A stretch of DNA of 63,996 bases from assembly GCA_030430575.1 (NCBI GenBank), contig JAUIKF010000051.1:1-63996 (forward strand), given 5' to 3'. This document shows positions 1-63,996 of the stretch, one piece after another. How positions within the stretch are numbered: position 1 is the first letter of the stretch; each line of letters starts with the position of its first letter. The notes beneath the pieces are model-generated. The model was given only the letters and a program-made list of their open reading frames with translations, did not search any database and was not told the DNA's origin. Source of the stretch: Bacteroidia bacterium (GTDB lineage: Bacteria > Bacteroidota > Bacteroidia > J057). The translations under genes were made by a program, and so were the position numbers.

Positions 1-114
1 CCCATAGGGGGACGCTAATCCCGAAATCATTTGCAAAATAGTACAAACATAGACCCTTTCGACAACATGACAGGACAAAAGTGAGATAATATTGGCAACT
101 TTGAGAGTTTATGA

Positions 115-942
115 ATTATTCAGGCTATATCAAGAGAAGACATCTTACAAAAGATTAAATTATGGTATAATGGGTATTCTTGGGGAGGTCCTAATCGGAT
201 GTATAACCCCTTTTCGATTCTCAACCTTTTTTTCCATAGCCAATTCTCCAATTTTTGGTGGGAGACTGGCACGCCTACATTTTTGATCAGACGCCTCCAA
301 CAGAAATTTGAATTCCATCTAGAGTCCTTTACTGGCGGGAGCGATCTTTTTGAAAGCTATACTTTGGACAGCCAAGACAATGCCTCCCTTCTCTTCCAGA
401 CAGGCTATCTGACGATCAAATCCGTCAATAAAGAATTGGGACTTTACACCCTGGGCTACCCCAATCGGGAGGTCAAAGACGCCATGTATCGTCACTTATT
501 AGGCGCTTTTCGCCATACTACTACCACTCAGTCCCAAGCACTTTTTGCCTATATCAAACTCGCCTTGGATCGCAATGACCTGGCGGAAGTTGTGCAGCAT
601 ATCAACACCCTTTTTTCTACGATCCCTCATCAGATTTTTATCCAAAACCGCGAGGCTTATTTTCATTCTATTCTGCACATTACCTTCCATGCTATTGGCT
701 TATTTATTCAATCCGAAGTCAGTACCTCAAAAGGTCGGATAGACACTGTCTTACATACCAAAGACCGCATTTTTATTATTGAATTGAAGCTTGATGAAAC
801 GGCTTCATCGGCCTTGGATCAGATTCGTGAAAAACAGTATGGAAGCCCCTTTATGGACCAGGGAAAGGAAGTGGTTGCCGTAGGAATAAGCTTCAGTTCC
901 GAAACAAGAGAGGTCGTGGAATGGGATGCACAACCGTATTAA
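115..942 (+). pseudogene. 5'-truncated PD-(D/E)XK nuclease (AAA-like ATPase/DUF1703 family)
   Basis: The reading frame opens after an in-frame stop at 112-114 and runs to 942. Its first residues include YNGYSWGG, the typical end of the AAA-ATPase-like domain in this family, followed by VYNPFS-like and WWETGTPTFLI segments. The C-terminal part has the nuclease core: GRIDTVL supplies the acidic residue and IIELKLDE the E-x-K pair, and it ends with the usual QYG...VVAVGI segment. Known family members are about 500-550 residues with an N-terminal ATPase domain; that domain is absent here and the bases upstream contain stops in all frames, so I call it a remnant. An ATG at 199 could still give a 247-residue nuclease-only product. 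The family is very common in Bacteroidota and its role is not settled. Confidence 0.75.
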
Positions 943-964
943 TTTTCCATTAAAAAATTCAGTT

Positions 965-2458
965 CTACTCACGCTTGCGACCCCTCGCCAACAACCACTG
1001 CCTACTTTCCAACGCCTCAGCCATCTTCACTTGCTCAATCAAAAGGTTCCACTTCCTAGCAGAAGCATTGGGCTGGTGGCGCAAATCAAATAGCTTATCA
1101 CACAATCGAAAAAACTGGTTATAGGCTTTAAATTTATGGGCAGAGAGGCGGGCCTTCTTTCGATGAAGAAACAGAAGGTTGGCGTTGAGCAAAGCCGAAA
1201 AGAGTTCTGTATCTCCCATGTCAAAATAAACTTTTAGCAATAACACCCGCCGCCCAAACTCCGTCATCAGGTCGTTTCGCGCTTCTAGCAAGCATTTTGC
1301 GGCTGCGTCGTAGGCTTTTAGGTCGTAATGCAAGAAGGCTTGCGCCTGTTGGAAAGCCCCTTCACGCGCAGCGGCTTTCACCTGCTCATAGCGTTTTTCC
1401 GTGAAGGCTTTCACCCAGGAGCGAATTTCAGCTTGCTGATCGGGAGATTTCGCCGCATTGGCGAGAGCGAGGCCTACGTTGACAACGTTGAGGTAGTTTC
1501 CTACCTGGATAGAGCCGCCGGCGGTGAGGGCACCGTGGGCATCGGCCTCCTTATACCATCCAAAGATCTCCCCCAGGCGATCTTCCCCTTTTCGCCAACG
1601 GGCGATGAGGTAATTGATCAGGGCGGAATAGATGCCAGATGCCTCTTCAGGGGCGATCCGAGACGCATGCAGGTTCATCGCAACCTTCAGCGATTCATAA
1701 TGCGCCAGTTCCCCTGTCTCCAGAAAACACCTCACCAAGTGGTAGTAGATCGCTATGACAGGGATGTCCAGTAGGGTAGGATGGGCTTGGGTATATTGGA
1801 GGATTTTGGATAAAAAGGGCACGTCGAAGGGGGTCCCCGCCAATTGGCTGCGGTTCAGGGCGACAAGCGCATAGCGCAAGTGGGCTGAAAGGGTGTATTT
1901 CAACAAACTTCCCAATGTCTGGTCCACGTTGAGGGCTTTCCCACGATCTCCGGTCAGCACCTTGTGCGTCATCCACAAATCTTCCAGTCCCAATTGGTGT
2001 AAAAACAGGTCGTGACTGCTCCCCGCTTCCTTTTCGCACAAAGCTTTTTCCCTTTTCCATCGCTTATCAAAATACCCCTCTGCCCCTTCACGATAACACA
2101 GGTTCTCAAGTAACTGGCTGACATACAGTTTTTTATCCTTCCTAAACTGCTCCTGCGCCCAGAAGGCATCTAGCAAGCCCTTGAGCTGCGTCATGAGGTT
2201 GCTGAGGTTGCTGCTTTTAGGGTCTTTATCAGGAAATATCAAGGGAAATATCCGTTCCAACCTGAGGGCTTCTAGCCGAGCGGTTGTCTTCTCTGGCGCT
2301 TCATTTAGGGGAATGGGAAATGCTGGTGCCACCAGATCAAAGAGTTCTCTCACCTTCAAACTCTTATTGTGATAAGGTGAATAGAGGAAGTCTCGAAATC
2401 GATCCCATTCGTCAGTAGATAGCGTATTGAGCAGTTGCCAGAGTTTGGATAAAGCCAT
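965..2458 (-). CDS. conserved alpha-helical hypothetical protein
   Basis: Open frame of 497 residues, starting MALSKLWQLLNTLSTDEWDR. I do not recognise a named family. The sequence is rich in Leu, Ala, Lys and Glu with evenly spaced helical segments and no signal peptide or membrane segment, so a cytoplasmic helical-repeat (TPR-like) scaffold is plausible. The N-terminal stretch about the length of a DNA-length or size-control domain (FRDFLYSPYHNKS) recurs, as far as I remember, in other Bacteroidota hypothetical proteins, but this is recollection and not a search result. It converges on the nuclease remnant with only 22 bases between the two stops, and is transcribed away from the secreted protein that begins at 2785. 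Confidence 0.8.
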   Translation of the reverse strand: MALSKLWQLLNTLSTDEWDRFRDFLYSPYHNKSLKVRELFDLVAPAFPIPLNEAPEKTTARLEALRLERIFPLIFPDKDPKSSNLSNLMTQLKGLLDAFWAQEQFRKDKKLYVSQLLENLCYREGAEGYFDKRWKREKALCEKEAGSSHDLFLHQLGLEDLWMTHKVLTGDRGKALNVDQTLGSLLKYTLSAHLRYALVALNRSQLAGTPFDVPFLSKILQYTQAHPTLLDIPVIAIYYHLVRCFLETGELAHYESLKVAMNLHASRIAPEEASGIYSALINYLIARWRKGEDRLGEIFGWYKEADAHGALTAGGSIQVGNYLNVVNVGLALANAAKSPDQQAEIRSWVKAFTEKRYEQVKAAAREGAFQQAQAFLHYDLKAYDAAAKCLLEARNDLMTEFGRRVLLLKVYFDMGDTELFSALLNANLLFLHRKKARLSAHKFKAYNQFFRLCDKLFDLRHQPNASARKWNLLIEQVKMAEALESRQWLLARGRKRE

Positions 2459-2784
2459 GGGAGAAGTTTTGAGTTTTGAGTTTTGCGTTGCAGGAAATGG
2501 CCATTCTGATCTGCGAAAATCCCTTTATTCTGCAAAATAGGCATCCCTTATAATTAGGAAAACCAAATTCTTGTAATAAGATAAATGGCCTTTATTGTTT
2601 TTTAGAGCATACTTTTAGATAAAATAAGATAATTACACCCAAAAACCAATTTAAGAATTCAATAAAAATGAATTGCCAAGGCTGATGTGAAAGCAAGAGA
2701 TTTGTAGAAAAGAAATAATGAATGCTAGTATCTATTCACTCATTCTATCATTCACTCATACAATCATTTCACCTAAAAGCCATT
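2459..2784. other. divergent intergenic region with low-complexity repeat
   Basis: This AT-rich gap separates two divergent genes and must hold both promoters, but I see no clear TAnnTTTG box. At 2733-2766 there is a short imperfect repeat of CATTCACT/CATTCTAT units directly before the downstream start. Its reverse complement, AGAATGATAG-type units, recurs at 4601-4636 just after the stop of the same gene, so the secreted-protein gene is flanked by inverted low-complexity tracts. Confidence 0.5.
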
Positions 2785-4596
2785 ATGAAAACCTACACAG
2801 CATTTATCACTTGTATCCTCCTCGGAATCACCTTATTTGCCCAAAGCAGCAAGCTGCAATACAGCTTCAAAGGAAATGGTCACGCGGTGGCTACCAACAT
2901 TATCCCCTTGACGGATCAAGGCTACCTCATGGTAGGCTCTTCGGGCAATGGCGATATCCCTACCTTCAGCGATATGCTGCTGATGAAGACAGATGCCAAG
3001 CTCGAACTCGAATGGAGCACCCGCTACAAAAGCTATTACACCAGCAAAAGCAATGGCTTTGCCTGCCCGCCCCAGGCTCACCTGGAATACGCCGCGAGCG
3101 CGGTAGAAGTCTCCGACGGCTACGTCCTGGTCGGCAGTCACGACCGCAAAGACGGCGCGCTATGTTCAGGGCCGAATACGCACTTATTGGCAGATTTTGA
3201 TTTAGTCGTAATGAAAGTAGACAAAATGGGCCAGCCCGTCTGGACGCGCCGATTTGGCAATAACAGCGTGCAAATGGGCACCCATATTCAGCAAACCAGT
3301 GACGGTGGGTTCATCGTATCAGGTTTCGCCAATACAGGCGCCGTTCTCTCGGCTGCCCATCCCTTTCTCCTAAAGCTAGATGCCCAAGGGCAACCCGAGT
3401 GGTCCCGCATACAGACCAGTTTCAACTTTCAAGGCCTTGCAGCCTTGCTCGCGGCTGGTTCTTGGCGCTTCCCTATCATCGAACTCAAAGCAGGCGGCTA
3501 CGCCTACCTCGCCAGTACAGGCAACGAGACATTTCTCGTTCGCCTCGATGCCCAAGGCAATACCCAATGGGCCAAGCGTTTCTTCCACAGTGATGTGACA
3601 GGTCACATCAATCAAAGCCCTGACTGGGCAGTAGGGGCAGCGTCTTACGCCTTTTTCCACTCCCTCGTCGAACTCCCCAACGGCCATATCACCTTCCTCG
3701 GCAACCTCTATTTTGCCCTGGCCATCGTCATCGACCCTAATCAGCCGCTGGGTACTTTCTTCGCCATGGGCGGATTGGTGGAAGTAGATCAAAATGGTCT
3801 TTATGTAAATGCTTCTGTCTTTTCGCACCCTACCGGCCACAGCCCGCCCCTAGACCTTGTCACAACCGATATGGAACTATTGCCCAATGGCAACCTGCTG
3901 ATCGCAGGCTTGAACGAATACCGTTCCTTTGTCCTGGAGTACGATCACAGCGCCACGGCCATCAACGGCCACAGCCAGTGGGCCAAGTCTATCGATATTT
4001 ATCATTTTAATGGAATTCCCTATGGCCACGATTTGCCCTCTGTCACCTACCGTAACGGCCAGGCCATCATGCTCTATGACAACTTCAAAGTAGGCGTCAC
4101 GGCGCTGAACAGCCAAGTGGATTCTTGTGCACGGAACTGGGGCCCGATTCACTCCTTGCCTGTGGCTTCTTTTGCGATGCCTGATGTCACCATGCAGATG
4201 CGCTTCGATTCGACGATGGCCTTTGTGCCAAGAGATACGCTGGTATTGCTCACCGAACCTATTGACAGCCTTCAACGAGATTTAACCTGTGGTTCACAGG
4301 TCGCTCTTTCCATAGCCAACCTCCTGCAACGCCCTCGTCAGGAGGGAGGCTTTTTACTTGCCTCGCCCAATCCCTGGAACAGCGGAGAGCTCACGCTTCG
4401 CTTCGAAGCACCAGAAGCAAGTTCCTATCAGGCTACGATGATGGACCTTCAAGGCCGTACATGGACCCAGCAAACGGGCCGTGTCCTTGCGGGGGAGAAC
4501 CGCTTGCGGTGGCAGGCGGATGTGCCTCGGGGTTTGTATATGATTCGAGTGGTGACTTCGAATGGGCAGTGGACTGCGAAGGTGGTGAGGAGGTGA
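2785..4596 (+). CDS. secreted beta-propeller-like protein with T9SS sorting domain
   Basis: Start chosen at 2785 (MKTYTAFITCILLGITLFAQ), which gives a clean signal peptide of about 20 residues; the frame is open to 2722 but the extra residues come from the CATTCACT repeat. The mature part contains repeated blades with motifs such as TSDGGFIVSGF, LDAQGQPEWSR and LDAQGNTQWAKRF, as in the delta-60/PQQ-like propellers of Bacteroidota surface proteins. The last ~80 residues (ASPNPWNSGELTL...GLYMIRVV...KVVRR) form a type A C-terminal sorting domain of the type IX secretion system. It should therefore be exported across the outer membrane and anchored or released at the surface. Length is 604 residues after start correction. 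Ligand or enzymatic role is unknown. Confidence 0.85.
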   Translation: MKTYTAFITCILLGITLFAQSSKLQYSFKGNGHAVATNIIPLTDQGYLMVGSSGNGDIPTFSDMLLMKTDAKLELEWSTRYKSYYTSKSNGFACPPQAHLEYAASAVEVSDGYVLVGSHDRKDGALCSGPNTHLLADFDLVVMKVDKMGQPVWTRRFGNNSVQMGTHIQQTSDGGFIVSGFANTGAVLSAAHPFLLKLDAQGQPEWSRIQTSFNFQGLAALLAAGSWRFPIIELKAGGYAYLASTGNETFLVRLDAQGNTQWAKRFFHSDVTGHINQSPDWAVGAASYAFFHSLVELPNGHITFLGNLYFALAIVIDPNQPLGTFFAMGGLVEVDQNGLYVNASVFSHPTGHSPPLDLVTTDMELLPNGNLLIAGLNEYRSFVLEYDHSATAINGHSQWAKSIDIYHFNGIPYGHDLPSVTYRNGQAIMLYDNFKVGVTALNSQVDSCARNWGPIHSLPVASFAMPDVTMQMRFDSTMAFVPRDTLVLLTEPIDSLQRDLTCGSQVALSIANLLQRPRQEGGFLLASPNPWNSGELTLRFEAPEASSYQATMMDLQGRTWTQQTGRVLAGENRLRWQADVPRGLYMIRVVTSNGQWTAKVVRR

Positions 4597-4670
4597 AGAG
4601 AATGATAGAATGACAGAATGATAGAATGATAGAATGGGGGAATTATGTGCTGCTGTTGCAAAAAAACTTA

Positions 4671-4886
4671 GTTCTCTGACAATGTTAGTGGAGCTTCCAC
4701 TTCGGCTTTCACATCTCCTGAACCCTACAGGCCCCCCTTCGGCAATCTCAGGGCAGGCTGCCTCTTCAAAGAGGACTTCTCACACGCTCTAGTTAGCGCG
4801 AAAACCCCTTTGAAGGGGTTGAGGCCTTGTGTGATCGGGGATGTGTATACCAGAAGCTACAAGCTTCCCACGGAATTTGTCAGAGA
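4671..4886. repeat. MITE-like element, copy 1 (inverted relative to copy at 13784)
   Basis: A 216-base non-coding element with terminal inverted repeats GTTCTCTGACAA and TTGTCAGAGA. A second copy of about 221 bases lies at 13784-14004 in the opposite orientation; both contain internal stem-forming blocks such as ACATCTCCTGAACCC and GCGCGAAAACC-CTTTGAA-GGTTG. The element contains a copy of the short CCTTCGGCAAGCTCAGGGCAGG repeat family at 4737. It joins directly to the beta-barrel fragment downstream, so the insertion probably removed or displaced that gene's 5' end. No transposase is encoded; mobility in trans is inference. Confidence 0.7.
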
Positions 4887-4887
4887 T

Positions 4888-5397
4888 CCAGTCTCTTTTA
4901 CTTCATTTCACTCCATCCCCTTCTTTCCTCAATTTCACTATAATTGGGGAACGAGAAAGCAAGTAGACCATAGCCTGGTCTATGCCATTCAAAATGGCTT
5001 TTCGTATGCCACCAAGATACAAGTGTTGGGAAATGCCCATAGCCGTTTCGCCGCTGCCTTGCGGCCCGAAATAGGGCTTCAGCCTTGGGCTTGGAGCTTC
5101 AAGGCGGTCCAGCAGCAAATTTGGGCACGCCTTCCGCTGCTGTTGTCTTATTACCCTACACCTACTTCCAGTATTACTTATAGCCCTACCCTTACCTTTT
5201 CTACCCCTGGCTATGAGTATCATAGGCTTTTTCCTGAAGCGGGATTCCAGCATGTGATTCAATCCCATGCCCTCAATTATCGGCGTGGGAAAAGGAATCA
5301 ATGGATTCTTTCTTATGGACTGACGCGCACCAAGGACGAACCGATCAGCAACCAGTTTTCCTTTGGATACAGTTTCCGATTTGGGCGAAAAAAATAG
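4888..5397 (+). pseudogene. 3' fragment of an outer-membrane beta-barrel protein
   Basis: The frame is open from 4810, but its first 26 codons lie inside the MITE-like element, so only 4888-5397 is likely native. The remaining ~169 residues show alternating hydrophobic/polar strands rich in Tyr, Phe and Trp, and end with FSFGYSFRFGRKK, the aromatic strand that typically closes a porin-like barrel. There is no signal peptide. The most economical reading is a gene whose 5' part was lost when the element inserted. A short expressed product from the ATG at 4810 cannot be excluded but would lack an export signal. Confidence 0.55.
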
Positions 5398-5434
5398 CTA
5401 GGGATACTTCTCGTGAGATAAATGTCTCTCAAAC

Positions 5435-5478
5435 TTACACATATGTCGCAGGTCTTCTGACTTGCGACATATGTGTAA
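5435..5478. repeat. 16-bp perfect inverted repeat (long hairpin)
   Basis: TTACACATATGTCGCA (5435-5450) and its exact complement (5463-5478) flank a 12-base loop. Outer bases on both sides (ATGTCTC at 5422 and GAGACAT at 5484) extend the pairing imperfectly to an arm of about 30 bases. It sits just behind the barrel fragment and before a small membrane protein gene. There is no T-run, so it is not a classic terminator. Confidence 0.7.
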
Positions 5479-5672
5479 TACGTCGAGACATAGGTGATAC
5501 CTGGCGCGTGGCGTTTTCCCAGACCTTTGGGACAACCATGGGAGATTATTGATTCATTGATTAACTGATTATTGATTGGAAGATGAAATGCACCACCTGT
5601 CAATAGATCATAAGTGCCATAATCAAGAATCTATCAATCACTCAATTACTAATTCCTAACCCTCACGCCAAA

Positions 5673-6038
5673 ATGAAAACGCCTGTCTTAATCCTCCTTT
5701 TGCTGCTTTTGGCAGTTCCATCTACTTATTATGCGCATTCTGCTGATCCCTTTATTGACAAGATGATGTCAGATGCGATCGTGAAAAACGATGCCCTTGC
5801 AACTCAGGGCTTCCTTTCCAATGTCATCAGGGAGATAGTGCCCGAAGCAAAAACCGATGGACCCCAAACTCCTTCGAGACGCCCTGCCAGCGGCGTCCAT
5901 GTGGCGCACTTTAGTTCGCCTTCCTGGGGGGAAGATACGCCACTCGCAGACACCGGTTGGTTCCTTTCCAAAGGCTTGCTCGTGCTTCTGTTTTTGTTCC
6001 AAATGCTCCTGATGTATAAATCCTTCGCAGGAAGCTAA
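5673..6038 (+). CDS. small exported membrane protein, unknown function
   Basis: A 121-residue product beginning MKTPVLILLLLLLAVPSTYYA, a strong signal peptide or N-terminal membrane segment, with a second hydrophobic helix near the C-terminus (GLLVLLFLFQMLLMY). The middle is polar and rich in Ser, Pro and charged residues. I do not recognise the family. The two hydrophobic ends suggest a small periplasmic loop protein held in the inner membrane, or a secreted protein with a C-terminal anchor. The upstream region has several TTGATTGATTA-type AT-rich repeats that recur before other genes in this window. Confidence 0.6.
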   Translation: MKTPVLILLLLLLAVPSTYYAHSADPFIDKMMSDAIVKNDALATQGFLSNVIREIVPEAKTDGPQTPSRRPASGVHVAHFSSPSWGEDTPLADTGWFLSKGLLVLLFLFQMLLMYKSFAGS

Positions 6039-6088
6039 GGAATCAATTTTGAGTCCACTCCAGAAAGTCAATTTTGACTTTTTCCTTG

Positions 6089-6171
6089 ATTGCGACGGAC
6101 TAAAGTCCAGTCGCAATAGTTCTTTGGCTATCATTTTATACTATTGCGGCTGGGTTGAAACCCGTCGCAAT
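6089..6171. repeat. two tandem REP-like palindromes
   Basis: Two 29-base palindromes at 6089-6117 and 6143-6171 share the outer arms ATTGCG..C and GTCGCAAT but have different inner arms (GGACT/AGTCC and GGGTT/AACCC). Covariation of the inner stems with conserved outer stems is typical of REP-like intergenic repeats. They lie in the convergent gap between the small membrane protein gene and the MoxR gene. Confidence 0.65.
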
Positions 6172-6295
6172 TAGGCAACCTCCTTTAAAAAAGAGGTTGA
6201 TGAGTATGAATTAAAGGCAGAATATAAATTCGAATAGCTAATGCGAAAGCCCTTGAACGCCTTGATCCTTTGAACGTTTTGAATCTTCCCTGCCT

Positions 6296-7291
6296 TTAAA
6301 ACTTCACCGTTTTCAGCAGTCGCTCTATCACCTGAAGGGTCGTGATCTCTTCAGCTTCTGCCTCATAATTGAGGAGGATGCGGTGGTTGAGGACATCGGG
6401 GGCGATAGCCTTGACATCTTCAGGAATAGCGTGGGCACGACCTTCAAGCAAGGCATGGGCTTTGGCGCCCAAGGTAAGGGCCAGAGTGGCCCGAGGGGAG
6501 GCCCCAAACTCAATGTAGTCTGCGACTTCTTTCATTCCATACTCCGCAGGCTCACGCGTCGCCAGGACAATATCGATGATATAGTCTTCCAATTTTTCCT
6601 TCAAGCTGACCTCATCAACTAGGGCGCGAATATCAAAAATGTCCTGTTTGGACAATACAGGCTTCACTTCGTGATGGGTTTTGGTGCGGGCCATGCGCTT
6701 CATGATGGCCTTCTCTTCGGCCTTGGTGGGGTAATCCACAAAGACTTTTAGCATGAACCGGTCTACCTGGGCTTCGGGCAAAGGGTAAGTCCCTTCCTGG
6801 TCTACTGGATTTTGAGTAGCGAGGACAAGGAAGGGTTCGTCCAGGGGAAATGTCTCTTCGCCGATGGTGACTTGGCGCTCTTGCATGGCTTCGAGCAAGG
6901 CACTCTGCACCTTGGCAGGGGAGCGGTTGATCTCGTCGGCGAGGACGATATGGGAAAAAACGGGGCCTTTTTTTACTTCAAAAGCGCCTTGCTTCTGGTT
7001 GTAAATCATGGTGCCGATGAGGTCGGCGGGAAGCAAGTCTGGCGTGAATTGTATCCACTTGAACTGTAAGTCAAGGGCTTGTGCCAAAGTATTGACCGTC
7101 AGGGTCTTGGCTAGGCCTGGAACGCCTTCCAGGAGGACGTGGCCATTGGTAAATAGGCCGATGAGCAATCGGCGTATCATGCTCCGCTGACCTACAACTA
7201 CTTTGGCAATCTCTTCTTCTAGTTGCTGGATCAGTTTCCCTTTTTGTTCAATATGTGATGCTAGCTTGCTGTCCATATAGCCAAATGGCAT
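6296..7291 (-). CDS. MoxR-family AAA+ ATPase
   Basis: 331 residues, the usual size for the family. Walker A is GVPGLAKT near residue 57, Walker B is VLADEINRSPAK near residue 117, and LLEAMQERQVTI, LATQNPVDQEGTYPLPEAQVDRF (sensor 1 and arginine finger region) follow. The C-terminal lid has the expected ASPRATLAL motif. MoxR ATPases act as chaperones that mature or activate partner proteins carrying von Willebrand A domains, often encoded next door as a DUF58 plus BatA/BatB operon. No such partner is visible on either side here, so this copy is a lone gene. Start at 7291 gives MPFGYMDSK; an internal ATG five codons later is equally possible. Confidence 0.95.
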   Translation of the reverse strand: MPFGYMDSKLASHIEQKGKLIQQLEEEIAKVVVGQRSMIRRLLIGLFTNGHVLLEGVPGLAKTLTVNTLAQALDLQFKWIQFTPDLLPADLIGTMIYNQKQGAFEVKKGPVFSHIVLADEINRSPAKVQSALLEAMQERQVTIGEETFPLDEPFLVLATQNPVDQEGTYPLPEAQVDRFMLKVFVDYPTKAEEKAIMKRMARTKTHHEVKPVLSKQDIFDIRALVDEVSLKEKLEDYIIDIVLATREPAEYGMKEVADYIEFGASPRATLALTLGAKAHALLEGRAHAIPEDVKAIAPDVLNHRILLNYEAEAEEITTLQVIERLLKTVKF

Positions 7292-7351
7292 TTTTGATGA
7301 ATGGACAAATTACTAATTCTAAGGGAATAAGTGGTTTCATACAAAAAAATG

Positions 7352-7378
7352 AATATAAAAAACCGCCCGAGGGCGGTT
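7352..7378 (-). terminator. rho-independent terminator
   Basis: On the minus strand an 8-bp GC-rich stem AACCGCCC/GGGCGGTT with a two-base loop is followed by a T-rich run. It lies about 50 bases after the stop of the large adhesin gene and just before the MoxR gene, and probably ends the adhesin transcript. Confidence 0.75.
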
Positions 7379-7384
7379 AAAACT

Positions 7385-7414
7385 TGTAGGGACACGATAT
7401 ATCGTGCCCCTACA
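7385..7414. repeat. intergenic palindrome
   Basis: A 30-base near-perfect palindrome TGTAGGGACACGATA / TATCGTGCCCCTACA directly next to the terminator. This kind of TGTAGGGGCACG palindrome is a common intergenic repeat type in bacterial genomes; only one copy is present in this window. Confidence 0.6.
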
Positions 7415-7429
7415 CGCAAATTCTTCAAA

Positions 7430-10258
7430 CTATTTTTTCATCACCTTCACCACACGCGACTCCGTCGCGGTTCTTACTTCCAGCAGGTAAACCCCTGCTG
7501 CGAGATCGCCTACTTCGAGCCTGCGTTCGATCTGGCCGTTAGCGTCCGCTTCGAAGCGGTTGATGATGAGGCGCTGCCCTATGGCATTGGTTAGCGAGAG
7601 CTGGATCTGCTCATACGCGGGAGCGTTCAATGCTACGTTCAACTGATCGTGAACGGGATTGGGAAAGGCATTTATCATTAATTCTTCTGCCATCATTTCA
7701 TCCGCAAACCTTAGGGCTGATCCGTTGAGCGTAATATTGTCAAAGGTCGCCGTGCCATTCGTAGCTGAAGAGGTTGCAAACAGGGATAAAAACAGCGGTG
7801 AGGAAAGGGTGCTGGGATAAGAGCCTACTGACGTCCAGGAAGTACCATTTGCCGAAACATACCCTGTAACGATCGGCCCTAGGAGGTGAAGTCTTATGTA
7901 ATAAGGCGTCGTGACAGCAGTACCAGAAGTGCCCAAAGTAAAAGCCCCTGCCGTTGCACGGTTGTTCACCGTAGGCACGCCCGAACCATTGAGGACAATG
8001 GATGTTTGAGCGGAATTGGTTGCGAGGCTCTGGCGAAACATGATACCCGCCTGGTCCGTGCTGGAGCTTCCCGTGTGGTTCACACGTGCACGGAGATCGA
8101 TGCTTGTCAGACTAGTCGACTTCGTAATCCCGCAGAAGTTGTCATTATTGTTGAAAATACTCCCGCCATTGGTCTTGATGGTCAGCTTTTTAGTTGTGGC
8201 ATCATAATTAATCACACACTGTGTGAGGGTGCCGATGGTATTGCTTGCCCAACCCGTAGGGGCTTGAGCAGTAGTCTCCACTTTAATGTTCATCGTACAG
8301 CTCCCCGTATTATTTTTCTTATCCTTAGCAGTCCATGTTACAGGTGTGGTACCAACAGGAAAGAAAGAGCCGGGCAAAGGGAAGCCAGTGATCACGAGAT
8401 CTCCATAGGCGGTACAATTATCTGAAAGCATCGGATCAAAAACATGGCCTGTGACACCTGCCGCCACTTTGATGGTGGTGTCAGAGGGGCATTTAGCAAA
8501 AATAGGGGCTGTTTTGTCGCGGATACGGATATCATATGTGCAAGTGGCCGTATTGCCATTGCCATCTGTCACCGTCCAGGTGACTGCAGTTTTACCAAAG
8601 GGAAATACGGCGCCTCCCAGGCTGCTTTTGTTGTTGAAGTCATTCGTAATGGAGGCGACATGACAATTGTCTGCAATAGGCAGCGGATCAAGGTCTGTAC
8701 CTACAGCTGTATGATTACAACTTGCAGGGTCTGCATTTTTTTTTCACGACGGCACTAGGGCAGGTGATGGTAGGAGGGGTAGCATCATTGGGAGCGGTAA
8801 CGGTGACGTTAGCCATACAGTCATCCATTAGCCCTAAATTATCCGTGATGGTCAGGGTCACCCTTTTTGTCCCTATATCGCTACAGGTAAACATATTGGG
8901 GGCTACTACCAGGGAGCTAACCCCAGATAAAGCAGTACTGCCATCGTCTACATCACCTGCCAAAATGGTGGCATTCCCAATGGCATCTAGTGCCACCGTA
9001 ATGTCCTTGCATTCGGCGACGGGAGGGGGAGGAACGATGCCTGATTTGTCATAAGACCCAATGTCATGAGGGCCTACCCGTATTTTTCCACAAATATCAT
9101 CAAAAGGAACGGCTACTCCTACTGTTGAGCCATTATCCAGCGCATCACTACCAGCCTGAGGCGCTAGGAAGATATGCTCTCCACAGGTAGTTGGAGGGTC
9201 AAGCATGGGATCACTGAAATAAGTAGGCGGATTGGTGCATCCTGCACAACTCCTTATAAGGCTGCTAATAACTGCAGGGCCCGAGATGGCAATTCTAAGA
9301 TCATTTCCCATAGTAGCTCCCGTATTATTAGCTACAATGGAATTATGGAGTCTGAGAAACCCGCGGCCATTAGCAATTCCAGCTCCTCGTTTCGTGCCTG
9401 GACCTGGCGCAAAAGAATTCTCGGTTATTGTACAATGGGTAAAGGTGGCTGATGCACTCTGTGCAGAGAATAATATTCCACCTCCATCGGTGGTAGAATT
9501 GAAATTCTTGGGAGCTATTCCCGTCACATTACGATAAACCGTGCAATTAGTCATGGTAATTATGGCACTTCGGGGGGTTAGGACCATCCCTCCGCCATTG
9601 CCACCAGATTGATTATAGGCAATGGTACAGTTGATAAAATGATACTGGGTGTTGGAAGAAAAACCCGTAATATAAATACCACCTCCATTAACAGAATTTT
9701 CACTTATGTCGCATTCATTATGATTTATTACACATTCGGTAAACGTTGTTGACCGAGTTGATGATAAATATATCCCTCCTGCTGAACTTAGGGCTTTATT
9801 ATTTGTAATTGTCATTCGGGTGAATGACAAAGTTGAACTAGCAGAGACGATAAAAAGGCCTCCCCCGATCCGCTCACTCCATGTCGAACAGTAAAGTCTT
9901 CGAATGCTACCGTTAATAGGCCCTGATTTATGCTAAACACACGATCTGTGGCCATTCCTTCTGTAGGATGGGCCTGTACGATCGTGGTACTTTGCCCCTG
10001 CCCCCTGATGGTCAGGGATTTGTCTACGGTAATTCCCTGCTCAGTGTGGATGTTATCCGCCCCTCCTGTGATATCGATGATATCGCCATCTGTAGCAGCG
10101 GCGATAGCCGCAGTGATTGTCGCAAATGGACTTGGGCCATTGTCAACTCCGATATCGTCATCGACGATATGGGTGGTTTGAGCCGTGAGGCTTGCCATGC
10201 ACAAGAGCATTGCGATGGCGAGGGAACTGAGTTTCAGAATAGGTCTGAGGTTTTTCAT
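7430..10258 (-). pseudogene. beta-helix/HYR surface adhesin with T9SS domain, two frameshifts
   Basis: Three adjacent frames make one protein of about 940 residues. The first (from 10258) has a signal peptide (LCMASLTAQ) and the start of a right-handed beta-helix (DITGGADNIHTEQGITVDKS). Near 9867 a run of five G on the coding strand shifts the frame; adding one G restores VRHGVSGSGGGLFIVSAS and joins it to the second frame, with beta-helix rungs of the TNCTVYRN, NSIVANNTG kind. Near 8736-8744 a run of nine A shifts it back; with eight A the HYR domain continues as VVKKNADPASCNHTAVGTD. The third part has another HYR domain, a concanavalin-like region and a type IX sorting domain ending VVKVMKK. 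Both breaks are in homopolymers, so sequencing error or slippage is as likely as real decay. Confidence 0.85.
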
Positions 10259-10742
10259 AGAAAATTAGGTGTTAAAATGTGGGTTAAAGAACGTCTAGGT
10301 GTTTAATGAGTGTTGGGGCTTAAAAAAGGTAACACTGTACGCTAGGTCAGACATGACCTTACTTCATAAGAACCTATACATACTTATTTTTCATAAAAAT
10401 AAGCAGCGTAATGGATAAGGTGTGGATAGGCACATATTTAGGCGTAAAAGCACTCTCAATTTAACCAATTTTCCCTCCAAAAAACAACTCAAGGTCTCTC
10501 GCAATCAGACATAAATTCGTTAAATGGTAAATAATTTGAAACAAATATTCTTTATCCAAGCGAATGGTTTAGGTAAGTAAATAAAAATTCAGCCTAAAGC
10601 AGGGCAAGTAGTCTCCTATGTTTAGGAGACCAACTGTAGAGAGGAATCTTCCGGCTATACGCCAGTTTCACTGCTTCTCTTTATCAAGAATTCCTTACTT
10701 TTAAGCATTCATCAGGAATCCCTCCAAAAGGCACTGCTCACC
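10259..10742. other. intergenic region, one short hairpin
   Basis: A 484-base gap between divergent genes. The only clear structure is an 8-bp perfect stem GTCTCCTA/TAGGAGAC at 10611-10630. The rest is AT-rich and I see no RNA gene or recognisable operator in it. Confidence 0.4.
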
Positions 10743-11321
10743 ATGTCATTTTACCCCCATAAATCCCATATTTCCCTTCGACTTCGCTCAGGGCAGGCCC
10801 TTCGACTCCGCTCAGGGCAGGCATTATTAATTCTTCATTTTTCATTCCTCATTCTCTGCTCCTGCCAACGGCCAACTCCAGCGCCTAGTGAGCTGTTTCT
10901 TCAACTGTTTGGGGACCAAACGCGGATGTATAGGAATGTGGAGTTGCGTATGCCGAGGGCAGAAATCCGCTCGGCAGAACCCCAGCCGCCCAAGCATGAA
11001 GACTTGCTGGGATTGTCGTATGAGTATGATCTTTCAGGGGAAAAAAAGCTGTTTGTAGAATATTATACAGGCCAGCCAACGGCTGGCTTGGCTGGGGATA
11101 CGGTGACTTCGATCGTGTCAAATGTTTTGCTCCATGATCCCATTGAAGCAGCAGCCCTTTATCAAGAAATCCACCAACATTTCACCCAGACCTATGGTTT
11201 GGCACTAGGCCGCTATGGCGACGACGTCTGGCAAGGGGAACTCCCTACAGGCAAAATCGCCATTCACCTAAAACTCGACGACCAATTGCACGCCGTCACC
11301 CTTAATTTTATCGATCAATGA
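10743..11321 (+). CDS. lipoprotein of unknown function, repeat inserted in signal peptide
   Basis: 192 residues with a lipobox-like LILCSC at about residue 41-43, so the mature lipoprotein starts at a Cys and has about 150 residues. The segment RLRSGQALRLRSGQAL before the hydrophobic core is encoded by two tandem copies of the dispersed CCTTCGACTCCGCTCAGGGCAGGC repeat (10775-10822). Removing them leaves a normal-length signal peptide, so the repeats were either inserted into the signal region or lie upstream of a later start such as an alternative codon near 10823. The mature part (LGLSYEYDLSGEKKLFVEYYTG) is not a family I recognise. Its stop overlaps the start of the adenosyltransferase by four bases (ATGA), so the two are translationally coupled. 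Confidence 0.65.
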   Translation: MSFYPHKSHISLRLRSGQALRLRSGQALLILHFSFLILCSCQRPTPAPSELFLQLFGDQTRMYRNVELRMPRAEIRSAEPQPPKHEDLLGLSYEYDLSGEKKLFVEYYTGQPTAGLAGDTVTSIVSNVLLHDPIEAAALYQEIHQHFTQTYGLALGRYGDDVWQGELPTGKIAIHLKLDDQLHAVTLNFIDQ

Positions 11322-11863
11322 AAATCTATACGAAAAAAGGCGATACTGGGAAAACCTCTCTGCTAGGCGGTACCCGCGTTCCGAAATATGATTTGCGCAT
11401 AGAAGCCTATGGTACAGTAGATGAACTAAATTCTTTCCTCGGGCTGCTCCACGATCAGCCCCTGCTCCAGCCCGCCTACGGCGCGCTCATTCAGCAAATC
11501 CAGTCCCACCTATTCACCATTGGCTCCATCCTCGCCAATGACCCTGAAAAGTCGAAGTTCAAGCTGCCTTCTATCACGGAGGCTGCGGTGAAGCAATTGG
11601 AGGATTCCATGGATGAGATGGAGGCGCAATTGCCTGCGCTGAAGACCTTCATCCTACCAGGCGGTCACCCCGCCAATTCTACTGCGCATATGGCGCGGAG
11701 CATTTGTCGCCGCGCGGAGCGCCGTGTGGTAGAGCTTCACGACCATAGCCCGCTGGATCCTGTGATCAGCGCCTATCTCAATCGGTTGTCCGATTGGTGT
11801 TTTATGCTGGCACGCATGGCGAGCCAGTTGGCGGGAACGGAAGAGGTTCCGTGGAAGGGGTGA
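11318..11863 (+). CDS. ATP:cob(I)alamin adenosyltransferase, PduO type
   Basis: 181 residues, standard for the PduO/MMAB family. The N-terminus MKIYTKKGDTGKTSLLGGTR carries the conserved TKxGDxGxTxL ATP-binding motif; AYGTVDELNSFLG and the C-terminal ARSICRRAERRVV and YLNRLSDWCFMLAR are diagnostic. The enzyme transfers the adenosyl group of ATP to cob(I)alamin to make coenzyme B12 for enzymes such as methylmalonyl-CoA mutase. No other cobalamin gene is nearby, so it probably works in salvage. It overlaps the upstream lipoprotein gene by four bases. Confidence 0.95.
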   Translation: MKIYTKKGDTGKTSLLGGTRVPKYDLRIEAYGTVDELNSFLGLLHDQPLLQPAYGALIQQIQSHLFTIGSILANDPEKSKFKLPSITEAAVKQLEDSMDEMEAQLPALKTFILPGGHPANSTAHMARSICRRAERRVVELHDHSPLDPVISAYLNRLSDWCFMLARMASQLAGTEEVPWKG

Positions 11864-11932
11864 GGTTCTAGGTTTTATGTTCTGGGTTCTAAGTTTTTAT
11901 GAGATGTGTAGCGTTGGCGCCTTCAAGGTGAA

Positions 11933-12685
11933 TTAGTTTTGCATGATGGTGGCTACAATAGTGTGTAATTCACGAAAGTCTTCCTTACTTTTTACAAATG
12001 GATCGATCCTCGTATCCCCCATATTCTGAATGCGATAGCCTGGGAGTTCTTCTTGAAAATAGAGCAATACCATTTGGTCGACTATGCGCTCTTTCAGGGC
12101 GTGAGGGACCTGGTACTGCTGGATAATGGAGGTTTCTATACCGATATGCACAATCTCGTGAATCAAGGTATAGAGCGGATTGTCGTATTGTTTAAATCGG
12201 CCATCAGGCGTCGTATAAATGAGAATGGACCCCTCATCTGGATCGTAGCTTCCCCCTGGCCCGTAGAGTGTCAGATTGACCTGATAGGTGTCAAATTGCT
12301 TGAAGCTCCAGTTCAACTGAGAGGTGTCGATCTGAGCAAATAGCTTATTCAATTGGGGAAGGGTTGAAGAAATCTGCTGATAGCCTTTTTGATAATCTTC
12401 CTTGTGGTATACGCTGTCGCGCATGTAAGCGCCTAGCGCTTCATAGTCAGCATCGGAGAGCCTGGCATCTCGGGCTTTTGCCTTGAGAGAATCTATCAAT
12501 GGCCCTGGAGGCAAACTCACCTGGTAATTATTTGCTTCAAAAAACAAGGTGCCTTGAAGGGTTCGCCAGACATAGTCAGTCTCTGATTGAGGCGTGGGGA
12601 TTTGAATGTGGATGCGTTGCTGTCCCTCCACTTCACAAGCGAAGAGGAAGCAGACAAGGTAGATTAACATGAAAAATCTCATCAT
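11933..12685 (-). CDS. lipoprotein with HExxH metallopeptidase-like motif
   Basis: 250 residues beginning MMRFFMLIYLVCFLFACEVEG, a lipoprotein signal with lipobox LFAC. Near residue 170 the sequence PLYTLIHEIVHIGIE has the HExxH zinc-binding pattern in a hydrophobic helix, and a downstream helix (ALKERIVDQMVLLYFQ) offers a Glu that could be the third ligand, as in gluzincin-type peptidases. Known: this pattern marks zinc metallopeptidases. Inferred: a small periplasm- or surface-facing peptidase. The overall family is not one I recognise. A second ATG two codons earlier or later does not change the product much. Confidence 0.7.
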   Translation of the reverse strand: MMRFFMLIYLVCFLFACEVEGQQRIHIQIPTPQSETDYVWRTLQGTLFFEANNYQVSLPPGPLIDSLKAKARDARLSDADYEALGAYMRDSVYHKEDYQKGYQQISSTLPQLNKLFAQIDTSQLNWSFKQFDTYQVNLTLYGPGGSYDPDEGSILIYTTPDGRFKQYDNPLYTLIHEIVHIGIETSIIQQYQVPHALKERIVDQMVLLYFQEELPGYRIQNMGDTRIDPFVKSKEDFRELHTIVATIMQN

Positions 12686-12731
12686 TAAATTACAGATAAT
12701 ACTGATTCTCTATTTCAGTCGGAGGTGAGTA

Positions 12732-12954
12732 TTATTTCCTAAACTTCCCCACAAAAGCAGGCAATCCAGGTTCAAATCCCAGTTTTTCATAAAAGGCCTC
12801 TTTCCCAGGCTGCGCCCCAAAATAGATGACTGTGTGTCCCAGCCGCTCCTTGATGCCTTCCATCAGTTTTTTCCCCAGCCATTGGCTTGGGAGATGTCGA
12901 TGAACTCTTGGGGGGATAGCAGGTGGTCACTGCCTGGGCCAGAGTGGATATTTA
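12732..12954 (-). pseudogene. GNAT acetyltransferase remnant
   Basis: On the minus strand the frame ending at 12732 reads KKLMEGIKERLGHTVIYFGAQ then EAFYEKLGFEPGLPAF, the C-terminal acetyl-CoA-binding half of a GNAT N-acetyltransferase. Upstream the frame is lost at a run of six A near 12871, and the preceding bases read in another frame as SDHLLSPQEFIDISQANGWG, which does not look like the missing GNAT core. So only about the last third of the gene survives, joined to unrelated sequence. It lies between two genes on the same strand. Confidence 0.7.
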
Positions 12955-13113
12955 TCATATTTGATTAAGTTGACAGATTACTTCAAAACAGCCGAAACAC
13001 ACAAATTGATGTATTACCATACAATCAGCCACATCATTCCATTTATACCCAACAGCACTTTGTGCCTCTTCTGTTTCAGGTTTAGGAACCAATTTTATTT
13101 CTGGGATTTTCAT
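12955..13113 (-). CDS. small 52-residue conserved protein
   Basis: Short frame starting MKIPEIKLVPKPETEEAQSA and continuing VGYKWND, then VFVCFGCFEV-like residues (HQFVCFGCFEVICQLNQ). From memory the two ends resemble the start and end of a ~90-residue Bacteroidota protein with a PKPE..EAQKAVGYKWN head and a CFDCFEV tail, with the middle missing, so this copy may be internally deleted. It has a normal start, stop and codon use. It sits 16 bases after the MarR gene stop on the same strand. Confidence in expression is moderate. Confidence 0.5.
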   Translation of the reverse strand: MKIPEIKLVPKPETEEAQSAVGYKWNDVADCMVIHQFVCFGCFEVICQLNQI

Positions 13114-13129
13114 ATACGAACGATAAAAT

Positions 13130-13714
13130 TCAGGTATGGTCAGTATTCATTTCATAATCTTCACAGTCTAATCGTAATTCATTATTTACCAGGATTTTAT
13201 TAAGAAAGTTGCAATAGTGCATGTCTTCCTTTTTTGCATAAAACCGACACCCGAAACACGTCCGTTGCACATTCAACACACCGCTTTGATTGAGCTGGTA
13301 GATGAGTTCAGTGAGGGAGGAATAAAGGGCCTCACGCTGGGGAGAGGCCAAGTGGCCGAGGGCTTGGTCAAATGCGCTCGCATATCCATCCAAGTCTTGG
13401 AAAAGCACTTTCCCGGCCTCAGAAAGGTGCAGCGTATAACTTCTGCTATCTGAAGCGGAATAATCTTTTTCCACCAATCCCTTCTTGGCCAGCACCCGCA
13501 CCGCGTCACTGATGGTAGGTTTGGTGACGTTGAATTCTTGGGCAAGATGACTGACGCTACACAAGGCAGGTTTATGGGTGGAGATAAATAAAAGGATCTG
13601 GATTTGAATGGGGCTGATGCCGTGGGTCTTTGCTTTGTCCCAAAGCAGTGCCTTAAAGGCCTCAGAGAGTCTTTCCAGTCCGTAGATGATCTTGGTGTTG
13701 AGTGGATTTTTCAT
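13130..13714 (-). CDS. MarR-family transcriptional regulator with Cys-rich C-terminus
   Basis: 194 residues. The winged-helix part has ISPIQIQILLFI, SVSHLAQEFNVTKPTISDAV (recognition helix) and the wing GLVEKDYSASDSRSYTLHLS with the conserved D-x-R. Beyond the normal MarR end a tail carries four Cys: CFGC near 155-158, HYCNF near 172 and LDCEDYE near 188, a pattern fit for a metal or Fe-S site, or a redox switch. Upstream are palindromes TTAGTATTCCTAAC (13753) and TTAGGAATCCTAAC (14022), and a third lies before the thioredoxin-like gene, so autoregulation and control of that gene are likely. MarR proteins often sense oxidants or ligands; the actual signal is inference. Confidence 0.9.
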   Translation of the reverse strand: MKNPLNTKIIYGLERLSEAFKALLWDKAKTHGISPIQIQILLFISTHKPALCSVSHLAQEFNVTKPTISDAVRVLAKKGLVEKDYSASDSRSYTLHLSEAGKVLFQDLDGYASAFDQALGHLASPQREALYSSLTELIYQLNQSGVLNVQRTCFGCRFYAKKEDMHYCNFLNKILVNNELRLDCEDYEMNTDHT

Positions 13715-13752
13715 AAAAAAGCCTGTAAAGCGTGATGCAATACAGGCCTAAG

Positions 13753-13766
13753 TTAGTATTCCTAAC
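13753..13766. promoter_or_regulatory. MarR operator, site 1
   Basis: TTAGTATTCCTAAC, about 40 bases upstream of the regulator start. It differs at two positions from the perfect palindrome at 14022. Confidence 0.6.
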
Positions 13767-13783
13767 CAAGTGTTGGAAATATA

Positions 13784-14004
13784 GTTCTCTGACAAATTGT
13801 GTGGGCGATCTTTGATTCGCCTTTCTGAAACATCTCCGCGCACACAGGCCGCAACCTCTTCAAAGAGGTTTTCGCGCCTAACTTGGGCTTGTGCGAAGTC
13901 CTCTTGGAAGAGGAGCCTGTCCTGAGCCTAGTCGAAGGAGGGCCTGCGGGGTTCAGGAGATGTTTCAGGCGATAAGTGAGCTATCCACTAAAATTGGCAG
14001 AGAA
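13784..14004. repeat. MITE-like element, copy 2
   Basis: A 221-base element with ends GTTCTCTGACAA and TTGGCAGAGAA, opposite in orientation to the copy at 4671-4886 and similar along its whole length, with the same ACATCTCCTGAACCC and GCGCGAAAACC blocks. It contains a CCTGAGCCTAGTCGAAGG copy of the short dispersed repeat at 13915. It lies between MarR operator sites 1 and 2, so its insertion has spread the regulatory region of this locus apart. No target-site duplication is obvious. Confidence 0.7.
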
Positions 14005-14021
14005 ATTCAACTTAGTATAAA

Positions 14022-14035
14022 TTAGGAATCCTAAC
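14022..14035. promoter_or_regulatory. MarR operator, site 2
   Basis: TTAGGAATCCTAAC contains the 13-base palindrome TTAGGAATCCTAA. It lies just after the stop of the thioredoxin-like gene and just beyond the MITE-like element; before that insertion it would have been close to site 1. Confidence 0.55.
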
Positions 14036-14055
14036 TACTTGCAATAAAAAAAACA

Positions 14056-14289
14056 CTACCCCTTCACATCAGCCATCGAAGCCCCAAAATTCAGGTGAAG
14101 CACATTTCCTGAAGGCGTAAGCAATGCAGGCACGGAGGCTACACCTGCTTGTTCTGCTTCCGCAATCCGGTCTCTGGCTTCGCCCAGATGCACTACTTCG
14201 ACCTGTGAAGGGTCGATGAGGGTGAGGATTTCCTGCTCGGCGCTTACACATACGGGGCATCCTGCGTGATAGAAAACTGACTTTGTCAT
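14056..14289 (-). CDS. thioredoxin/glutaredoxin-like protein
   Basis: 77 residues: MTKSVFYHAGCPVCVSAEQ gives a beta strand and the CPVC redox motif at residues 11-14, and GVASVPALLTPSGNVLHLNFG contains the cis-Pro (SVPAL) and final strands of a minimal thioredoxin fold. It is therefore a small cytosolic disulfide oxidoreductase or a domain-sized relative. The promoter region has a MarR-type operator overlapping the expected -33 zone, which ties the gene to the Cys-rich MarR regulator next door. Likely substrate: unknown. Confidence 0.88.
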   Translation of the reverse strand: MTKSVFYHAGCPVCVSAEQEILTLIDPSQVEVVHLGEARDRIAEAEQAGVASVPALLTPSGNVLHLNFGASMADVKG

Positions 14290-14328
14290 GGTAAAAAAGA
14301 ATTAAATGGTCTGGCAATATCGCCGAGA

Positions 14329-14336
14329 CAAATATA
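14329..14336 (-). promoter_or_regulatory. Bacteroidota -7 promoter box
   Basis: On the minus strand TATATTTG matches the TAnnTTTG consensus. It lies about 40 bases upstream of the thioredoxin-like start, immediately downstream of operator site 3. Confidence 0.6.
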
Positions 14337-14337
14337 G

Positions 14338-14351
14338 TAAGGAATCCTAAC
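14338..14351. promoter_or_regulatory. MarR operator, site 3
   Basis: TAAGGAATCCTAAC, one base different from site 2. It directly abuts the -7 box of the thioredoxin-like gene, a position where bound repressor would block the polymerase. Confidence 0.65.
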
Positions 14352-14397
14352 TAAATAAAAATTTCGGAGAAATTTTTATATGTTCCTACCTGATATT

Positions 14398-15411
14398 TCA
14401 TGAAACAATCAACTCACAGATGGCTTCGCAGTGAGCGCCATTGGGCTTTCCTTGTGGATGTGAACTCGATATATAGATGATGTCGTTTATGATGAATTTC
14501 TGAGTTTGGTAATTTTTGCCCCATTGTTTTGTCGCTACTGTTTGGGGGGGCTTGCCACCATTTAGAAACTTTAAGAATGCCGGCTCCCATCCAGAAGTGA
14601 GAAATATGACACATTTAGGGGAAAGGGCGTTTATTTCCGCTAAAAGGATCTGTTGGCAATACCTCAATTGTGCTTCCTTTAGCTTTTGAGAAGGGTTTCC
14701 CTTTGGAGCACTGACCTTGTATAAATTGCTCCATGCGATAGTGGAAGGCCAATTTTTTTCAAAATCAAATGCAAGATCATGGCTGATTTCAGAAACTTCA
14801 GCTGTAACACTTTTTACTAACCGCCAAAATGCTGACCGTTTGGGATTATAACCATTATCTTTATCGATTCCCTCTGTGACCCAATTCATCTGGTCATCTC
14901 GATTGAATATTCGCTCATCTGACTCGCCAAATAAAACATTGACATCGCGCGAAGTAGTGACCCAGCCATTGGTCGCTTTTCCTATAAACATCAATCCCTC
15001 TTTTTCAGCTATTGGAAATAAATTCCCCCATTGGATACAAAATGGAACAATCGTTTCCGAAACGGGCATTGCCATTAACATGTGTTCATAAAGGGTAATG
15101 AGTTTTTCCTTGAGCATTGTTAGAGCTAATGGAAAATCACTATAAATTGTCCAACCCCCATATTCTTCACCAGAAGCCACTATGTCTCGTGCTTTCTGAA
15201 GGAGTCGATCACGGTCTTCAGAAGCCAATCCCTCAGAAATCAATTCTGGTACCTGAGTAATAAGCGAGCCCAGTAAATATGAGATAACTTCACGCTCCGC
15301 CTCATGAACAATTTGAAAATCTTTCTCCTGTTGAAGGCGAAATAAAAAGTCTGCAAAGACCCAAGCTTCATTGGGGCTGAGTTCTAGCGTTGGATTTTTT
15401 GTATTCATCAT
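14398..15411 (-). CDS. hypothetical protein, possible uracil-DNA-glycosylase-like C-terminal fold
   Basis: 337 residues without signal peptide or membrane segment. The N-terminal ~120 residues are helical and unrecognised. From about residue 130 the order of short motifs (WGNLFPIAEKEGLMFIGKAT, AWSNLYKVSAPKGNPSQ, SPKCVIFLTSGW, ISSSHPQGK) resembles the layout of uracil-DNA-glycosylase-like proteins: a GxATNGW strand-loop, an N-x-Y segment, a hydrophobic strand, and a late SHPQG loop in place of the HPS motif. This is inference from pattern and could be wrong. GC is lower than the neighbours. Confidence 0.6.
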   Translation of the reverse strand: MMNTKNPTLELSPNEAWVFADFLFRLQQEKDFQIVHEAEREVISYLLGSLITQVPELISEGLASEDRDRLLQKARDIVASGEEYGGWTIYSDFPLALTMLKEKLITLYEHMLMAMPVSETIVPFCIQWGNLFPIAEKEGLMFIGKATNGWVTTSRDVNVLFGESDERIFNRDDQMNWVTEGIDKDNGYNPKRSAFWRLVKSVTAEVSEISHDLAFDFEKNWPSTIAWSNLYKVSAPKGNPSQKLKEAQLRYCQQILLAEINALSPKCVIFLTSGWEPAFLKFLNGGKPPQTVATKQWGKNYQTQKFIINDIIYISSSHPQGKPNGAHCEAICELIVS

Positions 15412-15489
15412 CCTTACTTAATTTGTTGATCAAGTTTCCCAGAAATAATTTGGTACGCTTGATGACCGTGAATTTAATACTTTTAGCCC

Positions 15490-16182
15490 ATGAACCGATT
15501 TTTTCCCTTCCTTCTCCTTGGTTTCCTCCTCAACTTATCCCTCTACGCCCAACAAGCTTTTGTAGGGAAAATCGTCTACGAAGTAGAGGTCAATGCCTAT
15601 TTTGACCAGCTCATTCCAGGCTATGAGAAAATCCCAACTTACTATGTATTGCATGTAGCAGAAGACCAGACAGTATGTTGGGAAGCAAAAGGGGCAGACA
15701 GCGTAACCACAGTCATGCGTATCATAGCGCATAAGGATTGGAACACTGTGCTTGTTATCAGTGATGCTATTCAAATCATCTATCACCTAACTGAGGAACA
15801 ACAAGCTGAACTGAGAAGTGATTTGCAGGATATCCGAAAGGTAAATTTGGGGAATAAACGGGCCTTCCTATCTCACAAAAGCAAAAAGCAAAAAGTGGTT
15901 GTCAGGAACGGTGCAGAAGCCCAGACGCGATATTTCTATTTGACAAATGAATTGGAAATTTCCTTTCCCCAATCCATGTCATTCATGTGTTATTTCCAGT
16001 TTCTGTACTTAGATCATAAGGGAGTTCCCCTAAAATCAATCATTGGAGATGAAGACAATGGCATCATTCTCACTGCAATAGAAATCGTTCATGAAACGCC
16101 AGAATCGGCGATTTTTGACTTGCCAGCGGATTATGAGATGCAACCGGTGAAGGTAAATGTTCTTGGAAATTTTTTGAAGTAG
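15490..16182 (+). CDS. exported protein, GLPGLI/DUF4412-like
   Basis: 230 residues with signal peptide MNRFFPFLLLGFLLNLSLYA followed by QQAFVGKIVYEVEVNAYFDQ, the typical first strand (GKIxYE) of GLPGLI or DUF4412-type periplasmic proteins of Bacteroidota. The rest is beta-rich with an expected SPQSMSFMCYF-like segment and ends PADYEMQPV, also usual in these proteins. Function is unknown. It lies between a divergent hypothetical gene and the convergent restriction-modification pair. Confidence 0.7.
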   Translation: MNRFFPFLLLGFLLNLSLYAQQAFVGKIVYEVEVNAYFDQLIPGYEKIPTYYVLHVAEDQTVCWEAKGADSVTTVMRIIAHKDWNTVLVISDAIQIIYHLTEEQQAELRSDLQDIRKVNLGNKRAFLSHKSKKQKVVVRNGAEAQTRYFYLTNELEISFPQSMSFMCYFQFLYLDHKGVPLKSIIGDEDNGIILTAIEIVHETPESAIFDLPADYEMQPVKVNVLGNFLK

Positions 16183-16210
16183 TGTGAAATTTTGGCCCAA
16201 AAGAATCTAC

Positions 16211-17311
16211 TTACATTTCTGATATGATCATATTCCATTGTTTTTTATGTTCATACTTCAAGGCAGAATCTGACTCCACTAAGTTGACATAGTTTTCAAT
16301 GAACTCAGATGTATTGAGAAGCAATCGAAGATAATAGGTTAAGGAATGAACCAAACCATTGACGATTACGTGACATCCATGAATATTCTTGATTCTTTCA
16401 ATTTCCTTGTCAATATTTTTAGACTCCTTCAGGTCAATATTGGCAGTTGAAAGTAGATAGTAGCGGTTTACCTGAGTTGTCTTGAATTTTTCAAAAGCAT
16501 CTCTTACCAATTGTAAGGTAATTGGAATTCCATGTTTAACTTCAACTGCTTCATAAGATTTTCCTCTTTCGTCCACAATATCAATATCACCTATTCTTCC
16601 ACTTCTGCTATCAGCAGAAGTATGGCTTTCGATTTGAAGGAGTTTTTTTCCAGTATATCTTTTTGCTTCAAGGATCATACATTGGTATACAGCATATAAA
16701 GCCAAAACAGGTAAACGAGATGCCCCTTCTGCTGAATATTTTGCATTAAAGTGCTTGGTGAGCAATTCTATAATGGTTCCTATAGGTAAATTTAGGGGTT
16801 TGGCCAGGTCAATTTCTTGACTATTTCTTTTGATAATGAGTCCTTGAAGCAGATAACTCAATCCCTCATCTAGGTCATCTCCATTTTGGATGAAATTAAT
16901 GGTTTCAAGAAAAGCTTGTTTGAGAGCAGCAGGTCTTATCGCCCCAGAATAAGCCAAGTTGTAAGGCTTTTTTTGCTCTAACGAACGAGTTAGCCATCCG
17001 CTTTCAGCCATGGAAGGGAATTTAGCATCCTTCAGAAAAGGAGTAATATAATTTGTGTCGAACGTTCTTCCTGAATAGCCTCCAGGAATACTTGTTTGGT
17101 GATTGCGAATATCTTGTTCAGGATATAGGGTTTTATAAACAAAGCTTGTAAAAACTACGGCCAAAACCCCTTTGGAAGATTCTGATTTTGCTAAAATTAA
17201 ATCAAGATTCTTAGTAGTGGCCTTAGGTAAATCTGATTTGATAAAATCATCAGAACCAACTAATTCCATTGCCTGAGCATAGAGATTGTTAAGAAATATT
17301 GCTGGCTCCAC
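16211..17311 (-). CDS. type II restriction endonuclease, SacI-like
   Basis: 366 residues. Segments NYITPFLKDAKFPSMAESGW, LTRSLEQKKPYNLAYSGAI and the C-terminal GDIDIVDERGKSYEAVEVKH match what I remember of the RE_SacI family; the last one (D-I-D-x10-E-V-K) is a PD-(D/E)XK-type catalytic core. Its start appears to be GTG at 17311, separated by one base from the stop of the methylase gene, so the two are translationally coupled. The known SacI enzyme cuts GAGCTC; whether this one does is inference. GC content is well below the flanks, in keeping with horizontal transfer. Confidence 0.8.
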   Translation of the reverse strand: MEPAIFLNNLYAQAMELVGSDDFIKSDLPKATTKNLDLILAKSESSKGVLAVVFTSFVYKTLYPEQDIRNHQTSIPGGYSGRTFDTNYITPFLKDAKFPSMAESGWLTRSLEQKKPYNLAYSGAIRPAALKQAFLETINFIQNGDDLDEGLSYLLQGLIIKRNSQEIDLAKPLNLPIGTIIELLTKHFNAKYSAEGASRLPVLALYAVYQCMILEAKRYTGKKLLQIESHTSADSRSGRIGDIDIVDERGKSYEAVEVKHGIPITLQLVRDAFEKFKTTQVNRYYLLSTANIDLKESKNIDKEIERIKNIHGCHVIVNGLVHSLTYYLRLLLNTSEFIENYVNLVESDSALKYEHKKQWNMIISEM

Positions 17312-17312
17312 T

Positions 17313-18533
17313 TTAGGCTGTTGTTTTTAATAATTGCTTCTTTATTTGCTTAGCTACTTCTTTGATCATTGGAACAGCGACAGAATTTCCAATCTGTTTA
17401 TATAGTTCTGAACGGTTACTAATAAGCCTAAACTTTTTAGGAAACCCCATTATTCTGTAGCATTCTTGGATAGTTAATTTTCTTACTTTATTCTCATGCC
17501 ATATCCAAAATCTGCCTGAAGATTCTTGTGAAGGCAGCGCAGGGTGTACCCCTTCTGTAGAGTATATTCGATTAGGTTGTTTATGTACGCGTGATAGATG
17601 CTGAGTCCCAGGGCGTACACCTGCTTTTCTAATAGCTTTGTTCCTATATCCAGCAAAAATAAGTCCTGATTCTTGACGCTTCATTTCATCTAAAATCGTA
17701 TAAGGTTCATTTAAGAACTCAAAGTCATTTTCCTTATCTAGAAAATCTTTTAGAATAGGTTTAGGTTGCTTATCAAGCTTTGAGAAGTCAAATTTATTCT
17801 TTTTATGTCCAATAATGATGATCCTTTCCCGGTTCTGGGGAACCCCAAAATCAGAAGCATTTAATACCTTTTTGGAGACAATGTAACCAAGTTCTTCTAA
17901 GTGCTGAACAATGGCAGAAAGTGTTCTTTTTTTGTCATGATAGACTAAGTGTTTAACATTTTCTAACAATATAACTTCTGGTTCGTGCGCTTCTATTATT
18001 TTAAATACATAATAAATTAATGTACCCCTAGTATCTTCAAAACCTTTCATTTTTCCTGAAATGCTAAATGGTTGGCAGGGAAAACCTGCACATAAGACAT
18101 TGTGCTTAGGAACAATATTTAGGTTTATTTTTGTAATATCTCCAAATGGTACTTCTCCAAAATTCAATTCATAAGCCTTCTGGGCATGATAGTTAAACTC
18201 TGAGGAGAATACGCATTTTCCGCCTACTTCCTGCATAGGAATTCTAAATCCACCTATACCCGCAAAGAGATCGATAAAAGTGAATTCAGGATCCTGCGGC
18301 TCGGGAAATGGGATATCCCATTTAAGAGGTAGCATAGCCTGCAATTGAGGCTCTGATACCATCTTTAATTCACTACTTATTGTATCATAATATTTCTTTG
18401 CTCTTTTCTCAAAAGGTTGTGCAATTTCACTTGAATAATTCTGAAGATAATGGGTAAAAAATGCTAAATCTTCAGCATTTCCATTCATTTCCTCAAGATG
18501 TAAACCAGGTCTTAAAGATGAATATTTAAGCAT
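17313..18533 (-). CDS. DNA (cytosine-5)-methyltransferase
   Basis: 406 residues with the C5-methylase motifs in order: motif I FIDLFAGIGGFR (about residue 86), motif IV AGFPCQPFSISG with the catalytic Cys, motif VI LLENVKHL, motif VIII FGVPQNRERIIIIG, and motifs IX-X with RIMGFPKKF and YKQIGNSVAVP near the C-terminus. An N-terminal extension of about 80 residues precedes motif I. The enzyme methylates the recognition site of the paired endonuclease so the host DNA is protected. The gene precedes the endonuclease gene in the operon, so the protecting activity is made first. The whole pair is AT-rich. Confidence 0.95.
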   Translation of the reverse strand: MLKYSSLRPGLHLEEMNGNAEDLAFFTHYLQNYSSEIAQPFEKRAKKYYDTISSELKMVSEPQLQAMLPLKWDIPFPEPQDPEFTFIDLFAGIGGFRIPMQEVGGKCVFSSEFNYHAQKAYELNFGEVPFGDITKINLNIVPKHNVLCAGFPCQPFSISGKMKGFEDTRGTLIYYVFKIIEAHEPEVILLENVKHLVYHDKKRTLSAIVQHLEELGYIVSKKVLNASDFGVPQNRERIIIIGHKKNKFDFSKLDKQPKPILKDFLDKENDFEFLNEPYTILDEMKRQESGLIFAGYRNKAIRKAGVRPGTQHLSRVHKQPNRIYSTEGVHPALPSQESSGRFWIWHENKVRKLTIQECYRIMGFPKKFRLISNRSELYKQIGNSVAVPMIKEVAKQIKKQLLKTTA

Positions 18534-18923
18534 TTTTTATAGGGTAATTTCTTTTAGTTAGTAAAAAACGATCTTTATTTTAGTAATATATCTATTAGTA
18601 TTAGCATCAAGTTGGTATCTTACTAGATGTCACATTTTATCAAAATTATCAATCTTTTCTAAGAAAGTAAGATGAAGCAACGTAGTCTCGATAAGTCCAA
18701 AATTAGCATTTTAATTCAAAAACCCTCAAAATATTGCGTAAAATTTTAGCATTACATATGGCTTCTCAACATGTATAAGGATTATTACACTAACTTTCCA
18801 CAAAACTTTTCCTCAATTGTGAAATTTTATCTAGACTTCACTCTTGTTGGTAGAATTTGATAATCATAGCAAATTTCACCCAACATATCCGGGCACCTTT
18901 TTCAACCTAATCCCATGTAAGCC
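18534..18923. other. AT-rich intergenic region upstream of the restriction-modification operon
   Basis: A divergent gap of 390 bases that must carry promoters for the methylase operon and for the MuiA-like gene. Base composition changes sharply near 18870 from AT-rich to the normal level, which probably marks the edge of the transferred segment. I see no control (C-protein) gene or att site. Confidence 0.45.
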
Positions 18924-20891
18924 ATGCGCTTTTCTTCATTTATTATCACCCCCATTTTTCTCCTGCTCCTTCCCAGTCTATTTGCGGCTTCGCCCAAAGA
19001 AGTCAGTTCCAAAGCCAAGGAAGTCACCATCTTCCTCAACGGGGCACAAGTCACACGGACGGCCAATACTCCCATCTCTAGTGGTACCAGCACGCTTTTG
19101 TTCACCAAGCTTCCCGCGCGCCTGGACCCTGGCAGTGTCCAGGTCAAAGGCGAAGGGTCCTTCACGATCCTTTCCGTCACCCATCAGTTGAAGTACCCTG
19201 ATGTAGTAGAAATTAAGGTGGTAGCCCCGCCAAAAGCAGAGATCGCTGCCCTTCAAGCGCAGCGCCAAAAGCTTCAAGATCAAATTTCGCTGGAACAAAC
19301 GCTCTTAGCGATCTTCCAAAAGGAAGAAGCCCTCCTCAACGCCAACCAAAAGCTGACCACACCTACCACGGTGGCTACGCCAGCAGAGATCGCTGCCATG
19401 GCCGATCTTATCCGAGGACGCTACAAGGACATCTATCAGCAACAGTGGGATTCGGGCATCAAGATCCGCGATTGGCAGGCAAAAGTCGCTGAGATCGATC
19501 AGAAACTGGCTGCCCTCAATGCACCAGCCCAACCCCAAAAAGAAATCAAAGGCAAGGTCTACAGCGAGGTACTGGTGACGGTAACTTCCTCTTCCTCCCT
19601 TACAGGGCGATTTACCCTCACCTACCAGGTGCCTGGGGCGGGTTGGCTGCCAGCCTATGATCTACGGGTAAAAGATGTTGCCCATTCCATTAAGTTGAGC
19701 TATAAGGCCAATGTATTCCAAAGTTCAGGAGAAGATTGGAAAAATGTGAAATTGACTCTTTCCACAGGAAATCCCAATCAAAAAAGCACCAGCCCCGTCC
19801 TGAACCCTTGGTACCTCAACTATCAGCAAAATCAGCCTGTCTCAGGAAGAAATGGAGGAAAGAATCTCGGTGCTTATAATGCAAATGTCCGTACCATCCA
19901 GGGGCGCATCACGGATGCCAATTCAGGTGAGCCACTTATAGGTGCGGTAATCGTCATCAAGGGAACAACTGTGGGGGTCATGGCAGATGAGCGAGGGTAC
20001 TATTCTCTTTCTGTACCGCCAGGAGGGACAAGCGTTCAAGTCAGTTATGTAGGGTATAAGAAAACAGAAATGGCTATCAGCAATACCACGATGAATATCC
20101 CTTTGGCTACGGATGTCATGACATTGGATGAAGTGGTGGTGACGGCCTATGAGACGGACGATGTATATGCAGCGGGGAGGGTCGCTGGGGTATCCAAAGC
20201 CAAACGACAGAAAAAGATGAAGGACGACTTCAATTCCGTCACTGGTACGACTATTCCTTTGATCATCAATCCCATTCAGAAAGCCACCAATATCGAGTTT
20301 GAAATTAAAGAAACGTATACGATTCCTAGCGATGGCAAAAGTTATGGAGTAGAAATGACTACTTATGACCTTGACGCAGAGTATGAGTATTACTGCGTGC
20401 CCAAATTGGACCTCAATGCCTACCTCACGGCCCGCATTGCGGGCTTTGAGTCGCTCAATCTGCTCGAAGCAGAAGCCAATCTCTTCTTCGAAGGCACCTT
20501 CCTTGGCAAGACCTTGCTTAACGTGCGCAGTACTTCTGACACCATGAACATAGGTCTCGGCCCCGACCGCAACATCGTCGTGACCCGCACGAAGCTCAAG
20601 GAATTCTCCAAACGTCAGTTTGTGGGGGGTAAGCGCAGCGAGACGCGCGCCTTTGACATCGAAGTGCGCAACCAGAAGCGCCAGCGTGTGCGTCTGATCG
20701 TCGAAGACCAGTTCCCCGTCTCCCAGAATGCGGAGATTGAGATCATACACCACAATTATAAGGGCGCGATCCTCGACGAAAATACCGGTATCCTACGCTG
20801 GACCTTTGACCTCAAAGGCGGAAAAAGCGATAAGGCCAACCTCAAGTACGAGGTGAAATTGCCGAAGAGTGCTTCGATTTCGCTGGAATAG
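18924..20891 (+). CDS. MuiA-like protein (DUF4140/DUF4139) with inserted CarboxypepD_reg-like domain
   Basis: 655 residues with signal peptide MRFSSFIITPIFLLLLPSLFA. DUF4140 follows (AKEVTIFLNGAQVTR, about 30-100), then a coiled region (IAALQAQRQKLQDQISLEQT) and DUF4139 (GRFTLTYQVPGAGWLPAYDL, about 220 on). DUF4139 is interrupted around 325-415 by GRITDANSGEPLIGAVIVIK...SYVGYK...DEVVVTAYE, the carboxypeptidase-regulatory-like plug typical of SusC/TonB receptors. DUF4139 resumes and ends the protein. MuiA-like proteins are secreted or periplasmic and of poorly known role; the first one was linked to mucoidy in a Pseudomonas. Start at 18924 is the first ATG giving a full signal peptide. Confidence 0.88.
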   Translation: MRFSSFIITPIFLLLLPSLFAASPKEVSSKAKEVTIFLNGAQVTRTANTPISSGTSTLLFTKLPARLDPGSVQVKGEGSFTILSVTHQLKYPDVVEIKVVAPPKAEIAALQAQRQKLQDQISLEQTLLAIFQKEEALLNANQKLTTPTTVATPAEIAAMADLIRGRYKDIYQQQWDSGIKIRDWQAKVAEIDQKLAALNAPAQPQKEIKGKVYSEVLVTVTSSSSLTGRFTLTYQVPGAGWLPAYDLRVKDVAHSIKLSYKANVFQSSGEDWKNVKLTLSTGNPNQKSTSPVLNPWYLNYQQNQPVSGRNGGKNLGAYNANVRTIQGRITDANSGEPLIGAVIVIKGTTVGVMADERGYYSLSVPPGGTSVQVSYVGYKKTEMAISNTTMNIPLATDVMTLDEVVVTAYETDDVYAAGRVAGVSKAKRQKKMKDDFNSVTGTTIPLIINPIQKATNIEFEIKETYTIPSDGKSYGVEMTTYDLDAEYEYYCVPKLDLNAYLTARIAGFESLNLLEAEANLFFEGTFLGKTLLNVRSTSDTMNIGLGPDRNIVVTRTKLKEFSKRQFVGGKRSETRAFDIEVRNQKRQRVRLIVEDQFPVSQNAEIEIIHHNYKGAILDENTGILRWTFDLKGGKSDKANLKYEVKLPKSASISLE

Positions 20892-21288
20892 GATAGGATT
20901 TATTGAACCATATAAGGCATTTAAGGGCATAGAAGGGAAGAATAAGCCACGGATTACACGAATTTGCACGGATTAAGAGAAAAATCTGTGAAAATCTGTG
21001 TAATCCGTGGTTCTCTTTTTCTTACATCTACGCTGTAAAGTACTGATAGTCAGTTCATACTTTCATTTTCATTTTCATTTTTATTTTCATTCTTTCCTCA
21101 AGCCGTAGCTTGATTCACGAAGCGGGAATCCCTAATTTAGCCTATAAGGAATAATTACTTCAAAAATCATCAATCCCTTCGGCAAGCTCAGGGCATGCCT
21201 TGTTCGATATTCTGCAATCAAAAAATATCCAAACAAGGCAAATGCCTTTCTGCTATCCCTAATTCATCAATCAATTATTAATCTCCTT
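20892..21288. other. repeat-rich intergenic region
   Basis: Holds an inverted repeat at 20947-21010 (CCACGGATTACAC / GTGTAATCCGTGG arms, extending imperfectly inwards), a copy of the CCTTCGGCAAGCTCAGGGC repeat at 21176-21199, and a 24-base sequence at 21198-21221 that recurs exactly at 53785-53808. An AT-rich TCAATCAATTATTAAT tract precedes the next start. Confidence 0.6.
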
Positions 21289-24200
21289 ATGAAATCCTGG
21301 TTTCTGCCCCTCCTCCTCATCGCAACGCTTTTTGTTGCCTGTGACCGCAATGCCGTCAAAGTGGTCAATTTTGAACCACAAGGCGAAGTGCAAGCTCTTC
21401 AATCCTTCAGCATTGAATTTGACAAAGACCTCGCGCCACTTGAACTGCAAGACCAGTGGTTGGACGACGAGTTTGTGGAATTTTCTCCAGCGATCCCCGG
21501 TCGCTTTAAGTGGCTGAATGGCCATTCCCTGATCTTCTCGCCTGATCAGGCGCTGATGCCGAGCCAGGACTATACGGCCAAAATCGACCGCAAGCGTGTG
21601 CTTTTTTCCCATAAAGGCAGCCTCAAATCGGCTACTTACAATTTCCATACGCCGCATTTCTCTGCGGTCAATTCAGATCTCTACTGGGAGCAAGTACCCC
21701 ACGCAGATCATCGCTTGCGCGTCGTCGCCAACCTACACTTCAATTATGAAGTGGACCCCGTAAAGCTGATGACACACCTGGAGGTGAGTCACGAAGGTAA
21801 GCCAAGGGCAGATTTTGTGGTGCAAACAGAAGGCCCAGCAAAGGTGATCGCTGTGAGCCTGGGAGAAGTCCAGCAAACGGACCAGGAGCAGGCGTTTACA
21901 GTGAAATTAAAAAAAGGACTCACGCCTGTATTTGACCGAAATGCCTTGGTGAATGACCGAGAATTTTCGATGACGCTACCGCCGATTCAGCAGTTGGCGA
22001 TCCTGGGCGTAAGTGCAGGCTTCAATGGGCAACAATCGTGGATTGAGATTAGCACTACCCAAGAAGTCGATAAGGACAAAGTTTCCCAATTTGTGGAGAT
22101 CGAGCCTGCGGTACGTGGCCTGACCTATACGGTTCAGGAAAACCGCGTGCGTATAGAGGGAAATATCAAAGCAGGGAACGAAGTCACCTTGAAGGTCAAA
22201 AAAGGCCTTCCAGGCCTCTATGGGGGGACACTGGAAAACGAATATACACAGCGCGTAGCGATTGCAGACTTGGAGCCAAGCCTGGGATTTGCGGATAGAG
22301 GGATGTATTTGCTTAAAGGCGGGGAGCAAAACCTCAATCTGGAAGCAGTGAATGTAGAGAAAGCAGAGGTCACCGTACACGAAGTCTTTAAAAACAACCT
22401 GCTTTTCTTTTTTTACAACAATTATCAATACAACAACAACTACCACAATAGCCGATACAACAACTATGGCAGTGAGTATTATGTCAATTATTATGGCAAA
22501 CAGTTGTATTCTAAGACGCTAGAGTTTGAGCCTGCCAAAAACAGCAAGCAGCTTCAGACCATCAACCTAGACGATGTCTTGGGTCAGCGGTTCAAAGGCA
22601 TATACATCGTCACGGCGAATTCTCACCAAGACTACTGGCGGCGCGATGCGCGCCTGGTGGCTATCTCAGACATTGGTCTGATCGCCAAATACGCCGATGA
22701 CGAGCTCCTTGTCTTCGCCAATTCCCTCAAAACCGCTGAGCCGATGGCTGGCGTCAAAGTTAAATTGATCTCCACCAATAACCAGCAGCTTTTTGAAGGC
22801 ACCACGGATATCGGTGGGGTGGTCAAATTCAATAATATCCGTGATGAGATGGACGGCTTTCATCCCGCCCTCGTAATGGCGGAGATAGGAGATGACTTCA
22901 ACTTCCTGGACGTGCGGTCGGCCTATGTGGAGACTTCTCGTTTCGATGTAGGGGGTAAATCACTTGGGCCAGATGGGTACCAATGTTTTCTCTACGGCGA
23001 TAGAAACCTCTATCGTCCAGGCGAGAAAGTGCATCTTTCTGGCATCTTGCGTGACCGCAATATGGGCACCGTCAAAGGCTTGCCTGTTGTACTGAAGGTG
23101 GTGACTCCACGTGGCAAGGAGCTGAACTCGTTTCAGCAAGAGCTAAACGCCGAAGGCGCTTTTGAAGTGACGGTAGACTTGCCAGCCTTTGCAGAGACAG
23201 GTAGCTACCGGGCAGAGCTGATGACGGGAGATGACCAGTACTTGCGCTCGCTAAATTTCAGTGTAGAGGAATTTGTCCCTGACAAAATGCGCGTGATGCT
23301 TGACCCCGACCAGGAAGTGGTGGACATGGGCAAAAACTTCAGCATGGGCATTGATGCGCAATACTTCTTTGGTGCGCCTGCTGCCAATCACAAATACGAA
23401 TGTGACATCCGGCTCCGCCATGCCAATTTTCACAGCAAAACCTATTCAGACTTTAATTTTAGCAATATCAGCGGCCAAAATTCCCCCCTCGATAATGTCT
23501 TTTTGCAAGGCGAATTGGATGAACAAGGCAAGGGGAATGTGAATATGACCGTTCCTGGGGATATAAAGTCTACAGGCTACTTGAAGGGGACTGCCCGTGT
23601 CAGTGTTTTTGATGCGACAGGTCGCACGGTGAATGAATATGCAGACTTTAAGGCCTATCCCAACAACTATTTCTTGGGGATCAAAGCCAAAGGCTATTAC
23701 TACCATGGACTCAATCAGGACATCAATTTTGACCTCGTGGCGGTCAATCCCAAAGATGAGGCCATCGGCAACTTCCAGGCAGAAGTGACCTTGGTCCGCC
23801 ATGAGTGGCGCACCGTCCTCAGCCGCGCCAATAATGGCGGGCGCTACCGCTATATGTCGGAGCGGCACGCGATAGAGGAGTGGAAGAAGGAAGTGACCTT
23901 GGGGGCAAAACCTACCCCTTTCAGCCTGAAAGTAGATAAATCGGGACGATATGAACTACGGGTATCGCGCAAAGGCAGTGGAACTTACGTGTCTCAGCGC
24001 TTTTATGCCTACTACTACGGACGCTCCACGGCTAGCTCTTTTGAGATCGACAAAGAAGGCCGAGTAGAGATCATTTTGGATAAAGAAAAATATGCGCCGG
24101 GCGAAAAAGCACGTGTGCTGTTTGTAACGCCCTTCACGGGCAAGATGCTCGTGACAGTGGAGCGTGACCGCATATTGGATCACCGCTACATCGATGTGAC

Positions 24201-26697
24201 GGAAAACTCTACCGAGATCATGCTCGATCTAGGCCGTGAGCATTTACCTAATGCCTATATTTCTGCCACCCTGTTCCGCCCCCACAACACGGACAATAAC
24301 AGTCCCTTCCTCGTTGGACATGGCTATGCCCCTGTCATCGTGGAAGATGCTTCCAAGCAGTTGCCTGTGGAGATTCAGGCGCCTGCGGGGCCTGTGAAGC
24401 CTAGAACGGAGCAGACCATTACCATCAAAACCCTGCCCGAACAGAATATCCAGGTGACGCTGGCAGTAGTGGATGAAGGGATTTTGCAGATCAAAGATTT
24501 CAAAACGCCTGATCCGTTTGCGGATATGTACGCCAAGCGACGCTTGCAAGTGAGCAGTTACGACCTCTACGAGTACCTGTTGCCAGAAATAGCAGCGAGC
24601 AAGGTGGCTTCTTCTGCCGCTGGGGGTGACGAGCGCTCAGCCCGCCTCAGCCCCAATGACGCCAAGCGTTTCAAACTGCTCGCCAAGTGGAGTGGCATCC
24701 GCCGCACCGACGCCAAAGGCGAAGTCAAAGTGACCCTCGATATCCCGCAGTTCAATGGCGAAGTACGCATGATGGCAGTTGCTTATCAAGCAGATCGTTT
24801 TGGCTCAGCAGAACTTCCGTTGAAGATCGCCGATGACATTATCCTACAACCTTCTGTGCCGCGCTTCCTCTCTGTCAGAGACTCGGTCGTGATCCCCGTG
24901 ACGGTGATGAACTCTACTGAGAAATCAGGGAAAGTGACTGTGAAACTTGACCTCGAAGGTCCGCTCAAAAATAATGCGCGCCAAGAGCAGTCCGTGAACC
25001 TGGGACCTAAAGGCACAGGGCAGGTCGTCTTTGCTGTGGAGGCTTCCAATGCGGTGGGTAAGGGCAAAATGCGCTTTACGACGACAGGGATGGATAAAGT
25101 GGAGGAGGAAATTGAGATTGGCGTTCGCCCAATATCGCCGCTGGTCGTAGACAGCGATGGTGGGACGATCAAGGCGGGAGAGACGCGGACGGTCCGGATT
25201 CCCAAAGATTATATCAAAGGCACACAGCATAGCGGCATTACCATTACAGACTTTCCTGCGCAGGACTTCTCACGGCATCTGCGCTACCTTGTAGGCTATC
25301 CGCACGGCTGCGTGGAGCAGACGACTTCTAAGCTATTTCCACAGCTTTACTTCAGCGAATTAGCTGCTCAGATCGCGCCAGAGCGATTTGTGGACGGGAA
25401 TCCCGTCTACTATGTGAAGCAGGGCATCCTGAAATTGCAGGGCATGATCCGCTATGACGGGGCTTTCACCTACTGGCCAGGAGGGCGTGAGGTCAACTGG
25501 TGGGGCGCTGCTTATGCGACACATTTTTTGCTGGAAGCCAAGAAAAAAGGCTATCAGGTGAACGAGAATTTGCTGGAAAAAGCCTTGGATTATCTCGCCA
25601 AAAGCGTAGCAGGGCGTCAGACTTTCCAGTATGCTTCTTATAAGGGAGGAGGGAGAAGGACGCGGACGATAGCTCGTAAAGAGATTATTTACAGCCTGTA
25701 TGTCATGGCGTTGGCAGGGGAACCAGATATTTCCCTGATGAACTATTACCGGGCCAATACGCACTTGCTCAGTGGCGATTGCCGCTACTTATTGGCGGGT
25801 GCTTTTGCCCAGGCCAAGAACTGGCGCGCCTTTAACGAATTGCTGCCCAAAAGCTTTGAGGCAGAGACGACAGACCGCCAAATGGGTTATACCTTTGACT
25901 CTAATGTCCGGGCCAATGCGTTGATGCTCAATGTATTGCTGGATGTAGACCCCAATAATTCGCAGATCTCTATGATCGCTCGTTACCTGAGCAAGAATTC
26001 CGCATATATCTGGAATACCCAAGATCGGGCCTGGACCTTCCTGGCCCTCGGCAAGCTAGCCAAGCGTTCCGTCAGCACCAAGGCGTCTGTGGAGATTCAG
26101 GTAGGCGGAAAAACGGTTCACACCATCACCAACAATAGCGGAAGCTATTTCTCTGATGATCTAAACGGACAAGAAGTAACGCTGAAAGCGACAGGAACAG
26201 GGGAGCTGTTTTACTACTGGAATACAGAAGGCATCAAGGTCAATGGGGTGACCAAGGAAGAAGATGTTGGCTTACAGGCACGTCGCTACTATTACGACCG
26301 CTTTGGCAATCAACTCAATTCAAACCGCTTCCGCCAAGGCGACTTGATCGTCTGCCAATTGAGCCTCAAGGGAGGTCCCCAGCGCGTCGAAAATGTGGCC
26401 ATCTCCGACCTCATCCCTTCGGGATTTGAGATCGAAAATCCACGCCTGACGCCATCTGCGGACCTTTCCTGGATCGAATCCCGCAAAAATCGCTACACGC
26501 CAGATTACCTCGATGTGCGAGACGATCGCCTCTTATTATTCCTCAACATCGGTGCCTTTCAACAACGGGATTATTATTACCTGCTCAGGGTTGTGAATAC
26601 GGGGACCTTTGAATTGCCAGCGCTAGGCGCAGAGGCGATGTATGATCCCGACTATCGGTCGTATCATGGTGGCGGTAGGGTAGTGGTGGGGAATTAA
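21289..26697 (+). CDS. alpha-2-macroglobulin family lipoprotein
   Basis: 1802 residues, usual for bacterial alpha-2-macroglobulins. MKSWFLPLLLIATLFVACDR is a lipoprotein signal. Successive MG domains follow, with the typical YRPGEKVHLSGILRDRN stretch near 580 and YAPGEKARVLFVTPF near 945. The thioester motif is intact: GCVEQTTSK with Cys1341 and Gln1344, next to an alpha-toroid (YDGAFTYWPGGREVNWWGA). These proteins trap attacking proteases by a bait region and thioester, and guard the cell envelope. The usual partner, penicillin-binding protein 1C, is not encoded beside it, unlike in many proteobacteria. An Asn/Tyr-rich stretch near 375-400 (NNYQYNNNYHNSRYNNYG) is unusual and may be the bait or a linker. 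Confidence 0.95.
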   Translation: MKSWFLPLLLIATLFVACDRNAVKVVNFEPQGEVQALQSFSIEFDKDLAPLELQDQWLDDEFVEFSPAIPGRFKWLNGHSLIFSPDQALMPSQDYTAKIDRKRVLFSHKGSLKSATYNFHTPHFSAVNSDLYWEQVPHADHRLRVVANLHFNYEVDPVKLMTHLEVSHEGKPRADFVVQTEGPAKVIAVSLGEVQQTDQEQAFTVKLKKGLTPVFDRNALVNDREFSMTLPPIQQLAILGVSAGFNGQQSWIEISTTQEVDKDKVSQFVEIEPAVRGLTYTVQENRVRIEGNIKAGNEVTLKVKKGLPGLYGGTLENEYTQRVAIADLEPSLGFADRGMYLLKGGEQNLNLEAVNVEKAEVTVHEVFKNNLLFFFYNNYQYNNNYHNSRYNNYGSEYYVNYYGKQLYSKTLEFEPAKNSKQLQTINLDDVLGQRFKGIYIVTANSHQDYWRRDARLVAISDIGLIAKYADDELLVFANSLKTAEPMAGVKVKLISTNNQQLFEGTTDIGGVVKFNNIRDEMDGFHPALVMAEIGDDFNFLDVRSAYVETSRFDVGGKSLGPDGYQCFLYGDRNLYRPGEKVHLSGILRDRNMGTVKGLPVVLKVVTPRGKELNSFQQELNAEGAFEVTVDLPAFAETGSYRAELMTGDDQYLRSLNFSVEEFVPDKMRVMLDPDQEVVDMGKNFSMGIDAQYFFGAPAANHKYECDIRLRHANFHSKTYSDFNFSNISGQNSPLDNVFLQGELDEQGKGNVNMTVPGDIKSTGYLKGTARVSVFDATGRTVNEYADFKAYPNNYFLGIKAKGYYYHGLNQDINFDLVAVNPKDEAIGNFQAEVTLVRHEWRTVLSRANNGGRYRYMSERHAIEEWKKEVTLGAKPTPFSLKVDKSGRYELRVSRKGSGTYVSQRFYAYYYGRSTASSFEIDKEGRVEIILDKEKYAPGEKARVLFVTPFTGKMLVTVERDRILDHRYIDVTENSTEIMLDLGREHLPNAYISATLFRPHNTDNNSPFLVGHGYAPVIVEDASKQLPVEIQAPAGPVKPRTEQTITIKTLPEQNIQVTLAVVDEGILQIKDFKTPDPFADMYAKRRLQVSSYDLYEYLLPEIAASKVASSAAGGDERSARLSPNDAKRFKLLAKWSGIRRTDAKGEVKVTLDIPQFNGEVRMMAVAYQADRFGSAELPLKIADDIILQPSVPRFLSVRDSVVIPVTVMNSTEKSGKVTVKLDLEGPLKNNARQEQSVNLGPKGTGQVVFAVEASNAVGKGKMRFTTTGMDKVEEEIEIGVRPISPLVVDSDGGTIKAGETRTVRIPKDYIKGTQHSGITITDFPAQDFSRHLRYLVGYPHGCVEQTTSKLFPQLYFSELAAQIAPERFVDGNPVYYVKQGILKLQGMIRYDGAFTYWPGGREVNWWGAAYATHFLLEAKKKGYQVNENLLEKALDYLAKSVAGRQTFQYASYKGGGRRTRTIARKEIIYSLYVMALAGEPDISLMNYYRANTHLLSGDCRYLLAGAFAQAKNWRAFNELLPKSFEAETTDRQMGYTFDSNVRANALMLNVLLDVDPNNSQISMIARYLSKNSAYIWNTQDRAWTFLALGKLAKRSVSTKASVEIQVGGKTVHTITNNSGSYFSDDLNGQEVTLKATGTGELFYYWNTEGIKVNGVTKEEDVGLQARRYYYDRFGNQLNSNRFRQGDLIVCQLSLKGGPQRVENVAISDLIPSGFEIENPRLTPSADLSWIESRKNRYTPDYLDVRDDRLLLFLNIGAFQQRDYYYLLRVVNTGTFELPALGAEAMYDPDYRSYHGGGRVVVGN

Positions 26698-26739
26698 GAA
26701 TGAAAAATTAAGAATGAAGCATTTCCACGTTGTGGGGCT

Positions 26740-27546
26740 TCATTCTTCATTGGTGAAAATGCGATTGAGGATTTTTGAAAGGAGATGTTTCAAAACATAT
26801 TGTCGAAAGGCAAGGAATTCCTTTTTCTCATTATAGGCTTTTTCTGAAAAATCTCTAATGAGTTGCCGAATGACTTTCTCATCTTCTTCTTGAGATGAGG
26901 AGGTTAGTTTTTTTGCATTCGCAATCTTTTCTACTTCGTCAATAATTTCTTTCCGCTGTTCGCGGAGAAATTGCCTGTCAAGTCCACAAATTCTAATGGT
27001 GTCTTTCCCTTTTTGTGTGACAGCCCCCATCTTCCCATTTACTGTAAATTTCCAGTGATCTTCTGGATTTTCTAATTCAGGATGAATCAAAGAAGGTAGC
27101 TCATGTTGATAAGCAATAGTCGAAGCCAATCGATTTATTTCAGATAGGTTTTTTAGATCAAAAGTGGCTTTGGGACCCAATATTTCAAACTGACCCTTTT
27201 TGTAATCTTGGTTACAGGTAGGGCATGAAAAAAGCAGATTATCCCAAGAATAGGCTAGCCATGGATATTTGCTTGTAGGCCTGAAATGTTCGACATCCCA
27301 TCGCTCAACTTTTCTTTCACAATAACAGCATTTGGAATGGTAGAGCCTTTCAAGAGTATCTTTAATATCTTTCTTTTTGTAAGAATCCTTGTATTTCTTG
27401 TCTTTAGGAAAATATTCTTTTTCAATTACGTCAACTCTTTTCCTTTGAGTTATTTTGCTAATATTTGGACAAGGATCGTCCTCGGGGCTTTGGGGAACGC
27501 AAAGTGAAGGAGGCATCTCCACCTTGCTTTTGTCGACATGTCTCAT
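26740..27546 (-). CDS. HNH endonuclease, TIGR02646/PtuB-like
   Basis: 268 residues. The core LYHSKCCYCERKVERWDVEH followed by FRPTSKYPWLAYSWDNLLFS and CPTCN gives two CxxC zinc pairs, the HNH His (VEHFRP) and Asn (WDNLLFSC), in the arrangement of the retron-associated HNH family TIGR02646 and Septu PtuB. It starts two bases after the stop of the ATPase gene on the same strand, so both are one operon. Known: such ATPase-HNH pairs serve as anti-phage effectors that degrade nucleic acid. Inferred: the same role here. No reverse transcriptase or msr/msd RNA region is visible nearby. Confidence 0.85.
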   Translation of the reverse strand: MRHVDKSKVEMPPSLCVPQSPEDDPCPNISKITQRKRVDVIEKEYFPKDKKYKDSYKKKDIKDTLERLYHSKCCYCERKVERWDVEHFRPTSKYPWLAYSWDNLLFSCPTCNQDYKKGQFEILGPKATFDLKNLSEINRLASTIAYQHELPSLIHPELENPEDHWKFTVNGKMGAVTQKGKDTIRICGLDRQFLREQRKEIIDEVEKIANAKKLTSSSQEEDEKVIRQLIRDFSEKAYNEKKEFLAFRQYVLKHLLSKILNRIFTNEE

Positions 27547-27548
27547 GA

Positions 27549-28757
27549 TTATTCTGTCCGATATTGGGCTACAGCGTCTGCCACCATTTTGTCAATTTGG
27601 TCTTTGCTAATATAAACTTTTCCAGAAGCTTTGATTGCTGCTACTTGCTTTTCAATCTCTTGGTGGATTTTGTGATATAGGAAAGTATCGCTTTGATAAT
27701 CTTCGCTTGCCTCTCGCATGGTGGCACTCGGGAGGTCAAATAAGGGAGATGTAATAATGCCATTGGCCATTAGATCTGATATTTCTCCTTGCCCATAAGG
27801 CTCTGAGATACTTGTAACCCCATTTTCCTTATACAATCGGTAAAAGACAGCATCTTTTGATGCGCCCATTACGAGTACTGGACTGTGTGTTGTAAAGAAA
27901 AACTGAATCTTAGGAAACCATTTCCGGAGTTTTGAGACAATTTGAATTTCCCATTTGGGATGAAGGTGAAGCCCTACTTCATCTACCAAAACGATGGCCT
28001 CAAAATCTTTGGTTTCTGTTACTTCAGGCTGATTTTTGGAAAGGCGTGCCAAAAGGTCTGAAACCCAAATCAAGACACTTCGGTAACCTTCGGCGAGGTG
28101 GTTGAAGTCTAACAATTGGTATCCCCTTTCTCTGAATTCTAAATCTCCATTTGTATTAAAGTTAATGATTACGTTATTATCTAAAATGTCTTCCAATAAT
28201 GTTTTAGCTATTTCAAAAGTCATTTTTCCTCCAAATTCTTCCTTCAGTCGGACTTCTTTTAACCAAGTTATTGGATTTATGAGGGCTTCATCATGAGTGA
28301 AAAGCGTCATATATCCCTCGGAGTCAGCTTCTTCCAAGGAGTTAATTTGACCTCTATTCACACCGTAGGCATAAACATTTTGAGGATAAAGGTCGCTGTT
28401 AAAGAAAAAGGCTCTTTTTCTATGATCTTCTGCATTTAAAGGGGTCTTATGTGGTTTCCGGTTTCTTCTAATATGATTCCAAAGCAGACGATTGGGAATG
28501 CTGTTTTTTTTATGCTCACTTTTCCAGGTAATATATGCTCCTTTCAAAGCTAACAGGATAGCCTGGAGTAAAATCGTTTTTCCATCTCCGTTTTCTCCTA
28601 AAAAATAAACCTCCTTTTGTTTGGCCAGATTGTCGAGATGGATTTCTCCTAAACAAAGGAAATTAGGAATAGACAATTTGTTCAAATATCCTGAAGGTGT
28701 TGGTCCCAAATTGGGAGGAGCATTGTAAGTATATTTCTCAATATTTTCCATAATCAT
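27549..28757 (-). CDS. ABC/SMC-type AAA ATPase, PtuA-like
   Basis: About 402 residues. Walker A is FLGENGDGKTILLQA, a signature-like LAEGYRSVLIWVSDLL follows, Walker B is AIVLVDEVGLHLHPKWE and the switch is FFFTTHSPVLVMG. These are the features of small OLD/SMC-like ATPases of Septu and retron defence systems. The frame is open to an ATG at 28781; I chose the ATG at 28757 because a purine-rich GAAGAAGAG stretch sits just before it, and the ATG at 28751 is also possible. It is followed after two bases by the HNH gene. The ATPase is expected to sense a phage-induced change and license the nuclease. The C-terminus has a helical tail unlike the ATPase core. Confidence 0.85.
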   Translation of the reverse strand: MIMENIEKYTYNAPPNLGPTPSGYLNKLSIPNFLCLGEIHLDNLAKQKEVYFLGENGDGKTILLQAILLALKGAYITWKSEHKKNSIPNRLLWNHIRRNRKPHKTPLNAEDHRKRAFFFNSDLYPQNVYAYGVNRGQINSLEEADSEGYMTLFTHDEALINPITWLKEVRLKEEFGGKMTFEIAKTLLEDILDNNVIINFNTNGDLEFRERGYQLLDFNHLAEGYRSVLIWVSDLLARLSKNQPEVTETKDFEAIVLVDEVGLHLHPKWEIQIVSKLRKWFPKIQFFFTTHSPVLVMGASKDAVFYRLYKENGVTSISEPYGQGEISDLMANGIITSPLFDLPSATMREASEDYQSDTFLYHKIHQEIEKQVAAIKASGKVYISKDQIDKMVADAVAQYRTE

Positions 28758-28893
28758 CTCTTCTTCTACCAAATTACACATTCTCTACTAAATCAACTAA
28801 TTCCCACAAAACTTATGAGTAGCCAAGTATGATTTTTAAATCAGCAATAGCAAAACACCTTCTCTGGGGAAGGTGGATTAACCAATAATAGCC

Positions 28894-29478
28894 CTACCCC
28901 TTCTCCACCTCAACTCCATCTATCCAGAAGGTGCCTGGCTGTAGAATAGATAATTCCATCCGCAAATGCTTGCCTTTGGGGATTTCAATGAGGTATTCAT
29001 GAAAGGTCCAATCTGCTGATGGGGCATCACTTTCCACCAACACCTTCATCTCTCCCTTCTTGGGGGAAACGCCACCCGCACGTATCCGAAAAGTAGTGCC
29101 CTGATTTTTTGTCCAAAAACTGAGTTTATACGTGCCTGGCCCTTCGAATGGGCCCACTTCGAAGAACTCATTGGTGAAGCCTGGAGATTTCCAGCCGCCA
29201 TGGGCAGTGCATTCCTTTACGTCAAACCTGAGGGACTGGCGCCCCTCTTTATATTCCACGTCATCTAACTCAAGGGTGAAATCGGCATCGGGAACGGTTT
29301 GTGGAGTATACAGGAGCCAATTTACGGGCAGCCCATTTTTTACGACTTCAAATCCGCCGTTTAAGCCAGCTGAAACTTCCGTTTCCTTTTCGTTCATTTG
29401 ACCACATCCTGTTAGCATCCATATGAGTCCTAGGAAGACCAAGCTGCTACTTTTGATCATCATTCTATGTTTTTTCAT
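28894..29478 (-). CDS. lipoprotein with carbohydrate-binding-like beta-sandwich
   Basis: Start set at 29478 (MKKHRMMIKSSSLVFLGLIW), giving a lipoprotein signal with lipobox LTGC. The mature ~165 residues, with GLNGGFEVVKNGLPVNWLLY, YKEGRQSLRFDVKE, GTYKLSFWTKNQG and PGTFWIDGVEVEKG, follow the strand order of CBM4/CBM22-like or CIA30-like sandwich domains that bind sugars. No catalytic domain is attached. Likely outer-membrane or surface protein. Ligand unknown. Confidence 0.7.
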   Translation of the reverse strand: MKKHRMMIKSSSLVFLGLIWMLTGCGQMNEKETEVSAGLNGGFEVVKNGLPVNWLLYTPQTVPDADFTLELDDVEYKEGRQSLRFDVKECTAHGGWKSPGFTNEFFEVGPFEGPGTYKLSFWTKNQGTTFRIRAGGVSPKKGEMKVLVESDAPSADWTFHEYLIEIPKGKHLRMELSILQPGTFWIDGVEVEKG

Positions 29479-29560
29479 GATGGGTAATTTTGGGTGAATC
29501 ATTTCCTTAAATCGATAGCCAAAATTACGTCACATGAAATTCATAGTTGGTTAACCTGAG

Positions 29561-30142
29561 TTAAGAAAAACCCTTGGTAAATCGCCTCCTGATCCGACTG
29601 AGGGAGGGCGGTTTGACGCCTACATAAGAAGCGATGAGGTATTGGGGGATTCGTTGGGTGAGGTCTGAATAGTGTTCAACAAAACGCTGATACCGCTCTT
29701 CATGCGTTTGCATGTAGATGGAGAGGAGTTGGTTCACCATCACGTCAAAGCGATGCTCGATGATGCGGCGGCCTATGAGGTTGCCATGTGGGGTGGTGTT
29801 AAAGATGGTTTGCACATCTTCATAATTGATCACCAGCAATTCGCAGTCTTCTACTGCCTGGATGTTCTGAATAGATGGCTTCTTTTGATCAAAACTCTGA
29901 TAGTCGGCGATGAATTCCCCTTCTTTGGTAAACTCAAAGGTTGATTCTTCCTCATCTTTCCATACAAAATACCTTACCAGGCCTTTTTGGAGAAATCCGA
30001 TATGGGTGTTGATTTTGCCTGCTTGTAGGAAAAAAGCGCCCTTGGCAAGGGAAACAGGGTGAAAGCTGTCTTTTATCAGTGCTTCTTCCCGCTCATCTAC
30101 CTCAGCTAGTTGCCTGAATAATTGTAATAAGGTGGCGTGCAT
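29561..30142 (-). CDS. Crp/Fnr-family transcriptional regulator
   Basis: 193 residues. The N-terminal ~120 residues form a cyclic-nucleotide-binding-type barrel (LAKGAFFLQAGKINTHIGFL, GLVRYFVWKDEEES, FTKEGEFIADYQS) and the C-terminus has a helix-turn-helix (RIPQYLIASYVGVKPPSLSR). The phosphate-binding R-S-A signature of true cAMP receptors is not evident, as in many Bacteroidota members, so the ligand is unknown. It is divergent from icd with a 171-base gap, so it may control either itself or icd. Confidence 0.9.
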   Translation of the reverse strand: MHATLLQLFRQLAEVDEREEALIKDSFHPVSLAKGAFFLQAGKINTHIGFLQKGLVRYFVWKDEEESTFEFTKEGEFIADYQSFDQKKPSIQNIQAVEDCELLVINYEDVQTIFNTTPHGNLIGRRIIEHRFDVMVNQLLSIYMQTHEERYQRFVEHYSDLTQRIPQYLIASYVGVKPPSLSRIRRRFTKGFS

Positions 30143-30313
30143 AATACTTGGTAATTGGCACCTGTAAAACGGAGTGAATGGTCGAATTTACGCATCATTA
30201 CAATAAACATAAATAATCATTAATGCTTTTCATAATAAATATAAATAAAAATTTATGATAAATTTTGCAGAGATTTGTGCCAACTAAAAATAACCACTAA
30301 TCTTAATTAGAAC

Positions 30314-31828
30314 ATGGAAACGAATGTAATCAACCAAGATATCAATGTAGGAAATGTAGCTAAAGCTGTCAAAGTGGCTGTGGCGAAGGGAGATGGTATC
30401 GGCCCTGAGATCATGGACGCTACCCTGAAAATTCTCCAGGCTGCAGGCGCGCAAATTGAGCCAGAGTTCATCGAGCTTGGAGAGCAGGTGTACCTTTCAG
30501 GGAACACGGCTGGCATCGAGCAGGAAGCGTGGGACACGATTAATCGCAATAAACTTATTCTCAAAGCCCCCATTACCACGCCTCAAGGCAAGGGATATAA
30601 GAGCCTAAATGTGACATTGCGCAAGTCACTGGGATTATTTGCTAATGTACGCCCTGTCACGGCTTTGCATCCCTATATTCAAACCCATTTTCCCCAGATG
30701 GATGTGGTCGTGGTGCGGGAAAATGAGGAAGATTTGTATGCTGGAATAGAGCACCAGCAGACACAAGATGTCGTTCAATGCCTCAAACTGATTACCCGTC
30801 CTGGGTGTGAAAGGATCATCCGCTATGCCTTTGAATATGCACAAGCATACGGAAGAAAGAAAGTCACTTGCATGGTGAAGGATAATATCATGAAATTGAC
30901 AGATGGCCTTTTCCATCAGGTGTTTGATGAAATCTCAGCGGAATATCCAGAAATCATCAGCGATACACAGATTATCGATATTGGGGCTGCCCGCCTCGCA
31001 GCTCGTCCACAAAACTACGATGTGATTGTTACTTCCAATCTGTACGGCGATATCATCTCAGATATTGTCGCGGAGATTGCAGGCTCTGTAGGCATGGCAG
31101 GCTCAGCCAACTTAGGCACCAATGTAGCCATGTTTGAAGCAATCCACGGCTCCGCGCCTGACATCGCTGGGCAAAATATTGCGAATCCGTCTGGGCTGCT
31201 CAATGCAGCTATTGGGATGCTCGCTCATATTGGGCAGACTACAGTTGCAGATAATATTAAGAATGCTTGGCTATCGACGCTTGAGCAAGGCTATCATACA
31301 GCAGATATATACAAGGAAGGAATCAGTCAGCAAAAGGTATCCACCAGCGAATTTGCCGATGCAGTGATAGCCAGATTGGGAGAGCGTCCCAAGATACTTC
31401 CAGCTAGCAACCTCGCTGCGGGGGCAGGCACGATCAAGATTCCCACTTATCAGCGAAAAAATGAGCAGAAGGAGTTGGTAGGGGTTGATATATTTATTGA
31501 TTGGAAAGGATCGGATCCACAAGATCTTGGAGATCGTTTGGCGAGCATAGACTCGTTTAACCTAAAATTGAAAATGATCACTAATCGCGGGGTCAAAGTA
31601 TATCCTTCGGGCTTAAAGGAGACCTATTGTACGGATCACTGGCGATGCCGATTTGTCGCAAGCGATGCCAAGATCCAAGGCGGAAACCCTGTGTATCATC
31701 CTGTGGATTATGAGCAGGTAGTAGCATTATTGTCTAAGCTCCACCATGTCGGTTTTGATGTAATTAAGACAGAAAATCTCTATGAATTTAACGGGCGAAG
31801 AGGATTCTCATTGGGACAGGGAGAATAA
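30314..31828 (+). CDS. icd: isocitrate dehydrogenase (NADP), Thermus-type long form
   Basis: 504 residues. The isopropylmalate/isocitrate dehydrogenase core has KGDGIGPEIMDATLKIL, the substrate motif SLNVTLRKSLGLFANVRP, REN EEDLYAGIEH, the catalytic Lys-Tyr region CMVKDNIMK, the metal-binding DVIVTSNLYGDIISDI, and the cofactor loop EAIHGSAPDIAGQNIANPSG. A C-terminal extension of about 160 residues (KGSDPQDLGDRLASIDSFNL and FVASDAKIQGG) is characteristic of the Thermus and Bacteroidota-type enzyme. It converts isocitrate to 2-oxoglutarate and CO2 in the citric acid cycle. It is transcribed divergently from the Crp-like regulator. Confidence 0.95.
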   Translation: METNVINQDINVGNVAKAVKVAVAKGDGIGPEIMDATLKILQAAGAQIEPEFIELGEQVYLSGNTAGIEQEAWDTINRNKLILKAPITTPQGKGYKSLNVTLRKSLGLFANVRPVTALHPYIQTHFPQMDVVVVRENEEDLYAGIEHQQTQDVVQCLKLITRPGCERIIRYAFEYAQAYGRKKVTCMVKDNIMKLTDGLFHQVFDEISAEYPEIISDTQIIDIGAARLAARPQNYDVIVTSNLYGDIISDIVAEIAGSVGMAGSANLGTNVAMFEAIHGSAPDIAGQNIANPSGLLNAAIGMLAHIGQTTVADNIKNAWLSTLEQGYHTADIYKEGISQQKVSTSEFADAVIARLGERPKILPASNLAAGAGTIKIPTYQRKNEQKELVGVDIFIDWKGSDPQDLGDRLASIDSFNLKLKMITNRGVKVYPSGLKETYCTDHWRCRFVASDAKIQGGNPVYHPVDYEQVVALLSKLHHVGFDVIKTENLYEFNGRRGFSLGQGE

Positions 31829-31959
31829 TCCCTGTTCCCAATTACCGTGAAAAACAAATATTTTGGGTTGGATTAGCAGAGCTTTCATTGAGGGTTTGGT
31901 GCGCAGCCAAATACTCTTTGAGAGCTTTATTTTTTTGAGGGGAAGTGTGAACAGCGTTA

Positions 31960-32496
31960 TTATACCTTAGACCGCATAGATAACCTGTTTTAAGAAGCCT
32001 ACAAATACCCACAACAAAGTTGTCATAAGTAGCTCGCGAAGGATCTTATAACTCGCGTTTCGGCCATTTTTAAAGTGAACTTGTGAATTGCAACTTATTA
32101 TCATGTGCAAAAAATTTCTATACCTTCTCATTACAACAAAGTTGTCATTTCGACCAACGGGAGAAATCTAACAAGCCCTTTCGAGTAGTTATTCCCAGGC
32201 TTCTAGACCACATTGTTAGATTTCTCCTCCCTTCGCAAAGCCTCAGGTCGTCGAAATGACAACGGGGTTGTTGCGATAATAACTTTTTACACAAAAAGTT
32301 AATTCATATTTACAAAAAAAATCACCGAAACGTGAGTTACAAGGCTCATATTCAGCGAATTAAAGGTAGTAAGATTCTTCACTCCCCTTCGGCAAGCTCA
32401 GGGCGGGCTGTTCAGAATGCATGTCCTGAGCGGAGCCGAAGGGACACCTTCGGTGTTCTGTTTCAAAGGCGGTTATTCATCAGGTCTAAGGTATAA
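31960..32496. repeat. nested inverted-repeat composite
   Basis: Three inverted-repeat pairs sit one inside the other. Outer: TTATACCTTAGACC (31960-31973) and its exact complement (32483-32496). Middle: CTTATAACTCGCGTTTCGG (32045-32063) and a two-mismatch complement at 32325-32343. Inner: GTTGTCATTTCGAC (32141) with GAGAAATCTAAC and their complements ending at 32265. Two copies of the short CTTCGGCAAGCTCAGGG repeat lie at 32386 and 32421. The rest of the 728-base gap 31829-32556 has no gene I can support. Confidence 0.65.
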
Positions 32497-32556
32497 AAAC
32501 AGCTCTGTATAGAAAAATATTGATGCTCAGTACTTCCCCCTGAATAAATCAAACAG

Positions 32557-34491
32557 TTATTCTACCGAAAAGCGAATCCTATATGTGCCTACATCAGCTA
32601 TCAACTTCAGGATGTATAGGCCAGCACTAAGCGACTTCGTATCTACCCTGAAATGATCCGTCCCTGGCAAAGGCTGAGAGATAAGCAGCCTGCCTTGTAA
32701 GTCATAAATATGGCACTGCCCTCTAGGCTTCAGCGTGCCTAGGTCGACATGGAGTATTTCGTGGGCAGGATTAGGCCAAATAACCACCTGCTGTGCAAGC
32801 AGATGATCCTCCAGCCCCACTAACATGACTGAACGGCAACTGGAAGTGTCTGAACACCCATCTTGGGTAATGTGTAGTGCATAGGAACCACTGCTCGTAG
32901 GGGTAAAGTCTTGCTGCGTGGCACCTGGAATAGGCTGGTTCCCATTTTGACAATCCAGCCATTGGTAGATCGCACCTCCCACATTGGCACTCAACATATT
33001 CCCCGAAATCGTCACGGAGGTATCTGCATTGGTTATCGTCAGGTTAATAGTTAAGAGGCTATCGCAGCCTGCAGTGGTAGAAATAGTATCTTGATACATC
33101 CCAGAGGTCGTCCAGGTATATAGTCCACTCGGGGAGGTAAAGCTGCCACAAGCTGTTTCGTTTACGCTGGCGGTAGCATTTGTATTGACGGTGAGGTCAA
33201 TCGTGAGGATGCTGTCACAGCCTACGGCGTTGGAAAGCGTGTCCTGATAGGTGCCAGTTGCGGTCCAAACGTAATTGCCACTGGGAGAAGTATATGCATT
33301 GCAAACGGTATCTTGGATACTAGCGATGCTACTATTGGTGACGGTCAGGTTTACGGTGATGATGCTGTCGCAGCCTGCGGCGTTGAGTATGGTATCCTGA
33401 TAGGTGCCAGAGGTCGTCCAGGTATAATTTCCGCTAGGGGATGTGTAAGCATCACAAGCGGATTCCTGTATTGTCTCGGTAGTACCGTTGTTAATGGTAA
33501 GGCTCACCGTGATGACACTGTCACAGCCGTTGGCATTAGGGATGGTGTCCTGGAAAAAGCCTGAAGTGGTCCAGATATGGTTTCCGCTGGGCGAGGTGTA
33601 AGCATTACAAGCGGTTTCAGCAATAAGTCCTTGGGTGTTGTTATTGACCGTCAGGTTCACGGTGATGATGCTGTCACAGGAAGCAGCATTGGAAATCGTG
33701 TCTTGGTAGGTGTTAGAACTGGTCCACACATATTTGCCACTGGGCGAGACGAAGCTTTCGCAAGCTACAGGATTGATCGTAGCGGTGGTGGTCGCACAGG
33801 ACGATTCTCCTATCAAGACAAGGTTGTCCACCATCCAACTGTCCGAAGAACTGCTAGAGCGTGGCGTGATTCGGATGCTGAGCTGAGTAATACTTCCAGG
33901 AAATACCATTTCCACTGTTCCTAGACCTGCTTGCAACTGAAGTCCAGAATTCGTTGGTTGAAAAACCTGTTCTGTAGCGGGGAGATAGTAAGCTTTGGCC
34001 GTGCTGGCAGCACTGTAGGGCCACGTGCAGTTATTACTGACTGCTCCTCTTACGCGAATCCGATTGACCCAACTGGTGCCATTATTTAGGGAATATGCCA
34101 CCAATACATAATCCAAGTGGTCTGGGCCACCGCTACTGGAGCTATTCAAATTCATCGCTGCCAGGCGAAAGCGTACGCGGATAGAATCGTAGTTGCTAGG
34201 GATGGATTGATTGGCAAATGTTACGGGATTGCCACTACTGACCGTTCTCACATGCCATGCGCGAGAACCCCCTATCCCGATAGGGCTGCTGGGAGGACCC
34301 TGACTGGCAGTGGTAAAGCCACTGAGGAAGGCATTGGGCGTACCGGTATACGTCCATACAGGTGCCTGAGGCATCGTTTCAAAATCTTGGAAGGCCAAGG
34401 TGTCGACCTGTTGTGCGGTGAGGGTAAAGGGGTTTAAACATACCCCAAAGATGACCAGCGCAAGCAAACGGGAGTAGGAGAATTTTTTCAT
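32557..34491 (-). CDS. T9SS-secreted repeat protein
   Basis: 644 residues with a signal peptide (LLALVIFGVCLNPFTLTA). Residues ~30-230 form a jelly-roll-like domain (RVRFRLAAMNLNSSSSGG, SWMVDNLVLIGE), similar to MAM or lectin-type sandwiches. Then come five ~50-residue repeats with the pattern ACxAYTSPSGNYxWTTSGTY QDT...GCDSIITVNLTV, each with two Cys that could make a disulfide. A PKD/Ig-like module and a type A sorting domain (IWPNPAHEILHVDL, LSAGLYILKL) end the protein. It is a surface or secreted adhesin-like protein. The nucleotide repeats are similar enough to allow copy-number change by recombination. Confidence 0.9.
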   Translation of the reverse strand: MKKFSYSRLLALVIFGVCLNPFTLTAQQVDTLAFQDFETMPQAPVWTYTGTPNAFLSGFTTASQGPPSSPIGIGGSRAWHVRTVSSGNPVTFANQSIPSNYDSIRVRFRLAAMNLNSSSSGGPDHLDYVLVAYSLNNGTSWVNRIRVRGAVSNNCTWPYSAASTAKAYYLPATEQVFQPTNSGLQLQAGLGTVEMVFPGSITQLSIRITPRSSSSSDSWMVDNLVLIGESSCATTTATINPVACESFVSPSGKYVWTSSNTYQDTISNAASCDSIITVNLTVNNNTQGLIAETACNAYTSPSGNHIWTTSGFFQDTIPNANGCDSVITVSLTINNGTTETIQESACDAYTSPSGNYTWTTSGTYQDTILNAAGCDSIITVNLTVTNSSIASIQDTVCNAYTSPSGNYVWTATGTYQDTLSNAVGCDSILTIDLTVNTNATASVNETACGSFTSPSGLYTWTTSGMYQDTISTTAGCDSLLTINLTITNADTSVTISGNMLSANVGGAIYQWLDCQNGNQPIPGATQQDFTPTSSGSYALHITQDGCSDTSSCRSVMLVGLEDHLLAQQVVIWPNPAHEILHVDLGTLKPRGQCHIYDLQGRLLISQPLPGTDHFRVDTKSLSAGLYILKLIADVGTYRIRFSVE

Positions 34492-34535
34492 ATTAGGAGG
34501 GAAGTTAGTGAATGTTCGCGAAAAATAAAGACTGA

Positions 34536-34592
34536 GGGACGCGGATTACTCCAAAGATCCAGCCCCACCGTCCGGAAATCCGCGCCTCAGCA
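34536..34592. repeat. 52-base GGATTAC/GGAAATCC dispersed repeat, copy 1
   Basis: GCGGATTACTCCAAAGATCC followed by AGCCCC and TCCGGAAATCCGCGCC. Three more copies of this pattern are at 36566-36619, 60092-60140 and 60173-60228 (inverted). All lie between genes. Confidence 0.6.
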
Positions 34593-34642
34593 TAACCGAT
34601 AACTACTTAGTGCTGAAAGCACTGGCTTTTTCACCAAATCGA

Positions 34643-36388
34643 TCAATTGACCATCGCCAATCCTTCTGTGATAAGAGCTGCTAGTGAAGGCTTTTTTTCT
34701 ACCAAATCCAGCAAATACACATGTACTTGTTGCTTCAATGGCCCATCACTTGCCAGCTCATAAATCTCTAGCGGAAGGAGCCAATCACCTGGATAGTCTG
34801 CTAGTATTAATTCAAATACTTCTGCTAGTTTCGCATCCTTCTTTCCCCCTTTTTCCCTCATATCTCTCACAATTTGATATTGAGCTTCAAGTCTTTCTAT
34901 TGCAGGTGATTTGGTCGGTTTAATGGTCAAGACTTGAGAGACTTCATATAGGTTGGGAAAAGAATTGGGGTCCGCCGCGCCTGCAAAGGCAGAGATGATG
35001 TCTGTACCAACTACCATATTGTAAATGCCCATTTCGGGTCGGTAAAGGATTTCGTTTTGATAGCTGATCGTACAATCACTTAACTGAATCAGCATGAGTT
35101 TGCCTTGCACATTTCTGATGCCTGTGACGTTCATGCCTTCTACTTTGACCCCACTCGCAAATTCAAAAGATAGCCATTTGCCATCGTAGAAGTTGTAGGC
35201 TTTCAGGTCCAACGGTCCCATGTCTTCAATGGCCAAACTGATGTTCTTCAATTTCCCCAAAGGAGAGCTAAACCCATGGGGGTGCTCATCGATTCCATGG
35301 CCTATCAGCTCCTTTTCCCTGAACGCCAAGGCCGTTGGGCCTTCTGTCTCGAAGAAGATGACTTCCAGGTCCTCATTGACCAGCATCTTGGAGAACTTCC
35401 CAGATACTTGCAAGCCCGTGCTCAATTCGATGGTGCCGACCATTTTGGATGCTATCAGCTTCTTTAAGCCCTTTCTTCCACCCTTCCGCAAACTGAGGGT
35501 ATTCGCAAATTCTTCCAATACTTCCATCAAATAGGAGAAGTCTGGCGTGACAAATAATTGGGGTTGTGGGCGCGTAATGTCAAATTTTTGATGGGCTGTC
35601 TCCATGGAGTAGGGGATTTTTGTTACGTCATCTCCTAAACAGGATTTGCTCTCGCCGATGGAAGACAACAGCCCTGCCCCATAGATTTTGGGGTTGTCCA
35701 TTTCTCCAACAAGCCCATATTCTACACTCCACCATTGTAGGTTTCGAATTTGTAGCATTTCCGAGTCTTCCACTTCCATCTCTTGCAGACGATCTACTGC
35801 TTTTGCTGCTTGCTCGATTTCATCTGCTGGGACGCCTTCAGCTTCTTTTAACACAGACAATTTTCGCACTGCTTCATAGAGTTCTATGTCATAATTGGAC
35901 AAAATAGCTCTGGCACCGACCTCTCCCAGCCGCCTCAGGTATTCGGCGTAGTCGGGATTCGCAATGATGGGCGCATGGCCTGCCGCCTCATGAATGATGT
36001 CTGGCGCAGGGGTATATTCGATATTTTCGAGTTGCCTGATATCAGAGGCGATGACCAGCACTTTATAGGCTTGAAACTCCATAAAGGCATTGGGCGGGAT
36101 AAAGCCATCTACGGCCACGGCCGCCCAGCCGATCTCCTTGAGGATGCGGTTCATCCCATACATGCTGGGAATGCGGTCTATCTCTATGCCCGTCTGTTGG
36201 AGGCCTTGGAGATAGGAGCCGTGGGCGACTTTTGACAAGAAAGCCACATTCTTCCGCATCACATACCGCCATACGGCTTGATTGATGGGGGTGTACTCCT
36301 CATAGACTTGGGGTTTGATAAATTGCTTAAGGTGCTTGGGCAGGTTGTCAATCAGTTTATTGCTTTCGTATGCTGGCGTTAGTTCCAT
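34643..36388 (-). CDS. biopterin-dependent aromatic amino acid hydroxylase (long form)
   Basis: 581 residues. The first ~320 residues form the hydroxylase core: VWRYVMRKNVAFLSKVAHGS, RIPSMYGMNRILKEIGW, and the iron site PDIIHEAAGHAPIIANPDYA (two His) with EYLRRLGEVGARA providing a Glu nearby. Phenylalanine hydroxylase activity is the default for bacterial members: phenylalanine plus O2 and tetrahydropterin to tyrosine. A C-terminal extension of about 250 residues, with FASGVKVEGMNVTGIRNVQG, is seen in Bacteroidota versions and is not part of the iron domain; its role is unknown. Monocistronic by context. Confidence 0.92.
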   Translation of the reverse strand: MELTPAYESNKLIDNLPKHLKQFIKPQVYEEYTPINQAVWRYVMRKNVAFLSKVAHGSYLQGLQQTGIEIDRIPSMYGMNRILKEIGWAAVAVDGFIPPNAFMEFQAYKVLVIASDIRQLENIEYTPAPDIIHEAAGHAPIIANPDYAEYLRRLGEVGARAILSNYDIELYEAVRKLSVLKEAEGVPADEIEQAAKAVDRLQEMEVEDSEMLQIRNLQWWSVEYGLVGEMDNPKIYGAGLLSSIGESKSCLGDDVTKIPYSMETAHQKFDITRPQPQLFVTPDFSYLMEVLEEFANTLSLRKGGRKGLKKLIASKMVGTIELSTGLQVSGKFSKMLVNEDLEVIFFETEGPTALAFREKELIGHGIDEHPHGFSSPLGKLKNISLAIEDMGPLDLKAYNFYDGKWLSFEFASGVKVEGMNVTGIRNVQGKLMLIQLSDCTISYQNEILYRPEMGIYNMVVGTDIISAFAGAADPNSFPNLYEVSQVLTIKPTKSPAIERLEAQYQIVRDMREKGGKKDAKLAEVFELILADYPGDWLLPLEIYELASDGPLKQQVHVYLLDLVEKKPSLAALITEGLAMVN

Positions 36389-36668
36389 GCTATTTGGGTG
36401 TTGCGATAAATTTCACCACGAATTACACGGATTTACGCTGATTAAAGAAGGAAATTCGAGATAATTTAAAAAAACTGCGACTTTTTCCTTTCTCAACAAA
36501 AGTCCTCTGATACCCTTAATGATAGGCTTTCAACCTATGGAAATGCAGCGTGTCGCTTTTTTATGGGGGCTGGATTACGCTCAGAACCAACCCCCAATCC
36601 AGAAATCCAGCCCAGCGCCTAAAAACAGCTATGCCCAATCAATGATCTATTGAACAGTCTACCCCTGA
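36389..36668. other. intergenic region with two repeat types
   Basis: Contains a CACGAATTACACGGATTTACG motif at 36412, related to the arms of the inverted repeat at 20947-21010, and copy 2 of the GGATTAC/GGAAATCC repeat at 36566-36619 (GGCTGGATTACGC to GCCCAGCGCC). Confidence 0.55.
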
Positions 36669-38246
36669 TTACCATTCCTCCATAAACCCCACCTGCTTCC
36701 ATTCAAAATCAATCGAATCATTCTGCTGAATACTGCCAGGCGTACTTCTGCCTTCTGATATATATTTGATCAATAAGGACTTCAATGCCCCAACTTTGTC
36801 CTTCCTCGCAGCCTGCAAATTATGCCTTTCCCCTGGATCATCCCCCAAATGATACAACTGAACCATAGGTAAGGTGTCTATTGCCTCCTTATCAGCCGGC
36901 TGTGGCGCACTCCAGCCTCCAGAACCTGGGCACATGATGAGCTTCCAGGGACCTTGTCTGATGGCAAAACTCCCATTGATGGAATGGTGGACGGTAGCTT
37001 CTCTCAGGGGCGCAGAAAGGCTACGGTTTTCGAATAATGGAAGTAAGCTATAGCTATCCTCCCCTTCATCATCCGCTAGGTCATAATGCGTGATCTCCGC
37101 ACAAGTCGCCATAAAGTCCGTGAGGCAGATTGTCTCATCAGAAATAGCTCCTTTGGGGATCACCCGCGGCCACTTCACAATAAAAGGAACGCGATGCCCG
37201 CCTTCAAAAATATCTGCCTTATGCCCGCGATAGATCGCACTGGGATAATGCCCCTTTTCCGTCAATTCATCCATTTTGGCGGCAGGCGAACAACCATTGT
37301 CACTGGTGAAAATGATCAAGGTGTTTTCCTCAATTCCAGCAGCTTCTAGCGTTGCCAAGAGTTCCCCCATATAATGATCGATCATTATCACAAAGTCGCC
37401 ATAAGGGTTTAACCCACTTTTTCCTTGCCATGCTTTTGTAGGCAAAATGGGCGTATGGGGGGAGGGGAGGGGCAAATACAGGAAAAAGGGTTGTGGCTCC
37501 TGGGTTTGTTGATCAATGTACGTGATGGCTTTGCGGAAAAGATTCGGAGTGACATCGTCATGGATGAAATCAGGGGAGGTAGGGCCTTCTCTCCACCAAG
37601 AATACTTACCTGTATTGACCGTCGAGGTGTCGGGAATGGCCGTGACACGACCATTTTCAACATAGACATAGGGTGCCATGTCCAAAGAACCTGAATGGCC
37701 ATAGGCATAGTCAAATCCCAAGTCATTGGGCGTATGGGTGATGGGCTGGGTGAAATCGATATTGTCAAAATCTTTGGCGTTCCATCCTTCGCCTCCTTCC
37801 ATCGCAGGATCCTTTTTTGCCCAATTCCATCCTAGATGCCATTTCCCCATAAAAGCCGTGTGATAACCCGCCTTTTGAAGCATGGAGGCAACGGTCGTTC
37901 GGGAGCGTGGAATCAACGCGGGAGACTTCCCCGTCAATACGCCCTGCTTTAGCCTGCTTCGCCAATTATACCTGCCGGTAAGGAGTCCGTAGCGCGTAGG
38001 CGTACAGACGGAAGAGGAACTGTGGGCATCAGTGAATCGCATGCCTTCGGCTGCTATTTGGTCGATATGGGGCGTTTTGATCTGATTGGAATCACAAAAG
38101 GCGGAGATATCTCCATACCCTAGATCATCTGCGAGGATGAAGATAATGTTTGGAGGAGCGGCTTCTTTTTGCGCTACTTGACATCCCATGAATAAGCAGG
38201 TGAATAAAGCGAAGACTCCTATTAGGGGGGCAGATATGGATTTCAT
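36669..38246 (-). CDS. type I sulfatase (arylsulfatase family) lipoprotein
   Basis: 525 residues, lipoprotein signal with lipobox FMGC at about residue 22. NIIFILADDLGYGDIS gives the metal-binding Asp pair; SSVCTPTRYGLLTGR is the CxPxR sulfatase signature whose Cys becomes formylglycine by a maturase; YHTAFMGKWHLG and FTSDNGC contribute further active-site Lys, His and Asp-Asn residues. It is expected to remove sulfate esters from polysaccharides, probably at the outer membrane. The C-terminal domain follows the usual LYHLGDDPGERHNL segment. No other sulfatase or SusC/D gene is adjacent. Confidence 0.93.
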   Translation of the reverse strand: MKSISAPLIGVFALFTCLFMGCQVAQKEAAPPNIIFILADDLGYGDISAFCDSNQIKTPHIDQIAAEGMRFTDAHSSSSVCTPTRYGLLTGRYNWRSRLKQGVLTGKSPALIPRSRTTVASMLQKAGYHTAFMGKWHLGWNWAKKDPAMEGGEGWNAKDFDNIDFTQPITHTPNDLGFDYAYGHSGSLDMAPYVYVENGRVTAIPDTSTVNTGKYSWWREGPTSPDFIHDDVTPNLFRKAITYIDQQTQEPQPFFLYLPLPSPHTPILPTKAWQGKSGLNPYGDFVIMIDHYMGELLATLEAAGIEENTLIIFTSDNGCSPAAKMDELTEKGHYPSAIYRGHKADIFEGGHRVPFIVKWPRVIPKGAISDETICLTDFMATCAEITHYDLADDEGEDSYSLLPLFENRSLSAPLREATVHHSINGSFAIRQGPWKLIMCPGSGGWSAPQPADKEAIDTLPMVQLYHLGDDPGERHNLQAARKDKVGALKSLLIKYISEGRSTPGSIQQNDSIDFEWKQVGFMEEW

Positions 38247-38397
38247 GATAGCGTTTACTGTAAGAATTTAAGTACTTCTTGAGCGATAAACGCTCCTTCT
38301 GTTGCCTATGAGTCGGTAATTATCCTGTTTTCTGTATCTACAATTTGGCTGTTGATTAGAAAACCTACCATCCTGTAGAATTCAGGGTAGCAGCCTG

Positions 38398-38847
38398 TTA
38401 CTGATTCAGGGAAAGCTCCTTGATCTTTTCCAGGGCCATTGGAAGTTTCTGGGTCATGAAGTCCACGTGCTCATCCATGACATCTAGCTCAATCGTCAGG
38501 GTATTGTGATCCGCCTCTTCCGTAAGGGAATACATTTCTGTGGCGCCCGACCATTTTTTTGTTTCCTCATCGATGGGTTGTTTCTCGCCCTTCAACACAT
38601 TGCCGATGTGTTTAAACTGGATCATTTTATCAGGAATATGGGTTTCGATGAGGCTGTAGATGCCACTTTGATCTGAGCCAAGGAATAACACAGTACTTCC
38701 TTCACCCCAATCATCTGCAACGATGTAAGAGCCTTCAAAAAATACGCTGGCCCAGGCGCGATAGGAGCTGTCGGCCCAGAGGGCTTGCCATATCTTGGAT
38801 TTTTTTGCCTGGATGTCAGTGGAAAAGAGGAGTCTTTTTGCCTTCAT
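38398..38847 (-). CDS. SRPBCC/AHSA1-type ligand-binding protein
   Basis: Start set at 38847 (MKAKRLLFSTDIQAKKSKIW); the frame is open to 38907 but the extra part lies in a poor context. The 149 residues have the START-like pattern: an N-terminal strand plus IWQALWADSSYRAWAS, then WGEGSTVLFLGS, TEMYSLTEEADHNTLTIELD and a long final helix LPMALEKIKELS. SRPBCC proteins hold hydrophobic ligands or act as Hsp90 co-chaperone-like proteins; the ligand here is unknown. It lies 41 bases behind the HD-domain gene on the same strand. Confidence 0.8.
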   Translation of the reverse strand: MKAKRLLFSTDIQAKKSKIWQALWADSSYRAWASVFFEGSYIVADDWGEGSTVLFLGSDQSGIYSLIETHIPDKMIQFKHIGNVLKGEKQPIDEETKKWSGATEMYSLTEEADHNTLTIELDVMDEHVDFMTQKLPMALEKIKELSLNQ

Positions 38848-38887
38848 AGATTCAGGAGTATTAGCGTATGATCTTTTGCATTTAAGG

Positions 38888-39391
38888 CTATTCCACAAAC
38901 ATAGCATTCAAATAGGCTACTAATTCTTGACATTCTGGGACGTAAATTTTGGAAACGAAAATGGCATTTTCTTCTTTGTATTTTTGGAACATCCTTGAGC
39001 CTTTTTCCTTCGAGTATTGAACATTGGCAATCCTATCGCAGAATTTGACAAAAGAAGCGTTTTTGGTATCTATTATTCCTTGATAATATGCCGCATTGGC
39101 ACGCTCCGCTCGGGTCCGCCCTTTTTCATTGGTAAGGGCATAGGCAAGCTCAGCAATCGTCTCGTTCGTGGCTTTTTTTACATCATTATAGGTCTCTCTG
39201 GCATCTTCTATAATGTCATGAACCCAGCAAGCAGACAAGACACTATCTCGCTCTTCTTCGTCTATCAAATGGATAAACTTTTTGCCCACCTCATAGACCA
39301 TATTTAGATGATACTCATACGCAAAAGTGTCATATTTTTGGTTTACACTCCTGTGCTTTTCGATGGCGTAGGCTTTTGCTTTTTCTAACAT
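38888..39391 (-). CDS. HD-domain phosphohydrolase-like protein
   Basis: 167 residues. AYEYHLNMVYEVGKKF, ACWVHDIIEDARETYNDV with the HD pair, and FVKFCDRIANVQYSK form the metal site in the order seen in small alarmone (ppGpp) hydrolases and related HD proteins. Known: these hydrolyse guanosine tetraphosphate or other nucleotides. Inferred: a small hydrolase of that kind, without synthetase domain. It is the first gene after the last attC-like repeat in the array, but 141 bases away and with no attC after it, so it may be outside the array. Confidence 0.82.
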   Translation of the reverse strand: MLEKAKAYAIEKHRSVNQKYDTFAYEYHLNMVYEVGKKFIHLIDEEERDSVLSACWVHDIIEDARETYNDVKKATNETIAELAYALTNEKGRTRAERANAAYYQGIIDTKNASFVKFCDRIANVQYSKEKGSRMFQKYKEENAIFVSKIYVPECQELVAYLNAMFVE

Positions 39392-39531
39392 GGTGCTTGG
39401 TTAATTTAATGATAAAAGGGGGTATGTGTCGAGAGAGAGAACGGTTCATGCATATGCGATTTGCCTGTGGACTCATTTTACGTTATCGCCAATTCTATTT
39501 CGCTAATTAGACCGAGATAGTTTTGCTTGCT

Positions 39532-39595
39532 GCCAACGCTCGTTGCAGATAGTGTAGGCGCGTCTAGCGGCTATGTACGTTCTGCACTTTCTAGC
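39532..39595 (-). repeat. attC-like site 6 (last in array)
   Basis: On the minus strand, starting seven bases after the cyclase stop: GCTAGAAAGTGCAGA ... TCTGCAACGAGCGTTGGC. The inner arms GTGCAGA/TCTGCA pair; the outer core is GTTGGC at 39537-39532 and a degenerate GCTAGA on the other side. 64 bases. Degenerate outer left core fits an array end. Confidence 0.7.
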
Positions 39596-39601
39596 TACAG
39601 G

Positions 39602-40828
39602 TTAATTGATAAAATACATTTCCAGATTTCCTTTTCCCTTTGCAAAGATTTTTCCACGAGGAATACAGATAAAGTCATCCTTAACTAGTTCATAAGTGGA
39701 TGAAGAGATATTGATTTTACCCGCCTCACCAGCGGATTCTATCCTGCTAGCTGTATTGATCGTGTCTCCAAAAAGGTCGTATGCAAATTTCTTTTTGCCT
39801 ACAACACCTGCTACTGCAGTCCCTGAATGTATCCCAACCCTCATTCTCCACCTTATTTCATGGCTTTTATTTCTCTCCTCAAGGTAGGATAGCATCATTT
39901 GTGCTGCGCTAATACAGTTTGCAGCATGATTTGTCATTTCTTTTTCAAGGCCACATGCTGCCATATATGCATCACCTATTGTTTCAATCTTTTCCACCTC
40001 CGTTTCTTCCATTATTTCATCGAATCGACCAAAAATATCATTGAGTTCATTGACCAAGGTGATTGCCGATATGGATGCTACAAGCTCCGTAAAACCTTGA
40101 AAGTCAGTAAATAGGACCGTAACATTCTTATGTCTTTTAGGAATTGTCTTACCGCTTTCTTTTAAGTCCCTGATGATGTTTGCTGGTAGAATATTATGCA
40201 AAAGATCATCTGATTTTTTCTGTTCAGCCATTAAAGATTCCTCTGATTTATCAATTAGAACAGACAAACTCGATATGAGTATGAGGCAAATGAATCCAGT
40301 AATGCTGATATTAACTATTTGTGATAGGTAAGGGTCTAATCCGTCAAAATGAGCCGTTAGGTTTGATTGAAAAATTACAGCAACAATCAATGTCAGGCAA
40401 GCTAGAATACTAAAGCCATGGGCTATATATCTTGCCTTTCGGGGGAAAGTCATGTAGGGTAGGATAATAATCAGGAAACAAATGACTGCAACGCCTGAGG
40501 AATATCCCAACAAATAAAGAAACAAGATAACGGACATATAAGATGCCAGAATAAGCCATATGGAAGCCAGGACCCGCCACCCTTTCCCGTTGAATATTAA
40601 CGCCATTAGAAACATCAATCCCAACAAAGCATTGCTCCCGTAAATCACTAGGGCATCTGTGAGTAAAAATGCAATTAGCACCCAAATTGCATTATAAATT
40701 ACTCCTAAAAAGGATGCAATATTTGTAACGCGCAAATATCTGATTTCAGTGATGGAAAAGTCTTCATTAGCGCCAATATCAATCATTCTTTGGAAGAATC
40801 GAGATTCGGTTTTATCATCAATTGACAT
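39602..40828 (-). CDS. membrane-bound class III nucleotide cyclase (cassette gene)
   Basis: 408 residues. The N-terminal ~190 residues hold about six hydrophobic helices (VIYNAIWVLIAFLLTDALVI, GLMFLMALIFNG, ASIWLILASYMSVILFLYLL). A short coiled linker (LLHNILPANIIRDLKESG) leads to the cyclase domain: VLFTDFQGFT gives the first metal Asp, KIETIGDAYM the second, and AYDLFGDTINTASR the transition-state region. The base-specifying positions are Glu in KIETIGD, as in guanylate cyclases, and Asp in YDLFGD, as in adenylate cyclases, so the substrate is uncertain. The gene lies between two attC-like sites 45 bases upstream and 7 bases downstream. Confidence 0.9.
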   Translation of the reverse strand: MSIDDKTESRFFQRMIDIGANEDFSITEIRYLRVTNIASFLGVIYNAIWVLIAFLLTDALVIYGSNALLGLMFLMALIFNGKGWRVLASIWLILASYMSVILFLYLLGYSSGVAVICFLIIILPYMTFPRKARYIAHGFSILACLTLIVAVIFQSNLTAHFDGLDPYLSQIVNISITGFICLILISSLSVLIDKSEESLMAEQKKSDDLLHNILPANIIRDLKESGKTIPKRHKNVTVLFTDFQGFTELVASISAITLVNELNDIFGRFDEIMEETEVEKIETIGDAYMAACGLEKEMTNHAANCISAAQMMLSYLEERNKSHEIRWRMRVGIHSGTAVAGVVGKKKFAYDLFGDTINTASRIESAGEAGKINISSSTYELVKDDFICIPRGKIFAKGKGNLEMYFIN

Positions 40829-40872
40829 TTGGCACTTCTTTTTTTCAGGTGATTGATTGCTCTTTAATTGTA

Positions 40873-40946
40873 GCCAACGCCCGCCTACCAGCCGGCCTAT
40901 TCTAACACGTCCTGGTGGGCGGCTGGGCGTGTAGGCAAGTGTTAGC
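40873..40946 (-). repeat. attC-like site 5
   Basis: 74 bases beginning four bases after the stop of the EAD gene. Minus strand: GCTAACACTTGCCTAC ... GTAGGCGGGCGTTGGC. The outer cores GCTAAC/GTTGGC and the inner CTTGCCTAC/GTAGGCGGG pair with offset bases. Ends 45 bases before the cyclase start. Confidence 0.8.
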
Positions 40947-40949
40947 TGT

Positions 40950-41777
40950 CTATTTTTTTAATGCTTCCTGGATCTTTTCTATCTTATCTATAATTAAAGA
41001 ATTCTTATTTCTTATTAATATTGGATTGTCAGAATTCCAGATATCATCATAAAATTTAGTGAGCATTTTAATACTCTCAGTGTCTTTTATATGTATACCT
41101 CTATTCGGCCCATATTGCCCAACATCATCAAAGGCTAAGAACGCATTTCTTTCTCCAATTATTAGTAAAGTTATATATGGAATTTGAAATGGAGGTAAAA
41201 TCACTTTCACTGAGAATCTTTTGGCTTCGTCACTTTTGTACGATTCTACCATCTCCAAAATATCGTTAAACCTTTCAAGATTTGTTATTGCAATAATGTG
41301 ATTAATCTCCCATCTCATTTCATCCAAATCTTTTATAAACCTTTCCATAAGCTTATAATAATCTATTTGAAAATTTGTAGGGTTCAAATTTTTATACTTC
41401 TTATAGCCAATACTTGTATGAAGGCTCGAATCTCTAATTATTAAATCCTTTGTATACTTCTTTTTTTCAGCATTTAGTGCGTCGGCGCAGGCCTTAAAAA
41501 AATCATCATTCGTTTTTAATACTGAAATTTTTCTTATATCCTCGGTTTTATCGTTTCTACTTATGATTGAAATCAGCGCATGGGTTATTTTAGCTGTTTC
41601 TATTGAGCGATCTTCGTAAGAGACTAAATTGTTACGGTCGTCTTCTTCTAATTTGATATACCTAGCCGAGAGGTAAAGAGCTTCCTTTTTTAGTTCTTCT
41701 GGTAATGAATCATCATTTCTCAACTCCTCAATAACTTTCTTTATTCTGCCTTCTGCTATTAATTTTTTTAATCCCAT
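40950..41777 (-). CDS. EAD11-like effector-associated-domain protein (cassette gene)
   Basis: Start set at 41777 (MGLKKLIAEGRIKKVIEELR), 22 bases after the attC-like core; the open frame further upstream runs through that site. The first ~80 residues, with LSARYIKLEEDDRNNLVSYE and RSIETAKITHALISII, closely match what I remember of the effector-associated domain EAD11 of bacterial conflict systems. The rest (about 195 residues) has DDFFKACADALNAEKKKY, IIAITNLERFNDILEMVESY and LLIIGERNAFLAFDDVGQYG, similar to the phospholipase-D-fold sensor regions attached to some regulators, but without an HxK motif. EADs pair effectors and sensors encoded apart. Inferred: a component of a defence signalling network. 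Confidence 0.8.
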   Translation of the reverse strand: MGLKKLIAEGRIKKVIEELRNDDSLPEELKKEALYLSARYIKLEEDDRNNLVSYEDRSIETAKITHALISIISRNDKTEDIRKISVLKTNDDFFKACADALNAEKKKYTKDLIIRDSSLHTSIGYKKYKNLNPTNFQIDYYKLMERFIKDLDEMRWEINHIIAITNLERFNDILEMVESYKSDEAKRFSVKVILPPFQIPYITLLIIGERNAFLAFDDVGQYGPNRGIHIKDTESIKMLTKFYDDIWNSDNPILIRNKNSLIIDKIEKIQEALKK

Positions 41778-41798
41778 TCTAATTGGTTTTATATGACA

Positions 41799-41865
41799 GC
41801 TAACGGTCTCATGTAAACGCAGTATGGGCGCATAGCCCATGTTGCCGTTTTACACTTTGTTGAAC
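41799..41865 (-). repeat. attC-like site 4
   Basis: 67 bases. Minus strand: GTTCAACAAAGTGTAAAACG ... GCGTTTACATGAGACCGTTAGC. GTTCAAC at one end fits the canonical RYYYAAC; the other is GTTAGC. The inner GTGTAAAACG pairs with CGTTTACAT, and the centre forms a second hairpin ATGGGC/GCCCAT. Follows the invaded cassette and precedes the EAD gene. Confidence 0.85.
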
Positions 41866-41929
41866 GAAGCCCTTCGGGCAGCCCTTAGGTCAGTTCTGCT
41901 CTAGGATTCTGTCTATTTTAACAAAAAAT

Positions 41930-41980
41930 GCTTTCATAGAGAATTTGTCACCAAACAAATTTATAGAACCTATGAAAGCA
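41930..41980 (+). repeat. inverted repeat before the IS91 recombinase
   Basis: TGCTTTCATAG (41930-41940) and CTATGAAAGCA (41970-41980) form an 11-bp stem around a 29-base AT-rich loop and cover the recombinase start. It may be part of the element's left end or a translational control stem. The exact left end of the IS91-like element cannot be fixed from this sequence alone. Confidence 0.5.
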
Positions 41981-42862
41981 AAAGAATTAGAAAAGAACGT
42001 AGCTGGATTATCAGCTGTCTTATCGAAGATGTCTCAGCGGATGGCTTTGGCCAATTACGCTGAGAGCACGATTTCAAGTTATAGTCGAGCTGTTCGGCTG
42101 ATGGGAGTGAGCCTTCGACGGAGCTCAGGCTGAAAGTTAGGGAAAAGTCCTGAGAAAATCGATCAGGAAGAGCTACATGAGTATTTGTTGTCTATCAAGG
42201 ATCGTATGAGCCAAAGCTCGTGGCACACGATTCTCTTTGGGGTAAAATACTGTTACTGTGAAGTGTTGGATATGGCCGAGTTGGTCAATTCGCTTCCCAA
42301 ATCACGACGGGAACAACCGCTTCCTGTGGTGTTGAATCAGGGCGATTTAGGGTTGATTTTTGGTTCATGTCGGAGTTTGAAGCATCGTTGTATCTTCAAA
42401 TTGGCTTATGGGACAGGTCTTCGGATGAATGAGCTTCGGCAGCTTCGGATTGGAGATATTGATTCAGAACGACTTCAAATTCGCGTTGTTCAAGGCAAAG
42501 GTCGTAAGGATCGTTATGTGGTCTTGCCATCGAGTCTATTGGGTGAGCTTCGGAGTTATTATAAAGGGGTTCGACCAAAGGTTTATCTGTTTAATGGTCA
42601 GCGAAAAGGAGAGCCGATGGCGCGGCGTTCCATGCAACATGCCCTAAAAGCCTTGTTAAAACGCAGCGGACTTGAGAAGCCTGTAACGATGCACAGTTTT
42701 CGCCATACTTTCGCCTGTCATGCGCTGGAGATGGGCATGGACATAGTGACTTTGCAGCACTTACTTGGCCATGCCCATTTGAGCACAACGCTGATCTACC
42801 TCAAAGTAGCAGAAGCCCCAAAGAGCAATTGGTTCAGCCCGCTTGACCTTTGGCCGCACTGA
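41972..42862 (+). pseudogene. tyrosine recombinase of the IS91-like element, with a 24-base repeat insertion
   Basis: Reads from ATG at 41972 (MKAKELEKNVAGLSAVLSKM) to 42862 in one frame, broken only by TGA at 42131-42133. That stop is the last codon of a 24-base insertion at 42110-42133 (CCTTCGACGGAGCTCAGGCTGA-type) matching the dispersed short repeat. Without the insertion the protein reads VRLMGVKLGKSPEKIDQ and is a normal ~290-residue recombinase with R (YGTGLRMNEL), K (GKGRKDR), HxxR (HSFRHTF), H (LLGHAHLST) and Y (LIYLKV). The element type with an integrase before the Y-type transposase is well known. The stop overlaps the transposase start. Left alone, a restart at 42185 would give a C-terminal catalytic domain. 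Confidence 0.85.
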
Positions 42863-43962
42863 TGGGCCGTCCAAAACATGAAGTAGCAGAAGTGTTGGCT
42901 AAGTATGGACGTGATTTTTTGCAGGCTCACCCTCAGCCTGCCCATCATTTGCGAACCCTTGAAGCACTCAAGAAGTGCCGCACAGCTGCGTTGGGCGGGC
43001 ATATTGATGCCTGTGATAGCTGTGGGCATCAACGAATCTCGTATAACTCATGCAGGAATCGACATTGTCCCAAGTGTCAAGGACTCAATCAGCAGCGGTG
43101 GGTAGATGCCCGAGAAGCAGACCTGCTTCCAGTACCTTACTACCACTTGGTTTTCACCCTGCCTGATAAGCTCAATGGACTCTGCCTTGCCAATCCAAGG
43201 CAACTCTACCATCTCCTGTTCCGCTCAGCTTGGGAGACACTGCAAATCTTTGCAGCCGACCCTAAATACCTCGGTGCTCAAACAGGCATGGTAGCTGTTC
43301 TGCACACTTGGGGACAAAACCTCAGTTTGCATCCTCATCTGCATTGCATTGTGCCAGGAGGGGGCCTGACGCCTCAAGGTAACTGGCGGCATGGCAAGGG
43401 AAAGGGCAAATTCCTATTTCCTGTAAAGGCGATGAGCAAAGTCTTCCGAGCCAAATTTGTCCAAGGACTGAGGAAACTATACATCGAAGAGGCCCTTTGC
43501 TTTGCAGGTTTGGCTGCTGAGATTGAAGCCCCAAAGGACTTTGCTGCTTTGACCAGAAGTCTTTTTCGAAAGCCTTGGGTGATCTATGCAAAACAACCTT
43601 TTGCAGGGCCAGAGCAGGTGATCAGATACCTTGGCCAATATACGCATCGGATTGCCATTTCCAACCACCGGCTTCAGGAGGTCAACGAAGGCAAAGTCAC
43701 ATTCGCTTGGAAGGATTACCGCAAAAATGGCAAAAAGGGAAGCATGACGCTTTCGGCAAATGAGTTCCTTAGGCGATTTTGTTTACATATCCTGCCATCT
43801 GGATTTACCCGCTTGCGACATTATGGCATCTTGGCTTCAAGAAACAAAACCGATGCCTTGAAGAAAGCGCGCGAAAGCCTTGAGGTGGTTCCGCCACCCA
43901 AAAAAGAAACACTCACTTGGCAACAACTCCTCAAACAAACGACCTCAATCGATCTTGAAACA
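42862..43962 (+). pseudogene. IS91-family Y2 transposase, 5' part (split by IS630)
   Basis: Start at ATG 42862 (MGRPKHEVAEVLAKYGRDF), overlapping the recombinase stop as TGATG; a TTG at 42850 is also open. Shows the N-terminal zinc domain (CDSCGHQRISYNSCRNRHCP), the HUH motif HPHLHCIVPGGG near residue 158, and YLGQYTHRIAISNHR near residue 262 with the catalytic Tyr. IS91 transposases move the element by single-strand rolling-circle transfer. After codon 367 the IS630 element interrupts it; the sense continues at 45100-45186 as CPCCQEGKMHTIKTFPKA and a stop. So a 395-residue transposase was intact before the IS630 insertion. The frame now runs 17 codons into IS630. Confidence 0.9.
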
Positions 43963-45097
43963 TACTGCCCGCATTTGGGATTGAGAAATACTGGGGGGCA
44001 TTTATACCTCGCTTAGCTCAATATGAAAATTGAGTGTAAGGAGGGTATTTAATTGCGATTTGTACTTCCTGATATATTGAAAGAATTTCCCGATTTCACG
44101 CCTGAAAATGTCGTATGATTCGTAGTAGGCTGTTCGAATGACTTTCTTTTTCATGAACTTCCATAATCTTTCAATAAGATTAAGATTCGGCGCATAGGGG
44201 GGCAAATAGAGGATTTCGATTCTAGGATGGTCCTTGAGCCATTGTTTGAGGATTTTAGCACGATTGTAGGGGGCATTATCGACCACGACATAGAGCTTCT
44301 CTACCCCTGGATGCTTCTTTTCGATCTTGCTTAAGAGTCGAATGGTCGATTGGGCATTAACCCTTTTGGGGAAATCAGTAAAGACTTCTTCAACTTTATG
44401 AGCATTGATAGCCCCGTTGATATTGACACGTTTGCGCCCTGTATTGGCTTTAATCTCAAAGTCCTTGCCTCGTTTGATCCAACCCCGAGTAGGGGTCGTA
44501 TTATGCAATGGATGCACCCCATCAGCATAAAAAAGGGCTGCTTTCTCTTCTGCGACTTCTTCCAAAACGGGTTCGAGTACTTCCTCAACCCACTCAGTTT
44601 GAGCCACAGGATCAGATTTTGTGCCTGGATGGCGACTCTGCTTATAACTATAATCCAAGCGATGGAGTAAGGCCAACATCCCCCGCTCACTGTAATTCAC
44701 GCCAAATTTCGCCTTGACCCAAGCTGCAACCTCGGCACAACTTTGATATAAACGAGCATCCAATTCAGCTTCCAACAACACCAACTGATCATCCGAAAGA
44801 CGGCAACTCGAACCCATATAAGAGGTCGACAAATACTCATCAAGACTAGAAGAGGAAGTGTAGTGCGAGGCATAGCGGTAAACCGTTGATTCCCCAATGC
44901 CCAAGGCGAACGCTGTATCTTCTGCACTAAAACCACCACCAAGCATCAACGCAGCCGTCGCTTTTCTATAGACTTCTTTATCACGAGTACTCCGTTGGAT
45001 TTCTCGTAATTTCCCTTGTTCTTTATGACTAAGCTCGAAAGACATACTCAAAACTAGAAACCAAGTGGGTTTTTCCCAAATTCATGTGCGGGCAGTA
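43963..45097 (-). mobile_element. IS630-family insertion sequence inside the IS91-like element
   Basis: 1135 bases with terminal inverted repeats TACTGCCCGCA...TTTGGGA at both ends. The bases CA occur on both sides (43961-43962 and 45098-45099), and joining the two flanks there restores an unbroken IS91 transposase frame, which fixes the boundaries. One transposase gene fills it (44002-45051). The 2-base duplication is CA by this reading; most IS630 relatives duplicate TA, so the ends may be off by two bases. Confidence 0.85.
44002..45051 (-). CDS. IS630-family transposase
   Basis: 349 residues, full length. N-terminal helix-turn-helix (EDTAFALGIGESTVYRYASH), a second helical domain (YSERGMLALLHRLDYSYKQS), then the DDE catalytic core: first Asp in ALFYADGVHPLHNTTPTRGW, second in LYVVVDNAPYNRAK, Glu in YAPNLNLIERLWKFMKKKV. 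No frameshift, so it may be active. It is transcribed against the IS91 transposase. Two ATG codons at 45051 and 45045 are possible starts. Confidence 0.93.
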   Translation of the reverse strand: MSMSFELSHKEQGKLREIQRSTRDKEVYRKATAALMLGGGFSAEDTAFALGIGESTVYRYASHYTSSSSLDEYLSTSYMGSSCRLSDDQLVLLEAELDARLYQSCAEVAAWVKAKFGVNYSERGMLALLHRLDYSYKQSRHPGTKSDPVAQTEWVEEVLEPVLEEVAEEKAALFYADGVHPLHNTTPTRGWIKRGKDFEIKANTGRKRVNINGAINAHKVEEVFTDFPKRVNAQSTIRLLSKIEKKHPGVEKLYVVVDNAPYNRAKILKQWLKDHPRIEILYLPPYAPNLNLIERLWKFMKKKVIRTAYYESYDIFRREIGKFFQYIRKYKSQLNTLLTLNFHIELSEV

Positions 45098-45186
45098 CAT
45101 GTCCCTGTTGCCAAGAGGGAAAGATGCATACCATCAAAACCTTTCCCAAAGCCAGAAGTCCGCCGAAAGAACTCACTCAGGTATAA
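45098..45186 (+). pseudogene. IS91-family transposase, 3' part
   Basis: From 45100 the frame reads CPCCQEGKMHTIKTFPKARS then PPKELTQV and stop, the usual C-terminal zinc-finger-like CPCC end of IS91 transposases. It is the continuation of 42862-43962, separated by the IS630 element. The 250 bases after it up to the attC-like site at 45437 hold the right end of the IS91-like element, a copy of the short CCCTGAGCGTAGTCGAAGGG repeat at 45405, and no gene. Confidence 0.8.
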
Positions 45187-45436
45187 AACAAGCCCCTTCA
45201 GCTCCTAAAAGGTGTAGGGAATTGCTATGGCTTTCGCCCAATTTTTACCTCAAAAACTACAATTAAAACCCATTCAGCAAGATATGTGTAACCGCTATCA
45301 CCTCAATATCGAGTCCCAAAAACACCTAATCCAACTAGGGCGAAACAGAAAGTCCACATCTCCATCTTTTGTATCCCCATAGGGCAGAGCAGCCCTAGCC
45401 CGAAGCATGCCCTGAGCGTAGTCGAAGGGAGGCATC

Positions 45437-45502
45437 GTTCAACAAAGGATTAACGGCCGGAACGCGCCCTGCGGTCCCAGCCGTTAATCCTTAAATGTTA
45501 GC
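45437..45502 (-). repeat. attC-like site 3
   Basis: 66 bases, 17 bases after the stop of the 119-residue gene. Minus strand: GCTAACATTTAAGGATTAAC ... GCCGTTAATCCTTTGTTGAAC. The inner arms AAGGATTAACGGC/GCCGTTAATCCTT pair perfectly over 13 bases. The end core GTTGAAC fits canonical GTTRRRY. The downstream cassette now holds the IS91-like element. Confidence 0.85.
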
Positions 45503-45518
45503 TCCAGTTTTTTATTTT

Positions 45519-45878
45519 TTATTTTTTATTTTCTTCATCTTTATTTCTCTTCCACCTATCAGCCCTAAAATAGACTCGTTTCCTTAATTCTTCATAATCA
45601 TTTTTTACCATTATATTCCATTTACCAGCGGGTTCAAACCACTCCCAAATTTGAGTAAAGTCGGGAAAATTGTCATGTGATACATTGAATAGTTCTTCTT
45701 CGAAGTCCTCAATGAATTCTTTCAATATTAAGTTCGTGGGATCATTGATCTGATCTAAAATCTGGAAACTCACTTTTAAATCCTGAATCAAATCATATAA
45801 CTCAAACTTTGCCCAGAACTCAAGTTTAGAAAGTCTCGGTTTTTTGCCTTTTTTAAAGAAACGGTTAAGAAGTGACAT
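45519..45878 (-). CDS. cassette gene, unknown 119-residue protein
   Basis: MSLLNRFFKKGKKPRLSKLE then a helical, acidic protein with several Trp and Phe (EFWAKFELYDLIQDL, FTQIWEWFEPAGKWN) and a basic tail. No family recognised, no signal peptide. The start is 31 bases after attC-like site 2 and the stop 17 bases before site 3, so it is a single-gene cassette. The AT-rich composition differs from the host genes. Could be an immunity, antitoxin-like or accessory protein; this is a guess from context. Confidence 0.7.
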   Translation of the reverse strand: MSLLNRFFKKGKKPRLSKLEFWAKFELYDLIQDLKVSFQILDQINDPTNLILKEFIEDFEEELFNVSHDNFPDFTQIWEWFEPAGKWNIMVKNDYEELRKRVYFRADRWKRNKDEENKK

Positions 45879-45908
45879 TTTTAGTTGAGCTTGTTTTTAT
45901 TAATTGGT

Positions 45909-45975
45909 GCTAACGGCCTGCATAAATGGCGTTGCGAGCTTTTGCTCGCAATGAACATTTTATGCTTTGTTGGGC
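45909..45975 (-). repeat. attC-like site 2
   Basis: 67 bases. Minus strand begins GCCCAACAAAGCATAAAATG and ends CATTTATGCAGGCCGTTAGC; the middle is a hairpin TTGCGAGC/GCTCGCAA. GCCCAAC fits RYYYAAC exactly, and the three extra bases on the right arm give bulged bases as in attC bottom strands. The site overlaps the last codons of the TIR gene: PNKA and the stop lie within it. Confidence 0.88.
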
Positions 45976-46523
45976 ACAGTATTTATTCTTTTCAATGATT
46001 CTTCGATAGACTGTTTCAAGCAATCAACTAACTTTATGTGATACCTTTCTCTATTTGGATTCGGCAGGATATTTCCATTTGTGTTAAATCTTACCAAGTC
46101 AGCATATGTCATATCAGGTATGTGAGGACAACCAAAGTCATCTCCTTTAGGCATAAAAAATTGTCTTTGAGATATTTCTGGATGATTGTGAAAAGTACAA
46201 GGGTCTATTAAGATTGGAAATATTAGAAAATCTCCACAGTAGTCTTTGCAAATGAATTCTTTCAATTCATATTCAGCAATGTACTCTGAATAAAGGAAAC
46301 TACTACTAATCAATAAAACAGAAAAGTCACACTCTTTTACTTTTTCTTGAATCGCATTATGCCACATTGAACCAATTGGGATTTGGGTATCTTCCCATAT
46401 TTCCCACTCAATATCAAGATGCCTTGAATGTACTGATATTCCCTTATGAATTAGGTTGAAATAGAGTTTATCCGCATGTGCATAGGAAATAAACCCTTTA
46501 TATTTTTTGGCTTTATTTTCCAT
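45960..46523 (-). CDS. TIR-domain protein (cassette gene)
   Basis: 187 residues. KYKGFISYAHADKLYFNLIH is box 1 of a TIR domain; WEIWEDTQIPIGSMWHNAIQ, CDFSVLLISSSFLYSEYIAE and YELKEFICKDY follow, with the Glu of YELKEF in the place of the catalytic Glu of NAD-cleaving TIRs. No other domain is present. The start ATG overlaps the end of the other TIR gene by 11 bases, so one transcript and a shared cassette. The stop lies inside attC-like site 2. Known: bacterial TIR proteins cleave NAD or make cyclic-ADP-ribose-type signals in anti-phage immunity. Inferred role here: the same. Confidence 0.88.
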   Translation of the reverse strand: MENKAKKYKGFISYAHADKLYFNLIHKGISVHSRHLDIEWEIWEDTQIPIGSMWHNAIQEKVKECDFSVLLISSSFLYSEYIAEYELKEFICKDYCGDFLIFPILIDPCTFHNHPEISQRQFFMPKGDDFGCPHIPDMTYADLVRFNTNGNILPNPNRERYHIKLVDCLKQSIEESLKRINTVPNKA

Positions 46524-47118
46524 GCTTTTCAGTTTTTAGAATTTCTGAATCAATTTCAATTTTCGTTTTTAAAGATTTTTTTAAAGCATCCAATATTTTT
46601 GAGAATCTTTCTTCATCTTCTTTTATTGTATTTACATCTTTTAGAAAATTAAATAAATAAGTAATTAAGATTCTATTTGAAGAACACTTATTTATATCAA
46701 ATAGAGTTTTATATTCATTTTCTTCATTTGACTTCACCTTGTCTTTTAACAACCTTAATTCATTATCCCAGTACTCTATATATTCATTCCTTTTATTACC
46801 ATCAAAAATATTGGAATCTTTGATTAAAATAGGATAACAGTTATTTCTAAATTGTTTTGCACGAAAAAGTTCATTTAGTTCGAACATGCAATTTTGAGAT
46901 TTAAAAAATGAGTCATTCATCAGTAAGATGAAATAATTCATTTCATTTTTATTCTCAGCAAAATCATAAATCTCACCTTTATGTTCTAATGAGAGTTTTT
47001 CACATAAGAGTTTTGTTTCTTCTAAACTCTCTTTAATGTTTTTAAAGTATTCATCCATTTCTTCGGAATTTGAATAGGAGATAAATACTTTAGGTTCTAT
47101 TTTGTCTTTTTTTGACAT
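46513..47118 (-). CDS. TIR-like domain protein (cassette gene)
   Basis: Start set at 47118 (MSKKDKIEPKVFISYSNSEE), 25 bases after attC-like site 1; the frame upstream runs through that site. PKVFISYSNSEEMDEYFKN is TIR box 1, NYFILLMNDSFFKSQNCMFE then LNELF has the xxCxxEL pattern with a likely catalytic Glu. The C-terminal ~90 residues are helical and charged (DALKKSLKTKIEIDSEILK) and unknown. 201 residues, about 28% GC by eye. Two TIR-type genes in one cassette suggests a two-part system with one sensor or regulator and one effector. Confidence 0.82.
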   Translation of the reverse strand: MSKKDKIEPKVFISYSNSEEMDEYFKNIKESLEETKLLCEKLSLEHKGEIYDFAENKNEMNYFILLMNDSFFKSQNCMFELNELFRAKQFRNNCYPILIKDSNIFDGNKRNEYIEYWDNELRLLKDKVKSNEENEYKTLFDINKCSSNRILITYLFNFLKDVNTIKEDEERFSKILDALKKSLKTKIEIDSEILKTEKHGK

Positions 47119-47142
47119 GATTTTGTTTTTTTCATTTATTGT

Positions 47143-47212
47143 GCCCAACGGTTTGTATATGGTGCGTTGCCGTCCCGCAGGGCGGCTATGCACTATATAC
47201 TTTGTTGGCGGT
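47143..47212 (-). repeat. attC-like site 1
   Basis: 70 bases, 11 bases after the stop of the 359-residue gene. Minus strand: CCGCCAACAAAGTATATAGT ... CCATATACAAACCGTTGGGC, with a central hairpin GCCGCCCTGCGGGACGGC. GTTGGGC matches GTTRRRY. Arms AAAGTATATAGTGC and GCACCATATACAAAC pair with mismatches and bulges. Confidence 0.85.
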
Positions 47213-47222
47213 TCGTTATTTT

Positions 47223-48302
47223 TTAAAAATCAACATCTTCTTCATTCAGAACCATATTTTCAAGATAATCCAAAAGCTTCTTATGATTTTCGATTCCTGT
47301 TTGAATGACATTGTCAAGCGTTCGTTCGGGCATAAAAAATTCTCTTCCAATCATTTCATCAAATTCATCTTTTCTTTCCTTGAAAAATGGTACTTGTTGG
47401 TATAGTTGAGGGTGTAATTCAAGGTCAGCAATTTCCATTTTGTAAATTGAATCTCTTGCTTCCAAGTCGGACATTCCCATAGAAAATGACATAAAACCAC
47501 CTGCATTAAGGTTAAGAGCTGACATTACAGTATACTTGAAAGGGTCGTGTCCAATTCTCAACATCAATAATCTGTCCTTATACAAATTAAGATTAGAATT
47601 ATCTTGCTCAATAGCCTTACTAATGCATAAATAACTCACACTTGCCATCATTTGTAGAGTATCTATGTCGTCCGAAAGATTTTGGTCAAGCATCATTAAA
47701 AAAGCTGTACCAAGAGCAGAATAGTCGTTTACTTCTTTTAATTGACCTGGATTAGATTTTACAGAGCGATAAATTTGCACAAGCAATTGACGAGCATCTG
47801 TTACACTCTCTTGCTGATATTGTGCATTTGCTCTTTTGGCTAATGATACTATTTCTGGTTCATTTGAAGTTTCTTGATTATCACCCTTCAGATATTCAAT
47901 ATCAACGTTTCTGTCATGCATATGTAAAATGCAATTTTCCACTTCACCATTTTTAAACTTAATGGTCAATCCATAATCTTCACCATTGAAGTCCACCCAA
48001 CCAAATGGCGATTGAGCCTGAACAGGAAATCCTCTCAAAACTATTTTATCAGTAGTTTGACTAACAATTCGCATTGGTTTTGGTGTCATTTGAACATTGT
48101 TTTGCCAAACTGGGTGGTTTCCGTCCAAATTAAATACCGTTACAATATAACCGTCACCGCTACTAACGTTGTAGCCTTCACAACCATTAATGTTTGGCTC
48201 TACTTTTACTGCTCGACCTGCTCCACCGTGAGGACCCGAAACGTGATTACCATTTTCATATCTTAAATGGTCTGGTGATTTGAATACAAAGTCTAAATTC
48301 AT
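47223..48302 (-). CDS. first cassette gene, unknown 359-residue protein
   Basis: Residues 1-145 are beta-rich with many Gly, Asn and Asp (SGPHGGAGRAVKVEPNINGC, GYNVSSGDGYIVTVFNLDGN, WVDFNGEDYGLTIKFKNGEV). The rest is helical (YSALGTAFLMMLDQNLSDDI, ASVSYLCISKAIEQDNSNLN) with a conserved-looking DPFKYTVMSALNLNAGGFMS. No signal peptide, no known domain recognised. It starts 58 bases after the site that follows the recombinase and stops 11 bases before attC-like site 1. Being first in the array, it would be the newest cassette if new ones enter next to the recombinase. Confidence 0.8.
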   Translation of the reverse strand: MNLDFVFKSPDHLRYENGNHVSGPHGGAGRAVKVEPNINGCEGYNVSSGDGYIVTVFNLDGNHPVWQNNVQMTPKPMRIVSQTTDKIVLRGFPVQAQSPFGWVDFNGEDYGLTIKFKNGEVENCILHMHDRNVDIEYLKGDNQETSNEPEIVSLAKRANAQYQQESVTDARQLLVQIYRSVKSNPGQLKEVNDYSALGTAFLMMLDQNLSDDIDTLQMMASVSYLCISKAIEQDNSNLNLYKDRLLMLRIGHDPFKYTVMSALNLNAGGFMSFSMGMSDLEARDSIYKMEIADLELHPQLYQQVPFFKERKDEFDEMIGREFFMPERTLDNVIQTGIENHKKLLDYLENMVLNEEDVDF

Positions 48303-48359
48303 ATTTGGTTAATTTTTTATGTCAGATTTCAATTTGTTCTGAGTGTTTTTTTAATGACC

Positions 48360-48447
48360 GCCAACACTTGTGTATACGCCATATGGCGTGTATTTTCGCT
48401 ATATTTACATTCAATTAGGGCGTGTACTGGCGATATTTAATGTTAAG
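48360..48447 (-). repeat. attI/attC-like site next to the recombinase
   Basis: 88 bases, ten bases after the recombinase stop. Minus strand: CTTAACATTAAATATCGCCA ... CACGCCATATGGCGTATACAC then AAGTGTTGGC. Outer cores CTTAAC and GTTGGC are those of the array sites, but the body differs: it holds the 14-base palindrome ACGCCATATGGCGT. The 20-base stretch TACACGCCATATGGCGTATA is identical to part of the 77-base tandem repeat upstream of the recombinase. This makes it the best candidate for the primary insertion site. Confidence 0.75.
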
Positions 48448-48456
48448 ACGCCACGA

Positions 48457-49575
48457 TCATATCTCCAAAAAGTCCAAGGGACTTTTCTGTTTGTCCATGC
48501 CATGGTGTGTAATGTGTGTATATATTTCTGTGGTTTTGGATGATTCATGACCTAATAGTGCTTGTATGTATCTGAGACTACTTCCACGTTCTAACAAATG
48601 TGTGGCAAAGCTATGGCGTAAGGTATGAACCGTTGCATAAGGGTTTACCTTTGATTGTTGCTTTGCGCGGTTGAAGATATTTTGCACACTTCGCTTACTG
48701 TATTGTCCTCCATATTGTCCTTCAAATAACCAATCATTGGGTTTGTAAATTTTGTAATAATTGTGGAGATACGCAAGGGCTGTTTCGGAAAGAATGGTAT
48801 GACGGTCCTTTTTGCCCTTTCCTCCTTTAATAAAAATCTTCATCTGGGACTCATTGATGTCTTGGACTTTAAGGCGTACAAGTTCTCCTAAACGAAGGCC
48901 ACCTCCGTAGATTATTAAGAGGATACATTTATGCTTGAGATTGTCAACCGATTCAATTAGCCTCACTACCTCTTCCTCACTGAGTACATCTGGGAGCTGA
49001 AAAGGCTTCTTAGGACGATCCAAATAAACGACCATTCTCTCTCTTCCAAGTACCTGTTCATAGTAGCATTTGATGGCGTTGATGATTTGATTTTGGGTCG
49101 ACTCAGATACCCGGTCTTGTACGACTCGTTTGTGCATATATGCCTTTATCTGCTCGCCAGTGATGTTGGCAGGAGGAATATCGTTATAAAACAGGAGGAA
49201 CATTCTGAAATGAGACTTATAGCTTTTGATGGTATAAAGGCTATAGCGTTTGAGCATCAGTTTCTCTTCGAGGTCGGTAACGGCTTCGGGAAATTGGAGT
49301 GCGGATTGTTTCGGGGAGGCTACGCGATTAGGGGCTTTTTGATCAGCTTCCTCTTCTAGTCCATCAGTGACAAACTTGATTTTCTGGTAGAAAAAATGGT
49401 TCAATTTTTCTTCGGACCAGAAATTGGCTTTTCCAAGCCAGCATTTTCGCTCGGGATTCCACCAAAGGCCAGGTGCTTTCTTGAGGAGGGAGATAAGTTC
49501 TTGGTCATATTGGAACCGCAAGGCGATATGTGGGCGATTCCTGTGGGTAGTTTGATAAAGGGCAATGGTTTTCAT
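48457..49575 (-). CDS. tyrosine recombinase heading the cassette array
   Basis: 372 residues. An N-terminal ~75-residue module (HRNRPHIALRFQYDQELISL, GLWWNPERKCWLGK) precedes a SAM-like core-binding domain (TIKSYKSHFRMFLLFYNDIP). The catalytic set is complete: R228 (GGGLRLGELV), K253 or K256 (GGKGKKDR), H317 and R320 (HTLRHSF), H343 (LLGHESS) and Y352 (EIYTHI). The end KSPLDFLEI recalls the SPLD tail of integron integrases, but the ~20-35-residue insertion those carry before the HxxR box is absent. It is oriented like the cassettes. Known: XerC/D-like fold. Inferred: it recombines the attC-like sites. Alternative: it is itself a cassette gene. Confidence 0.9.
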   Translation of the reverse strand: MKTIALYQTTHRNRPHIALRFQYDQELISLLKKAPGLWWNPERKCWLGKANFWSEEKLNHFFYQKIKFVTDGLEEEADQKAPNRVASPKQSALQFPEAVTDLEEKLMLKRYSLYTIKSYKSHFRMFLLFYNDIPPANITGEQIKAYMHKRVVQDRVSESTQNQIINAIKCYYEQVLGRERMVVYLDRPKKPFQLPDVLSEEEVVRLIESVDNLKHKCILLIIYGGGLRLGELVRLKVQDINESQMKIFIKGGKGKKDRHTILSETALAYLHNYYKIYKPNDWLFEGQYGGQYSKRSVQNIFNRAKQQSKVNPYATVHTLRHSFATHLLERGSSLRYIQALLGHESSKTTEIYTHITHHGMDKQKSPLDFLEI

Positions 49576-49748
49576 AAGATTTGGTTTTCAGGCAAATAAG
49601 GAAGTTTAGGAAAAAGAGCTATGGAAAGTCCTCGTCCAGATTCACACAGAATTGTGCTGTTAAGCTAGGGGGATCTACTTATTGGGCCATCTCTAAAACA
49701 CTGATGGCCAGTTTGTTATGTTCTGGAAAATGGTGTTGTTAAAGACTG

Positions 49749-50050
49749 CGTATATACGCCTCACCATTGGCTACACGGCAATTATTGCCGTGAATACAGA
49801 ATATAGCTGGCTACACGCCATATGGCGTATATACGCCCCACCACTGGCTACACGGCAATTATTGCCGTGAATACAGAATATAGCTGGCTACACGCCATAT
49901 GGCGTATATACGCCCCACCACTGGCTACACGGCAATTATTGCCGTGAATACGCGATATAGCTGGCTACATGCCATATGGCGTATATACGCCCCTCCGCTG
50001 GCTACACGGCAATAATTGCCGTGAATACATGATATAGCCCGCTACCCGCA
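49749..50050. repeat. 77-bp tandem palindromic repeat upstream of the recombinase
   Basis: Just under four units with a period of exactly 77 bases (CGTATATACGCC at 49749, 49826, 49903, 49980). Each unit has two half-units starting GGCTACAC: one with ACGGCAATTATTGCCGT, the other with ACGCCATATGGCGT. In the last unit AATTATT has become AATAATT, which keeps the palindrome. The last half-unit is partial. The same ACGCCATATGGCGT palindrome is found after the recombinase. Between the repeat and the recombinase (49576-49748) I see no gene or clear motif. Confidence 0.9.
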
Positions 50051-50087
50051 ATTACCCCAACTACCTAAACCGCATCGCGGCCTTCAT

Positions 50088-53042
50088 TCAATATTCTCCC
50101 CCTAACGCCTCCCACAACACCTCCACTGGATGCAACGCCTTCACCGCTGTCCCGTCCAGAATCTGATGGCGACAGCTGGTACCTGGCGCAGCCACAGTTG
50201 CCTCCCCAGCCGCTCGCACCGCCGGAAACAGCACTAATTCCCCCACCTGCATGGACAGGTCATAGTGTTCCTTCTCATAGCCAAATGAGCCTGCCATGCC
50301 ACAGCAGCCAGAAGGGATGATTTCGGCGGTATAGTTTTGGGGTAAAGTGAGTAAGGTAAAGGAATGATCGGCACTGGAAAGCGCTTTCTGGTGGCAGTGT
50401 CCGTGCAGGACGATATGGCGTTTTTCTGTGGAAAACTGATCTGAAGTGATGCGTCCTGCCTCGATTTCTCGGGCGAGAAATTCATCGATGATCAAGGCAT
50501 TCGCTTTGAGGGCGCGCGCCGCTTCGCGGTCGCCTTCATCCACCAGTCGCGGATATTCATCGCGAAAACCCAGGATCGCCGACGGCTCTATGCCCACCAG
50601 CGGGACTTCTTCGCTGATCAGGTCTTTGAACGTCTGGACGTTGGCTGTCGCGAGGCGTTTGGCCATGGGCAGGAGGCCCTTCGAGATCGCCGCACGACCG
50701 CTTTCGGGGTGTTTGATCACCTTCACCTCATAGCCCAAAGCCGTGAGCAGTTGAATGGATTTGATGCCGATATGGGGCTCGTTGAGGTTGATGAATTCGT
50801 CGATATACAAATAGAGTTGCCCTTTCACTTCTCCTTTTACTACCAAGGTGTTTTTGTTTTTTCGCCACCATTGATGGAGGGTAGGGGAGGCGAGCTTGGG
50901 CAGGGAGCGCTCATGCGCTACGCCCATCATGCGCTTCATCAGCGGACTGGTGGCCTTGCCTTTGAGGAAGGCATTGGTAAGGCCGGGCCATATCGTGCCC
51001 AGCCCGTTGAGGCGGGCAAAATTGGCGAAGAGACGGGCGCGAAACGGCACGCCGTTCTTTTGATAGTACTGGTGCAGAAACTCTGCCTTAAGGCTAGCGA
51101 CGTCTACGTTGGACGGGCATTCGGAGACACATCCTTTGCAGGAAAGACAGAGGTCCATGACGTCTTTGATCTCTTGGTGGTCAAAGCGATTGCTTTTGGT
51201 AGAGCGCGTGAGGAACTCACGTAGGATATTGGCGCGGGCGCGGGTAGTCTCTTTCTCCTGGCGGGTCGCCATATAGCTGGGGCACATAGTGCCGCCAGAG
51301 ACGGGCAACTTGCGACAGTCGGCCGAACCGTTACACTTCTCCGCCATGCGGAGAATTCCCCCCACTTCATCAAAATTCATGATCGTGTCAAATTGTGCGG
51401 TTTCCTGATCTTCGCCGTAGCGAAGAGAGGTATCCATCGGGGGCGCATCGACGATCTTGCCAGGGTTGAACAGGTTCTTAGGGTCCCAGACCTGTTTAAG
51501 GCGCTGGAGCAGGCGGTAGTTGCGTTCACCTACCATCAGGGGGATAAACTCGGCCCGAACACGGCCGTCGCCGTGTTCACCACTCAGCGAACCGTTGTAT
51601 CGCTTTACTAGCTCCGCCGTCTCACGGGCGATCTCGCGGAAGAGCTTACGGTCTTCCTTTTTCTTCAAATCCAAAATGGGCCGTAAATGAATTTCTCCAG
51701 CCCCTGCATGGGCATAATACACCGAACGCTGCCCGTAACGATTCATCATCTCTGTGAATTCGCGGATGTAGGCGGGGAGCTCCTCGACGGTGACAGCGGT
51801 GTCTTCTATGACCGCGACCGCTTTGGGGTCGCCAGGGACGTTGGCGAGCAGGCCGAGACCCGCTTTGCGCAGCTCCCAGGCCTTTTTCATGTCCGCGCCG
51901 TATAGGCGTGGAAAGGCATAGCCATAACCCGCAGCTTTGAGATCTGACTCTAATTGATCAAATGCTTCCTCCACCTCGCTCAGCTCATTTGCCCCAAATT
52001 CGATCATCAATATGCCCTCCGGATCACCCTCTACAAAGAACCGATACGCCTCATACATACGGTGCCCTTTGGTACAATCCATCACGATCTTATCCATGAG
52101 TTCACACGCCCGGGGCTTATGCTTCATGGTGATGACGACGGCTTCGAGCGCTTTGTCAACCGAAGGAAAATGCACACACATCAAGCCCTTCTGGGAGGGG
52201 GGCAATGGGTCGCAATGGATCTTGATCTCGGTGATAAAGCACAATGTGCCTTCCGAGCCTGCAATGAGCTTGCAGAAGTTGAAGTCTTCTCCACCTCTGG
52301 TAAAGCGATTGCTTTCCAATAAGACATCGAGGGCATAGCCCGTATTCCGTCTGTGGATGCTCGATTTGGGGAATTCCTTACGGATTTCTTCCTGATGGTC
52401 TGGGCGGTGCAAAATTTCGACGATCTGACGATAAAGGGTGCCTTCCAAGGTAGGGAGGGTGCATTTGTGATCAAATTCCTCTCGGTTCACGGCTTTGAAT
52501 ACTGCCTCCGATCCATCACTGAGCAAGGCCGTCACTTCCAAAACATGGTCCCTCGTGGTCCCATAGACAATCGAATAAGAGCCACAAGAGTTATTGCCGA
52601 CCATACCGCCGATCATGGCGCGGTTGGCCGTCGAGGTATTAGGGCCAAAGAAGAGGTTATGTTCCTTGATATGGTGGTTCAATTCATCTCGGACGACGCC
52701 AGGCTGTACACGTACCCAGCCTTCTTCTGCATTGATCTCCAAGATATCAGTCATATACTTAGAGGCATCCACGACGATGCCACTGCCGACGCATTGGCCG
52801 GCTAGGGAGGTCCCCGCAGCGCGCGGAATGAGGGATACCCCTTCTTTCACCGCAAAGGCAATCAACTGACGAATGTCTTCCTTATGCTTGGGCAGTGCCA
52901 CTGCCAAGGGCAACTCGCGATAGACAGAGGCGTCTGTGGCGTAGATCGTCCGCATGGTGCGGTCATAGTACAGTTCACCTTCGAGCGAAGCGCGGAGTAT
53001 ATTGAGTTTGTATTGGAGATCAATGACGGATGGAGCGGCCAT
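50088..53042 (-). CDS. FAD-linked oxidase / Fe-S oxidoreductase fusion
   Basis: 984 residues, typical of the FAD-binding plus Fe-S-binding fusions near D-lactate dehydrogenase. The N-terminal FAD_binding_4 domain has LIPRAAGTSLAGQCVGSGIV and GMVGNNSCGSYSIVYGTTRD; the FAD-oxidase C domain has YYAHAGAGEIHLRPILDLKK and SGEHGDGRVR; then a ferredoxin-like pair CLSCKGCVSECPSNVDVASL and a C-terminal CCG domain, GHCHQKALSS and PSGCCGMAGSFGYEK. Such enzymes oxidise D-2-hydroxy acids (D-lactate, glycolate or 2-hydroxyglutarate) at the membrane and pass electrons to quinones. Substrate not fixed by sequence. It is read towards the 77-base repeat and its GC is high, unlike the adjacent array. Confidence 0.95.
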   Translation of the reverse strand: MAAPSVIDLQYKLNILRASLEGELYYDRTMRTIYATDASVYRELPLAVALPKHKEDIRQLIAFAVKEGVSLIPRAAGTSLAGQCVGSGIVVDASKYMTDILEINAEEGWVRVQPGVVRDELNHHIKEHNLFFGPNTSTANRAMIGGMVGNNSCGSYSIVYGTTRDHVLEVTALLSDGSEAVFKAVNREEFDHKCTLPTLEGTLYRQIVEILHRPDHQEEIRKEFPKSSIHRRNTGYALDVLLESNRFTRGGEDFNFCKLIAGSEGTLCFITEIKIHCDPLPPSQKGLMCVHFPSVDKALEAVVITMKHKPRACELMDKIVMDCTKGHRMYEAYRFFVEGDPEGILMIEFGANELSEVEEAFDQLESDLKAAGYGYAFPRLYGADMKKAWELRKAGLGLLANVPGDPKAVAVIEDTAVTVEELPAYIREFTEMMNRYGQRSVYYAHAGAGEIHLRPILDLKKKEDRKLFREIARETAELVKRYNGSLSGEHGDGRVRAEFIPLMVGERNYRLLQRLKQVWDPKNLFNPGKIVDAPPMDTSLRYGEDQETAQFDTIMNFDEVGGILRMAEKCNGSADCRKLPVSGGTMCPSYMATRQEKETTRARANILREFLTRSTKSNRFDHQEIKDVMDLCLSCKGCVSECPSNVDVASLKAEFLHQYYQKNGVPFRARLFANFARLNGLGTIWPGLTNAFLKGKATSPLMKRMMGVAHERSLPKLASPTLHQWWRKNKNTLVVKGEVKGQLYLYIDEFINLNEPHIGIKSIQLLTALGYEVKVIKHPESGRAAISKGLLPMAKRLATANVQTFKDLISEEVPLVGIEPSAILGFRDEYPRLVDEGDREAARALKANALIIDEFLAREIEAGRITSDQFSTEKRHIVLHGHCHQKALSSADHSFTLLTLPQNYTAEIIPSGCCGMAGSFGYEKEHYDLSMQVGELVLFPAVRAAGEATVAAPGTSCRHQILDGTAVKALHPVEVLWEALGGEY

Positions 53043-53208
53043 AAATTTTGCTTAAAAAATAAGACCTCAAAGATAGTAGAAAGCGGGAATAACTTGTAAA
53101 TTGTAACCACACCTATGTTCCTATGTTGAAATAAGTGTGGCTGGGGTGAAGCGAGCGTGGGCGGATGGATTGGAGGGTTGGCCTTGGTTGGCTCGCTTCG
53201 ATTTTTTG

Positions 53209-53233
53209 GTTACTTTTTTCTAAAAAAAGTAAC
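53209..53233. repeat. hairpin GTTACTTTTTT/AAAAAAAGTAAC
   Basis: An 11-bp perfect stem with a two-base loop, lying exactly at the truncated 5' end of the Uma2 remnant. Could be a bidirectional terminator for the divergent oxidoreductase region or a break-point repeat. Confidence 0.5.
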
Positions 53234-53721
53234 AATGGATAGAAGACAATGTCGCACCACAAGTAGCTTTTGAAGTGCTTTCTCCCTCCAATTCCGTCAC
53301 GGAGATGGTGAAGAAGTTGGCATTTTATGAGCAATATGGGGTGGAAGAATACGTCGTCCTCGATCCTGATCGTGAATCATTTGTCGCTTATCAGCGCATG
53401 GGCGATTCCCTTGAAATCATCGCTGCCGACGGAGCACCTTGGACAAGTGCTCGCCTTGGGATGTCCCTCGTAATAGAGGAAGGAAAGGTGCGAGCGCTTT
53501 ATGCCGATGGGAAGCCTTTTAAAACTTATAAGGCATTCCAAGAAGAAGTAGAGATGCTTGAGGAAGAGATTGATACCCAGCGATTGCTCAAAGAGATCGC
53601 AGACCGAAATGCTGAGGCGGAACGCCAAAAAGCCGAAGCCGAACGCCTTCGTGCTGAGAAAGCCCTTTCTGAAATAGAAATGCTAAAGCAGCAGTTACGT
53701 GATTTAGGTATAGAAGATTAA
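53233..53721 (+). pseudogene. 5'-truncated Uma2-family nuclease
   Basis: In frame from the hairpin: WIEDNVAPQVAFEVLSPSNS, then EMVKKLAFYEQYGVEEYVVL and DPDR, the C-terminal half of a Uma2 (DUF820) PD-(D/E)XK-like protein with catalytic Glu (FEVLSP) and Tyr/Asp features. The first ~100 residues are missing and the upstream bases have stops. A long coiled coil rich in Glu, Ala and Arg (AEAERQKAEAERLRAEKALS) forms the end, as in many multi-copy Uma2 proteins. An ATG at 53275 could start a short protein lacking the catalytic core. Confidence 0.75.
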
Positions 53722-53814
53722 AGGGATGATTTCAGAATAAGGATTGAAGAAGAGAGAATGTTCATCACTTCCCCAATCTTAAATCCTTGTTCGATATTCT
53801 GCAATCAATCCTCC

Positions 53815-54435
53815 CTACGGCACTCGCTCAAATACCGCCCCGCACGTCAAGGTATCAGTACCCTGAATGACCGTATAGTCCATGGTGAAGCTATTGCGAC
53901 TCACACGGCTCAACGCGCCGAGTCCGTTTACTTTTCCAAAGTGCATAAACTGCTCTGGGATGAATAGGGCTTCACGCGTGGCCGCCTGGGCCACTACTTT
54001 TGCCGTACCGCCCGTGCCGGCCTTGTCGTGAAAATTGGCGATCGTAATTTCGTTGAAGCGAGGTCCAGGAGAGATTTCCACTTGGAAAAATATTCCCAAC
54101 ACACAGGTCTCCGTGACATTAAAAGTCCCTACATATTTCGCATTCCAGGCGCTGTCACAAAGTTCCCCTTCAAATCCGTCTTTGCAGAAGCAGATAGGCT
54201 CTCCCTGATTATTCACTAGGCAGGTGTCCGAATTCACGCAGGCTTGTGCAAGGCATGGATCGAGTTCTACTTCGCAGTTGGCACCAATAAATCCTTCAGG
54301 GCAATCACAATCGCCGTCTATGCACGTGCCTCCATTTTGGCAGGTGACTTCTTCACACGGGTCTTTTTTACAGCTTGTTTGGAGGAGGAGCGTCGTCAAA
54401 AATAGGCTAAATAGGAGATAAGTCAGTTGTTTCAT
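53815..54435 (-). CDS. lipoprotein with EGF-like domain
   Basis: Start set at 54435 (MKQLTYLLFSLFLTTLLLQT), lipobox QTSC. Residues ~25-90 carry two EGF-like modules: KDPCEEVTCQNGGTCIDGDC then CPEGFIGANCE, and DPCLAQACVNSDTCLVNNQG then CFCKDGFEGELCD, with six Cys each. The C-terminal ~115 residues (YVGTFNVTETCVLGIFFQVE, ITIANFHDKAGTGGTAKVVA) are a beta domain often found after such EGF modules in Bacteroidota. Surface lipoprotein of unknown role. Confidence 0.85.
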   Translation of the reverse strand: MKQLTYLLFSLFLTTLLLQTSCKKDPCEEVTCQNGGTCIDGDCDCPEGFIGANCEVELDPCLAQACVNSDTCLVNNQGEPICFCKDGFEGELCDSAWNAKYVGTFNVTETCVLGIFFQVEISPGPRFNEITIANFHDKAGTGGTAKVVAQAATREALFIPEQFMHFGKVNGLGALSRVSRNSFTMDYTVIQGTDTLTCGAVFERVP

Positions 54436-54510
54436 GAGCATTGATTGATGAATGATGGGATAAAGGTAACAACTGAATGCATGATGAACTATTACAAAAA
54501 ATCGAGCGAA

Positions 54511-56355
54511 TTACTCAATCAATAATCGATCAACTAGTAATTCTACTAATTCTAAAGGCATTGCCCCGTTTTCCAATATCGTTTGGTGAAAATCTTGGAC
54601 GGGTGTGCCTCCGCCTGGGTTTGCGCCCACCCGTTGTCGCAATTGCAGCAGGCGCTGAAACCCTAGCCAAGGCGCGCAAGCGCGCCCAGGAAACGCAATG
54701 GCGTCATCTACTTCCGCCCGCAACCAAGCTTCTGGGAGGCCTGTATGAGTCCGCAAATAGGTGAGTGCTTGCTCCCTCGACCATCGATGATGGTGAAGGC
54801 CAGGATCGACGACGGTCATTGCTGCTGCCAACAACTGCAGTTGCAAGTGGCCTAAAGGGGAATATAGTTCCTGGGGAAAGGTCCCATTTTGATCTTGATA
54901 AAATCCAATCTCTCCTGCCAAATGCGCACTGTATAAGCGCCAACCTCCCGTAAAGGCAGGATATGCTGCGAGTTGACGGAACAACGGCAACTCTTCATTT
55001 TCGCTCTGAAGCGCTTGTTGCCAGTGTGTCCCTGGTACGCCATATCCATAGGCGAGGGCCCGCATCCGCCAGCGCGGATGCAATGCGGGGTCTCCAAAAG
55101 TCAAGTATAAACTGGCATTTCGCATGCCTGAAAGACTAGGAGGAAGATATTGTGGCCGTATTTGCTGGATAGTGGGCAAGCTATCTTTGGCAAAGATCCG
55201 CAAAATGCGTCCTTGAGGCTCTTGCTCCACAGCACCTATAATTTTGTCGCGTGTATCGCTGAGGATGGTATGATAGTCGAGCAGACACGTTTGTTGACCT
55301 GCTAAGGTGGAGGGGTAATGGAAATCGGGCAAACGGCCTAGACTGTCAAGGAAAGCGCCTACGGTGCCTTGGAAAGGAACCCCTATGCTAGCTGCTACTT
55401 CGCTGACACGAGCCTGTAGGCTGTCCACAGCTTTTTGCCCCATTTCCCCTATCAAAACCAGCGATTTGTCTGTTTCTGCATAACGTTGCAGAGCGTAAGC
55501 ATAATAGGCTTCGCCTTCTGGTAAATGCCAGCAGCCTACCGTATCTGGGGCACTCGGTAGGAGGGTTTCGAGGTATTCAATCAGCTTTTGGTAGCCTGGA
55601 TATACCGTGGCTCTGAGCTCTGATTCTATTTTGTATAATACCTCTACAGCTTCTGATTCATTAAAAGCGGTAGGGTCAGCTAGTACGGCTTTATGGGCAA
55701 AGGCTTCATAAAGAGGGTGCCTAAGAGGAGGAACCGAGACCAATTCCTGAAGTTCTTTGAGGGTCTGTTGGAGTAAGGGTTTGGGCAAAATAATGCCTTT
55801 ATTCACCCGGGCCTTCATGCCCCCAATCAAATTCCGGAAGTGTTTCTGAATACCTCGTACGCGGCGCAAATATACCGCTGCTTCATCATCCGTACGGACA
55901 GGATGGAGATAACACATGAAGTCCATCATGCGACTATGCGCCCCACTACCAGGTGCCATGAGGTAATCATGGTAGAAATAATTGGCCCCGGCCAATTCTT
56001 GGTTGAGTTGCCATTCGAGGAGGTCGTATGAAACCTGCTGACTAGGCGTCAGCTGATCATAAGAATAGCCGCGAAGCACCTCAAGGGTCTGGGGCACTTG
56101 TGCCATCCGCTCACGATGTACCCTACTGCTAATGCTGCTGAAGTTGAGGTCCATCTGCGATAGTCCCTCGATAACCGCAGATTCAGCCTGAACGCGCAGC
56201 TCAGGCCGTTTTTCTATTTGCTCAAAATAACTTCGCAAAAAGAAATGGTCGATGTCGGCAGGCCGAAACCAGACCAGTCTCGCCACCCAAAATAGCCCGT
56301 AAGCGATTAGTAGCAAAAAGACGATGAAGGATACCTTGCGAAAGGATAATTTCAT
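54511..56355 (-). CDS. DUF885-family protein lacking the metal-binding motif
   Basis: 614 residues with one N-terminal membrane helix (VSFIVFLLLIAYGLFWVARL) and no signal cleavage site. The body follows DUF885 peptidase-like proteins: LTPSQQVSYDLLEWQLNQEL, MDFMCYLHPVRTDDEAAVYL, MKARVNKGIILPKPLL and a YLPPSLSGMRNASLYLTFGD stretch. Where active relatives have an HExxPGHH motif this one has AYGYGVPGTHWQ (about 430-440), and where they have an EGW motif it has FTGGWRLYSA (about 468). So the zinc ligands are lost and it is probably a non-catalytic paralogue. Its start overlaps the stop of the rhodanese gene (TAATG), so they form an operon. Confidence 0.82.
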   Translation of the reverse strand: MKLSFRKVSFIVFLLLIAYGLFWVARLVWFRPADIDHFFLRSYFEQIEKRPELRVQAESAVIEGLSQMDLNFSSISSRVHRERMAQVPQTLEVLRGYSYDQLTPSQQVSYDLLEWQLNQELAGANYFYHDYLMAPGSGAHSRMMDFMCYLHPVRTDDEAAVYLRRVRGIQKHFRNLIGGMKARVNKGIILPKPLLQQTLKELQELVSVPPLRHPLYEAFAHKAVLADPTAFNESEAVEVLYKIESELRATVYPGYQKLIEYLETLLPSAPDTVGCWHLPEGEAYYAYALQRYAETDKSLVLIGEMGQKAVDSLQARVSEVAASIGVPFQGTVGAFLDSLGRLPDFHYPSTLAGQQTCLLDYHTILSDTRDKIIGAVEQEPQGRILRIFAKDSLPTIQQIRPQYLPPSLSGMRNASLYLTFGDPALHPRWRMRALAYGYGVPGTHWQQALQSENEELPLFRQLAAYPAFTGGWRLYSAHLAGEIGFYQDQNGTFPQELYSPLGHLQLQLLAAAMTVVDPGLHHHRWSREQALTYLRTHTGLPEAWLRAEVDDAIAFPGRACAPWLGFQRLLQLRQRVGANPGGGTPVQDFHQTILENGAMPLELVELLVDRLLIE

Positions 56356-56855
56356 TATTTCACAATCTCAAGCCCAGCGATTCGCCAACCCGTTATGCCT
56401 TTTTTGAGGTCATAAATTTGCTTATAGCCTTGCTCGACAAGGAAGTTGGCGGTATTGCTACTGCGACCGCCAGAGGCGCAGTAAAGAAAAATAGGCGTTT
56501 CTTTGTCCAGCTCAAGCATTTTTTCTTCAAAATCTCCTTTGCGATAATTGATGTTCATCGACCCTTCTATCTTGCCATTTTCGACCTCTTCGGGCGTTCG
56601 GACATCGATCAAGACAGCTCCCTCTGTTACCTTGTATTTGGCGGCGAAGGTAAGCGGATCGAGGACCACAGAAAGCGTGGAATCTGGATGGAGGACATCT
56701 GCCTCTACGTTAGGGAGTTCTGGTGGCGGCGGGGGCTTGACCACCGTGGAATCTGCGGTAGAGGTCGTCGCAGCCGACTCAGACTCGCCCCCTCCACACG
56801 CTACAAAAGTAAGAAGTAAAAGTGCAAAGCCTATTTTTGTAAAAAGTGAAAGCAT
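56355..56855 (-). CDS. rhodanese-domain lipoprotein
   Basis: 166 residues with lipobox FVACGGG and a linker rich in Ser, Thr and Pro (VVKPPPPPELPN). The rhodanese domain starts near residue 62, with AVLIDVRTPEEVENGKIEGS and MNINYRKGDF; the active-site loop is YCASGGRSSN with the catalytic Cys, followed by ANFLVEQGYKQIYDLKKGIT and GWRIAGL. It should bind or transfer sulfane sulfur in the periplasm or at the outer membrane. The stop overlaps the start of the DUF885-type gene. Confidence 0.92.
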   Translation of the reverse strand: MLSLFTKIGFALLLLTFVACGGGESESAATTSTADSTVVKPPPPPELPNVEADVLHPDSTLSVVLDPLTFAAKYKVTEGAVLIDVRTPEEVENGKIEGSMNINYRKGDFEEKMLELDKETPIFLYCASGGRSSNTANFLVEQGYKQIYDLKKGITGWRIAGLEIVK

Positions 56856-56990
56856 AAAAAATTAAAATGAAAGTTAAAATAAAAATCAAAGTATGAGCTG
56901 ATTATCAGTGAGTTATCATTAATAAATTGGAAAGGTGTTTCTCATTCAAAATTCATCATTCATCATTCAAAATTACTCCCACATCAATCA

Positions 56991-57899
56991 TTAATCCTTC
57001 CCTCCCGACGCCTTTTCCATTCCCCAAATCATCAATCCCCCCAAGATAATCAGCCCCACAGCATACCAGGTACTCATCGCCCCAAAATCAGGCAGGTGCC
57101 AATTCTCAAAGCGAATGATTTTTTCCTTGCCCCCAATCACCTCTTTCACAGTGTCCTTCCACGGCCAGATGATCATGAGAGAACCGATGATAAAGCCTGT
57201 CATAAGCGCAATCGTGAGGTCTCGATAGTGTTTAAATACCCATGAAAGCAGTCTCGAAAAGGCAATCATCCCAAGGCCAGCCCCAAGGATCACAGGCAGC
57301 AGGATTTTAGCATTAAAACCACTTACCGCGTCGATCATGATGAGTTTATAATTTCCTAGAAGAATCAGGACAAATGAACCTGAAAGCCCTGGCAAGATCA
57401 TGCTACACATGGCTACTACACCGCAGATGAGCAGGTACCAGATGGCATCATTTTCCTGACCTGGGGTCAATAAGGCTATGCCCACGGCTATCCCTAAGCC
57501 AACAAGTAATGAAAGAATGGTGCCAATGCCCCACTGCTTCACCGTCCTTCCAACAGAGATAATGGACACGAGAATTAGCCCAAAAAAGAAGGCCATCAAT
57601 AATGTCTCCCCACCCGGCGTCGCCAGAATATATTTGAATAAGAGGGCGATGCTCACCGCACTGACGATAATCCCTGCAAATACGGCTGTTAGAAACCAGC
57701 CATCGACTTTGGTCCACAGTTCTTTGATCTTGAACTTCAGCAATAATTGAATGGCTTCTACATCAAATGACTTGATGGCAAGGATCAGGCGCTCAAAGAT
57801 CCCCGTAATGAGCGCAATCGTCCCACCCGAAACACCTGGGATGACGTTTGCAGCGCCCATAGCAAGTCCTTTGAGAAAAAGGGAGAGGTATGAATTCAT
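56991..57899 (-). CDS. DUF368 polytopic membrane protein
   Basis: Start set at 57899 (MNSYLSLFLKGLAMGAANVI), because the promoter box lies within the few upstream codons. About nine hydrophobic segments; the family motifs GAANVIPGVSGGTIALITGI near the N-terminus and SMILPGLSGSFVLILLGNYK near the middle form the pair of re-entrant VxPGxSGG loops known in DUF368. Homologues in other bacteria are linked to undecaprenyl-phosphate translocation. 302 residues. The role here is by family, not shown by context. Confidence 0.92.
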   Translation of the reverse strand: MNSYLSLFLKGLAMGAANVIPGVSGGTIALITGIFERLILAIKSFDVEAIQLLLKFKIKELWTKVDGWFLTAVFAGIIVSAVSIALLFKYILATPGGETLLMAFFFGLILVSIISVGRTVKQWGIGTILSLLVGLGIAVGIALLTPGQENDAIWYLLICGVVAMCSMILPGLSGSFVLILLGNYKLIMIDAVSGFNAKILLPVILGAGLGMIAFSRLLSWVFKHYRDLTIALMTGFIIGSLMIIWPWKDTVKEVIGGKEKIIRFENWHLPDFGAMSTWYAVGLIILGGLMIWGMEKASGGKD

Positions 57900-57903
57900 G
57901 GCG

Positions 57904-57911
57904 CAAATATA
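57904..57911 (-). promoter_or_regulatory. Bacteroidota -7 promoter box
   Basis: TATATTTG on the minus strand, five bases before the chosen start of the DUF368 gene. With this spacing the transcript would be almost leaderless. Confidence 0.5.
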
Positions 57912-57964
57912 CACGAAGTTCTGGGGGAATTGATAAAATAAAAATATGTAATTTGCCGCCGATT

Positions 57965-58050
57965 AAGATTATTGATTGATTGATTGACTAATTATTAATT
58001 GGGAAAAAGATGTAATCAATAATCAATCAATTAATAATTAATCAATTTCG
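57965..58050. repeat. AT-rich inverted repeat before fabI
   Basis: TGATTGATTGACTAATTATT and its rough complement AATAATTAATCAA-type sequence ending near 58045 form an imperfect palindrome. Similar (A)ATCAATCAATTATTA tracts lie at 5548-5650, 21255-21280 and 54443, before starts of other genes. Confidence 0.5.
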
Positions 58051-58056
58051 TTAGAC

Positions 58057-58860
58057 ATGGCAAATAATCTACTCAAAGGAAAAAAAGGACTCATATTTGG
58101 CGCGCTGGATGAAAACTCTATCGCTTGGAAGGCAGCAGAGCAGGCGCATGCAGAGGGCGCAGAGATTCTGCTTACCAATGCCCCCGTGGCGATGCGCATG
58201 GGCAAGATCAATGAATTGGCCGAAAAAATTGGTGCGAAGGTGGTGCCAGCAGATGCGACGTCCATGGATGACTTGAATGCACTGTTTGACGAAGCCGAAT
58301 CGCTTTTTGGCAAGTTGGACTTTGTCCTTCACTCCATTGGGATGTCTCCCAATGTCCGTAAAGGGCGCCCTTACACCAACCTCAACTATAGTTGGCTGGA
58401 CAAGACTTATGACGTCTCTGCGATTTCCTTTCACAAGATCATGCAGGTGATGTACAATCGCGACTTGATGAATGAATGGGGTTCCATTGTAGCCCTTACC
58501 TATATGGCCGCGCAGCGGACCTTCAGCGAGTATAATGACATGGCCGAGGCCAAGGCCTTGCTCGAATCATATGCCCGTAGTTTTGGCTACCACTTTGGCA
58601 AAAAAGCGAAAGTCCGCGTCAACACCATTTCTCAATCGCCCACCCCTACGACGGCAGGCACTGGCGTATCGGGCTTCGATAAGATGCTGGCTTATGGCGA
58701 GATGATGTCCCCGCTGGGCAACGCTACGGCCGACGACTGCGCCGCCTATTGTGTCATGATGTTCTCCGACTACACCCGCCGCATCACCATGCAAAATCTC
58801 TATAATGATGGCGGTTTTTCCAATATGGGCATTGCGGAAGAGATGTTGGAGAAGTTGTAG
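58057..58860 (+). CDS. fabI: enoyl-[acyl-carrier-protein] reductase (NADH)
   Basis: 267 residues, usual size. LLKGKKGLIFGALDENSIAW holds the FabI-type nucleotide motif (G-x5-SIA), DFVLHSIGMSPNVRKGRPYT and NDMAEAKALLESYARSFGYH with the Tyr-x6-Lys catalytic pair (YNDMAEAK). RVNTISQSPTPTTAGTGVSG is the substrate-loop region. It reduces enoyl-ACP in the last step of each fatty-acid elongation round. The gene is monocistronic with an AT-rich palindromic upstream region. Confidence 0.97.
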   Translation: MANNLLKGKKGLIFGALDENSIAWKAAEQAHAEGAEILLTNAPVAMRMGKINELAEKIGAKVVPADATSMDDLNALFDEAESLFGKLDFVLHSIGMSPNVRKGRPYTNLNYSWLDKTYDVSAISFHKIMQVMYNRDLMNEWGSIVALTYMAAQRTFSEYNDMAEAKALLESYARSFGYHFGKKAKVRVNTISQSPTPTTAGTGVSGFDKMLAYGEMMSPLGNATADDCAAYCVMMFSDYTRRITMQNLYNDGGFSNMGIAEEMLEKL

Positions 58861-59009
58861 GGGGGGTGGCTAAATGAGGGCTGTAGTGGCAAATTCTAGC
58901 GGAATTTGGTTGCGTTTTTTGGGCAATAAGTTGTATTTTTAGCTTATAAATAAGGTTAAAATGCCCTGATATGCTATTAATCAACTCCTAAGAAATTCAA
59001 CCCAAGCCC

Positions 59010-60017
59010 ATGCCCAACCTACAGGCCACCTATCCCCAACTCATTCAAGATATTAGCCACTTGCTCACTGAAGGAAGGCAAGCAGCCTTTAAGGCTGTCA
59101 ATCACATTTTGGTAGAAACCTATTGGCAAATAGGCAAACATATTGTGACCTATGAACAAGCAGGAGCGGAGCGGGCGGAGTATGGAGCGAAATTGTTAAA
59201 TCAGCTTTCAAAAGACCTTTCCAAGGCTCATGGAAAGGGTTTTAGTAAATCAAATCTGTACCTTTTTCGTCAATTTTACATATGTTTCCCAATTTTCCAG
59301 ACAGTGTCTGGAAAATTGAGTTGGTCCCATTATGTAGAACTTCTTTCCATCTCTGATGACCTAGCACGCTCGTTCTACGAGCAGCAATGCATCCGAGAAA
59401 ATTGGAGCGTACGCGAGCTTAAACGCCAGCGGAATTCTGCTCTGTTTGAACGCCTTGCACTTAGTAAAGACAAGGATCAAATTTTGGAGCTTTCCCAAAA
59501 GGGGCAAGAAATCGCAAAAGCCCAAGACATTGTTCGCGATCCATATATCTTTGAGTTTCTAGCACTGCCTGAGAAGAACTTTTTAGAAAAGGAGTTGGAA
59601 GAAGAGTTAATTGACAAATTGGAACAATTCCTCCTTGAATTGGGCAAAGGATTTGCCTTTATCGGAAAACAGTATCGAATTACGTTAAACAATACGCATT
59701 TTTACGTTGACCTCCTTTTTTACCACAGGATTCTCAAATGCTTTGTCTTAATAGACCTCAAAAAGGGAATAGTAAATCATCAAGATGTCGGCCAAATGAA
59801 TATGTACCTCAACTACTTCAAAACGGAAGAGAACGAGGACAATGACAACCCGCCAATAGGCATCATCCTCGCAGCAGATAAAAACGAGATATTGGTAGAG
59901 TATGCTACCGCCGGGATGGAGAATCAGTTATTCGTTTCCAAATACCAAATGCATCTGCCAGATAAGGCATTGCTAGAGAATCAATTGCGGTATTTGTTAA
60001 AAGAAAGGAAGAAGTGA
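59010..60017 (+). CDS. DUF1016/YhcG-family PDDEXK nuclease-like protein
   Basis: 335 residues. The N-terminal DUF1016_N helical domain has VNHILVETYWQIGKHIVTYE, AEYGAKLLNQLSKDLSKAHG and SWSHYVELLSISDDLARSFY; the C-terminal nuclease domain has KDPYIFEFL-like DIVRDPYIFEFLALPEKNF, FAFIGKQYRITLNNTHFYVD then LLFYHRILKCFVLIDLKKG with D-x-L-F-Y and D-L-K residues of the PD-(D/E)XK core. The family is often found near restriction-modification and defence genes. No partner is visible here. A distinctive ATATGTTTCCCAATTTTCCAG bridge in the middle is still in frame. Confidence 0.92.
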   Translation: MPNLQATYPQLIQDISHLLTEGRQAAFKAVNHILVETYWQIGKHIVTYEQAGAERAEYGAKLLNQLSKDLSKAHGKGFSKSNLYLFRQFYICFPIFQTVSGKLSWSHYVELLSISDDLARSFYEQQCIRENWSVRELKRQRNSALFERLALSKDKDQILELSQKGQEIAKAQDIVRDPYIFEFLALPEKNFLEKELEEELIDKLEQFLLELGKGFAFIGKQYRITLNNTHFYVDLLFYHRILKCFVLIDLKKGIVNHQDVGQMNMYLNYFKTEENEDNDNPPIGIILAADKNEILVEYATAGMENQLFVSKYQMHLPDKALLENQLRYLLKERKK

Positions 60018-60024
60018 AATATCA

Positions 60025-60058
60025 AAAAGCCCCAACAAGTTTCTTCAACCTGTTGGGA
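60025..60058 (-). terminator. putative terminator in the convergent gap
   Basis: On the minus strand CCCAACAGG...CTTGTTGGGG forms a stem followed by CTTTTTG. It lies just behind the DUF1016 gene and about 220 bases after the SprB-repeat adhesin stop, so it may end both transcripts. Confidence 0.45.
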
Positions 60059-60091
60059 CTTCAAGGACTTAGATGTGTGAGATAAATCGTA

Positions 60092-60228
60092 GGCGCGGAT
60101 TACCCACAGGCCTACCCTTTGGCCGAAATCCACGCCAGCTTGCTAAAGCAAGCCTTGAAAGGCACATTTTTATGCGCTGGGCCGGATTTCCAGATAGAGG
60201 GGGTGGATCTTCGCGTAATCCGGCCCAA
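60092..60228. repeat. inverted pair of the GGATTAC/GGAAATCC repeat
   Basis: Copies at 60092-60140 (GGCGCGGATTACCCAC to GAAATCCACGCC) and, inverted, 60173-60228 (TGCGCTGGGCCGGATTTCC to GCGTAATCCGGCCCA). The two face each other and could fold into a large hairpin in the convergent gap between the DUF1016 and adhesin genes. Confidence 0.6.
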
Positions 60229-60276
60229 TGTCATTAAGACACGCCTATTTATCTGCTATGAAGGATAATGATCCCG

Positions 60277-62370
60277 CTATTTCTTCACCACCCTACGCAC
60301 CGCTTGCCCACGTGCCGTCTGCACCTTGAGCAAGTAAAGACCTTGAGGTAGAATACTCATATCGAGCTGATACCCAATGATCTGCACATTTTCCTTGTTA
60401 ATCGAATGAACCTTCCGGCCCTGAATATCATACAAGCTGATAGCCATGTCCGTCGGACGATCCAAAGTCAGCTTGATATTCAAGTTTTGGGAAGTCGGAT
60501 TGGGATATAACTCCCAATCGCGGATGCCTGCGGCGAGTTCGTCTTCTATACTAGAAAGCACATCGATGATCACGGCATCTTGGACTTCACATCCATTGGC
60601 ATCTACGACGGTGACAATATAAGTGCCTTCCACCAAACCGGTAATCAGCGAATCAGTTTGCCCTGAATTCCAGTCATAGGTATAGGGAGGGGTACCGCCA
60701 GCAGGGGTTACGCTGGCTTGGCCAGTGGCCATGCCGGGCTGTGTATTTACGTGACTTGTCATAGCGGTGAGCATTGGCGGGTCTATAAGCATAGCCGAGA
60801 CTGTATCTGTACAGCCATTGATATCCATTACGGTACAGGTGTACGAACCTGCGCCAAGACCTGTGATGGTGGCAGTAGTTGCACCGTTGCTCCATGCATA
60901 AGTATAGCCAGGCGTGCCGCCTTGCACAGCAAGTCCTATCTGTCCATTTGTATCCCCATTGCACAAGGGATCTTCAGTGGTCTGACTTGTCATGATGGCA
61001 GGAGGTTCTGAAAGGGTAAAACTTGCACTATCCTGGCAGCCATTAGCATCAATCACATATCCCATAAAGGTGCCTGCAGAAAGACCAGAAGCACCAACTG
61101 TCGTTTGTCCATTGGACCAGCTGTAAGTATATGGCATTGTCCCCCCTACTGGGCTTAATAGGGCACTTCCTGTCATGCCTCCATTACACAAAGGATCTAC
61201 TTGCGGCCCTTTAAAGGCAGAGAGCGCTGTAGGTTCAGTGACCATAGCCATGACAGTAGTGACACAGTTATTGCCATCGGTGAGGGTGAGGGTATACGAA
61301 CCTGGGCCTACCCCAGATAGGTTCTGGGTAGTGGCCCCATTTGACCAGGAGAAATTATAAGGCATCATGCCGCCAGAAGCTGTGACCATCACACCTCCAT
61401 CATTGGCTCCTGCACAGGACACATCTGTGACACTGTCTATCATGGCCGAAGCACCGCCCACACTGCCTACGATCACAGAAGCCATCGATTGGCATCCATT
61501 AGTGTCTGTCACGGTGACATCATACGGGCCTGCGGCTAGGCCGTTGATCGTCGGAGACGTTCCCATATTGCTCCATAAGAAATTGAAAGGGCCGCCCCCT
61601 GTGGCGCTAGCGGTAGCAGAACCATTGGAAAGGCCACAATTGGCGTCAACTACGCTGGTCATCACACTGGGCCCAGCAAGCGGGGCGAGTGACATACCTA
61701 CGCTGTCAATACAACCACCCGCCCAGATTTTTACGCCATAATTCCCACTTGCAGTCACTTTGATGGTACGGGTCGTATCGCCAGTGGTCCACAAATAGGC
61801 ATCAAACCCAGCCCCTGCGTCAAGAATGGCTGTATCTCCCATACAGAATTTGGGCGCACCACTGACTGTAGCAGAAGTGATATTGACAACTGGTGCAGTA
61901 CCCACGATCAGGTCGAAGGTAAAGGTTGAATCCCTTACAGAAGTGGAACCAGCGATGGGAACGGTCACCCAGACATCTACAATAGCTTTCAAAGTAATGG
62001 TACCCGTAGCGGTAGGTGTGCCTGTCACTTCTACACAGCCGCTTGTATTGCCAGGGAAGCCACAGCTAGGGGGATTGCACTGGTAAGACATGGTAGCAGG
62101 TAGGTTACGGAGGCTCAAGAGCTGAATAGAGTCAATAGGCAATGTCAGATTGCCGATAGGAGGTACATTCACAACGGTATCTTGTGGTATCACAATCGTA
62201 GCCGTAGTGGCATAGGGCAAGTTCACACAGGCTCCAGGCAAGGTGTCGGGATAAAGTCCAGGGGATTTAAAAGAGGTATCGGGTGTGCATACCTGCGCAT
62301 GGGCTTGCTGAAGCGAAAATAGCGTCATCAACGCCACAATAGACATACAGAGTCGAATGGTTCTGAGCAT
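60277..62370 (-). CDS. SprB-repeat adhesin with T9SS sorting domain
   Basis: 697 residues with signal peptide (IVALMTLFSLQQAHAQ). A cadherin- or Ig-like N-terminal part leads to about five SprB-type repeats (GGTPGYTYAWSNGATTATIT, GLGAGSYTCTVMDINGC) near residues 235-590, each ~60 residues with the Cys at the end. The C-terminal sorting domain (YPNPTSQNLNIKLTLDRPTD, GLYLLKVQTARGQAVRRVV) marks type IX secretion. SprB-like proteins are cell-surface adhesins used in gliding of some Bacteroidota; this shorter one may be an adhesin only. Confidence 0.9.
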   Translation of the reverse strand: MLRTIRLCMSIVALMTLFSLQQAHAQVCTPDTSFKSPGLYPDTLPGACVNLPYATTATIVIPQDTVVNVPPIGNLTLPIDSIQLLSLRNLPATMSYQCNPPSCGFPGNTSGCVEVTGTPTATGTITLKAIVDVWVTVPIAGSTSVRDSTFTFDLIVGTAPVVNITSATVSGAPKFCMGDTAILDAGAGFDAYLWTTGDTTRTIKVTASGNYGVKIWAGGCIDSVGMSLAPLAGPSVMTSVVDANCGLSNGSATASATGGGPFNFLWSNMGTSPTINGLAAGPYDVTVTDTNGCQSMASVIVGSVGGASAMIDSVTDVSCAGANDGGVMVTASGGMMPYNFSWSNGATTQNLSGVGPGSYTLTLTDGNNCVTTVMAMVTEPTALSAFKGPQVDPLCNGGMTGSALLSPVGGTMPYTYSWSNGQTTVGASGLSAGTFMGYVIDANGCQDSASFTLSEPPAIMTSQTTEDPLCNGDTNGQIGLAVQGGTPGYTYAWSNGATTATITGLGAGSYTCTVMDINGCTDTVSAMLIDPPMLTAMTSHVNTQPGMATGQASVTPAGGTPPYTYDWNSGQTDSLITGLVEGTYIVTVVDANGCEVQDAVIIDVLSSIEDELAAGIRDWELYPNPTSQNLNIKLTLDRPTDMAISLYDIQGRKVHSINKENVQIIGYQLDMSILPQGLYLLKVQTARGQAVRRVVKK

Positions 62371-62539
62371 AAGGTTGTTAATTGAATTGGTGTTAAGTAG
62401 TGATGAGGTTGCTATACAACACCAAATTACGTGAAATCAAATCGAATAGTACCTCAAAGGGGGTAAATTTAGGGTGAATATGCGTAATTAGGGGAGAGAA
62501 TTTCAAATTCGCCAGCATTATTCATCAAAATCAAATCCT

Positions 62540-63790
62540 ATGAAAACCTTATTAGTCATCCTGCTTATCTCCTGTTATGCCAGTAGTTTCTGCCAAGAAC
62601 CTCTGCAATTATACCCTGGGGTGCAGCTATTGAATCTTAGTCATGAAGGGGAGAAAGCATTTTTAGAAAATGAGGAAAAGTATTTGGCTATTTCTGAAAA
62701 ATTAAGTGAAGGTATTCAAGTAGATGACCTAACTGAACCAGAACAAGAAATTTGGAATAATTATGATGAGACCATGACAGGCTATTGGCAGATTATTGGG
62801 GAAGGGTGTAGTTGGTATTGTGGGGGAGGACCACAAGAAATTACAGCTTCTTCCTATCTCCCACAACAAGGCGAAACGGAATACAGTCCCCAAAATGCGC
62901 ATGACCTTAACTATAAGACTGCATGGGTTGAAGGAGTTGCTGGACACGGTATTGGGGAGTTCTTATTATATCATTTCACCCCATCCAGTCCTCGAATTAC
63001 GGAAATCAATGTCGTAAATGGCTACGTGAAAAGTCAAAAAGCGTGGGAAAATAATGGCCGTGTCAAGACTTTAAATATGTATGTTGACGAGCATCTCTAT
63101 GCTGTTTTACACTTAGAAGATAAGCGTGCTGCCAACCGATTTTCTATTTCCCCCCTTGGTCACCCCGATAGAGGAGATGCTGAGAAATTGAAAAACGCTG
63201 GAAACTGGACCATCAAATTTGAAATAGCCGAAGTGTATCCAGGGAAAAAATACGAAGATGTCGTGATCACTGAAATCTACTTCGACGGTATTGATGTCCA
63301 CTGCTTAGCCGCAGGTACCCAGATCCAAATGGCTGACGGAAGCCATCAAAACATCGAAGACCTCAAGACTGGTGATGCAATCTCTTCCTTCAACGAAGCA
63401 GCCCAGCGCTTTGAGCCAGCGACCATTTTGGAATTGGCAAGCCCGATTCACCAAGACTTAGTGGAAATCACCTTTGCTGATGGCACCTCATTGACCTGTA
63501 CCCAAGATCATCCCATACAGGCTGCTGATGGCACTTGGAAATCATTTGATCCTGAGAAAACGGCACATGATTACAACTATGAAGAAGTAAAGCGTTTGGA
63601 GGAAGGAGATTTGATGATGGTAAAAGGGAAAAGAGCAGGCAAAACCATCGAAGCCATTCGAGAACTCAAGGGCCTTCAGCAGACGTATACGATAGTCAAA
63701 TTAGATAAAAACCAGTCCTTTGTCGCCAATGGAATCGTGGTAGGAACAGAAGAATTGCGCCAGCCTGTGGTGAGTATTCGTCACAAATAA
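62540..63790 (+). CDS. secreted protein with discoidin-like and Hint domains
   Basis: 416 residues with signal peptide MKTLLVILLISCYASSFCQ. Residues ~95-250 (SSYLPQQGETEYSPQNAHDL then NYKTAWVEGVAG, IGEFLLYHF) match the NADase-type or F5/8-like glycan-binding fold. From 254 on a Hint domain: HCLAAGTQIQMADGSHQNIE begins with the active Cys, then DLVEITFADGTSLTCTQDHP has the TxxH-like block B, and it ends YTIVKLDKNQSFVANGIVVG. The terminal Asn-Gly replaces the usual HN of inteins. Hint domains self-cleave; here it may release the lectin part. The C-terminal 13 residues (EELRQPVVSIRHK) follow the Asn. Confidence 0.85.
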   Translation: MKTLLVILLISCYASSFCQEPLQLYPGVQLLNLSHEGEKAFLENEEKYLAISEKLSEGIQVDDLTEPEQEIWNNYDETMTGYWQIIGEGCSWYCGGGPQEITASSYLPQQGETEYSPQNAHDLNYKTAWVEGVAGHGIGEFLLYHFTPSSPRITEINVVNGYVKSQKAWENNGRVKTLNMYVDEHLYAVLHLEDKRAANRFSISPLGHPDRGDAEKLKNAGNWTIKFEIAEVYPGKKYEDVVITEIYFDGIDVHCLAAGTQIQMADGSHQNIEDLKTGDAISSFNEAAQRFEPATILELASPIHQDLVEITFADGTSLTCTQDHPIQAADGTWKSFDPEKTAHDYNYEEVKRLEEGDLMMVKGKRAGKTIEAIRELKGLQQTYTIVKLDKNQSFVANGIVVGTEELRQPVVSIRHK

Positions 63791-63905
63791 CAGTTACTCG
63801 GTCCGCAACTAAGGATTGTGTACGAAATAAGTTCGTAATTTAGCAAAAAGAGGTTATGTTGTTTTTTTTGGAGCTATTTTTTAGGAAAAAGATATCAGCG
63901 CAGCC

Positions 63906-63996
63906 ATGGGTTATTATTCGTCAGAGATAGAGGATCAGATGATCCGTTTTTATGAAAGCTTGGATGAATCAAGTAAGCGCCGCTATGCTGCGGTAG
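63906..63996 (+). CDS. start of an ISAzo13-like transposase (cut by window end)
   Basis: From ATG 63906 the frame reads MGYYSSEIEDQMIRFYESLD then ESSKRRYAAV to the last base. The YESLDE-SKRRYAAV stretch matches the N-terminus of ISAzo13-family transposases as I remember it. The preceding 100 bases, with TACGAAATAAGTTCGTA at 63813-63829, may hold the left end of the element. The rest is beyond the window. Confidence 0.6.
   Translation, partial: MGYYSSEIEDQMIRFYESLDESSKRRYAAV

Follow-up and report, generated by a model that had tools for sequence, protein, structure and literature searches.

A tandem array of palindromes upstream of a tyrosine recombinase gene raises the question of whether the array serves that gene or has an origin of its own. 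We examined such a locus in a Bacteroidia genome of 8.16 Mb in 127 contigs, taking as our window the entire contig C80, a stretch of 63,996 nucleotides. In Tandem Repeats Finder, the array spans 49748-50049 (minus strand), with a period of 77, 3.9 copies, 93% matches and zero indels. The array of almost four copies with a 77-base period, described in a first-pass annotation of the sequence, is thus borne out at the position given there, except that it starts one base earlier. Its self-match is 0.933 at a shift of 77, compared to at most 0.40 for the best of 1000 dinucleotide-block shuffles over shifts of 20-149. Two minus-strand genes flank the array. The stop codon of a FAD-linked oxidase/iron-sulphur gene (50088-53042; ORF list and Pfam), which lies outside the system discussed here, is 38 bases away, and the start codon of the recombinase is 172 bases away.

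Each unit contains three palindromes, one more than previously described. Palindrome A (CACGGCAATTATTGCCGTG) occupies 49774-49792 in the first copy and 49851-49869, 49928-49946 and 50005-50023 in the others. Palindrome B (TACACGCCATATGGCGTATATAC) is found at 49812-49834, 49889-49911 and, with one change, 49966-49988, and it is overlapped by palindrome C (GGCGTATATACGCC) at 49824-49837, 49901-49914 and 49978-49991; a further copy of C at 49748-49760 (GCGTATATACGCC) lacks the first G. On the minus strand, the unit divides into two half-units, one of 40 nt with palindrome A and one of 37 nt with palindromes B and C, each starting with GTAGC (GTAGCCAG in most) and carrying its palindrome at the end; Tandem Repeats Finder also gives periods of 37 and 40 for the array. 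Scanning the window with CACGGCAATWATTGCCGTG (palindrome A, up to three mismatches) yielded four matches, at 49774, 49851, 49928 and 50005. The scan with ACGCCATATGGCGT (palindrome B, up to two mismatches) matched at 49815, 49892 and 49969 (one mismatch), and additionally at 48376, outside the array. None of 100 shuffled windows had four matches to either pattern. The fourth copy had been thought to keep its pairing despite a base change. However, this change, T to A at unit position 36, falls on the unpaired centre of the odd-length palindrome A and is therefore neither compensatory nor evidence of conserved pairing, and the only change in a B stem, C to T at 49970, breaks a pair.

Comparison of the array with its own genome (E≤1) gave 18 matches, some of which are palindromic self-matches on the opposite strand. 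They group into eight repeat loci, on contigs C80, C117, C123, C29, C60, C15, C104 and C11, and into attI-like palindromes on C80, C117 and C79. C117 carries about 2.5 units and C123 about 1.4, C15 and C60 have single elements, and the copies on C29, C104 and C11 are partial or rearranged. Head-to-tail joining occurs at five of the eight loci. The single elements on C15 and C60, which are unrelated loci, are both exactly 75 bp long with identical inverted ends (TTGCGTRTA...TACACGCAA); they start with TTGCGTRTACACGCC and end with GGCTACACGCAA or CGCTACACGCAA, less differing leading bases. It follows from these ends that palindrome A is internal and that palindrome B arises where elements join. 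A single element has palindrome A at its centre and a half-palindrome at either end (TTGCGTRTACACGCC ... GGCTACACGCAA), and the half-palindromes of two joined elements make up B. The B junction reads GGCTACACGC[CA]ATATGGCGTATAYAC in C80, C117 and C123, with ATGCC in one C80 junction, and GCTACACGCAATGCGTATACACG in C29 and C11. Of 11 A palindromes, distributed over seven loci, nine are perfect over 19 nt.

All copies inspected lie between ORFs. The C15 copy is located about 100 nt after a dnaA-like gene and the C123 copy about 8 nt past a histidine-kinase-like gene, and the C29 repeat contains the stop codon of a TetR-like gene (names read from the sequence, not from family searches). The 38 bases that separate the array from the oxidase stop codon and the strong folding of both strands (z = −8.7 and −7.3) are what would be expected of a transcribed structured RNA, or of a terminator or mRNA-stabilizing 3′ element of the oxidase gene. 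We nevertheless consider this highly improbable. The window has no Rfam match at gathering scores, no terminator-like site was found in the array when 49400-50300 was scanned with a consensus, and the C60 and C104 copies lie between divergent genes. The folding itself results from the palindromes being perfect and shows no function, so that of the cruciform or structured RNA originally suggested, the hairpin potential is real, but does not point to a role.

Outside its own genome, the repeat is missing from everything we searched. At E≤0.001 it was found in one of 60 genomes, its own, and in none of the 59 related ones, among which are a congener and 11 further members of the family. Palindrome A with its lead had no exact match in the genome_contigs set, from which the own genome may be absent, viral contigs contained no exact palindrome A, and plasmids and phages had no match to the array. 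A search of the literature available to us returned no paper on intergenic palindromic repeats in Saprospira, nor on integrons in Saprospiria. The same-genus genome offered no empty site for the C15 copy: the dnaA-like gene has 75% DNA identity there, and its downstream neighbor matches another contig. No movement or target duplication of the repeat was seen.

The surroundings of the array are integron-like. From the recombinase gene (48457-49575), an array of cassettes extends away from the repeat, recombinase and cassettes running in the same direction on the minus strand (41798-49575). An attI-like site at 48358-48400 consists of AAATACACGCCATATGGCGTATACAC followed by AAGTG^TTGGCG; it reads AAATACACGCCATATGGCGTATACACAAGTG^TTGGCG, with the crossover provisionally placed at 48365/48364 from homologues and known integrons. 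The first cassette gene (47223-48302, 359 aa) has no family in Pfam, NCBIfam or PADLOC and is followed by an attC-like hairpin of 68 nt at 47143-47210 (CCAACAAAG...CCGTTGGG). The second cassette (45960-47193) comprises two overlapping TIR-type genes, of which 45960-46523 exceeds the Pfam cut-off and 46513-47193 falls below it (26.8 vs 28 bits). By the longest-ORF rule the latter starts within the attC, and its true start is likely further on. The second of the two TIR-type genes matches ThsB1, a known anti-phage type (PADLOC, E 3e-12). Another 68-nt hairpin at 45908-45975 (CCAACAAAG...CCGTTAGC) precedes the third cassette gene (45519-45878, 119 aa), which likewise has no family in these three resources. 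Two further hairpins are located at 45437-45503 (67 nt, orientation ambiguous) and, beyond IS91/IS630 insertions, at 41798-41865 (68 nt). The inserted stretch, 41855-45437, holds an IS91-type element (a tyrosine recombinase with one in-frame stop and a Y2 transposase) and an IS630-type transposase; the two hairpins enclosing it each abut GTTGAACGA. A hairpin at 40872-40947 may be a fifth attC and is excluded from our count.

We accepted these attC-like sites, found in hairpin and pattern scans, by their equal length, common ends and position. A strict attC pattern had six matches in the own genome, three of them within 7 kb of the recombinase and all of 63 nt, and one in the reversed control. 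Loose scans were near noise overall and were used only for recurring lengths and sequences: for the window they returned 15 rows where shuffles averaged 12.0, and for 29 stretches 108 matches where shuffles had 86, so that single matches mean little. Of two further scans, one gave seven downstream matches in 15 loci; the other had 16 matches over 66.8 kb on the downstream side and 21 over 115 kb upstream, with four in shuffles.

Homologues of the recombinase (E≤1e-40) are present in 32 of the 60 genomes, including its own, at 47 places in total. From the 46 places outside the own genome we took 20 regions, one of which (L083) was left out of the counts as a match lacking the N-terminal part; together with the window, the remaining 19 form a set of 20 loci. 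In homologues, attC-like sites were accepted by recurrent length and sequence. Seven of the 20 loci have such sites downstream of the recombinase (the window, L074, L076, L077, L084, L085, L091), L076 with a single one; besides the window's own genome, six others are thus represented. Those of L084, L085 and L091 (three, three and two sites, respectively) are 126 nt long and mutually alike across genomes. A strict reading is weakened by L082, whose one site of this recurrent 126-nt type is about 7 kb upstream of the recombinase. At 12 of 20 loci, the attI motif TATA-N3-8-GTTR lies downstream of the recombinase gene within 250 nt; upstream, it occurs at one (shuffles: mean 1.4, maximum 6). A looser motif, with 13 loci downstream and three upstream (shuffles: mean 3.9, maximum 9), did less well; both motifs were picked after viewing the data. 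In five of 20 loci the contig ends 38-229 bases past the recombinase stop codon, which downstream repeats would explain. The window thus shows two features of integrons: attC sites between cassettes beside the integrase, here as four hairpins of 67-68 nt, and an attI with a G^TTR crossover next to it, the motif being the one found downstream at 12 of 20 loci.

The recombinase itself departs from known integron integrases. It is a protein of 372 aa in which Pfam recognizes a SAM-like domain and a catalytic domain (Phage_integrase), and residues 1-70, which we delimit as an N-terminal domain, have no Pfam match over cut-off. Its top NCBIfam score is to the XerA-like/integron integrase family (206.7 bits, cut-off 220); the integron integrase model TIGR02249 reaches 203 bits in two pieces, below its cut-off of 265. 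The predicted structure is closest to XerA and IntI4. In the alignment, residues 208-245 of IntI4 have no counterpart in the recombinase, a stretch which we take to hold the I2 helix. The distance from KGxKDR to HxLRHS is 64-65 residues in all 19 aligned proteins (the window's recombinase and 18 homologues; L083 and L087, for which no start codon was found, were left out). Judged by alignment and predicted structure, the recombinase is therefore not a canonical IntI: it lacks the segment taken to bear I2, which in canonical IntI belongs to an additional domain, and possesses a further domain at its N-terminus. According to PMC7790495, the I2 helix docks extrahelical attC bases.

The N-terminal domain is predicted to have the topology β-β-α-β-β-α-β, with pLDDT >80 in every ten-residue block. 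Neither Foldseek nor VIA-align assigned it a convincing fold, of HARP/XPB type or other. The best Foldseek match was SMARCAL1 HARP (E 0.2, probability 0.44), with none at E≤0.001. In VIA-align, the best match was 9oti_U (Z 6.4, rmsd 7.4, 82 aligned), and others included 9bln_W (Z 6.2, rmsd 3.0, 69 aligned) and the XPB N-terminus 2fz4 (Z 5.7, rmsd 2.7, 56 aligned); the matches, at Z 5-6.4, span several unrelated folds. Scanning genome_contigs with the recombinase returned a single weak relative (24% identity). On contig C62 of the own genome (L025 1501-1620) there is a relic of the window's recombinase, 40 residues long and 73% identical.

What connects the array to this system is palindrome B, which is identical in 22 of 23 bases to the attI-like palindrome on the other side of the recombinase gene; array junctions and attI-like site have TACACGCCATATGGCGTATA[CT]AC in common, with one difference in 23. 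The pattern TACACGCN{2,8}GCGTATA has ten sites in the own genome, seven of them array junctions and three attI-like sites (C80:48373, C117:34853, C79:64170), and none in the 12 other genomes of the family; the reversed control has one site in the own genome and four in the other 12. Comparing the attI-like site with the 900 nt upstream of the recombinase gave a best local score of 20.5, against a shuffle maximum of 11.0 (0/100 reaching the observed score). The same comparison at 13 loci with homologues gave best scores that were reached by 5 (L085) to 99 of 100 shuffles. By this measure, the resemblance of the upstream flank to the attI-like site sets this genome apart. The likeness extends to the junction palindrome and not to the recombination core: around the B junctions of the array there is neither the G^TTR crossover that attI and attC sites have nor the AAC...GTT core, and no gene lies inside the array. 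Since B so closely resembles the attI-like palindrome of the neighboring integron-like system, the element and the site are most likely of one origin.

Contig C117 repeats the arrangement of the window in the same order and orientation: an array is followed after about 60 bp by an attI-like site and then by GTTGAAC. The window's recombinase does not lie between them; about 280 bp from the array begins part of another tyrosine recombinase (38% identical), which runs off the contig. Among the remaining loci, the C104 copy is about 0.6 kb from an attC-like hairpin and the C11 copy begins 3-5 nt past a hairpin of a type that C104 has as well. This hairpin (AAGATTTACATCTG...; L032 7115, L034 7832), which lies about 1.5 kb from the C104 copy, is followed by GTTGAAC in L032 and may thus be an attC relative. 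Around the other four of the eight copies (C15, C29, C60, C123), no accepted att feature was found in 14-16 kb.

Solo attI-like sites also occur elsewhere. The genome G007, from another genus of the family, has the attI-like palindrome TATACGCAATATTGCGTATA beside the recombinase and in two further exact copies, each with GTT within 10 bases after it. These three sites come without an array of the palindrome, and no recombinase match is listed for the contigs with the extra copies (L125 1501, L128 1501). Judged by eye, the L125 copy seems to come after the end of another gene. PMC12901181 describes delta-attI-type cassettes of mobile integrons, resistance cassettes on which IntI1 acts. The attI copies away from an integrase (C117 and C79 here, C40 and C64 in G007) are similar to these; however, the solo sites here are followed by a presumed insertion sequence or other DNA.

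The presumed insertion sequence, with a tyrosine recombinase, is seen in three copies (L027 7840-8070, L033 7150-7325, L096 1500-1627), all of which run off their contigs. TTGAAC precedes the start of all three, and two of them stand at solo attI-like sites. We considered and rejected the attI-like palindrome as an end of this insertion sequence, as the C55 copy starts at TTGAAC without the palindrome.

Does the array then bind the recombinase, act as an operator for the gene 172 bases away, or provide accessory integration sites? Its position upstream of the gene and the near-identity of B to the attI-like palindrome would fit, as would C117, where an array lies close to both an attI-like site and another recombinase fragment. 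However, the array was not found upstream of any of the 19 homologues in up to 1 kb of sequence (two loci offered 916 and 400 bases), the core of palindrome A is absent within 3 kb of these genes, and copies of the repeat are present at loci without such a gene. The half-unit spacings of 37 and 40 bp are, by simple arithmetic, not whole helical turns. Upstream tandem repeats of period ≥12 do occur at three of the 19 homologue loci (Tandem Repeats Finder), with periods differing from that of the array: L089 has an unrelated 42-nt repeat of 8.2 copies about 520-860 nt upstream of the recombinase, and L076 and L077 have short tandems of 14 and 22 nt. An operator or binding array conserved with the recombinase is thus rejected, and any role of the kinds just named is very unlikely. 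The first-pass annotation had named a recombinase binding array as one of several options, to be given up if the units were scattered without a link to the recombinase or missing next to close homologues. Both turned out to be so: the units are scattered over seven other loci, where only C117 has another recombinase close by, and they are absent beside the homologues, which leaves a dedicated conserved binding array or operator set unsupported and a dedicated control array for the recombinase improbable. What survives of the proposed link is the resemblance of B to the attI-like palindrome.

The annotation's statement that no known repeat class fits comes close to the truth, as the definitions of REP elements and MITEs apply only in part. 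The repeat is similar to REP, BIME and REPIN elements in its short intergenic palindromic units, single and in tandem clusters, its restriction to one genome and the GTAG beside its palindromes. In REP elements, the GTAG tag lies on the 5′ side of the stem-loop, whereas here GTAG stands directly 3′ of palindromes A and B (minus strand). Further, there are only eight loci, and the unit combines two different palindromes. For the GTAG superfamily, PMC3733652 describes stem-loops tagged with GTAG at one terminus and a RAYT (Y1) transposase gene flanked by the repeat. The three PF01797 matches in the own genome are on C47, C77 and C73, contigs that hold no copy of the repeat. With no Y1 gene on any contig that carries a copy, we rejected a RAYT-driven REP. 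To MITEs the repeat is similar as a 75-bp non-coding element with 9-bp inverted ends (TTGCGTGTA/TACACGCAA), at constant positions in the C15 and C60 elements, and several genomic copies. These inverted ends are the one MITE feature that it was seen to share among those examined. It differs from MITEs in its head-to-tail joining at five of eight loci; no target duplication was seen by eye at C15 and C60.

An ordinary REP/MITE-type repeat moved by an unrelated transposase would account for the inverted ends, for the intergenic location at all loci read, past stop codons in the window, C123 and C15 and across one in C29, and for the four of eight copies away from any accepted att feature. The attI-like palindromes would then have been seeded by the repeat or have converged with it, and the integron recombinase would never act on it. 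We regard this as a possibility to be taken seriously, if a somewhat doubtful one. All PF01797 matches are on contigs without the repeat, the polarity of the REP tag is reversed, no target duplication was seen, and the 18 own-genome matches (E≤1) include no transposase or insertion sequence with the ends of the repeat, a search that diverged ends could escape.

In our reading, the array is the local amplification, beside a non-canonical integron, of a dispersed element that is specific to this genome, resembles MITEs and REPs and carries palindromes of att type. The observations are the array itself, the structure and scattering of its copies, the negative searches of other genomes, the match to the att palindrome and the integron-like surroundings. 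Beyond these we infer a possible mechanism: a small non-coding element of 75-77 bp, specific to this genome, would have been amplified locally, head to tail, to give the array. The element would be, or have been, mobile and would spread and form tandems through recombination at B-type palindromes, the enzyme perhaps being the recombinase of this integron or a relative. That the repeat shares its origin with the site-specific recombination system and was probably moved by it is a plausible proposition, which we hold tentatively. It is rather unlikely that the system goes further and represents a second kind of integron, whose recombinase would read folded attC hairpins without I2, via its added N-terminal domain, and in which the 75-77-bp repeats would be its geneless passengers with att palindromes, scattered and tandemized by the enzyme.

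If the integron recombinase does move the repeat, the latter would be a selfish element living on a gene-capture system, and the enzyme would be able to spread palindromes beyond cassette arrays. The unusual integron may be of greater importance than the array. Independently of the repeat, an integron-like system with a recombinase lacking I2 would challenge the view, as presented in PMC7790495, that the acquisition of I2 enabled single-strand attC recombination.
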